Origin: Melioribacter sp.
Lineage (GTDB): Bacteria > Bacteroidota > Ignavibacteria > Ignavibacteriales > Melioribacteraceae
Direction of reading: 5' to 3'
Length of the DNA: 34,031 nt
Assembly (NCBI GenBank): GCA_012026935.1
Contig: VEPI01000112.1
Location: forward strand, 1 to 34,031
The notes beneath the pieces were generated by a model that ran no database searches, was not told the DNA's origin, and saw only the letters and a program-made list of their open reading frames with translations. The translations under genes were made by a program, and so were the position numbers. Positions 1 through 34,031 of this stretch are shown here, piece by piece; positions within the stretch are counted from its first letter, which is position 1; every line of letters begins with the position of its first letter.

Positions 1-30
1 ATAAAAAAATCCCGACTTAAGCCGGGATTT
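1..30 (-). terminator. Rho-independent terminator of the ccm operon
   Basis: Perfect 8-bp arms (AAATCCCG at 7-14, CGGGATTT at 23-30). Read on the minus strand, the hairpin is followed by seven T (9-3). It begins 33 bp past the ccmF stop codon, so it closes the ccmCDEF transcript. Confidence 0.85.
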
Positions 31-63
31 AATATCTATATACTAACGACTAAATACTTTGTA

Positions 64-2457
64 CTAAACCAACGATTCCTTCGATCTTCTAAACGAAGCT
101 GTAATAAATCCTGCAACCATTGTAAGTACACCGATCCAAACTAAACTGATAAACGGTTTAATGCTTGCATCAATAGTTAAAATTTCTTTTGGTGCTGTTG
201 CAGCAGATTGTCCTTTACTAATTGACGAGAATAATAAACTTACTTCTGCATTTGTAGCGTTCATTGCAGTAATTGAAATTTTCAAATCCGCATCTTTAAT
301 TTCTACTGGAAAATAAACCGGTCCTTGTCCTTCATTTTCCATATACGGTTCAACTTTGTAATCTTTGCCTTTGTAAGCGATTGTTATATCAACACCAATT
401 CTAAATTTGCCTCCGCTTTGCATCGCAGACATATCTTTCGGAAGAACAAATTTATTAAAAGTAATCTCTTTACCTTCGAATGAAACTTTGTCTCCGCCTT
501 TCATTGTGGCAGGTGTACCTTGTTGATTTTCCTGACTATCGGAATAACTAACCGGAGCTACATAGAAATCTTTTGTAAGTCCTACTAAAATATCCGGCTC
601 GCGCATTAAGCTGTTGTTAAATTCTGCAATGAACATAATTGGAGAAACAACACGGACATTGTTTCCATCCTTCACCTCAATGTTCATATGATACTTTTTA
701 CCGTTGTCAAAAGGTGTGTATCCTACAAAAGTTAATTCATGACCAAGCACATTTACTTTTTGACCCTTCACTAAATCAACTTGTTTTTGCTGCGAATGAC
801 CTGCGGTAGCAAGTACACCAATTAAGAAAAGAGAGATACCAATATGTGCAACATAAGCACCAAGATGTGTTTTCTTTCCTTTAAAAATTTTATAAGCAAT
901 TTCCGTGTTAACAAAAAACGCAAATGAAGAAGAAAGAGTTAATATGATTAGCATTAGTCCGTGTACCCCGCCAATAAAAATAACCAGCAGTGTTAAAACA
1001 ACAGTGGAAATTACCGCAAACTGTGATTGCTTCCATAACTGTTTGCCTTCCGTATGTTTCCACTTTAATAAAATGCTCATTCCGTTTAGGAATCCTATAA
1101 TGATTGCAATGGGAAGATTCAATTCATTATAGAAACTTGTTTGTACAGTTGTGCCAAAAATAGGAGCTGATGTACCTACAGCAACTATGATAGCAGCGGC
1201 TATCAACGCAACAGAGCCGGTAAATAATGCAAGCTCGCGTGAAAGAACATTTTCTTCAAATGTAAAATGTTCGGTGAGAAATTTCCATCGGTAAACAATT
1301 CCGCCAATACCAATAACGGTAAACAAACCGAGAAAGATTATTAGGAAAAGATAGACTGCCATGCCGGGTTCAGCAAATGAATGTACTGATGCATCTCCTA
1401 GAATTCCGCTGCGGGTTAAAAATGTACTGTAAAGAACAAGAATGAACGTCATAATGCTTAAGATCAAATTTGTTTTTACAAATCTGCTTCCACCGCCTTT
1501 CTCCTGGGTTTTCTTCTGGACTAAAATTGTATGAATAGATGCAACACCAACAATCCAAGGAACAAGACTTGAGTTTTCAACAGGATCCCATCCCCAATAT
1601 CCGCCCCAGCCCAGAACTCCATATGCCCAGTAACCGCCAAGCATAATTGCTAATCCCAGAACACACGTACCTGCAAGAATCCATGGCATTGCTTGTTTAA
1701 CCCAGTCGCGGTATTCATTTTTAAGAATTGCGGCAAGTGCAAATGAAAATGGAACCGCAGACATTGCAAATCCGGTAAATAAAATTGGTGGATGGATCTG
1801 CATCCAGAAATTTTGAAGTAATGGATTTAGTCCTTTGCCTTGAATAATAAAATCATTAATGGAAATATTATTTGCTACCAATGCAGCATGCAGCTCTTTT
1901 CCCATTTGGACAAATTGTTTGTTCGCTTGCGGATCGGTGAAAATAAAACTTTGAAGAGCAGGCAAAGATAGAAACGCTTGATTAATGTTTTTCAGATCTA
2001 TAAAATCATTTTCCAACCAGATAAAATTGAATGGAGACTTAAGAAGCGGGCTAACCATAATTAATAAAAATGATAGCACAAGAGAAAAAATCATCATGAC
2101 TCTAGGTTCAAGGTCTCCGCGTTTGGAAGTGTAATCCAACAGAATCAGACCGATTACAGCAGTGAAAAAAGTCCAAAGCATAAAACTGCCTTCTTGACCC
2201 GCGTAAAAAGTAGACATAAGTAATCCTGTCGGAAGATCGCTGCCGCTGTAATTGTAAATATATTTATACTGATACTGATGAGTTAATACTGAATAAAGTA
2301 ATAAAGCAGCAGATGCAATGACCATAACAGCAGTAGTATGAAAACCTATTCTTGATAAAGACAATGTATTTTGATAACCTCGATAGGTTAGATAATACAT
2401 TATTACCGTAAACACTCCTGCTAATAATCCAAGAGTGAGCAAAATATTACCGATCAT
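64..2457 (-). CDS. ccmF: Cytochrome c maturation protein CcmF (haem lyase subunit)
   Basis: Integral membrane subunit of the System I haem lyase, which attaches haem to apocytochrome c outside the cytoplasmic membrane. The 797-residue protein is hydrophobic and multi-spanning. It has the WWD-type haem-handling motif WGWDPVENSS (288-297) and the conserved segments MQIHPPILFTG (219-229), TRSGILGDASVHSF (348-361) and HIGISLFLIG (538-547). His222, His309, His359 and His538 are spaced like the four haem-ligand histidines of E. coli CcmF (inference from spacing). A large extracytoplasmic domain (about 555-765) precedes a last membrane helix. The protein is longer than typical CcmF (about 650); roughly 50 residues are inserted between SPF (141-143) and GLNPLLQ (209-215). 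The ATG has AGGAG 6 nt upstream and lies 21 bp after ccmE. It is the last gene of the operon. Confidence 0.95.
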   Translation of the reverse strand: MIGNILLTLGLLAGVFTVIMYYLTYRGYQNTLSLSRIGFHTTAVMVIASAALLLYSVLTHQYQYKYIYNYSGSDLPTGLLMSTFYAGQEGSFMLWTFFTAVIGLILLDYTSKRGDLEPRVMMIFSLVLSFLLIMVSPLLKSPFNFIWLENDFIDLKNINQAFLSLPALQSFIFTDPQANKQFVQMGKELHAALVANNISINDFIIQGKGLNPLLQNFWMQIHPPILFTGFAMSAVPFSFALAAILKNEYRDWVKQAMPWILAGTCVLGLAIMLGGYWAYGVLGWGGYWGWDPVENSSLVPWIVGVASIHTILVQKKTQEKGGGSRFVKTNLILSIMTFILVLYSTFLTRSGILGDASVHSFAEPGMAVYLFLIIFLGLFTVIGIGGIVYRWKFLTEHFTFEENVLSRELALFTGSVALIAAAIIVAVGTSAPIFGTTVQTSFYNELNLPIAIIIGFLNGMSILLKWKHTEGKQLWKQSQFAVISTVVLTLLVIFIGGVHGLMLIILTLSSSFAFFVNTEIAYKIFKGKKTHLGAYVAHIGISLFLIGVLATAGHSQQKQVDLVKGQKVNVLGHELTFVGYTPFDNGKKYHMNIEVKDGNNVRVVSPIMFIAEFNNSLMREPDILVGLTKDFYVAPVSYSDSQENQQGTPATMKGGDKVSFEGKEITFNKFVLPKDMSAMQSGGKFRIGVDITIAYKGKDYKVEPYMENEGQGPVYFPVEIKDADLKISITAMNATNAEVSLLFSSISKGQSAATAPKEILTIDASIKPFISLVWIGVLTMVAGFITASFRRSKESLV

Positions 2458-2478
2458 AAAATCTCCTAACTGCTACTC

Positions 2479-2868
2479 CTACGAGTTAGCTTTTTTTCCA
2501 GCTTGATCTTGATATTTTGATGGGCACTTAGTGAGAATATCAGACGCGTGAAAATTTCCGTCATGATATTTGCCGGTTACAACGACACTTGTTGATGATT
2601 CAAAGTTATTAGGAATTGCACCATGATAAATTACTTTCATCGTGTTTCCTTCGGGGTCTTTCATATAAAAAGAAAAAAGATTATTAGTTTTATCTATCTC
2701 ATAATTTCTTTCTTTAACCCAGCTTCCCGTTGCTTTTACTGTTTTACCTGTTTGCATAACTTTTGCAAAACTGCTTTCGTACTGAACATTAGTTTGTGTA
2801 AATAAATAAATCATCACAGCAAGAAATACAATTATGATAGCTCCGCCGAACATATATTTATTTTTCAT
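2479..2868 (-). CDS. ccmE: Cytochrome c maturation haem chaperone CcmE, Cys-type (CxxxY)
   Basis: Membrane-anchored periplasmic haem chaperone that receives haem from CcmC and passes it to CcmF. It has 129 residues: an N-terminal anchor (about 8-24) followed by the OB-fold, with the typical features VKATGSWV (44-51), VIYHGAIPNNF (79-89) and VVVTGKYHDGNFHASDILTK (95-114). The haem-binding position, usually His in a HxxxY motif (E. coli LAKHDENY), is here LTKCPSKY: Cys115 and Tyr119. Cys-type CcmE proteins are known from archaea and Desulfovibrio-like bacteria, so this is a recognised variant rather than a defect. The start is supported by AAGGAG overlapping the end of ccmD; the gap to ccmD is 4 bp. 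Confidence 0.93.
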   Translation of the reverse strand: MKNKYMFGGAIIIVFLAVMIYLFTQTNVQYESSFAKVMQTGKTVKATGSWVKERNYEIDKTNNLFSFYMKDPEGNTMKVIYHGAIPNNFESSTSVVVTGKYHDGNFHASDILTKCPSKYQDQAGKKANS

Positions 2869-2872
2869 TTAA

Positions 2873-3022
2873 TTATTTCTCCTTTAATTCTTTTTCAATT
2901 GCTTTAAGTCGTTTATCTGTATTAAGAAGGAATAAAAATATCCCCGCCCATACAACAAGAACAATAGCTAATACAATGTATATTGAATTCTTTTCTAGAA
3001 ACTCTACTAATCCGCCTTCCAA
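2873..3022 (-). CDS. ccmD: Small CcmD-like membrane protein, TTG start
   Basis: Open frame of 49 codons between ccmC and ccmE. It has a short acidic N-terminus (MEGGLVEFLEKNS), one hydrophobic helix (about 13-33, IYIVLAIVLVVWAGIFLFLL) and a charged Lys/Glu tail ending KELKEK. This is the topology and size of CcmD, which links CcmC, CcmE and the CcmAB transporter in holo-CcmE release. The only credible start is TTG at 3020-3022: GAGGT overlaps the ccmC stop codon and sits 6 nt upstream, and a TAA stop lies two codons above the TTG. CcmD sequences are poorly conserved, so the name rests on topology, size and its position between ccmC and ccmE. Confidence 0.8.
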   Translation of the reverse strand: MEGGLVEFLEKNSIYIVLAIVLVVWAGIFLFLLNTDKRLKAIEKELKEK

Positions 3023-3030
3023 ATTTTACC

Positions 3031-3753
3031 TCAAATTAATTTTTTAGAAAGATTTTCTTTAATAATTATTGCCTGAGACCTGACTTTCCACATCCAAAAA
3101 TAAAGAATTGTAAATGCTATTAACGATGTAAAAAATACTAACCTCATATTGCCATTCATTTTAAAATCTACAACCGGACTTGTTCCCTGAACTATTTTTC
3201 CCGTGTTGGGATCAATTTCCAAAGAACCGGGATGTAAACCCAGCATTATTCTCGGCATTATGAAAATAAAAAACGGTACAGTTAAAAATGCAATTATAGA
3301 ATAAACCGCCGAGAGACGTGCACGTTTATCTTCATTCTCAATAGCTGAACGAAGAGCAAAAAGCGAACCATAAATTAATAGGAGGATGAAAATGCTAGTT
3401 TCCCGGGGGTCCCAATTCCAAAATGTTCCCCAATTAAATTTAGCCCAAATAGAACCTGTAACAGTTGCAAGAATGCAGAAGACCATTCCAATCTGCAATG
3501 AAGCCGATGATTTTGCATCGTCATCTAAATTTTTCTTTCTCAAATACTTAATACCATAAACCATCGCCATTAAAAATGCCAGTACAGAAAGCCATGCAGT
3601 AGGTACATGGAAAAAAATTATTTTCGCTTTTTCTCCGAGACCAGGTATTATAGGAAATTGCATCCAACCTTGTGGGTGTTCAACAATTGGGAATGAAATT
3701 CCGGTAATTATTACAAAGCACATCAGGACAAAAAGAACTATTTTCCAAATCAT
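3031..3753 (-). CDS. ccmC: Cytochrome c maturation protein CcmC (haem delivery to CcmE)
   Basis: Multi-spanning inner-membrane protein that binds haem on the outer face and loads it onto CcmE. It has 240 residues with several membrane segments. The WWD-type motif WGTFWNWDPRETS lies at 108-120. His49 (FFHVPTAW) and His174 (GLHPG) match the two haem-ligand histidines of the family. Length and motif order are normal. It is the first gene of the operon in this window. ccmA and ccmB (the ABC transporter) are not upstream here and must lie elsewhere if the system is complete; no ccmG or ccmH is present either. The promoter at 3802-3833 precedes it. Confidence 0.95.
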   Translation of the reverse strand: MIWKIVLFVLMCFVIITGISFPIVEHPQGWMQFPIIPGLGEKAKIIFFHVPTAWLSVLAFLMAMVYGIKYLRKKNLDDDAKSSASLQIGMVFCILATVTGSIWAKFNWGTFWNWDPRETSIFILLLIYGSLFALRSAIENEDKRARLSAVYSIIAFLTVPFFIFIMPRIMLGLHPGSLEIDPNTGKIVQGTSPVVDFKMNGNMRLVFFTSLIAFTILYFWMWKVRSQAIIIKENLSKKLI

Positions 3754-3801
3754 TATTACGCTTTCTTATGATAAATAATTTGTAATTAATAAATCGCGAT
3801 T

Positions 3802-3833
3802 CAAAAATAGGCAATTGAGCCTTGATATTCAAA
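3802..3833 (-). promoter_or_regulatory. Bacteroidetes-type promoter for ccmCDEF
   Basis: On the minus strand, TTTG (3833-3830) is followed by 20 nt and then TATTTTTG (3809-3802), a full match to the TTTG / TAnnTTTG promoter pattern of Bacteroidetes-type primary sigma factor. It lies about 50 nt upstream of the ccmC ATG. Confidence 0.6.
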
Positions 3834-3921
3834 AATGTAAAATGTACTCAACAATGTTAATTTAAGTATAACTAAATAATGTTGAAATCGTCTAATATTG
3901 TAGAAAAATCACGACAAACCA

Positions 3922-5022
3922 TTGCCTAAATCAAATCCAATAAAGAGATTATTCGATCTCTACACAAGTGATCTAAGTGCAGATGAGATCAACCGCTTAA
4001 TTAAACGCGATGCCGGAGAAGTTTATGAATTCTTTGCAAAAGATATACCAAAACCTGATCCATCCAAAAATAAAATTATCCGCGGATTTATTTTAGCAAG
4101 AAGTTTATTCAATGCTTTTTTGTTGAAACTAACTCCGGCGAGAAGAATTTTTTACTTAGCAGCTTTATTATTTTTTATTGTAGGGTATTCCCAACCTTCA
4201 CCTGCATATTTGATTCTTTCTTTTTTAATTTTCAATCTACTTATAGCGTTTGAACTTGCAGATAAACTTTCTGCAAAAAACGAACTTGATGTTGCACGTA
4301 AGATTCAATTCGATTTAATACCTAAACATTCTTCAACCATTTTCAATTACGAGATCGTTTCTTACTACGAACCTGCCCGTGAAGTTGGCGGAGATTACTT
4401 TGATGTAATTGAATCGAATGGACACTACTATATCGTAGTTGGAGATATTTCGGGTAAGGGAATGGCTGCGGCTCTTTATATGGTGCGTGTTCAGTCCATC
4501 ATTTATTTATTGCTGGATAGCTTATCTGATGTTAGAAACCTGCTAATAAATATCAAAAAATATTTTTCTAAATCATTACGCAGAGAATATTTTCTTACAC
4601 TATCAATTGCATCTATTGAAAAAAACGGAAAGATAAATTTTGCGCGTGCCGGTCATCCGCCTGCTTTGTGGTTTAAGAATGATAAAAAAGAATTTGAAGT
4701 TGTTTGCCCCAACGGTATTGGTATTGGTTTGAATGATAAAGGTGTTTTTGAAAAAACATTAGAAGAAATTTCATTTCAGCCGTGTGAGAAAGATATTATC
4801 TTTTTCTATACCGATGGGGTAAATGAAGCTATGAATATTCTCAGAGAGCAATTCGGAGAAGAAAATATTAAACGGATCATTAAAAATAATTGTGAAAAGT
4901 CAGCTGAAGATATAAAGAATTCGTTACTAAATGCCGTCACCAATTTCCGTGGTACTGCAAATCAGAATGATGATTTAACTTTTGTAATTTTAAAAGCTAA
5001 TCATTCTGAAGATAAATCTTAA
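3922..5022 (+). CDS. Membrane-anchored SpoIIE/RsbU-type PP2C serine phosphatase
   Basis: Probable serine phosphatase that dephosphorylates an anti-sigma-factor antagonist (STAS protein) in a partner-switching pathway. It has 366 residues. The N-terminal about 75 residues are unassigned, followed by two membrane helices (about 76-90 and 94-112), an ARKIQFDLIPK linker (125-135) as in RsbU-family proteins, and a SpoIIE phosphatase domain. Metal-binding Asp residues are visible: EVGGDYFD (Asp158), GDISGKGMAAAL (Asp175), FYTDGVNEA (Asp298) and NDDLTFV (350-351). The catalytic set is complete. Translation must start at TTG 3922: the frame opens after a TAG at 3901-3903 and there is no earlier ATG; no strong Shine-Dalgarno is visible. 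The 3' end overlaps the convergent Sel1 gene by 26 bp. No sensor domain other than the membrane segment is recognisable. Confidence 0.88.
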   Translation: MPKSNPIKRLFDLYTSDLSADEINRLIKRDAGEVYEFFAKDIPKPDPSKNKIIRGFILARSLFNAFLLKLTPARRIFYLAALLFFIVGYSQPSPAYLILSFLIFNLLIAFELADKLSAKNELDVARKIQFDLIPKHSSTIFNYEIVSYYEPAREVGGDYFDVIESNGHYYIVVGDISGKGMAAALYMVRVQSIIYLLLDSLSDVRNLLINIKKYFSKSLRREYFLTLSIASIEKNGKINFARAGHPPALWFKNDKKEFEVVCPNGIGIGLNDKGVFEKTLEEISFQPCEKDIIFFYTDGVNEAMNILREQFGEENIKRIIKNNCEKSAEDIKNSLLNAVTNFRGTANQNDDLTFVILKANHSEDKS

Positions 5023-6532
5023 ACTCTTCATCATCGGGCCTTAGTTCATCATACATTCTTTTAAGTGAGTTGTAAGCTGTTTCACTACCTCTCTGAGCGG
5101 CGTGGCGGTAATATCTGATTGCTGCTGCTTTGTTTTCTTTAACTCCAATCCCCTTTTCATAACATAAAGCAAGTGCGGTTTGAGCAAGTATTGATCCTTC
5201 ATTTGCGATATTATGTAATGTTGCAATCTCATCAGTATAATTTTTTACAACCGTTGAATCAAATAAATTACTCATTATAATTCTAATTGAAGCTTCTTTG
5301 CTTCCAAGTGCTTTCGCTGTTTCCCAATATTGAATAGCTTTTTCTCTATTTTTTTCAACCAATTTTCCCGTTGAATATAATAGACCGAGTTCAATTATTG
5401 ACGAAACATGTTTTTTCTCAACAGCTTTCTTAAGGAAATCCAGTGCCTGTTGATTTGACATTTGGTTATCGAATCCAAGAGCAGAAATACCTGCCCAGGC
5501 ATACATTGCGTTTGGATCACCACGATTTATTTTTTCTTTTAATGTATTGATTAATTCTTTTGATTGGATCATTGTAAATAAATACTCTCCGGCTTTCATC
5601 GAACCAAGCCTGTAAGCCCGTAAATAATTTACGGCTGCAAGTGTTAAATCTTTTTCGAACACGGTTCCGCTTTCGTATCCTTTTCCGATAAGCATTAAAG
5701 CTTCCGGGCTGCCGCTTCCAGCTGCGAATTTTAATAAACTTACCGCACTTGAATCTTTCGGCATAGATTGTTGTTGTAATTCATCTAATCCTAAAAATTT
5801 TTTTAGTTCGGAAGGTTTTTTATTGAGAACCTTCGAGATGATATCCTCTTTTTTATCTTTTCCTTTTTGTTCATCAAAATCATAAAAATCTAAATCCCAA
5901 TTAGGATCTATAACGGATGCCATTTCATCAATTCTTATAGATTGTTTTTCGTTAGAGTTAGCAGCAGAATCAATGACGGGTGTAAAACCGCTTTTCAGTA
6001 ATTGTTGTATTGCTTGCTTCGCAGGAACGTAATTGGCTTCTGCCGAAAGTCTGAAATATTTGTAAGCAATATTTAAATTTTTATTTATAGTTAGATTGTC
6101 TGTATAGATTAATCCGGCTGCAAATTGGGCTTCAGGCAATCCTGCAGAAGCGGCACTTTTAAAATTTTGAAAAGCTTCAAATGGATTCCACGGTACACCT
6201 ATTCCGTTGTACAACATAATGCCATAATTAAATTTTGCTGATGGAAGATTTTGATCAACAGCTTTTCGGATCCAATAAATTGCTTTAACAGTATCAGCAG
6301 GAAATCCGTTACCCAACAAATAACGTAACCCTAATTCGTGTTGTGCAAATGGATCGTTACGATTGGCCTCGGTTACTAAAAGATAACCGGCTATTAGTGA
6401 GTAAGAAGGATATTTTGCTTTGATAATAGGATATGTTCTCGGAGTGTTTTCTTTCAGAGCTTGACTTCGTGTTGAATCTTGAGCAAACAGAGACGTGTAT
6501 ATGATTAAAAATAGAAATATAAAATAGCGCAA
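4997..6532 (-). CDS. Secreted Sel1-like repeat (tetratricopeptide-type) protein
   Basis: A 511-residue protein with an N-terminal signal peptide (hydrophobic 3-17, ending LFAQ). It is built of helical Sel1-like repeats of about 36 residues, seen in two blocks (about 60-175 and 265-500), for example AQHELGLRYLLGNG, AKFNYGIMLYNGIG and AQTALALCYEKGIGVKENKA. A less regular Lys/Asp-rich linker lies between them (about 190-260). Sel1 repeats mediate protein-protein interactions; no enzyme domain is visible. The start is TTG at 6530-6532, with GGAAAG just upstream and the signal peptide beginning there; no ATG precedes it in frame. It lies 31 bp after the kinase-fold gene, so the two are probably co-transcribed. 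Its 3' end runs into the phosphatase gene on the other strand. Confidence 0.85.
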   Translation of the reverse strand: MRYFIFLFLIIYTSLFAQDSTRSQALKENTPRTYPIIKAKYPSYSLIAGYLLVTEANRNDPFAQHELGLRYLLGNGFPADTVKAIYWIRKAVDQNLPSAKFNYGIMLYNGIGVPWNPFEAFQNFKSAASAGLPEAQFAAGLIYTDNLTINKNLNIAYKYFRLSAEANYVPAKQAIQQLLKSGFTPVIDSAANSNEKQSIRIDEMASVIDPNWDLDFYDFDEQKGKDKKEDIISKVLNKKPSELKKFLGLDELQQQSMPKDSSAVSLLKFAAGSGSPEALMLIGKGYESGTVFEKDLTLAAVNYLRAYRLGSMKAGEYLFTMIQSKELINTLKEKINRGDPNAMYAWAGISALGFDNQMSNQQALDFLKKAVEKKHVSSIIELGLLYSTGKLVEKNREKAIQYWETAKALGSKEASIRIIMSNLFDSTVVKNYTDEIATLHNIANEGSILAQTALALCYEKGIGVKENKAAAIRYYRHAAQRGSETAYNSLKRMYDELRPDDEEFKIYLQND

Positions 6533-6563
6533 AATCTTTCCGATGAATTGTGCCCGTAATATA

Positions 6564-6980
6564 TTAAATGAGCCACTTCTTTAAAGAGAAATAATTTTTC
6601 CCATCCTTCGTAAAATATTTCATCTCATCCATTAGTTGCTCAATAATATAAAGACCCATCCCGCTCTCAGGCAAATTGTTAATGTCTTGCGGATCAAAGT
6701 CTAGTTTTGAAACAACTAAATTTTCTCTAGGCAAACCTTTATCAATAATAATTATTTCGAAAAAATTGGAATCTTTTTTTACTATAAGATCAATAGACTT
6801 AGTAACATCATTATTATATGAATGTTTAATTACATTATTAAGAGCTTCAGTTAAACAGATCTCCACTGCATTACTTATATGCTGTTCAATGCCATGCAGT
6901 TCCAGAAAAAAACGAATCTGTTTATTAACTAATGCAACATTTCCGTAATCGCTAACAATATTGAAACTTTGTTCAACCAC
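6564..6980 (-). CDS. RsbW-type anti-sigma / HATPase_c serine kinase-like protein
   Basis: A 138-residue single-domain GHKL ATPase of the RsbW/SpoIIAB kind. The N-box CLTEALNNVIKHS (42-54) holds Glu45 and Asn49, the G1-type segment is IIIIDKGLP (76-84), and the glycine-rich lid is ESGMGLYIIEQLMDEM (105-120). Such proteins bind a sigma factor or other target and phosphorylate a STAS antagonist. The start is GTG 6978-6980: an in-frame TGA lies six codons upstream, with GAGG before it. It precedes the Sel1 gene, and the partner phosphatase lies on the opposite strand 1.5 kb away. No STAS gene and no sigma-factor gene is present here, so the target is unknown. Confidence 0.85.
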   Translation of the reverse strand: MVEQSFNIVSDYGNVALVNKQIRFFLELHGIEQHISNAVEICLTEALNNVIKHSYNNDVTKSIDLIVKKDSNFFEIIIIDKGLPRENLVVSKLDFDPQDINNLPESGMGLYIIEQLMDEMKYFTKDGKNYFSLKKWLI

Positions 6981-7145
6981 TAATTCAAATCCTCATTTCC
7001 CTTGGCAATATAAAAAAGAGTGATATAAGTCCAAAGTCCAATCAAGGATGAAATTTGTTAAGGTAGGACTAAATGAGATAGTTATAGTGTGATTGGAATT
7101 CTAATCAAGTCCTTTGAAAAAAATGAACTTTTCAAATATTTTAAA

Positions 7146-7346
7146 CTATTTTTTTGCATCCGGTTTAATTTTACAAGTAGATATCCCGAACGGAAGATAA
7201 ACCGGGCACCAGCCTGTTGATGCTGTAAAAAGCGGAATAATACCCAATAAACCCCACCAACTTTGATACAAAATGCCAAGTGCAATTATTACTAAACCAA
7301 GTACTAATCGTAAAACTTTATCTAAACTGCCAACATTCTTTTTCAT
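7146..7346 (-). CDS. DUF2892 family small membrane protein
   Basis: A 66-residue protein with the DUF2892 pattern: MKKNVGSLDKVLRLVLGL, two membrane helices (about 11-27 and 30-43) and the conserved TGWCPVYLPFGISTCK segment with Cys47 and Cys58. The family is widespread, and in some proteins the domain is fused to rhodanese (YgaP type), which suggests a link to sulfur or redox chemistry; its function is unknown. AGGAG precedes the ATG. The 165 bp downstream, up to the kinase-fold gene, hold nothing I can recognise. Confidence 0.85.
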   Translation of the reverse strand: MKKNVGSLDKVLRLVLGLVIIALGILYQSWWGLLGIIPLFTASTGWCPVYLPFGISTCKIKPDAKK

Positions 7347-7421
7347 AATAACTCCTAATTACTATTGATATGATGCAATTGGAATCAAGAAGATTCCGAA
7401 AAATTTCTTTCACTTAATACA

Positions 7422-7450
7422 TAAAAAAGACGACGGCATTAGCGTCTTTT
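7422..7450 (-). terminator. Rho-independent terminator after the GNAT-like gene
   Basis: Stem AAAAGACG (7425-7432) with CGTCTTTT (7443-7450). Read on the minus strand, the second arm ends in a T run. It starts 5 nt after the stop codon of the gene at 7455-8582. Confidence 0.8.
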
Positions 7451-7454
7451 AATA

Positions 7455-8582
7455 TTAAATAGATTTTTTATAACATCTTCTCCGTTTGTGTAATCTGTTC
7501 TCAAAAAACCGCCATTGAGCTTGAATCTTTGGATTATCTTCCAGCTCTCGGTTGGTTTCTACTTTGCGGATTTTGTTCCTCACAAAAACTTTATTCGTTT
7601 CGTTTATCAGCATTGCATTTACACCTTTATTCTGTAACTCAGGGCGCACTGCCGTTAGATACAAATCTACATTAGGATTATTCTTCATTGCTCTTAAAAT
7701 ATGAATGAATCCGAATGGAAATAATTTTCCTTTGCCTTTTTGAACAGCAATTGAAAGCGATGGCATGGTAATTCCAAATGCTGCAACTTTATTATTGCTG
7801 TCTAAAATAATTGGGACGTAATCCGGTTTGATAAATCCGAAATATGCTTTTACATACATATCAATTTGTTTATCGGTTAATTCAACAAAACCAAAAAGAT
7901 CTTTATAAGCTTCGTTTATCAAATAAAAAATTTCCCTGGCATAAGGAAGCATCTCTTTTGCCTTTTTAACTTTTAAAATGTGAAGATGATTTCTTTCAGC
8001 TACTGCATCAGCTATTCGCGAAACTTTTTCCGGTCCGGAAACTGTCGGATCAAAGTTTACTAGGAACTCAATCCAATCCGCATCTTTTTCAAAACCAAGT
8101 TTCTCAATATGTTTTTTATAGTATGGATGATTGTAAATTGAACCGAAAGTACTGAGCTCATCAAATCCCTCAATCAGCATTCCTTCTCCGTCAAGATCCG
8201 TGAATCCAAGCGGACCATGAATTTTATTCATTCCTTTTTCTTTAGCCCAGCTTATAACTTGTTCGATTAATTTCTGTACCACTTGCTCATCATCAATAAA
8301 ATCAATCCATCCAAATCTTGCAGACTTTTGATTCCACTTCTCATTGTATTTGTGATTAATTATTCCTGCTATCCTTCCAACAATTTTGTCATTTTTATAG
8401 GCAAGCCAGTATTTTGCTTCGCAAAAATCGAATGCGGGATTTTTATCTTTTCTCAATGTCTTAAGTTCATCGAAGATTAGCGGCGGGACCCAATATTTAT
8501 TTTCTTGATATAGAGAGAATTGAAATTGAATAAATTGTTTTAACCCACTTTTTGTATTTACTTCTTTTAGAATTATGCTCAT
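7455..8582 (-). CDS. GNAT-like N-acetyltransferase family protein (about 375 aa)
   Basis: A cytosolic protein of 375 residues. The N-terminal half looks like a degenerate GNAT domain: ENKYWVPPLIFDE (29-41), EAKYWLAYKNDKIVGRIAGI and a later FGWIDFIDD. It is followed by KIHGPLGFTDLDGEGMLIEG and a second half with YLTAVRPELQNKGVNAMLI, an acetyl-CoA-site-like segment. Proteins of this length and pattern are common in Bacteroidetes and usually annotated only as GNAT family; the substrate is unknown. I chose ATG at 8580-8582; the TTG one codon upstream is less likely. The gene stands alone, with its own terminator. Confidence 0.7.
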   Translation of the reverse strand: MSIILKEVNTKSGLKQFIQFQFSLYQENKYWVPPLIFDELKTLRKDKNPAFDFCEAKYWLAYKNDKIVGRIAGIINHKYNEKWNQKSARFGWIDFIDDEQVVQKLIEQVISWAKEKGMNKIHGPLGFTDLDGEGMLIEGFDELSTFGSIYNHPYYKKHIEKLGFEKDADWIEFLVNFDPTVSGPEKVSRIADAVAERNHLHILKVKKAKEMLPYAREIFYLINEAYKDLFGFVELTDKQIDMYVKAYFGFIKPDYVPIILDSNNKVAAFGITMPSLSIAVQKGKGKLFPFGFIHILRAMKNNPNVDLYLTAVRPELQNKGVNAMLINETNKVFVRNKIRKVETNRELEDNPKIQAQWRFFENRLHKRRRCYKKSI

Positions 8583-8695
8583 CAATAGCTCTTGTTTATT
8601 TTTTATTACTAAAAATATTCTGAAAAATCATTTCAAGAATTGGAAAAATCTATAAATGAATTTGAGTAACACATTAAATAACATAAAGCATAATT

Positions 8696-8709
8696 CAAAC
8701 TACAGTTTG
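8696..8709. repeat. Short dyad CAAACT-AC-AGTTTG
   Basis: A 6-bp inverted repeat with a 2-nt spacer in the about 210-bp AT-rich gap between the GNAT-like gene and the receptor gene's terminator. It lies about 115 bp upstream of the GNAT-like gene start, so it could be an operator, but such dyads also arise by chance. Confidence 0.25.
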
Positions 8710-8794
8710 TTTATTGAAAATATAATGAATTAATAATTTCAATAAAATATCTACACGGTTAAGATAACATTTTTCAATTTGGATGAATAGAAAT

Positions 8795-8837
8795 AAAAAA
8801 CCCCGATTCGCCGTAAGCAGACCGGGGCTATTTTTTT
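8795..8837 (-). terminator. Rho-independent terminator of the outer-membrane receptor gene
   Basis: Stem CCCCG (8801-8805) with CGGGG (8823-8827). On the minus strand the hairpin is followed by six T (8800-8795). It starts about 15 nt past the receptor stop codon. Confidence 0.8.
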
Positions 8838-8851
8838 AACAATCTTGAAAA

Positions 8852-11404
8852 TTATAATTCGTCATATCCTTCTTCAATTCTTCTCTGCTTCTCTTGGTCC
8901 ATCATTTTGCCTTTTGTATCTACAAGACGGTATGAAATACCAAGATTAACTATTCGTGAATCGAATTTCCTTGTATTGATCATATAGTAATTTAGTCCGG
9001 TGGTTTCAGTGTTAAACTTACGAGAATTAAACAGATCCGAAATTCGCAGAGTAAATGCTAATCTTCCATCCATAAAATCTTTTCTTACCATTACGTCCAT
9101 CGAATACATTTCTTTCATTTTTGTTTGAGCTGCAGATCCGCCAAAGAACATTCCGCCGCCCATATCTCCGCCGCCTCTTCCGCCAGTATTTAACATTATT
9201 GACGGTGAAGAATAGAAGAACATCATTTGAAAAATAAAACCATCTGAAATTGTCATCGTTGAACTTAATCTTGCGCTCCAGCTGTAACTACCGGTTTCAC
9301 CGCCGAGTGTTCCTAAATCATCAACACTGTTATTGTAATAAGAAATATTTCCGTTTAGTCTCATCCAATCTGTAATTGGTGAATTAGCGACAAACTCTAC
9401 TCCGTACGATTTACCTTTTGAAATATTTTGGAAAGTAGAATACGTTACTCCATTTGGCATGAGTGTGCTTATCGTACTGATTAAATTTGTACTTAATCTA
9501 TAGAAAAGATTTGTTACCAATGAAGTTTTACCAAGTGTTTTTGTGTAACCAAGTTCTAATGCATTATGGTATTGCGGTCTTAAGTCAGGGTTACCTTTAA
9601 AAACATTTAATGAATCAGAACGGTCTTCATATGGATTTAGTTGTCTATTCTGCGGGCGGTCTATTCTCCGGCTGTAACTTAATTGGATTTCATCCAACCC
9701 GTTAAAATCATAACGCAAGTGAACTGTTGGATAAATATCAAAATAATTACTCTCGTAGGTTTGATTAGTTACATAGCTCATTCCTTTAACAAAAACTTGC
9801 TCGGCACGCAGACCTATTTGAGTTGTAAAACTTCCAAGTGAGTTTGAAAAAATTCCATAAAGTGCATGTACCTGTTCTTTATAATTATAATTATTATTAA
9901 TCAAATTACCTGCACCCCACATTTGATTAGAATAATCCCAATTCAAATAGTCGTTGAACATTGTCAAATCTTTTATCTGGCTGCGTAATCCGGATTCCAA
10001 TCTTCCCCAATCTCCAAGAGGTTGAACATAGTTAGCTTGGATTAACCATAACTTGTTGGCATTATCAGAAAGTGATCTTTGCAAGGTGGAAGTTTGATTA
10101 GGAATAAAATACAACTGGGAAATTTTTGAATCACTGTTCATAGAGCTTTGCGAATACATAACATCGCCAGTTAATTCTTGATTTTTGTTCTCATAGGTTT
10201 TTTTATAACTCAAAGTATAATTACCTGAGCTATTGTTGCGTACACCATCAGAAACTCTATTAAACTGGCTTTGAATATTATTCGGATCAGTGTAATTAAT
10301 ATTTCCGATTGTACTTCCGTTATTCATATCTCCAAATCTGAACTGTGCTGAAAGAGTTACAAATTCTTTATCTGCTAAATAATAATCTGCACCGATATTT
10401 AAACTGTGATTATTCATTCTATTCTGATTATCTGAATTTTGATCAAGTGTAGAATTAATATTTCCGTTTTGTGATGGAAAAGAAGAATTTCTAAGTGTAG
10501 TTCCTCCTCCACTCATGTTAAAAAATCTGCCGTCGTAACTAGAGAAAACATTAAAATTGTCTCCACGCAAATTCAAATTAACAGAAGAATTATATCTTCC
10601 TTTTGTTCCTGCGTTACCCATTAATGTTCCGTTAACGCCAAGATTAGAATTCTTTTTCAATATAACGTTAATAATCCCGGCTGTCCCTTCAGGATCATAT
10701 TTTGCTGAGGGATTAGTAACAATTTCAATACTCTCAATTTGACTGGCCGGAATTTGTGAAAGAACATCCGAACCGCTAAAGCCTGCTAACGCTGCTGGTC
10801 TTCCATCTACTAAAACATTTATATTGGTGTTTCCTCTTACTGCAACGCCGCCGTCTGCATCAACAGAAACTGAAGGAATATTTTGCATTACATCAACAGC
10901 AGTTCCACCTGAGTTGGCCATCAATTTATCAACAGTATAAACTTTCTTATCTAGATTTGAAGTTAATGCGTCTCTTTGAGATTGGACTACTACCTCATTC
11001 ATATTAACGTTTTTCGGTCTTAATTTAATTAGTCCGTATGTAATTTCGGTTTTGTTCGGAATAACAGTTAGAGAATCAAATCTTTTTGTTGAGTAACCGA
11101 TATAAGAAACCTTCATAAAATATCTTCCGTACATAACTTTGGATAATTCAAATTTTCCTTTTTGATCAGTCACAGTTCCATTTGCAACTGTTGAATCTTT
11201 CCATTTATAAATTACAATGTTTGCATATTCGATCGGTTCAGATGTTTGTGCGTCTATCACAGTACCGCTAATTTTTCCGATTGGTTGGAATTGCGAAGGA
11301 TTCATTCCACCTTGCTGCATTCTCTGCTGAGCTGAAAGCTCTAATGATAATACCAATACAATCGTAAAGAAAAAGAGCTTTCGAATAGTTGTAAAATTTT
11401 TCAT
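8852..11404 (-). CDS. TonB-dependent receptor-like outer-membrane beta-barrel protein
   Basis: An 850-residue outer-membrane protein. Order of parts: signal peptide (1-25, ending LELSAQ); a short Met/Gln-rich stretch; a carboxypeptidase-like regulatory domain (about 43-120, GKISGTVIDAQTSEPIEYAN...VSYIGYST); a plug domain (about 135-250: NEVVVQ, IPSVSVDADGGVAVRGNTNI, IESIEIVTNPSAKYDPEGTA, IINVILKK); then a long beta-barrel. The architecture is that of the Bacteroidetes 'outer membrane beta-barrel family' receptors rather than SusC, and no SusD gene is beside it. A Gly/Met-rich loop (NTGGRGGGDMGGGMFFGG) lies near residue 770. AGGAG precedes the ATG. No siderophore or metal gene is adjacent, so the substrate is unknown. 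Confidence 0.9.
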   Translation of the reverse strand: MKNFTTIRKLFFFTIVLVLSLELSAQQRMQQGGMNPSQFQPIGKISGTVIDAQTSEPIEYANIVIYKWKDSTVANGTVTDQKGKFELSKVMYGRYFMKVSYIGYSTKRFDSLTVIPNKTEITYGLIKLRPKNVNMNEVVVQSQRDALTSNLDKKVYTVDKLMANSGGTAVDVMQNIPSVSVDADGGVAVRGNTNINVLVDGRPAALAGFSGSDVLSQIPASQIESIEIVTNPSAKYDPEGTAGIINVILKKNSNLGVNGTLMGNAGTKGRYNSSVNLNLRGDNFNVFSSYDGRFFNMSGGGTTLRNSSFPSQNGNINSTLDQNSDNQNRMNNHSLNIGADYYLADKEFVTLSAQFRFGDMNNGSTIGNINYTDPNNIQSQFNRVSDGVRNNSSGNYTLSYKKTYENKNQELTGDVMYSQSSMNSDSKISQLYFIPNQTSTLQRSLSDNANKLWLIQANYVQPLGDWGRLESGLRSQIKDLTMFNDYLNWDYSNQMWGAGNLINNNYNYKEQVHALYGIFSNSLGSFTTQIGLRAEQVFVKGMSYVTNQTYESNYFDIYPTVHLRYDFNGLDEIQLSYSRRIDRPQNRQLNPYEDRSDSLNVFKGNPDLRPQYHNALELGYTKTLGKTSLVTNLFYRLSTNLISTISTLMPNGVTYSTFQNISKGKSYGVEFVANSPITDWMRLNGNISYYNNSVDDLGTLGGETGSYSWSARLSSTMTISDGFIFQMMFFYSSPSIMLNTGGRGGGDMGGGMFFGGSAAQTKMKEMYSMDVMVRKDFMDGRLAFTLRISDLFNSRKFNTETTGLNYYMINTRKFDSRIVNLGISYRLVDTKGKMMDQEKQRRIEEGYDEL

Positions 11405-11451
11405 GTTCTCCTGCTTTCGTGATTATTAAAAGTTGTTCGTCATTGAAACAC

Positions 11452-11459
11452 CAAAAATA
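11452..11459 (-). promoter_or_regulatory. TAnnTTTG -7 element for the receptor gene
   Basis: TATTTTTG on the minus strand, an exact TAnnTTTG match, about 48 nt upstream of the receptor ATG. The upstream TTTG is 26 nt away rather than 19-21, so only the -7 half is well supported. Confidence 0.4.
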
Positions 11460-11542
11460 TCTATTTGGTTTAATTTAGATGACATCAAATGATTATTGTT
11501 TCCTTCATTTAACTTTTTTTAACAATTTTTTTTGAATATACG

Positions 11543-11704
11543 TTAAGATAGTATGCAGACGCCTTTAATAATTATTGTATTAACTAATGATGAGAGTGAG
11601 AGGTTTGATCTTTGTTTTACCAGAAGAAGTTTTTTTTCTTCAATATAATTTCGGGCTTCCAATTTATAGAAGTAAACGCCGCTCGGAAGATTTGACCAAT
11701 CGAA
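11543..11704 (-). pseudogene. Decayed C-terminal secretion-domain (T9SS type A-like) remnant
   Basis: The minus strand here reads FDWSNLPSGVYFYKLEARN then YIEEKKLLLVK, the unmistakable end of a type A C-terminal sorting domain (compare LPSGVYFYTLKAGEFIETKK in the M1 peptidase of this window). There is no intact gene: an in-frame TAA lies immediately upstream (11705-11707), the preceding NPFNP and DxLGxEV segments are missing or out of frame, and the reading frame continues 24 codons past the usual KKLLLVK end to a TAA at 11543-11545. It is the tail of a deleted or frameshifted secreted protein, possibly moved here by recombination. Confidence 0.75.
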
Positions 11705-11958
11705 TTAAGAAAAAGTTAATAATGTAATTGATCAAGGGCAATTAATTGAAGTGTTGCCTGCTTATAGTATTGTAATAAGTATCAATTATTTCATGTTTCG
11801 CCGTAAGGAAAGTCTGTTTTGTTCGTCTATATCTATCATTAAGAATAGCAGTTAGAACAGAAGTAGGCTAAAAAATCTTTCTAAATGTAAGTTGAATTAT
11901 TGCTAAATAATTTTTGTTATCATTTAAGTAAAACCGACTAACTCAATAAGGGATTGTC

Positions 11959-12630
11959 ATGAAAGAAATTAAAAAAATATATTTACTAACATTTCTATTT
12001 TTAATCGGATGTAATTCCAACTCAAAAAATAATTTATCAACAGCAGATGTAAATGCTCAGTCAAAAATTGAGGGTAAGATGAACGATCAAAATAAATATG
12101 AAGTTGCAACTTTCGGCGCCGGATGTTTCTGGTGCACTGAGGCAGTATTTCAAAGATTAAAAGGAGTTGTTAAAGTTGAAAGCGGTTACAGTGGTGGTTC
12201 AGTTCCAAATCCTTCCTATGAAGCTGTCTGCACCGGAAAAACGGGACATGCTGAATGCTCACAAATAACTTATGATCCAAAAATAATTTCTTATAAAGAA
12301 CTGTTGGAAGTCTTCTGGAAAACTCATGATCCGACTACGCTTAACCGACAAGGTGCCGATGCTGGAACACAATACCGCTCAGTAATTTTTTATCACAACG
12401 ATGAGCAGAAACAACTTGCAGAGAAATACAAAAATGAGTTAGAGTCCGCTCAGATTTGGAGCGATCCTATTGTAACAGAGATAAGTCAACTTAAAAACTT
12501 TTATAAAGCGGAAGATTACCATCAGAATTATTACAACCAAAATGGCAACAAACCATATTGCAGTTTTGTAATTACACCTAAGATTGAGAAATTCAAAAAA
12601 GTTTTTGCTGAGAAGCTAAAGAAAGAATAG
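11959..12630 (+). CDS. msrA: Peptide-methionine (S)-S-oxide reductase MsrA, lipoprotein form
   Basis: Repairs oxidised methionine by reducing methionine-(S)-sulfoxide. It has 223 residues. An N-terminal lipoprotein signal (lipobox LIGC, Cys18) is followed by a linker (19-45) and the MsrA domain. The catalytic motif is [13 protein letters not shown] (52-64) with nucleophile Cys56, then [19 protein letters not shown] and [15 protein letters not shown]-terminal Cys in KPYCSFVI is the likely resolving Cys. The lipobox predicts a periplasmic, membrane-anchored enzyme that would protect exported proteins; its electron donor is not encoded nearby. There is no MsrB fusion or neighbour. A GGGAT ribosome binding site lies just before the ATG. 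Confidence 0.93.
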
Positions 12631-12640
12631 TTAACAAAAT

Positions 12641-12677
12641 GTCATTCCGGCTTCTGCCGGAATGACAATACTATTTT
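12641..12677. terminator. Perfect 11-bp hairpin between convergent genes (terminator or dispersed palindrome)
   Basis: GTCATTCCGGC (12641-12651), TTCT loop, GCCGGAATGAC (12656-12666). On the plus strand TATTTTTT follows 5 nt later, so it can end msrA; it may also end the S9 peptidase transcript from the other side. The sequence resembles GTCATTCC-type palindromes that occur in many copies in diverse bacterial genomes. Confidence 0.7.
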
Positions 12678-12701
12678 TTCAATATCAACTTAAACTATTC
12701 G

Positions 12702-14921
12702 TTAAAGATTTTTCTTCCAGAATTCCAGCATTTTATTGTAAAGATGAATTTGTGCCGGGCGGTCGGAAATTCCGTGTTGTCTCATCGGGTAAATCATTAA
12801 ATCAAACATGATATTTGCTTTTATCAGCTCATCCATAAATGCATACGCATTTTGGATGTGAACGTTATCATCATAAGTACCATGAACGATCATCAATCTG
12901 CCGTGTAAACTTTTTGCACTTTTTACCAGAGAAGTTTTATCATATCCGTCTGGGTTAACTTCCGGGGTTTTCATAACTGACTCAGCAAACTTTGAATCGT
13001 AAAAATGCCAATCGGTAACTGCGGCAACTGCAATTCCAGCTTTAAATTCTTTCGAGTGAGTCATTGCATTCAATGTAAATGTTCCGCCTCCGCTCCAACC
13101 CCAAACCCCGACCCGCGATGAATCAATATATGATTGTTTCTTGAACCATTTAACTCCATCAACCAAATCATTCAGTTCAACTTCGCCGCCAAAATTTCTA
13201 TCAATTAAATTTTCCAATTTTTTACTTATTGCTGCCGAGATCCGCGGATCAATCAATGCAACTAAGAATCCGTTATCTAACAAAACTTGATCGTAATAAA
13301 TTGAGCCGCGCCATTTATTTAATACTTGCGGCGCCGATGGTCCACCGTAAACGTAAATAATTAAAGGATATTTTTTATTCGGATCAAAGTCTTTAGGTTT
13401 CATAATTTCTGCCGGAAGCGGAAATCCGTCGCGTGCCGGGACAGTAAATTGTTCCGGTCGTTGTAAATCAAGAGAAGCTAATTTATCTGAGTCATAGCCG
13501 GCAATTTGCTTAACAAGCTTTCCATCACTTTTGTAAAGAGTTAGAACAGGTGGTGTTTTAATATTTGAGTAAGTATCCAGATAATATTTTAAATCAGAAC
13601 TAAAATTGATTGCATGAGTTCCTTCTTCTTTGGAAATACGTTTCATTCCCGTTCCATCAAACTTAATGCTGTAGAGATATTTTTCTGTTGCTGATTTTTC
13701 TTGTGCAGTGAAATAAATAATTTCATTCTTTTCATCTACAGCGCTTATTGATTTCCTCACCCAAAATGCCGAACCGCCGCTTGCAACAACAGCCCAATCT
13801 CCTTTTGTAACTTGATTAATCAACTTACCTTCATCTGAAAATCTGTAAATGTGTGCGTAACCGCTTCGTTCTGATACCCAGAAAAATTCTTTTCCATTTT
13901 TAATGAAATAAAGATCGTCCGAAACATTCACCCAGCAAGGGTCAGTTTCTTTCAATATCAGTTTTACTTTTCCGTTCGTGCAGTCTGCAAAGAATAAATC
14001 AAGTTCATCCTGCATTCTATTCATTGTCTCGATAGAAACCTGTTTACTTCCGGGCAGCCAATTTACACGGATAATATACTCGTAAGGATTGTTTGAGAAA
14101 TCAAGCCAGGTTGTTTTTGCGGTTTCTATCTCAGCAACACCAACTTTTACAACCGGATTAGTTCCACCTGTTTTTGGATATCTTTGCTTGATAACGTTCG
14201 GTACTGCTTGTTTAAAATCAGAGTAGTACATAATGCTAACCGGTGATTCATCCGTTTGCAAATAAGCAATCGCTTTGGAATCGTTCGACCACCAATAAGC
14301 AACATCCCTCCGTCCGAAAACTTCTTCCCAATAGACCCAGTTCAAAGTTCCGTTAAGCAAAGTTTCCGTGCCGTCGGTTGTAATTGCCTTTTCAGTTTTG
14401 GTTTTAATATCATAAACAAAAATATTGTTGGTTCTTACATAAGCAATTAGTTGTCCGTCAGGTGAAAAGCTAATGTTCTTCTCATCTTCTTTTGTATTAG
14501 TCACTTGTTCAAAAGAAGCGCTTTTCAGATTGAGCAGAAAAATATCGCCGTCAAAAAGATAAAGAGCATTCTCACCGTTTTTATCATATGAATTTGGCTG
14601 CATTAATATTGCGGGGGTTTTTTCATGAAGAATATCTTTTAAACTCTCCAGAGCTTTTTTCAAATCAAGTGCTGGTTTAGTGGCTGTGGTTGATGGATCG
14701 AATAACTCAATTGTTCTTTGATCAGCCGGCTTACGCGGATCATACATCATTGCATTACCATTTCCAAGCCACTGAACATTCGGTAACTGCGTAATTGATT
14801 GTGCTTCCGGTGAATATCTCCACTCAATAGAAAGTTTTTTCTTCTCTTGTGCTGATACAAGTATAGAAAATATTAACAACAGTATTAACACGCTCTGCAA
14901 TCTTCGGTGAATTTGTAACAT
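12702..14921 (-). CDS. DPP IV-like S9B family serine peptidase, secreted
   Basis: Prolyl dipeptidyl-peptidase-type enzyme, expected to remove X-Pro (or related) dipeptides from peptides in the periplasm. It has 739 residues: a signal peptide (ending LVSAQ, 25), the DPP IV beta-propeller and an alpha/beta-hydrolase domain. The propeller carries the double-Glu substrate motif in NWVYWEEVFGR (Glu199, Glu200). The catalytic triad is Ser610 (GWSGGG; the family often has GWSYGG), Asp684 (HGTYDDNVH) and His716 (MRQHGI), spaced as in human DPP IV. GGAG precedes the ATG. It is the last gene of the M28 / unknown / S9 operon, 27 bp after its neighbour. Confidence 0.92.
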   Translation of the reverse strand: MLQIHRRLQSVLILLLIFSILVSAQEKKKLSIEWRYSPEAQSITQLPNVQWLGNGNAMMYDPRKPADQRTIELFDPSTTATKPALDLKKALESLKDILHEKTPAILMQPNSYDKNGENALYLFDGDIFLLNLKSASFEQVTNTKEDEKNISFSPDGQLIAYVRTNNIFVYDIKTKTEKAITTDGTETLLNGTLNWVYWEEVFGRRDVAYWWSNDSKAIAYLQTDESPVSIMYYSDFKQAVPNVIKQRYPKTGGTNPVVKVGVAEIETAKTTWLDFSNNPYEYIIRVNWLPGSKQVSIETMNRMQDELDLFFADCTNGKVKLILKETDPCWVNVSDDLYFIKNGKEFFWVSERSGYAHIYRFSDEGKLINQVTKGDWAVVASGGSAFWVRKSISAVDEKNEIIYFTAQEKSATEKYLYSIKFDGTGMKRISKEEGTHAINFSSDLKYYLDTYSNIKTPPVLTLYKSDGKLVKQIAGYDSDKLASLDLQRPEQFTVPARDGFPLPAEIMKPKDFDPNKKYPLIIYVYGGPSAPQVLNKWRGSIYYDQVLLDNGFLVALIDPRISAAISKKLENLIDRNFGGEVELNDLVDGVKWFKKQSYIDSSRVGVWGWSGGGTFTLNAMTHSKEFKAGIAVAAVTDWHFYDSKFAESVMKTPEVNPDGYDKTSLVKSAKSLHGRLMIVHGTYDDNVHIQNAYAFMDELIKANIMFDLMIYPMRQHGISDRPAQIHLYNKMLEFWKKNL

Positions 14922-14948
14922 GATTGAACTCCGTTTTATTTTATTTCA

Positions 14949-16361
14949 TTATTTGATCAATACCATCTTGCTGCTTATTACCTTCCGGTTATGCGTTATC
15001 AAATAGAAATAGACCCCTGAAGTAACTTCTCTCTCAAAATCGTCCTTACCGTTCCATATAACAAAATGCTCACCGGCGTCTTTTTCTTCTCTTAATAACT
15101 CCCTTACTTTTTCTCCAAGTAAATTATAAATAACGATTGAGACATTTTCGCGTTTGGACAAAACAAAATTTATAGTTGTGCCGGGATTAAATGGATTCGG
15201 GTAATTACCCTTTAGCAAAAAGTCGGTTGGCAATTCCTTTTCATCTTTTACATCAGTTACAGATAATGTTTGATGGAGGTAAACGTAAGGCGAATCAATT
15301 ATCGGAATTCCACCTTTGAACTTTGCAAATCTTATGTCTAAGGCATGAATTCGTTTTTCTTCCTTCATTGAGAAAATAAATAAGGAATCATTTTTTATGT
15401 GAGCGAATAAATTTCCGTCCCTATCAAAGCTATATGAAGAACCGTAATTACTTATTACAACTTGTTTATTAGTGAAAGAATTCGTGCTGAGATCAAGATT
15501 TTCTTTTACCAAATTGCCGCTTTCAATATAATATAGATTTCCGTTTACAAATCTCCACTTAAACCATATAGGAAGTATTAAAGTGTCCCCTGCGGGTTTC
15601 AATCTTTTAATAATAGAAATCTTATTATTTTCAAAAGAGGATAAGCAAAATACTCCCCATACATCACTCTGATATAAATATAAATTACCGGTTATGTAAT
15701 TGATTTTAGAAGGACCCCCAAAACTTTGGTTATTATTATCCTCTATGCTAATCTCTTGATCAAGTTTAAGAAGAGGTGATATTGAAAAATCTTCGAGATA
15801 GTAACTAAATGTATACGGCGTCCCTTCGAGAACTACTAACTCTTTATCACCTACTTTACCAGCAAAGTGAATCACTGCTTTGTTATTAACTTTTTGAAAT
15901 TGGTATAATGAATCGTTCCTTAAAAATACGGCTGCACCTCTTCTGCCGTAATAAATCCATACACCTGCAGAAGTTTTTCTTATCTGCGGGTCAAAATAAT
16001 AATACGAACCAAGATTATCGTAACCCGGATGATCTTCAAACAATAAACGGCTGTTTCCGGTGGCTGTATTATACAAATGCCCGTTAATCCATGGATAATG
16101 AGATACTCGGTCCTCACCGGAACTGTTAAATAGCAAATATGTTGTGGAATCATGGACAAAAACATTTGAACATCGTGTCGAATATGTTTCACCTGAATCA
16201 TTTCTACCAACCCAATTCCAGAGAGTGTCGCTTAAATCAATGTTTGGTTTCGTAAAATTAATCCGTAACAGATTCCCTCTCGTTTCCGAAACCTGGCTAT
16301 ACTGAATACTACATAAAATAAATAGAATGAATACTGCTTTTAAAACAATAATTCTTTTCAT
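14949..16361 (-). CDS. Unknown secreted protein with T9SS type A-like C-terminal domain
   Basis: A 470-residue protein with a signal peptide (about 1-22). The central region (30-380) has no domain I recognise; repeated short beta-strand patterns with W/Y-rich turns (for example FDRDGNLFAHIKNDSLFIF) suggest a beta-propeller-like fold. The C-terminal about 85 residues form a typical sorting domain: LLKGNYPNPFNPGTTINF, then NLLGEKVRELL, SGVYFYLI and a final KMVLIK. This predicts export through the outer membrane and surface attachment or release. GGGGG precedes the ATG. It lies between two secreted peptidases with 24- and 27-bp gaps and so is probably made with them; the role is unknown. Confidence 0.85.
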   Translation of the reverse strand: MKRIIVLKAVFILFILCSIQYSQVSETRGNLLRINFTKPNIDLSDTLWNWVGRNDSGETYSTRCSNVFVHDSTTYLLFNSSGEDRVSHYPWINGHLYNTATGNSRLLFEDHPGYDNLGSYYYFDPQIRKTSAGVWIYYGRRGAAVFLRNDSLYQFQKVNNKAVIHFAGKVGDKELVVLEGTPYTFSYYLEDFSISPLLKLDQEISIEDNNNQSFGGPSKINYITGNLYLYQSDVWGVFCLSSFENNKISIIKRLKPAGDTLILPIWFKWRFVNGNLYYIESGNLVKENLDLSTNSFTNKQVVISNYGSSYSFDRDGNLFAHIKNDSLFIFSMKEEKRIHALDIRFAKFKGGIPIIDSPYVYLHQTLSVTDVKDEKELPTDFLLKGNYPNPFNPGTTINFVLSKRENVSIVIYNLLGEKVRELLREEKDAGEHFVIWNGKDDFEREVTSGVYFYLITHNRKVISSKMVLIK

Positions 16362-16385
16362 TTTGAACCCCCTTACATTTGAACA

Positions 16386-17750
16386 TCATCTAACCGGCAC
16401 GGGCCAAACAGGCAAACTTTCGTGCCCTTCTTCATCAACTGATTGAACAGCAAAGAAATAATTGTCTTTAGAATAAGGTAAAGTAATTTCAGTTTTATCA
16501 GTATAAAATTTCTTCTCCCAGAGTGGTTGATAAGTTTCCCGCATCAGAACTAAATATCCTTTCGGTGTTTTTCCTTGCGGTGCCTTCCATTTTAATGTTG
16601 TTGAATTTGTAAGTCCGCTAATAACAACTCCAACATTTTGCGGAACATCTGGTGCTGATGAAAGGCTTGCCAGCACAGCAGCATTCACACATGTTATTTT
16701 ACGTGCGTATTCATAATCAATATTCTCCGGCAAATCACCAAATTTAATTCCGTTTTCTTCTCTAACATTCTGATGCTGGTAATTGTAATTCTCATTCATC
16801 TCGCAGAAACGTACTGCAGTAAATCCTTGTCGGTTAAACGGTGTGTGGTCCCCGCCGCGTAAGAACCTGTCGTTTCTATAAATTAATTTCACTTCAATTT
16901 GATCAACATATCGCTCGCCAATTTCTTTTATGTAACGCGCAAGCTGACGGGAGGGGCTGTCATTTTCTGCACTTGTAGATTGGCGAATATTTTTCTGAGC
17001 ATCGGTTTCCGAAAATGGAATAGCTTCACTGAACACACGTACCTGCATATTATCACGCAGTAAAGTTTCATTTGAAAAAGTATTACCGATCATATCGTTA
17101 TTTAACATTGCTACAACATTCCAGTTTTGTTCCTTTGCTTTTTTTGCAAGAAAGGTTGAACCGTTCAATCCTTGTTCTTCTCCGGAGAATGCAACAAAAA
17201 TAATCGTCGCAGGAAAATTTCTTTTACTCATCACTCGTGCAAGTTCTAGAACAGCAGAAACTCCTGAGGCGTCATCATTCGCACCGGGGGCTGTTCCAAC
17301 AGAATCATTTGCTTCACTGTTACGTGAATCAAGATGACCTCCGACAATAAAAATTCTTTTATCGTTCGGATCGGTCCCTTTAAGAGTTGCCATAACATTT
17401 GTCAACAAGGTTTTTCTAACTATTCTTCTTCCATCGGGTTCCAAAAAAGTTGAGTCGAGTTTCACTTCCAGTTTTCCACCGGAATCTTTTGAATATTTCT
17501 CGAACTCACTCTTTACCCAGTTACATGCAGCACCAATTCCTTTTTCTTTATCATTTCGAGTGCTTAAAGTATGGCGCGTTCCAAGGCTAACCATTTTACG
17601 AACGCTGCTTTCAAGATTTGCAGAAGAAATTTCTTTTATCATTTCCATCATTTGTGAATCTTTATAAGAAGTTGTCTGTTGTCCGTAGTCAGTTGTCAAG
17701 TTAATAAGAACTACTGCAGTAATGAGAAGTATTTTATATAAGTACTTCAT
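16386..17750 (-). CDS. M28 family zinc aminopeptidase, secreted, with C-terminal FnIII-like domain
   Basis: Exported metallopeptidase that probably trims N-terminal residues from peptides. It has 454 residues from the ATG, with a signal peptide at the N-terminus. The M28 domain shows the two-zinc ligand set: GGHLDSR (His139), GANDDASGV (Asp159/160), SGEEQGL (Glu191 general base, Glu192 ligand), NNDMIGN (Asp219) and GGDHTPF (His302). The C-terminal about 90 residues (after SSAPDVPQNVGVV) look like a fibronectin type III-like beta-domain. The ATG at 17748-17750 is preferred because GGGAG lies 6 nt upstream; an in-frame TTG four codons earlier would include that ribosome binding site. It is the first gene of a three-gene operon. 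Confidence 0.9.
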   Translation of the reverse strand: MKYLYKILLITAVVLINLTTDYGQQTTSYKDSQMMEMIKEISSANLESSVRKMVSLGTRHTLSTRNDKEKGIGAACNWVKSEFEKYSKDSGGKLEVKLDSTFLEPDGRRIVRKTLLTNVMATLKGTDPNDKRIFIVGGHLDSRNSEANDSVGTAPGANDDASGVSAVLELARVMSKRNFPATIIFVAFSGEEQGLNGSTFLAKKAKEQNWNVVAMLNNDMIGNTFSNETLLRDNMQVRVFSEAIPFSETDAQKNIRQSTSAENDSPSRQLARYIKEIGERYVDQIEVKLIYRNDRFLRGGDHTPFNRQGFTAVRFCEMNENYNYQHQNVREENGIKFGDLPENIDYEYARKITCVNAAVLASLSSAPDVPQNVGVVISGLTNSTTLKWKAPQGKTPKGYLVLMRETYQPLWEKKFYTDKTEITLPYSKDNYFFAVQSVDEEGHESLPVWPVPVR

Positions 17751-17823
17751 AATTTCTCCCAACTATTGAAAAATTAATTTTGGAATTTGATTACAAAATA
17801 CGGTGATTTTCTTTTGTAGAAAA

Positions 17824-17841
17824 GACAAAATGTTTTTTGTC
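17824..17841. repeat. Inverted repeat GACAAAA-N4-TTTTGTC in the divergent promoter region
   Basis: A 7-bp dyad between the M28 operon (minus) and the alpha-galactosidase gene (plus). It lies 16 nt upstream of the TTTG element at 17857. It could be an operator serving either direction; no regulator gene is nearby. Confidence 0.35.
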
Positions 17842-17856
17842 AATGAAGAAAAAACC

Positions 17857-17886
17857 TTTGAGCCGTTTTATAAATCCTTTATTTTG
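17857..17886 (+). promoter_or_regulatory. Near-consensus Bacteroidetes-type promoter for the alpha-galactosidase
   Basis: TTTG (17857-17860), 18 nt, then TTATTTTG (17879-17886), one base off TAnnTTTG. It lies about 31 nt upstream of the ATG at 17918. Confidence 0.4.
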
Positions 17887-17917
17887 AACATTAGAAATCA
17901 TTTCATAAGGTGATAAA

Positions 17918-20194
17918 ATGAAAAAGCTTTTTTTATTTTTTATTACTGTCCTCTTTTCTTTTAACCTATTGTCGGCTCAATCAGAACAATCAATTCCACT
18001 AAAGGACGGATGGAAATTTAAGGTAGGTGATAATTTAGATTACGCAAAAACCGGATTTGATGATTCTCAATGGAAAGGAATTCAAGTAGATAAAATTTGG
18101 GAACAGCAGGGCTACGATCCGCTTGATGGTTATGCCTGGTTTAGAATCAAAATTTTAATTCCATCTTCATTAAGGAATAACTCATTCCTAAAAGACAGTT
18201 TGAAAATATTTCTTGGTAAGATTAATAATTTCGATCAATCATTTATCAATGGCACCATTTTCGGTATCAACGGGAAAAATGTAAAAGCAACCACTGCAAT
18301 TGATACAAGTTTTCTTAACGCGCCAACTATACTTTGGGATTACAACCGTAGGTATACACTATCCGTTGATGATCCAAGAATTTTGTGGGATAAAGAAAAT
18401 GTAATTGCCGTTCGTGTTTACGATCAAGGTGGACAAGGGGGAATTTACACAGGCAACGCAGCAATAAGTATGGTTCATATCGGCGAATATCTAACACTTG
18501 ATTATGGGCAAGTTCCTTTTCTTTTCAAAAATAAAACCGCTTCAAAATCTTTCACAATAAAAAATACCGCCGATAAACTTACGATCAATGGAAAATTTAT
18601 TATCAGAGCTGAAAATAAACTGACGGGGAAAATTATTTATGAACGATCGGCCGAACTGCAGCTAAAACCAAAATCATCAAAAGATTTTAGCTTTAGTCTG
18701 ACCAATCAAGATCAATCAAGCTATGTGAATTATATTTTTGAATTCGCACACAATAAAGAGCAAATTACTTTTAAGGAAGAGACTCCCTACATACTAACTC
18801 CGGCTTCCTCTCAAGAACCAAAAATTAACGGCGCTAAAGTTTACGGACAGAGGCCTAACAAACCATTTCTTTACACAATTGCCGCAACCGGTGCACGACC
18901 AATGACATTTGATGCTGTTAATCTTCCTTCCGGATTAACTATAGATAAAAAATCCGGTATAATAAACGGAAAGGTTTCTGATAAAGGTGAGTTTAAAGTA
19001 ACACTCGTTGCAAACAATAAATTCGGAACAGCAAAAGGCGAATTAAGAATATCTATCGGGGATCAAATTTCTCTTACTCCTCCAATGGGTTGGAATAGCT
19101 GGAATGTTTGGGGTCTAACGGTTGATCAAGAAAAAGTTATAGCATCAGCTAAAGTTTACAAAGAAAAAGGTTTGATGAATCACGGATGGACATACATAAA
19201 TATTGATGACGGCTGGGAAATTGTCGGCAATTCACCCGATCTAAAACGTGATGCAGAAGGAAATATTTTATGCAATTCAAAATTTCCAAACATGAAAGCA
19301 TTAGGTGATAGCATTCATGCTCTTGGTCTTAAGTTTGGAATTTACAGCTCACCCGGACCACTTACTTGCGGCGGATACACTGCAAGCTATCAGCATGAAC
19401 TTCTTGATGCAAAATCTTTTGCTTCATGGGGAATTGATTACTTGAAATATGATTGGTGTTCGTATGATAGAATTGCTAAAGATACTTCACGCGTTGAAAG
19501 GATCAAACCGTACACTGTTATGCAAGATGCACTTAAGAAAATTGACCGCGATATTGTTTATAGCTTATGCCAATATGGAATGAGCAATGTTTGGGAGTGG
19601 GGCGGTAGTGTTGGCGGTAATTTGTGGCGAACTACAGGCGATATTACAGATACATGGCAAAGTTTGAGTGAGATCGGTTTTAGCCAAATTGAAAATGCTA
19701 AATATGCAAAGCCTGGTAATTGGAACGATCCTGATATGCTTGTTGTCGGTTGGGTTGGTTGGGGACCAAGTCTTCATCCGACAAAATTAACGCCGGATGA
19801 ACAATATACACACATTAGTTTGTGGAGTTTACTCTCTGCCCCGCTTCTCATCGGTTGCGATCTAACAAGACTAGATGATTTTACTTTGAACTTATTAACT
19901 AATGATGAAGTGCTGGCAATAGATCAAGATCCGTTGGGTAAGCAAGCAACACCGAAAATTAAAAAAGATAATATTCAGGTTTGGGTTAAAGAATTAAACG
20001 ACGGCAGCAAAGCAGTCGGAATTTTTAATCTTGGCAACAACTCTGAAAAATATAGTCTTAATCTCTCTGATATTAATATTATTGGAAATGTTAGACTTCG
20101 TGATTTGTGGCGCCAAAAAGACCTTGGCTTATTCAAAGAAAAATTTGAAACTGTAGTTTCTTCACATGGAGTTGTGTTGATAAAAATATTTTAG
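17918..20194 (+). CDS. GH27 alpha-galactosidase with N-terminal jelly-roll and Ig-like domains, secreted
   Basis: Retaining exo-enzyme that releases terminal alpha-galactose (raffinose-type sugars, galactomannan side chains). It has 758 residues: a signal peptide (1-20), a galactose-binding-like beta-sandwich (about 25-190, similar to the non-catalytic N-domains of glycosidases), a spacer, and a putative-Ig/cadherin-like domain (about 302-380, LPSGLTIDKKSGIINGK). The GH27 barrel starts at LTPPMGWNSWNVWG. The nucleophile is Asp512 (LKYDWC) and the acid/base is probably Asp575 (WRTTGDITDTW). NWNDPDML (601-608) is the conserved GH27 segment. A C-terminal beta-domain follows. AAGGTG precedes the ATG. 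It is a single-gene unit with its own terminator, divergent from the peptidase operon. Confidence 0.92.
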   Translation: MKKLFLFFITVLFSFNLLSAQSEQSIPLKDGWKFKVGDNLDYAKTGFDDSQWKGIQVDKIWEQQGYDPLDGYAWFRIKILIPSSLRNNSFLKDSLKIFLGKINNFDQSFINGTIFGINGKNVKATTAIDTSFLNAPTILWDYNRRYTLSVDDPRILWDKENVIAVRVYDQGGQGGIYTGNAAISMVHIGEYLTLDYGQVPFLFKNKTASKSFTIKNTADKLTINGKFIIRAENKLTGKIIYERSAELQLKPKSSKDFSFSLTNQDQSSYVNYIFEFAHNKEQITFKEETPYILTPASSQEPKINGAKVYGQRPNKPFLYTIAATGARPMTFDAVNLPSGLTIDKKSGIINGKVSDKGEFKVTLVANNKFGTAKGELRISIGDQISLTPPMGWNSWNVWGLTVDQEKVIASAKVYKEKGLMNHGWTYINIDDGWEIVGNSPDLKRDAEGNILCNSKFPNMKALGDSIHALGLKFGIYSSPGPLTCGGYTASYQHELLDAKSFASWGIDYLKYDWCSYDRIAKDTSRVERIKPYTVMQDALKKIDRDIVYSLCQYGMSNVWEWGGSVGGNLWRTTGDITDTWQSLSEIGFSQIENAKYAKPGNWNDPDMLVVGWVGWGPSLHPTKLTPDEQYTHISLWSLLSAPLLIGCDLTRLDDFTLNLLTNDEVLAIDQDPLGKQATPKIKKDNIQVWVKELNDGSKAVGIFNLGNNSEKYSLNLSDINIIGNVRLRDLWRQKDLGLFKEKFETVVSSHGVVLIKIF

Positions 20195-20291
20195 ATGAAC
20201 CTTTTACTCTAATATTGAGTTATATTTTATAGGATTTATGTATATTTACAGCAGATAGTTTTTAACATTGTAAGATTTTAGAAAAATTAGA

Positions 20292-20326
20292 GGGCTTACA
20301 TTTTAGACAATTGTAAGTCCTTTTTT
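20292..20326 (+). terminator. Rho-independent terminator after the alpha-galactosidase
   Basis: GGGCTTACA (20292-20300) pairs with TGTAAGTCC (20312-20320), with one G-T pair, followed directly by six T (20321-20326). It lies about 100 bp past the stop codon. Confidence 0.85.
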
Positions 20327-20399
20327 GTTGACCATTCATCATACGTAGACTTAAAAACATATCTGAATCAATTATCATATTTTAACAATTGGAGAAGTA

Positions 20400-22208
20400 G
20401 TGAAAGGGATAAGAAACATAGCCATTATAGCGCACGTAGATCACGGTAAAACGACCTTAGTTGATCAAATATTAAAACAGTGCAGCATTTTTAGAAAGAA
20501 CCAGGTTGTAAGAGAAAGATTTTTAGATTCCAATGATCTGGAAAGAGAACGCGGTATAACAATCCTTGCTAAAAATATCAGCATACCATACCAAGATTAT
20601 AAAATTAATTTGATTGACACACCGGGGCATGCAGATTTTGGCGGCGAAGTAGAACGTGTTTTGAAAATGGCTGACGGTGTATTGCTGCTTGTTGATGCAT
20701 TTGAAGGACCAATGCCGCAAACAAGATTTGTTCTTGAAAAAGCTTTAGCGCTTCATCTCAAACCGATTGTCGTAATCAATAAAATAGACAGGGCTGATAA
20801 TCGTCCGGTAGAAGTTCTTGATGAGATTTATGATTTGTTCATAGATTTAGATGCTAATGAAGACCAACTTGATTTTCCCGTAATCTATGCCAGCGGTAGA
20901 GAAGGCTGGGCAGTGAAAAATCTAAAAGATCCGCACACGAATATCAATCCACTTTTAGATTCAATAATTAATGATCTTCCATCACCCCCGGTATTAGAGG
21001 GAACGACTCAGATCCAAGTTACTACGCTCGATTATAGTGATTATGTAGGAAGAATTGGAATAGGTAGAGTTTTTAGAGGAACATTAAAACGGGAAGAAAA
21101 ATTATCCATTATTAAAAGAGACGGTTCAATTCACGATACTGTTCCAAAACAAATATTCGTGTTTGACGGTCTTACTAGAACTGAAGTTGATGAAGTTCAG
21201 TGCGGAGATATTTGTGCCATCGTTGGAGTTGAAGATATAGATATTGGCGATACGATTTGTGATGCATCAAATCCCGAACCGCTTGAAATTATATCAATAG
21301 ATGAACCGACAATAAGTATGACTTTCACTGTTAATAATTCTCCTTTTTACGGTAAGGAAGGAAAATACGTTACATCTCGTCAGCTTAGAGACAGACTTTA
21401 TAAAGAATTAGAACACAACGTTTCTCTCAAGGTTCAAGATACAGCCTCGCCTGATTCGTACAAAGTTTCCGGTAGAGGAATTTTACATCTTTCAATATTA
21501 ATAGAGAACATGCGGCGCGAAGGATATGAACTTCAAATCCGTGAACCAAAAGTAATTTACAGAGAGATTAAAGGAAAAAAAGCAGAACCTATCGAAGTTC
21601 TTGTTGTTGATGTTCCTGCCGAGCTTGCGGGAAAAGTTATTGAACTTGTTGGTCAACGAAGGGGCGAATTAATAAAAATGGAAACCAAAGGAAATTTGAA
21701 TAAACTTGAATTTCATATTCCAACAAGAGGAATTGTTGGTCTGCGTACAAAAGTCTTAACTGCAACTTCGGGCGAAGGAATTATGCACCACCGATTTTTT
21801 CAATATGAATATTTTAAGGGCGCAATAAACAAGGTTACAAGCGGTGTATTGATCTCGATGGATGAAGGGCCTGCAACAGCTTATGCTATTGATTCTTTAC
21901 AGGACAGAGGTAAATTTTTCATTGATCCGGGCGATATAGTTTATAAAGGACAAATAATCGGTGAGCATACAAAAGAAAACGATATTGAAGTGAACATTCA
22001 ACGTGGTAAAAAGCTTTCAAATATGCGTGCTTCAGGTTCCGATAAAGCTGTTAAAATTACACCGGCGATAAAATTCTCATTGGAAGAAGCTTTGGAATAT
22101 ATTTCCGAAGATGAGATGGTTGAAGTTACGCCAAAATCTATTCGTTTAAGAAAACTGCATTTGGACCCAAATGACAGAAAAAGATATAATCTTGGAAAGA
22201 CTATTTGA
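20400..22208 (+). CDS. typA: Translational GTPase TypA/BipA
   Basis: Ribosome-associated GTPase of the EF-G/LepA class that acts in ribosome assembly and stress or cold adaptation. It has 602 residues, the normal length. The G domain shows AHVDHGKTT (G1, 11-19), ERERGITI (G2 region), [15 protein letters not shown] (G3) and [12 protein letters not shown] (G4), followed by a beta-barrel domain and the BipA-specific C-terminal region ([30 protein letters not shown]). The start is GTG at 20400 with GGAG 5 nt upstream; no other start fits the conserved N-terminus [16 protein letters not shown]. The cold-shock gene follows 89 bp downstream, fitting a role in cold response, although a hairpin separates them. 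Confidence 0.97.
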
Positions 22209-22243
22209 TATAATCAAAAAGTCCTCTAATTTTAGGGTAACAA

Positions 22244-22267
22244 ATTCTTACTATATTTGGTAAGAAT
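22244..22267 (+). promoter_or_regulatory. Perfect dyad enclosing a TAnnTTTG element upstream of the cold-shock gene
   Basis: ATTCTTAC (22244-22251) and GTAAGAAT (22260-22267) enclose TATATTTG, an exact -7 match, about 38 nt upstream of the csp ATG. It may be the csp promoter inside an operator dyad, or a hairpin in the typA trailer / csp leader; the T run after it is weak. Confidence 0.45.
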
Positions 22268-22297
22268 GTTTTATCATCAAAAGGAGAGCAACACAGT

Positions 22298-22501
22298 ATG
22301 GCAAAAGGAACAGTAAAATGGTTCAACGACAAAAAAGGGTTTGGTTTCATTACTCCAGAATCTGGACCAGACGTTTTTGTACATCATTCCGCGATTCAAT
22401 CAGATGGATTTAAAACTCTAGCTGAGGGCGATAAAGTAGAGTTTGAAATTGTCGATGGGCCAAAGGGTCCGGGAGCAGCTAACGTTAAGAAAATAAAATA
22501 A
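22298..22501 (+). CDS. Cold-shock domain protein, CspA family
   Basis: A 67-residue single-stranded nucleic-acid binding protein, acting as RNA chaperone or transcription antiterminator. The complete CSD fold is present: [18 protein letters not shown] with RNP1 (KGFGFI, 13-18) and RNP2 (VFVHHSAI, 26-33), then [21 protein letters not shown]. The length is canonical. A strong AAGGAG lies before the ATG. It is monocistronic, with a perfect terminator downstream and a dyad in its leader. Confidence 0.97.
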
Positions 22502-22548
22502 TCTTTTTCAGAACTTAACAAATAACTATCCAGTGATTTTCAAAAGAA

Positions 22549-22580
22549 GAGGCAGACTTAAAAGTCTGCCTCTTTCATTT
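22549..22580 (+). terminator. Rho-independent terminator of the cold-shock gene
   Basis: GAGGCAGACT (22549-22558), TAAA loop, AGTCTGCCTC (22563-22572), then TTTCATTTTT. It lies 47 bp past the csp stop codon. Confidence 0.92.
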
Positions 22581-22657
22581 TTGCTTCAATAATTGTTTCT
22601 TGACTGCAAATAGAATAATTTGTTTTTTATAACAAGATAATTTTGAGAATAGCGGAA

Positions 22658-23383
22658 ATGAAAAAATACCGGAACAAGTCCCCCGAAGAAGTGATCAAGT
22701 TGGTTACCACAGAAATTATCGAACGAGCAATCAAACTCGGAAACAAAAAAAAACGATCTATTTTTATTAGCATCACCTCGGGCGGAAAAGGAACAGATGT
22801 TTTAACACTAAATCCCAAAACAGCAGAAGGCAGAATCAACTTAGAAAAATTTTTCACTCCAATTCGCAGACATTATACTTTCTCCGGTCTCGGTTCTCCC
22901 GAAGAAGCTGACGCAATAAATTGGAGAGTACTAAATCTTCCGTTTTCTAGAAGAATATTATTAGTTGTTCAAGTAGGAATTTCATTTTTTCTAAAAGGCA
23001 CACCCGGTAAAAATAAACTTTATAGATGGATGGGTGCACACATTGGAAAAGGCGCCGAGATAATGCAGATGGTCTGGCTTGATCATTTCCGACCTGAACT
23101 TATTTTTATTGGAGAAAATACATTACTCGGAGCCTATACTCAACTAACAGTTCATGCATATGAAGGATCAGGAAAATTTCGTTACGGAATTATTGAGATC
23201 GGTAAAAATTGTACAATTGGTGCAGGAACCGGAATGGGACCGATACAAATTGAAGATAATTCCCGGACATTACCCGGTACAACCTTGTCCCCATATTTTT
23301 CTGTAATAAAATCCGGTTCTATTGTAGGATGGAATCCGCCCAATGTGAAAGAACCAAAGACCGAAACTGAAAAATTGTTTTAA
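22658..23383 (+). CDS. Hexapeptide-repeat (left-handed beta-helix) acyltransferase-like protein
   Basis: A 241-residue protein. The N-terminal half is not recognisable and includes one hydrophobic stretch (RRILLVVQVGISFFL, about 98-112). The C-terminal half has LbH-type repeats: YRWMGAHIGKGAEI, IFIGENTLLGAYTQLTVHAY, IIEIGKNCTIGAGTGMG, IQIEDNSRTLPGTTLSPYFS and SIVGWNPP. His residues at LDHFRPE and TVHAYE could serve in acyl transfer. It resembles colanic-acid/NodL-type transferases but could be structural or act on an unknown acceptor. ATG 22658 is preferred (GAGA 9 nt upstream); an in-frame TTG at 22643 would add five residues. No cell-envelope sugar genes are adjacent. Confidence 0.7.
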   Translation: MKKYRNKSPEEVIKLVTTEIIERAIKLGNKKKRSIFISITSGGKGTDVLTLNPKTAEGRINLEKFFTPIRRHYTFSGLGSPEEADAINWRVLNLPFSRRILLVVQVGISFFLKGTPGKNKLYRWMGAHIGKGAEIMQMVWLDHFRPELIFIGENTLLGAYTQLTVHAYEGSGKFRYGIIEIGKNCTIGAGTGMGPIQIEDNSRTLPGTTLSPYFSVIKSGSIVGWNPPNVKEPKTETEKLF

Positions 23384-23442
23384 TTAGTTTGTTTTTTCCC
23401 CAGGATTTTCTGAAGAACCAACATAGTATTTACCGGTACGAC

Positions 23443-23473
23443 TTGACAAACTTTAATCAATAATCTATTTTTA
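23443..23473 (+). promoter_or_regulatory. Promoter for tRNA-Asn
   Basis: TTGACA (23443-23448), a 17-nt spacer and TATTTTTA (23466-23473), which is one base off TAnnTTTG. It lies about 25 nt upstream of the tRNA 5' end, a fitting distance for a stable-RNA promoter. Confidence 0.55.
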
Positions 23474-23498
23474 CGCACTAATTTTTGATAATATAAAT

Positions 23499-23570
23499 TC
23501 CGCGGTAGCTCAATGGTAGAGCATGCGGCTGTTAACCGCAGGGTTGCAAGTTCGAGCCTTGCCCGCGGAG
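23499..23570 (+). tRNA. tRNA-Asn (GTT)
   Basis: A complete 72-nt cloverleaf. The acceptor stem is TCCGCGG (23499-23505) with CCGCGGA (23563-23569), discriminator G23570. The D arm is GCTC / GAGC with loop AATGGTA. The anticodon stem is TGCGG / CCGCA with loop CTGTTAA, giving anticodon GTT (23531-23533). The T arm is GCAAG / CTTGC with loop TTCGAGC. The next bases are CCCA, so the 3' CCA is not encoded and must be added. No second tRNA is adjacent, and no integrase or duplicated 3' end is visible. Confidence 0.96.
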
Positions 23571-23575
23571 CCCAA

Positions 23576-23604
23576 AAAAGCCCTAAATTAATTTAGGGCT
23601 TTTG
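23576..23604 (+). terminator. Rho-independent terminator of tRNA-Asn
   Basis: AAAAGCCCTAAAT (23576-23588) pairs with ATTTAGGGCTTTT (23591-23603). It begins 6 nt after the tRNA end. The A-rich left side means it could also work on the other strand. Confidence 0.85.
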
Positions 23605-23714
23605 TATTTATAAGCTGCCTTGTCTACAAATTTCAATCATGTTCGGGTTGTCTATATTTTCTTAATTAATCTTATATTCTAACACAGAAAAGAAATCTTT
23701 TAGTAGGCATATGC

Positions 23715-25397
23715 ATGAATGAAACCGATGAATTAAGAAAGAAAATACAAACAGCTTTTAAGAATTGGGAAGACAATATTTATAAAAAAACAATATCCCA
23801 AACACCAGAGCAACAAAAAGAATTTACAACGCAATCATTCACAAAGGTTAAGCCGCTTTATATTCCCGGTGACAACGAATTAAAAAATTATAATGAAAAA
23901 TTAGGATTTCCGGGACAGTCTCCTTTCACTCGCGGTGTACAAGCATCAATGTACCGCGGAAGATTCTGGACAATGAGACAATATGCAGGATTCGGAACGG
24001 CAAAAGAATCCAATGAGAGATACCGCTATTTACTATCACAAGGGCAGAGCGGTTTATCAGTTGCATTCGATCTGCCAACTCAAATTGGTTACGATAGCGA
24101 TGATAAGATGGCATTTGGCGAGGTCGGAAAAGTTGGTGTTGCAATAGATACGCTTGCCGATATGGAGATTTTGTTCGATCAAATACCGCTTGATAAAGTG
24201 TCAACATCAATGACAATTAATGCACCGGCTTCCGTTCTTCTTGCAATGTACATAGCGGTTGCAGAAAAACAAGGTGTTGCAAGAAATAAAATCAGCGGTA
24301 CTATTCAGAATGATATCCTAAAAGAATATTTCGCTCGCGGTACATATATCTTTCCGCCAAAACATTCAATGCGTCTTATTACAAATATTTTTGAATTCTG
24401 TTCAAAAGAAATTCCGAAATGGAATACAATTTCAATCTCAGGTTATCATATACGCGAAGCAGGTTCCACTGCTGCTCAAGAAGTTGGATTCACTCTGGCA
24501 GACGGAATCGCTTATGTTGAGGCCGCAATAAAGACAGGTTTAGATGTAGATGAATTTGCAGGACAACTTTCTTTCTTTTTTAATGCACACAATGATTTGC
24601 TTGAAGAAGTAGCAAAGTACCGCGCCGCCCGCCGTTTATGGGCAAAAATTATGAAGGAAAGATTTGGAGCTAAAAAAGATAAATCACAAATGCTTCGATT
24701 CCATACACAAACAGCGGGCTCAACTCTTACGGCTCAGCAGGTTGATAATAATATTGTCCGCGTTACAATTCAAACACTTGCCGCTGTTCTTGGCGGAACA
24801 CAAAGTCTCCACACTAATTCCCGCGATGAAGCTCTCGCACTGCCAAATCAAGAATCAGTTAAGATTGCATTACGTACTCAGCAAATTGTGGCCCATGAAA
24901 GCGGAGTAATAAATACAATAGATCCGCTAGCCGGTTCATATTATGTTGAATCATTAACAGATCAAATAGAAAAAGATGCGGAAGAATATATAAGTAAGAT
25001 TGACGCAATAGGTGGAATGATTTCAGCCATTGAAGAGGGTTATGTTCAAACTGAAATACAAAAATCCGCTTACCGTTTTAATCAAGAACTGGAACACAAC
25101 GAACGAATTGTAGTTGGTGTTAATAAATATCAGGAGGCTGAAGAAAATCACACTGAATTATTAAAGATCAATGAAAAAGTTCAGCGGGATCAAATTGAAT
25201 CCTTAACCAAGATCCGTTCACAAAGAAATGATAAAATTGTAAAAGAAAAACTTGCAGCATTAAAAACTGCCGCACAAAGTGATACTAATCTTATGCCATT
25301 TATTCTTGATGCAGTAAAAGTTTATGCAAGTATCGGAGAAATCTGTAATACCATGCGTGTTGTTTTTGGTGAATATAAAGAAAGAGTAGTAATTTAA
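23715..25397 (+). CDS. mcmA: Methylmalonyl-CoA mutase, large (catalytic) subunit
   Basis: Catalytic TIM-barrel subunit of the B12-dependent mutase that interconverts succinyl-CoA and (R)-methylmalonyl-CoA. It has 560 residues with the conserved [20 protein letters not shown] (88-107), [17 protein letters not shown] (113-129), [17 protein letters not shown] (195-211) and [17 protein letters not shown]. Tyr90 and Arg208 correspond to the CoA-ester-selecting Tyr89/Arg207 pair of Propionibacterium MCM; isobutyryl-CoA mutases have Phe and Gln there, so methylmalonyl-CoA is the likely substrate. The C-terminal B12-binding domain (DxHxxG) is absent, so a separate small subunit is needed and is not in this window. 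ATG 23715 fits the conserved N-terminus, with AGG upstream. It is followed by the epimerase gene. Confidence 0.93.
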
Positions 25398-25430
25398 TTG
25401 AGAATTTAGAATTGCGAATTGAGAATTTTT
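25396..25430. repeat. 7-bp tandem repeat array, AATTNNN x5
   Basis: Five consecutive heptamers: AATTGAG, AATTTAG, AATTGCG, AATTGAG, AATTTTT. The array starts inside the mutase stop codon (25395-25397) and fills the gap to the epimerase ribosome binding site. The same repeat type, in opposite orientation, lies inside the M1 peptidase gene at 29254-29288. Confidence 0.75.
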
Positions 25431-25439
25431 GAGGTAAAA

Positions 25440-25847
25440 ATGGAATTAACTCATATTGAACATATTGGCATTGCAGTTAGGAATTTGAATGAATCAATTA
25501 AATTTTATGAAACTGTTTTGGGATTGAAATGTTACTCAATTGAAGAAGTAAAAGATCAAAAAGTTAGAACTGCTTTTTTCAAGATTGGAGGAACAAAGAT
25601 TGAACTGCTTGAGTCAACCGAACAAGACGGGCCAATTGCAAAGTTTATAGAAAAAAAAGGTGAGGGCATCCATCATATAGCCTATGCCGTAAATAATCTT
25701 AATGGAACACTTAAAGAATTAGAGTCAACCGGAATTCAATTGATAGACAAAGTACCACACAAAGGTGCGGAAGGTTTGAATATTTCATTCATCCATCCAA
25801 AATCTGCAAACGGAGTTTTAATTGAGTTGTGCGAGTTAAAAAAATAA
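25440..25847 (+). CDS. mce: Methylmalonyl-CoA epimerase
   Basis: Interconverts (S)- and (R)-methylmalonyl-CoA, linking propionyl-CoA carboxylase to the mutase. It is a 135-residue vicinal-oxygen-chelate protein with two beta-alpha-beta-beta-beta halves: HIEHIGIAVRNL (His8 metal ligand), YETVLGLKC, GEGIHHIAYAVNNL (His79) and NGVLIELCE (Glu129). The length is normal. ATG 25440 is chosen because GAGGT lies just upstream; an in-frame TTG at 25419 would fall inside the heptamer repeat and add seven residues not seen in the family. It is co-directional with the mutase gene, 42 bp away. The stop is 13 bp from the end of the convergent symporter gene. Confidence 0.93.
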   Translation: MELTHIEHIGIAVRNLNESIKFYETVLGLKCYSIEEVKDQKVRTAFFKIGGTKIELLESTEQDGPIAKFIEKKGEGIHHIAYAVNNLNGTLKELESTGIQLIDKVPHKGAEGLNISFIHPKSANGVLIELCELKK

Positions 25848-25860
25848 ATTTAATTACAAT

Positions 25861-27129
25861 TTATTGTTTCAATTCAAACCCTTCAGATTTAGCTATATAA
25901 GCCGCACACGTAATATCACCCGTAACATTCAAGACTGTTCTGCACATATCAAGAAGCCGGTCCGCACCAAGAATAATTGCAATTCCTTCCGGCGGAATAT
26001 TAACCATTGAAAGAACAATAACTAAAAGCGGTATTGAACCTGAAGGCACACCAGCTGAACCAACTGCAGTTAACACGCTCATAATCACTACGATCAATTG
26101 TACGCCAAGAGATAAATGAATACCGAAGACCTGAGCTAAAAAAAGAACAGTTACACCTTCAAACAGTGCGGTACCGTTCATATTCATAGTTGCACCTAAC
26201 GGCAACACAAAACCGGTAATCTGCGAGGGTATTCCAAGATTATTCTGTGATACAGAAATTGTTGTTGGTAAAGTAGCACTGCTTGAACTTGTTGAAAATG
26301 CAGTTAACATAACAGTCTGAACTTTTCGGAAAAACAATAAAGGATTATACCGTGAAAAAGTTTTTACTAAGATCGGGAATACTCCAAACTGATGTAATGC
26401 CAAACCAAGCAAAACAGTAACGATATACATACTCAACGCAACAAGTAAATCAAAACCGAATCTCGAAGTAACGCTGAAAATTAGTGCAGCTACACCAAAT
26501 GGCGCTAACTTCATGGCAAGGTTTATCACAACAACAGTAATGTCATTAATCCCTTCCAACAATCTAATTATTGGTTCAGCTCTCTTTTTATCAATTATAG
26601 TTAATGCAATGCCAACTATTAAAGCAATAAATATTAATGCAAGCATATCAGGATTTGGTTTTGCTATTGCAGAAAAAGGATTTCGAGGAATAATATTTAC
26701 AAGAGTTTGAATACCGAACTCAGTTTTTTCAGTTGTTTCTTTTATTTGTGTAGCTTGTTCTTTATAAGTTGATAATAATTGAGTTTTTGTTTCTGCAGGT
26801 AAATAATCTCCGGGACGAATAAAATTAACAAGGATTAATCCAATAGTAACTGCTAATGCAGTAACAAGTAAAAAATAACTAATTGTTTTAAACCCGATTC
26901 GTCCAAGTTTTTTTAGATCACCTATTTGTGCAACTCCCAAAGAAAGACTTGCAAATACTAATGGAATAACCATCATTATAAGAAGGTTCAAAAATATTTT
27001 TCCAAGCGGATCACTTATGTAAATTTGAACAATATTCAGAAAAGGAGCTGCAGCAAAAAAAACGTTGCATAATACTCCGGCTGCCGCACCAAAAACCAAT
27101 CCGATAAATATTTTTGAATGTCTGCTCAT
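25861..27129 (-). CDS. Dicarboxylate/amino acid:cation symporter (DAACS/SDF family, GltP-like)
   Basis: Secondary transporter for glutamate/aspartate or C4-dicarboxylates, driven by Na+ or H+. It has 422 residues and eight membrane helices plus two re-entrant loops. Family signatures: the serine-rich first hairpin AFSTSSSSATLPTT, NMNGTALFEG (family NMDGT, here with Asn), the second hairpin GSAGVPSGSIPLLVIV, and GADRLLDMCRTVLNVTGD with the Asp and Arg used in substrate and cation binding. The length is normal; a charged loop of about 40 residues lies in the first half (QLLSTYKEQATQIKETTEKT). GGA lies before the ATG. It is a single-gene unit. Its product could import amino acids freed by the peptidases in this window (inference). 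Confidence 0.92.
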   Translation of the reverse strand: MSRHSKIFIGLVFGAAAGVLCNVFFAAAPFLNIVQIYISDPLGKIFLNLLIMMVIPLVFASLSLGVAQIGDLKKLGRIGFKTISYFLLVTALAVTIGLILVNFIRPGDYLPAETKTQLLSTYKEQATQIKETTEKTEFGIQTLVNIIPRNPFSAIAKPNPDMLALIFIALIVGIALTIIDKKRAEPIIRLLEGINDITVVVINLAMKLAPFGVAALIFSVTSRFGFDLLVALSMYIVTVLLGLALHQFGVFPILVKTFSRYNPLLFFRKVQTVMLTAFSTSSSSATLPTTISVSQNNLGIPSQITGFVLPLGATMNMNGTALFEGVTVLFLAQVFGIHLSLGVQLIVVIMSVLTAVGSAGVPSGSIPLLVIVLSMVNIPPEGIAIILGADRLLDMCRTVLNVTGDITCAAYIAKSEGFELKQ

Positions 27130-27244
27130 TGGATTTCCTTAAAATTTTTGAAATATGAACTATCTCTTAAATATTATTGAAGTGTTCACAAAGACTTTAA
27201 TCGCAAGATAATAAATTAAAGGCACTTACATAAAATTAAAAGAA

Positions 27245-27252
27245 TATCTTTG
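27245..27252 (+). promoter_or_regulatory. Possible -7 element (TATCTTTG) upstream of the M1 peptidase gene
   Basis: An exact TAnnTTTG match about 97 nt upstream of the ATG at 27349. No TTTG lies 19-21 nt upstream, so support is partial. Confidence 0.3.
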
Positions 27253-27348
27253 TTAATGTGGCTGTAATTAATAATAAAAAATGTAACAATAAATCTCTTT
27301 TTCTTAAATGATTTGTTAGATATCTTTAAAATAAAAGATGAAGTTTAT

Positions 27349-29361
27349 ATGAAAAAATATTTTATTTTTTTCTTAATATTCTTTCTAATTCACATAATAA
27401 CGCGCGCTCAAGATGGGGGCGATTATTGTTCCGAAGGTAAGATCAGTTCGTTTTCAAGATTAAGTAAACTCTCTTCCATACAATACCCCGGTGACAGCAA
27501 TATTGATGTTACATATTATAAACTTGATTTGCGGGTATACATAAATCCCAACTCATTAAGCGGAATTGTAACGGTTAAAGCAAAAGCTGCGTCACAAAAT
27601 CTTACGACATTTTATCTTGACCTTGTTAATGCGCTTGCTGTTAGTTCTGTAAAACTAAATGGAACCTCTCTTACTTTTTCACAAGCGAATAACCAATTAA
27701 CAATAAACCTTGATAGACCCTATAACCTTAATGAGGAATTTAGCGTAGAAATATCTTACGGCGGAATTCCAACAAGCGGAACGGGATCAATCAGCAACGC
27801 ATCATTTTTATTTACAGATAAAAACCTTAGCAATAAAGTAGTTGTTGCTTCTCTAAGCGAACCATACGGTGCAAGAGACTGGTGGCCGAGTAAAGATACG
27901 CCTGCTGATAAAGTAGATTCATCTGACGTTTGGATCACCGCTGATCAATTTTTTGTGTCTGTTTCAAACGGTTCATTGGAGTCCATAGTTGATAATCCTG
28001 ATGGAACAAGAACTTATAAATGGAAAAATCATTATCCAATTGCTAATTACTTGATCTCAATAGCAATGACAAATTACCAAACAGTCGTTGATCAGTTTGA
28101 ATACCAATCCGGTAAATTTCTTCCCGTAGTACATTACTGTTATCCGGAAAGATTGGATAGCACAAGAAGAAAAGCAGTAGCAAAAACCATTGATATGCTG
28201 AGAATATATTCGGAGAAATTTGGTCCTTATCCTTACTTAAAAGAAAAATACGGACATGCGGAATTTTCTTGGGGCGGCGGGATGGAACATCAAACTGTCA
28301 CTTCAATGGGCGGCGGTGCTATGGGTTCTGAAAACACTATTGCTCATGAGCTGGGTCATCAATGGTTTGGCGATAAAGTTACCTGCAAAGATTGGCAAAA
28401 CATCTGGTTGAATGAAGGATTCGCATCTTACTGTGAATGCATTTATAGAGAAGCTAAATACGGCACATTGGATTTTAAATCTTATGTAAATAATTTCATG
28501 AATAATACGAACAACGGCGCTAAAAAAGCTGTCGGATCAATTTATGTTCAGAACATTTCAAGTGAAAATGAAATTTTTAATTCTGCTAGATCATATAAGA
28601 AAGGCGCTATAGTTCTTCACATGCTTCGCGGAATTGTAGGTGATGATAAATTTTTCCAAATCCTAAAAGAATATTTGATTGAACCCGGTCTCTCATACAA
28701 TGTAGCAACAACAGAAGACTTTCAACGCATTGCTGAACGTGTAAGCGGAATGAATTTGAATTATTTCTTTCAAGAATGGATCTACGGTGTGAACTATCCA
28801 AAGTATACAGTCGGGACAAGTTGGCATTCAACTAGCGGATTAAATTTCGTTGTAAATTTCAGATTGAAACAAGAATCAAATACTAATCCTCTCTATTTTA
28901 AAATGCCGATACAAGTAAGAGTAACTACCAGTATGGGATCATTTAATTTCACACTTTTCAATGAATTACAAGATCAAGGGTGGGAACTGCCTGTTTCCGG
29001 ACAACCTATTGCAGTAGTATTTGATCCCGATAACTGGCTTTTAAAAGACATAATCGGCACAACCTTCACTGACGAATTACAAAATTTACCCACAACATTT
29101 TCTTTATTTCAAAATTATCCAAATCCATTTAATCCCCAAACCATAATTAGTTATTACTTACCTCAAAAAAGTTATGTTGATTTAAAAGTTTTTGACATTT
29201 TAGGAAAAGAAGTTGCGGCTTTAGTTAACAGTGAGCAGGAATCGGGTAATCATAATTTGCAATTCTCAATTCTCAATTCTGAATTACCCAGCGGCGTTTA
29301 TTTTTATACTCTAAAAGCCGGAGAATTCATTGAAACAAAAAAAATGATTCTGCTAAAATAG
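27349..29361 (+). CDS. M1 family zinc metallopeptidase with T9SS type A-like C-terminal domain
   Basis: Exported aminopeptidase-type enzyme. It has 670 residues from the ATG, with a signal peptide (about 1-20, ending TRAQ). The N-terminal beta-domain (about 35-235) is followed by the catalytic domain with GGMEHQT (310-316, substrate-binding variant of GAMEN) and the zinc site HELGH (333-337) plus Glu356 in WLNEGFASY. After residue about 560 comes the sorting domain: LFQNYPNPFNPQTIISY, FDILGKEVAALV, LPSGVYFYTL and a final KKMILLK. ATG 27349 is chosen over an in-frame TTG at 27313 because the signal peptide begins there. A 7-bp repeat array lies inside the sorting-domain coding sequence (29254-29288). 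GH31 and GH13 genes follow. Confidence 0.92.
   Translation: MKKYFIFFLIFFLIHIITRAQDGGDYCSEGKISSFSRLSKLSSIQYPGDSNIDVTYYKLDLRVYINPNSLSGIVTVKAKAASQNLTTFYLDLVNALAVSSVKLNGTSLTFSQANNQLTINLDRPYNLNEEFSVEISYGGIPTSGTGSISNASFLFTDKNLSNKVVVASLSEPYGARDWWPSKDTPADKVDSSDVWITADQFFVSVSNGSLESIVDNPDGTRTYKWKNHYPIANYLISIAMTNYQTVVDQFEYQSGKFLPVVHYCYPERLDSTRRKAVAKTIDMLRIYSEKFGPYPYLKEKYGHAEFSWGGGMEHQTVTSMGGGAMGSENTIAHELGHQWFGDKVTCKDWQNIWLNEGFASYCECIYREAKYGTLDFKSYVNNFMNNTNNGAKKAVGSIYVQNISSENEIFNSARSYKKGAIVLHMLRGIVGDDKFFQILKEYLIEPGLSYNVATTEDFQRIAERVSGMNLNYFFQEWIYGVNYPKYTVGTSWHSTSGLNFVVNFRLKQESNTNPLYFKMPIQVRVTTSMGSFNFTLFNELQDQGWELPVSGQPIAVVFDPDNWLLKDIIGTTFTDELQNLPTTFSLFQNYPNPFNPQTIISYYLPQKSYVDLKVFDILGKEVAALVNSEQESGNHNLQFSILNSELPSGVYFYTLKAGEFIETKKMILLK
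29254..29288. repeat. 7-bp tandem repeat array inside the sorting-domain coding sequence
   Basis: Heptamers AATTTGC, AATTCTC, AATTCTC, AATTCTG, AATTACC, read through as NLQFSILNSELP in the M1 peptidase. Because the unit is not a multiple of three, gain or loss of one copy would shift the frame before the SGVYFY segment. Confidence 0.7.
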
Positions 29362-29432
29362 TAATACGCATTTCTATTTTATTCCACAATTCCTATTTTG
29401 CATTGCACTTCAAATATTCTTAGAGAATTAAT

Positions 29433-31850
29433 ATGAAAAATTTAATAATAATTTTATTATTAGTTATGACTATTACAAATTATTCACAAAGCCAATTTCA
29501 ATTTGCCGGAAATATCAACACTGCGAAAGCCGAATCGAATAGTGTTGAATTCCAACTAAGCAATTGCCTGTTAAATATTTACATCATAGATCAAAATATT
29601 ATACGGTTCCGTTACACAAACCGGAAGGAATTTTCTAAATCCCCTTCTTATGCCGTTATTTATCAACAACCGGAAAAACCAAAATTCGAGTTCAAAGAGG
29701 AAAAAGATAAATTTGTTCTTACCACAAATGAATTAACAGTTCATATTCAAAAAAATCCTTGCCGTATTTCAACCTATGATAAACAAATGAATCTTCTGAA
29801 TGCCGATGAAGAAAGCTTTGGTGTTTCTTTCGATAACGATGAAGTACGATGCCATAAAAAACTTTTTACTGATGAAAGATTTTTTGGTCTCGGCGAAAAA
29901 GCAAATGAAAGCTTAATTAAAAACGGCGAACAATATACAATGTGGAATACCGACTATTACGGATATACCGGAAGACAAGAGCCTATTTATGTTTCAATCC
30001 CGTTCTTTATGGGACTTCGTGATTACAAAGCTTACGGAATCTTTTTCGACAATACTTATAAATCATATTTCAACATGGGTGCAAGCAATAACCGTTTCTA
30101 TTGGTTCGGAGCCGATAATGGTGAGATGGACTATTATTTTATTTATGGACCGGAATTTAAACGCGTTATTTCCGATTACACAAAATTAACCGGAAGAATG
30201 GAATTACCGCCGATGTGGGCACTCGGTTACCAGCAAAGCAGATGGAGTTATTATCCGGAATCCACCGTCAGATCAATTGCAAAAAATTTCCGCAGCAAAA
30301 ATATTCCGTGTGATGTAATCTATCTCGACATTCATTACATGGATGGATACAGGGTTTTCACTTGGGATAAAACACGGTTTCCAAATCCGCCTCAAATGTT
30401 ATCAGATCTGAAAAAAGACGGATTCAAAATTATTCCTATTATTGACCCCGGTGTTAAAGCAGACCCGAATTATTTTGCAGCTCAAGAGGGACTACAGAAC
30501 GACTTATTTGTTAAATACCCGGATGGCATTCCTTATCAAGGAGAAGTTTGGCCAAGCTGGGCTTACTTTCCGGATTTTACAAAAAAAGAAACCCGCGACT
30601 GGTGGGGAGAAAAACTTTCGGTATTTCTAAATCAAGGTGTTGAAGGATTTTGGAATGATATGAATGAACCTGCTGTCTGGGGCGGCGGAAATGTTCCCGA
30701 TATCGTTCAGTATTACGACAATGGATTAATGTCAAATCATAAAAAAATAAAAAACGTTTATGCACTTGAAATGGCAAGAGCTACACGCAACGGATTAAAA
30801 AAATTTTCGGAACAACGGCATTTTATTTTAAGCCGTGCAGGTTTTGCAGGAATACAACGATACTCAGCTAACTGGACCGGCGATAATGTCTCGAGCGATG
30901 AACATTTACGTCTTGCTTGTGTTATGCCGCAGAATGTCGGATTGAGCGGACAACCGTTTATCGGTTCCGATGTTGGCGGATTTATGGGCGGCGAACCTAC
31001 TAATGAAATGTATATTCGCTGGATGCAGCTAGGTGCTTTTACTCCTTTCTTCCGCGGGCATTCTGCAATAGATACAAAATCACGTGAACCTTTCGCATTC
31101 AATGAAACGGTTGAAGAGTTTTCACGCCAGGCTATTCAGCTTCGTTATAGACTAATTCCTTTCTGGTATAATGAGTTTTATAATTCCGCTCGGACCGGTT
31201 TACCAATAATGCGCAGTATGTTTGTAAATTATCAGAACGATGAAAATTGTTATTCCCGAAATGCTCAGTATCAATTTATGATTGGTGAAAATCTTCTCGT
31301 TGCACCGGTTGTAAATTCAACCGAAAGCACAAAGAGACTTTATCTGCCTGAAGGGAAATGGTACGACTGGATAAATAATAAAATTGTGAACGGTGGTGAA
31401 TGGAAAATTTTTGAAGTGCCATTGAACAAAATTGCTCTCTATATTAAAGAAGGCGGAATGATTCCGATGCAGGAAGTACAGAATTATATCGGAGAAAAAA
31501 AAATAGAACAGCTTGAACTTGTTATTTGCCCTTCTCAAAAATCCGAATACACACTTTACGAAGACGACGGATTAAGTTATAAATATGAAACCGGAAAATA
31601 TTCTTTAACCAAATTTTCTTTAGAGAAAGATGCAAAGGTTACCAAACTGCAAGTTGCGAAATTAAAAGCTGATTTTAAGAATGACCGGAAGAAATATCTT
31701 TTTACGTTGCTTGATACAAAATTGCCTAAAAAAGTATTTCTCAATAATAAAGAATTACCAAATTCTGCGGTGTCTTTTGATAAAGAGAAAAATATTATAC
31801 ACATAGCAGTCAATGACACGGATAATTTTAATATACAGCTTGAATATTAA
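29433..31850 (+). CDS. GH31 alpha-glucosidase family protein, secreted
   Basis: Retaining alpha-glycosidase, most likely an alpha-glucosidase acting on malto-oligosaccharides in the periplasm. It has 805 residues: a signal peptide (1-18), the N-terminal beta-sandwich (25-250), and the catalytic barrel from LPPMWALGYQQSRWSYY. The nucleophile is Asp409 in GFWNDMNEP (405-412); the acid/base is Asp484 in SANWTGDN. QPFIGSDVGGFMG and FTPFFRGHSA are also family segments. A C-terminal beta-domain with YEDDGLSYKYETG follows. The catalytic set is intact. Substrate cannot be fixed from sequence alone; xylosidase or transglycosylase activity is possible. It lies 71 bp after the M1 peptidase gene and 58 bp before the GH13 gene, co-directional. 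Confidence 0.93.
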   Translation: MKNLIIILLLVMTITNYSQSQFQFAGNINTAKAESNSVEFQLSNCLLNIYIIDQNIIRFRYTNRKEFSKSPSYAVIYQQPEKPKFEFKEEKDKFVLTTNELTVHIQKNPCRISTYDKQMNLLNADEESFGVSFDNDEVRCHKKLFTDERFFGLGEKANESLIKNGEQYTMWNTDYYGYTGRQEPIYVSIPFFMGLRDYKAYGIFFDNTYKSYFNMGASNNRFYWFGADNGEMDYYFIYGPEFKRVISDYTKLTGRMELPPMWALGYQQSRWSYYPESTVRSIAKNFRSKNIPCDVIYLDIHYMDGYRVFTWDKTRFPNPPQMLSDLKKDGFKIIPIIDPGVKADPNYFAAQEGLQNDLFVKYPDGIPYQGEVWPSWAYFPDFTKKETRDWWGEKLSVFLNQGVEGFWNDMNEPAVWGGGNVPDIVQYYDNGLMSNHKKIKNVYALEMARATRNGLKKFSEQRHFILSRAGFAGIQRYSANWTGDNVSSDEHLRLACVMPQNVGLSGQPFIGSDVGGFMGGEPTNEMYIRWMQLGAFTPFFRGHSAIDTKSREPFAFNETVEEFSRQAIQLRYRLIPFWYNEFYNSARTGLPIMRSMFVNYQNDENCYSRNAQYQFMIGENLLVAPVVNSTESTKRLYLPEGKWYDWINNKIVNGGEWKIFEVPLNKIALYIKEGGMIPMQEVQNYIGEKKIEQLELVICPSQKSEYTLYEDDGLSYKYETGKYSLTKFSLEKDAKVTKLQVAKLKADFKNDRKKYLFTLLDTKLPKKVFLNNKELPNSAVSFDKEKNIIHIAVNDTDNFNIQLEY

Positions 31851-31908
31851 ATTAAGAACAGTGCAAGAATAAAACTGATTTAGTGTAAATTAATATACGG
31901 GATACGTT

Positions 31909-34031
31909 ATGCGGCGAACTTCTTTATTAATTCTAATGTTATCCATTAGTTCATTCCTATCAACACAAATTTTAAAAGGTGAAATATTGTATCTCAAGGA
32001 AATAAAATATCCAAAAACAATTTCTGACACGATTGGATTTCAAAAACGTTATTCGGATCTGGATAAATTCTTCTCAGATAAAAGACTCGGCTCATATGTT
32101 GAGAATAAAAAAACTTGTTTCAGATTATTCGCTCCTTCAGCGATAAATGTAAAACTTTGTTTATTCAACAAACCCGAAGGAAAAAACGTTAAAGAATACT
32201 TTTTAAGTAAAGATGATGACGGCGTTTGGGAAATTGAATTGGAAGGTGAACTCTATGGGAAATATTACGGATATAAAGTTTATCATGTTGGAGATGATCT
32301 TTCTAATTCCAATATGCCGGTCTGCGTTGATCCTTACGCAAAAGCTGTTACATCTTATACTACCTACATGAACCCGCGGCTTGCCATAGTTACTAAAGAA
32401 GAAAAATACGATTGGGAAGAAACCGGCCGGATACTGAAAGACTGGCGGGATTTAATTATTTATGAAATGCACGTACGCGATATGACCGCACATAGATCAT
32501 CGGGTGCCGAAAATCGAGGTTCATACAAAGGATTAATAGAAAAAAATATTACAGGCGGACTCAATTATATTAAATCTCTCGGAGTCAATACTGTTGAACT
32601 TTTACCATCACAGGAATTCGGGAATATTGAAATTCCATTCAAAGATTCTCTTTCGGGAAAATATAACACATGGAATCCGTACGAACGAAATCATTGGGGA
32701 TATATGACTTCCAACTTTTTTGCACCTGCCGCTTACTACAATGAAAGTTGGGATAACCTTAAATGGAATAAATGGATTGGAAAAGACGGTTCACAGACAA
32801 CATCATTTAAGGATATGGTTAAAGCATTTCATAAAGAAGGAATTGCCGTGATGATGGATGTTGTTTACAATCATCTATCGGAATACGAGACCGGCAACCT
32901 CAAACAGATTGATAAAGAATATTATTTCAGATTGGATTCAAAGGGAAACTATATTGCCGAAAGTTATTGCGGTAATGATTTAAAAACTGAACGCCCGATG
33001 GTGCGCCGGTTAATCATTGAAAGTATTTTGTATTGGATGAAGGAATATCATATAGATGGTTTCCGTTTTGATCTTGGAAAACTATTAGATTGGAAAACCA
33101 TTGAAGAAATTATTTCCGAAGCAAAAAAAGTAAATCCTAATGTTATCTTTACCTGCGAACCATGGGGCGGCGGATATGATCCAGCCGGTTTTTCATTACG
33201 AGGTTGGGCACCGTGGAATGATCAGATACGAAACGGAATTAAAGGAGAAAATCCTAATAACGGACTCGGATGGATATTCGGCCGGTGGTACGGAAATAAT
33301 TCTCCAAAAAGAATTAAAAGTTATGTGAACGGAACATTAGTAAAAGATTCTCTCGGGTTGTTTCAGAAGAAAGAGCATTCGGTAAATTATTTAGAATCAC
33401 ACGATGGTTATACACTTGGTGATTTTATCAGAATCGGTTCCCGCGAAGTTGATCCCGATAAAATTATTAAAGATGCAGATAAAAATGTAACCCTCTCACC
33501 TTTTCAAATGAAACTGAATAAGCTTGGTGCACTTTTCCTTTTAACCTCGCAAGGGATTACAATGATTAGTGAAGGACAGGAATTTGCAAGATCGAAAGTT
33601 ATCCCGTTTAATATTAAAGTTATGGATAACGATAGAGGCAAGATTGATCATAATTCGTACAACAAGGACAACGAAACAAATTATATAAATTATAAGCATG
33701 CTAAGATCAACAAGGAACTTGTTGATTACTACAAAGGATTGATCGCTTTACGAAAAACATATCCTGCATTCCGCCGTGCAGAATATGAAAATATTATTTT
33801 CACAGACCATCCGAAAAGCAAATTCGGTTTTAGCTACAAATTAAATTTTGAGAAAGACGAATTTATTGTTCTCTTCAACGCTGATCCGAAACAAGAATTA
33901 GAGTTTGGCCTTCCGGAAGGAAGATTTGATGTTTTAGTTGATAAAAATTCTGCCGGAATAAAATCTATGCACGAAGTTCAAGGTAAGATTAAATTAGAAA
34001 CTACTACAGGCATGGTTCTGAAGCTGAAATA
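31909..34031 (+). CDS. GH13 debranching-type enzyme (pullulanase/isoamylase-like), cut by the window end
   Basis: The open frame runs 707 codons without a stop to the last bases TA of the window; the C-terminus TGMVLKLK looks complete, so probably only the final base of the stop codon is missing. Parts: signal peptide (1-20), CBM48-like N-domain (about 58-125, GSYVENKKTCFRLFAPSAIN), and a GH13 barrel with region I MMDVVYNH (315-322), nucleophile Asp388 (IDGFRFDLG), acid/base Glu417 (IFTCEPWGGG) and Asp499 (ESHDGYTL). NHWGYMTSNFFAP (261-273) is more like isoamylase/GlgX/GlgB than the YNWGYDP of type I pullulanase. Expected role: cleaving alpha-1,6 branches of starch or glycogen outside the cytoplasm, supplying the GH31 enzyme. 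No strong ribosome binding site precedes the ATG. Confidence 0.88.
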   Translation, partial: MRRTSLLILMLSISSFLSTQILKGEILYLKEIKYPKTISDTIGFQKRYSDLDKFFSDKRLGSYVENKKTCFRLFAPSAINVKLCLFNKPEGKNVKEYFLSKDDDGVWEIELEGELYGKYYGYKVYHVGDDLSNSNMPVCVDPYAKAVTSYTTYMNPRLAIVTKEEKYDWEETGRILKDWRDLIIYEMHVRDMTAHRSSGAENRGSYKGLIEKNITGGLNYIKSLGVNTVELLPSQEFGNIEIPFKDSLSGKYNTWNPYERNHWGYMTSNFFAPAAYYNESWDNLKWNKWIGKDGSQTTSFKDMVKAFHKEGIAVMMDVVYNHLSEYETGNLKQIDKEYYFRLDSKGNYIAESYCGNDLKTERPMVRRLIIESILYWMKEYHIDGFRFDLGKLLDWKTIEEIISEAKKVNPNVIFTCEPWGGGYDPAGFSLRGWAPWNDQIRNGIKGENPNNGLGWIFGRWYGNNSPKRIKSYVNGTLVKDSLGLFQKKEHSVNYLESHDGYTLGDFIRIGSREVDPDKIIKDADKNVTLSPFQMKLNKLGALFLLTSQGITMISEGQEFARSKVIPFNIKVMDNDRGKIDHNSYNKDNETNYINYKHAKINKELVDYYKGLIALRKTYPAFRRAEYENIIFTDHPKSKFGFSYKLNFEKDEFIVLFNADPKQELEFGLPEGRFDVLVDKNSAGIKSMHEVQGKIKLETTTGMVLKLK

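What the first reader, a model, noticed from the sequence alone, without database searches (positions are those of the whole stretch)
2479..2868. Cys-type CcmE (CxxxY) in a minimal ccmCDEF operon
Seen: the haem-binding position of CcmE is Cys115 (LTKCPSKY) rather than His. Known: CxxxY CcmE proteins from archaea and Desulfovibrio work in Ccm systems that lack CcmH and related parts. Inference: this organism may run a reduced Ccm pathway, consistent with ccmG and ccmH being absent beside ccmF here. ccmA and ccmB are also not adjacent.
Basis: partly seen in the sequence, partly recalled or inferred. Interest (0 to 1): 0.55.

Follow-up and report, generated by a model that had tools for sequence, protein, structure and literature searches.

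The report
Cysteine haem carrier with double-capped ligase
This bacterium attaches haem to its cytochromes with a known shortened version of the standard machinery, whose haem carrier uses a cysteine, and its haem-attaching enzyme carries a duplicated outer domain that may stand in for a missing helper protein.

Summary
Confirmed: CcmE at 2479-2868 (-) has Cys115-Pro-Ser-Lys-Tyr119 where E. coli has His130...Tyr134, in a tight ccmC-ccmD-ccmE-ccmF unit followed by a terminator. The genome (99.95% complete) has one ccmE, ccmA and ccmB on another contig, no CcmH match, no System II and nothing over the CcmG cut-off, yet it encodes CXXCH cytochromes. This is System I*, already published; the filing is not new. 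What I add: (1) all 75 CcmE read (own plus 74 relatives, the better-scoring part of class and phylum samples) have KCPSKY; weak CcmH matches in 13 of 392 phylum genomes are, where read, another CxCGxC family. (2) CcmF here, and in 77 of 81 frames collected, has 115-255 residues between a cap tyrosine and the last membrane helix; nine CcmF of proteobacteria, actinobacteria, Deinococcus and bacilli have 17-23. The extra stretch is a diverged second copy of CcmF's own beta-cap (profile score 45.2, best of 50 shuffles 14.4; repeated on 21 further inserts). Haloarchaeal CcmF with no CcmH beside it has an unrelated insert at the same place. Hypothesis: the second cap takes over part of CcmH's work. 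Untested: Desulfovibrio CcmF, and all chemistry.

The parts
7..30 (-). intrinsic terminator after ccmF (10-pair stem, U tail)
   Evidence: z -3.74 against 200 shuffles
64..2457 (-). ccmF, 797 aa, haem ligase; H222, H309, H359, H538 map to E. coli H173, H261, H303, H491
   Evidence: PF01578 + PF16327; mapping; model matches 6ZMQ, Z 35.9 over 565 residues
556..792 (-). first beta-cap of CcmF (residues 556-634), shared with short CcmF
   Evidence: overlay on Thermus CcmF 6ZMQ
211..540 (-). second, duplicated beta-cap of CcmF (residues 640-749), absent from short CcmF
2479..2868 (-). ccmE, 129 aa, Cys-type haem chaperone
2524..2526 (-). codon TGC of Cys115 (CPSKY), presumed haem-binding residue
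2873..3022 (-). ccmD (49 aa, alternative CcmD family, TTG start)
   Evidence: TIGR04391 and PF20077 above cut-off
3031..3753 (-). ccmC, 240 aa; H49 and H174 map to E. coli H60 and H184
   Evidence: PF01578; mapping

Best explanation
The locus is the haem-delivery and ligation half of a System I* cytochrome c maturation pathway in a relative of Melioribacter (Ignavibacteria). CcmAB (on another contig) with CcmC and CcmD load haem onto CcmE; CcmE holds it on Cys115, with Tyr119 as likely axial ligand; CcmF reduces the haem through its transmembrane haem and transfers it to CXXCH without CcmH. Shown here: the genes, residues, their conservation and the missing matches. Inferred from work on Desulfovibrio and Methanosarcina: covalent haem on Cys115 and sufficiency without CcmH. 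New inference: CcmF carries a duplicated periplasmic beta-cap that may replace CcmH's part in handling the apocytochrome.
For: Cys115 maps to the haem-binding His130 of E. coli and is present in all 75 CcmE read. One ccmE, ccmAB present, no CcmH, no ResB other than a sub-threshold hit to CcmF itself, six cytochrome c domain matches in frames with CXXCH, four DsbD/CcdA-type membrane domains. Haem ligands of CcmF and CcmC conserved. In Melioribacter roseus the CcmF protein rises in aerobically grown cells, in which a c551/c552 cytochrome is also found (passages). Precedent: M. acetivorans CcmE C120A carries no haem and CcmABCEF suffices there (passages); the Desulfovibrio operon makes cytochrome c in E. 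coli without CcmG and CcmH (review passage). Second cap.
Against: No chemistry was tested. D. vulgaris CcmE was reported to bind ferric haem non-covalently through its cysteine (review passage). Eleven thioredoxin-like matches to the CcmG profile lie below its cut-off, so CcmG may be replaced and not lost. CcmI was not sought. CcmH-like proteins of another type exist in 16 of 197 class genomes, nine over the Pfam cut-off. The lower-scoring part of the phylum's CcmE was not read. The second cap goes with CcmH absence in few independent lineages.
Confidence: 0.85

Rival explanations
1. The second beta-cap of CcmF is lineage baggage of the Bacteroidota and their neighbours and has nothing to do with the absence of CcmH.
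For: Most long CcmF come from one phylum and records named Calditrichales or Calditrichaeota, so the association with no CcmH may be a single event. The haloarchaeal insert is not homologous.
Against: Cys-type CcmE with CcmH (Metabacillus, Cytobacillus) goes with short CcmF, so the insert does not follow the cysteine; three haloarchaeal loci without CcmH beside ccm have an unrelated insert of 142-148 residues at the same site.
Confidence: 0.5
2. Cys115 binds haem as a thiolate ligand, not by a thioether, so CcmE is a non-covalent haem chaperone here.
For: D. vulgaris CcmE, a CxxxY protein, was reported to bind ferric haem non-covalently through its cysteine (review passage).
Against: Reviews report covalent haem on D. 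desulfuricans CcmE, and haem staining of M. acetivorans CcmE is lost in C120A, though that residue also affects protein stability there.
Confidence: 0.2
3. An unrecognised protein, for example one of the TlpA-like plus DsbD pairs, does the work of CcmG and CcmH.
For: The two frames of this genome that score best against the CcmG/DsbE profile lie beside a DsbD-type gene: adjacent on contig C73, within about 1.6 kb on C56.
Against: In M. acetivorans CcmG and CcdA are dispensable; that paper argues CcmH is not replaced by another protein but says it cannot exclude one shared with M. barkeri.
Confidence: 0.3
4. A canonical System I whose CcmG and CcmH were lost in assembly.
For: The contig ends 63 bases past ccmF.
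Against: Genome 99.95% complete; terminator after ccmF; no classical CcmH recognised in the class and phylum samples either; the His of CcmE is missing.
Confidence: 0.02

Closest known systems
System I* of Desulfovibrio desulfuricans (Goddard 2010, not read; described in PMC3601427 passages)
   Same: CxxxY CcmE, works without CcmH and CcmG
   Different: CcmI is reported to help there and was not sought here; whether its CcmF has a second beta-cap could not be tested
Methanosarcina acetivorans CcmABCEF (PMC9084895 passages)
   Same: CxxxY CcmE, no CcmH or CcmI in that archaeon, CcmF as synthase
   Different: no CcmD and CcmF split into two genes there; here CcmD is present and CcmF is one long protein
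E. coli System I (CcmABCDEFGH)
   Same: CcmC, CcmE and CcmF families, haem-ligand histidines of CcmC and CcmF
   Different: His130 CcmE, CcmG and CcmH present, CcmF with 18 residues between cap Tyr and the KP motif against 134 here
System II CcsBA of Helicobacter hepaticus (7S9Y)
   Same: WWD core (Z 23.0 over 290 residues); the second cap resembles part of its periplasmic domain, Z 10.0 over 89 residues
   Different: little sequence-level support (but see G222 and G261 in Tried and rejected), no ResB gene here
Thermus CcmF (6ZMQ)
   Same: fold, Z 35.9 over 565 residues
   Different: 660-residue chain; the phmmer match ends at own residue 637, about where the second cap begins

Membership tests
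System I* (CxxxY variant of the Ccm system) | CcmE with Cys in place of the haem-binding His, followed by xxxY | tested here: met
   C115/Y119 map to E. coli H130/Y134; same in all 74 relatives read
System I* (CxxxY variant of the Ccm system) | core genes ccmA, B, C, D, E, F | tested here: met
   ccmA by position: its NCBIfam model scores 95.7 against a cut-off of 131.6 and other ABC models score higher
System I* (CxxxY variant of the Ccm system) | haem bound covalently to that Cys | not testable with these tools
   needs haem staining or mass spectrometry
System I* (CxxxY variant of the Ccm system) | CcmH absent (common, not required) | tested here: met
   own genome no match; class 16 of 197 weak matches, nine over the cut-off, the 13 loci fetched (class and phylum) all of a CxCGxC or CxxCGxC type
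Canonical System I | haem-binding histidine in CcmE | tested here: not met
Canonical System I | CcmH | tested here: not met
Canonical System I | CcmG | tested here: inconclusive
   11 thioredoxin-like matches, none over the DsbE cut-off (best 70.9 against 123.15 bits)
Canonical System I | CcmI | not tested
   no search was run for it
System II (ResB/CcsA) | ResB (CcsB) protein | tested here: not met
   only a sub-threshold hit, to CcmF itself
CcmF haem ligase | WWD motif and four haem-ligand histidines | tested here: met
CcsBA-type periplasmic domain (for the second cap) | homology to ResB/CcsBA | tested here: inconclusive
   structure Z 10.0 and 8.1 against a background up to 8.1; profile comparison at most 8.4% probability; two phylum CcmF match Pfam ResB over a stretch that may include the second cap

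The most novel reading that the evidence does not exclude
CcmF of CcmH-less systems has become a self-sufficient cytochrome c synthase by duplicating its periplasmic beta-cap: the second cap binds or gates the apocytochrome at the WWD site, the work CcmH does elsewhere, and haloarchaea reached the same end with an unrelated domain inserted at the same point. This would be the compensating feature of System I* for which Stevens and colleagues reported no bioinformatic evidence in 2011.
Probability: 0.3. Interest if true: 0.72.

Novelty: new variant of a known kind. Interest (0 to 1): 0.5.

Why it matters
How CcmF works without CcmH has been open since System I* was described; the 2011 review says bioinformatic approaches gave no evidence for compensating features in other Ccm proteins (passage), and the 2022 archaeal study leaves open whether CcmF alone does the job of CcmFH (passage). 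A duplicated cap in CcmF is a concrete, deletable candidate. The survey also suggests that cysteine-type CcmE is common and may be the rule in the Bacteroidota phylum, whereas the passages seen here name deltaproteobacteria, Chloroflexi, Firmicutes and archaea; this widens the set of organisms in which the chemistry can be studied, Melioribacter roseus among them.

Tried and rejected
Insert as a ResB domain: left open, not adopted. For it: Foldseek puts Helicobacter CcsBA first (E 1.5e-4, but TM-score 0.19); VIA-align gives CcsBA Z 10.0 and 8.1 on the second cap, with unrelated viral beta proteins up to 8.1; and two phylum CcmF frames match Pfam ResB late in the frame (G222, ResB 325-455, 30.6 bits; G261, ResB 298-454), a stretch that by its position in G222 reaches into the inserted region. 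Against it: profiles of the insert compared with 16 fused CcsBA, 8 ResB-like proteins and one true ResB reach at most 8.4% probability, and other ResB hits in CcmF fall on common parts and occur in short CcmF too (29 of 58 long CcmF at E <= 0.01, positions shown only for the window's own; 3 of 10 comparison proteins).

CcmH in the samples: 16 of 197 class genomes rang, nine over the Pfam cut-off; 13 of 392 in the phylum sample, six over it; best single match 30.5 bits. Thirteen loci were fetched (L033-L042, L089-L091); all show one C-x-C-G-x-C or C-x-x-C-G-x-C ... C-x-C pattern and score 14.6-25.2 bits with a model of my own against 175-212 for the six CcmH it was built from. I read the neighbours of three: metal-efflux type genes by eye. 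That some of these proteins act as CcmH is not excluded; the window's genome has no match.

Exceptions to the long CcmF (81 frames): L003 is cut by the locus end and L103 by the contig end; L150 is split by a frameshift inside the second cap (in G428, a like locus, the remainder stands in the next frame); L149, identical to G013, really lacks the second cap. It also lacks about 11 residues of the WWD region; one search counts two CcmF_C matches in that genome, and the second was not located.

His/Cys survey bias: the 75 CcmE come from the best-scoring matches (194 of 197 class and 264 of 392 phylum genomes have CcmE); the lower-scoring families, the large family f39 among them, and second CcmE copies were not read. 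The 80 named loci were found with a pattern that contains KCPSKY and do not count as a test of the motif. The lists are capped.

Papers: searches. Searches (CcmE or CcmF with Bacteroidetes) returned no paper. Of seven papers (PMC9084895, PMC3601427, PMC3884852, PMC10663686, PMC5492636, PMC12285233, PMC6204919) I saw passages only; none mentions a duplicated cap or a Bacteroidota-wide Cys CcmE. Subscription papers are mostly not held, so this is weak evidence of absence.

Full report
WHAT IS THERE. The - strand carries ccmC (3031-3753), ccmD (2873-3022), ccmE (2479-2868) and ccmF (64-2457), with gaps of 8, 4 and 21 bases. Pfam and NCBIfam name them: CcmE PF03100 62.9 bits against a cut-off of 24.6; CcmD TIGR04391 37.1 against 24; ccmC and ccmF by PF01578, ccmF also by PF16327. 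The NCBIfam models of CcmE, CcmC and CcmF all score below their cut-offs, a sign of divergence from the forms they were made for. CcmE aligns with H130 of E. coli at Cys115 and Y134 at Tyr119. The residues that match E. coli CcmF H173, H261, H303, H491 are H222, H309, H359, H538, and CcmC H60, H184 match H49, H174. That these E. coli residues are the haem ligands is recalled; passages describe TM-His and P-His ligands without giving all numbers.

THE REST OF THE GENOME. The window is a whole contig (34,031 bases) of a 3.18 Mb, 99.95% complete assembly. It ends 63 bases after ccmF, so the absence of ccmG and ccmH beside ccmF cannot be read from it; but a terminator follows ccmF. Genome-wide: one CcmE; CcmB on contig C92, overlapped by a CcmA-like ATPase gene and followed by lgt; no CcmH match; 11 thioredoxin-like matches to the CcmG/DsbE profile, none over its cut-off; ResB only as a sub-threshold hit inside CcmF itself; four DsbD-type membrane domains; six cytochrome c domain matches, five over the cut-off, all in frames with a CXXCH. 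So the organism has clients and, as far as searched, one maturation pathway, CcmABCDEF. The closest named loci by CcmE are Melioribacter and other Ignavibacteria.

HOW WIDE THE CYSTEINE FORM IS. In the class sample 194 of 197 genomes have CcmE; in the phylum sample 264 of 392. I read 78 CcmE frames, 75 after removing three double fetches (own plus 74 relatives): all have KCPSKY (one, L067, reads IVKCPSKY, escaped my first pattern and is printed in full). These are the better-scoring matches; the rest were not read. CcmH: 16 of 197 in the class and 13 of 392 in the phylum at E <= 0.001, nine and six of them over the Pfam cut-off, best single match 30.5 bits. The 13 loci fetched all hold one CxCGxC-type (L035: CxxCGxC) protein, far weaker than true CcmH in a model of my own. 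That model, built from six CcmH, finds none in the 80 named loci; 61 of these loci hold a long ccmF and 57 of them more than 1 kb of DNA after it; a frame like E. coli CcmG stands in 5 of the 80. ccmB is found in 47 of the 80 loci and a CcmA-like ATPase in 39. Three close relatives (L098, L099, L106) lack both within their loci, as the window does, so the split of ccmAB from ccmCDEF is shared within the group.

COMPARISON WITH WHAT IS KNOWN. This is System I*. I read passages of Stevens 2011 (PMC3601427): cysteine CcmE in archaea and some bacteria, mostly deltaproteobacteria, also Chloroflexi and Firmicutes; CPSKY in 25 of 36 bacterial genomes; about one third keep CcmH; the Desulfovibrio operon makes cytochrome c in E. 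coli without CcmG and CcmH. Gupta 2022 (PMC9084895, passages) shows CcmABCEF to suffice in Methanosarcina and C120 of CcmE to be needed for haem and for protein stability. Allen 2006 and Goddard 2010 were not read (Goddard is not held).

THE ADDED FINDING: CcmF HAS TWO CAPS. Stevens 2011 says System I* might have compensating features in other Ccm proteins but that bioinformatics gave no evidence. Aligning CcmF shows a long insertion between a conserved D-x-Y motif of the periplasmic cap and the last membrane helix. Counted as residues between Y632 and K767 of the window's CcmF: 134 here; 115-255 in 77 of 81 frames collected (the window, its phylum, two Calditrichota records and records with other or no phylum name such as L130, L166, L176); 17-23 in nine others (E. 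coli, Marinibacterium, Sphaerotilus, Rhizobium, Pseudonocardia, Iamia, Deinococcus, Metabacillus, Cytobacillus). Of these nine, six have an annotated CcmH in the stretch fetched (for Sphaerotilus named only as a cytochrome c-type biogenesis protein); for Rhizobium, Iamia and Deinococcus none was seen there and it may lie on the chromosome. The four of 81 that do not fit are told in Tried and rejected. The 81 frames were not made non-redundant.

IT IS A DUPLICATION. Profiles of the first cap (residues 556-634) and of the inserted stretch (640-749), each from 56 sequences, match each other at 95.7% probability, score 45.2; with disjoint sets of rows 94.2%, score 40.9; 50 column-shuffled versions reach at most 14.4, reversed profiles 0.4-0.5%, CcmE 0.2-0.4%. 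The cap of the short CcmF (8 sequences) also matches the insert, 89.8%, score 39.9, shuffles at most 14.4. Of the 77 long frames, 56 went into these profiles; of the other 21 inserts, 20 match the insert model at E <= 0.001 (L058 does not, E 0.18), and a profile of those 21 alone matches the first cap at 91.5% (score 38.7) and the short CcmF at 93.2%. The AlphaFold model of the periplasmic part has mean pLDDT 91.0, that of the full CcmF 87.9; the full model overlays Thermus CcmF with Z 35.9 over 565 residues.

DOES IT REPLACE CcmH? For: long where CcmH was not found, short where it is present; and the two bacilli with a cysteine CcmE and an annotated CcmH have the short form, so the insert does not follow the cysteine. 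Three haloarchaeal plasmid loci without CcmH beside ccm carry 142-148 residues at the same point, not homologous to the Bacteroidota insert by profile. Against: few independent lineages, no Desulfovibrio or Methanosarcina CcmF, no functional data, whole genomes of the plasmid hosts not searched, and one phylum CcmF (L149/G013) without the cap in a genome without a CcmH match. I put it at 0.3.

MECHANISM IN ONE LINE. CcmABCD load haem on CcmE Cys115 (inferred from relatives); CcmF takes it at the WWD site and joins it to CXXCH (inferred from the family); the doubled cap is the candidate for the missing acceptor-handling step. Huynh 2023 (PMC10663686, passages) places a beta cap directly above the haem in both CcsBA and CcmF and says CcmH likely aids CXXCH binding, which makes the idea reasonable but does not prove it. 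In Melioribacter roseus the CcmF protein rises in aerobically grown cells together with respiratory-chain proteins (passages), so CcmF at least is made by a relative.

Noticed in passing
L033-L042, L089-L091 (for example L033 1213-2004): A family of CcmH-like proteins with CxCGxC (once CxxCGxC) and a downstream CxC, in some Ignavibacteria and relatives; in the three loci whose neighbours I read it lies among genes that look like metal efflux, away from ccm.
   Followed up: partly
L189 478-2674: A congener (G047) carries a true ResB-CcsA pair (System II) next to a frame with several CXXC(H)-like motifs, in addition to System I*.
   Followed up: no
L149 6444-8507, L232 1885-3948: A ccmE-adjacent CcmF without the second cap and without about 11 residues of the WWD region; it may be a degenerate or specialised copy.
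   Followed up: partly
L150 6397-8780, L233 841-3224: CcmF split by a frameshift inside the second cap in a Thermochlorobacter assembly and in G428.
   Followed up: partly
L181 7839-10241, L184 7857-10193, L187 6947-9349: Haloarchaeal plasmid ccm loci: long CcmF with an unrelated insert at the same site, and CcmE with RAHEG in place of H/CxxxY; a thioredoxin gene lies directly before ccmF.
   Followed up: partly
L179 9967-10467, L180 9517-10014: The annotated CcmH of two Bacillaceae plasmids lacks the usual LRCxxC motif (HPPGCTDSMTADYC instead) beside a CPSKY CcmE.
   Followed up: no
G000:C73 57718-61627, G000:C56 about 10362-13069: Pairs of a TlpA-like protein and a DsbD-type protein; candidate reductant route for apocytochromes.
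   Followed up: partly
window 3922-5022 and 6564-6980: Beside ccm, frames that read by eye like a SpoIIE-type phosphatase and an anti-sigma kinase (recalled, no search run).
   Followed up: no
control genomes: Methanosarcina acetivorans rings for Pfam ResB; this may be its CcmF1, the split-off C-terminal part of CcmF.
   Followed up: no
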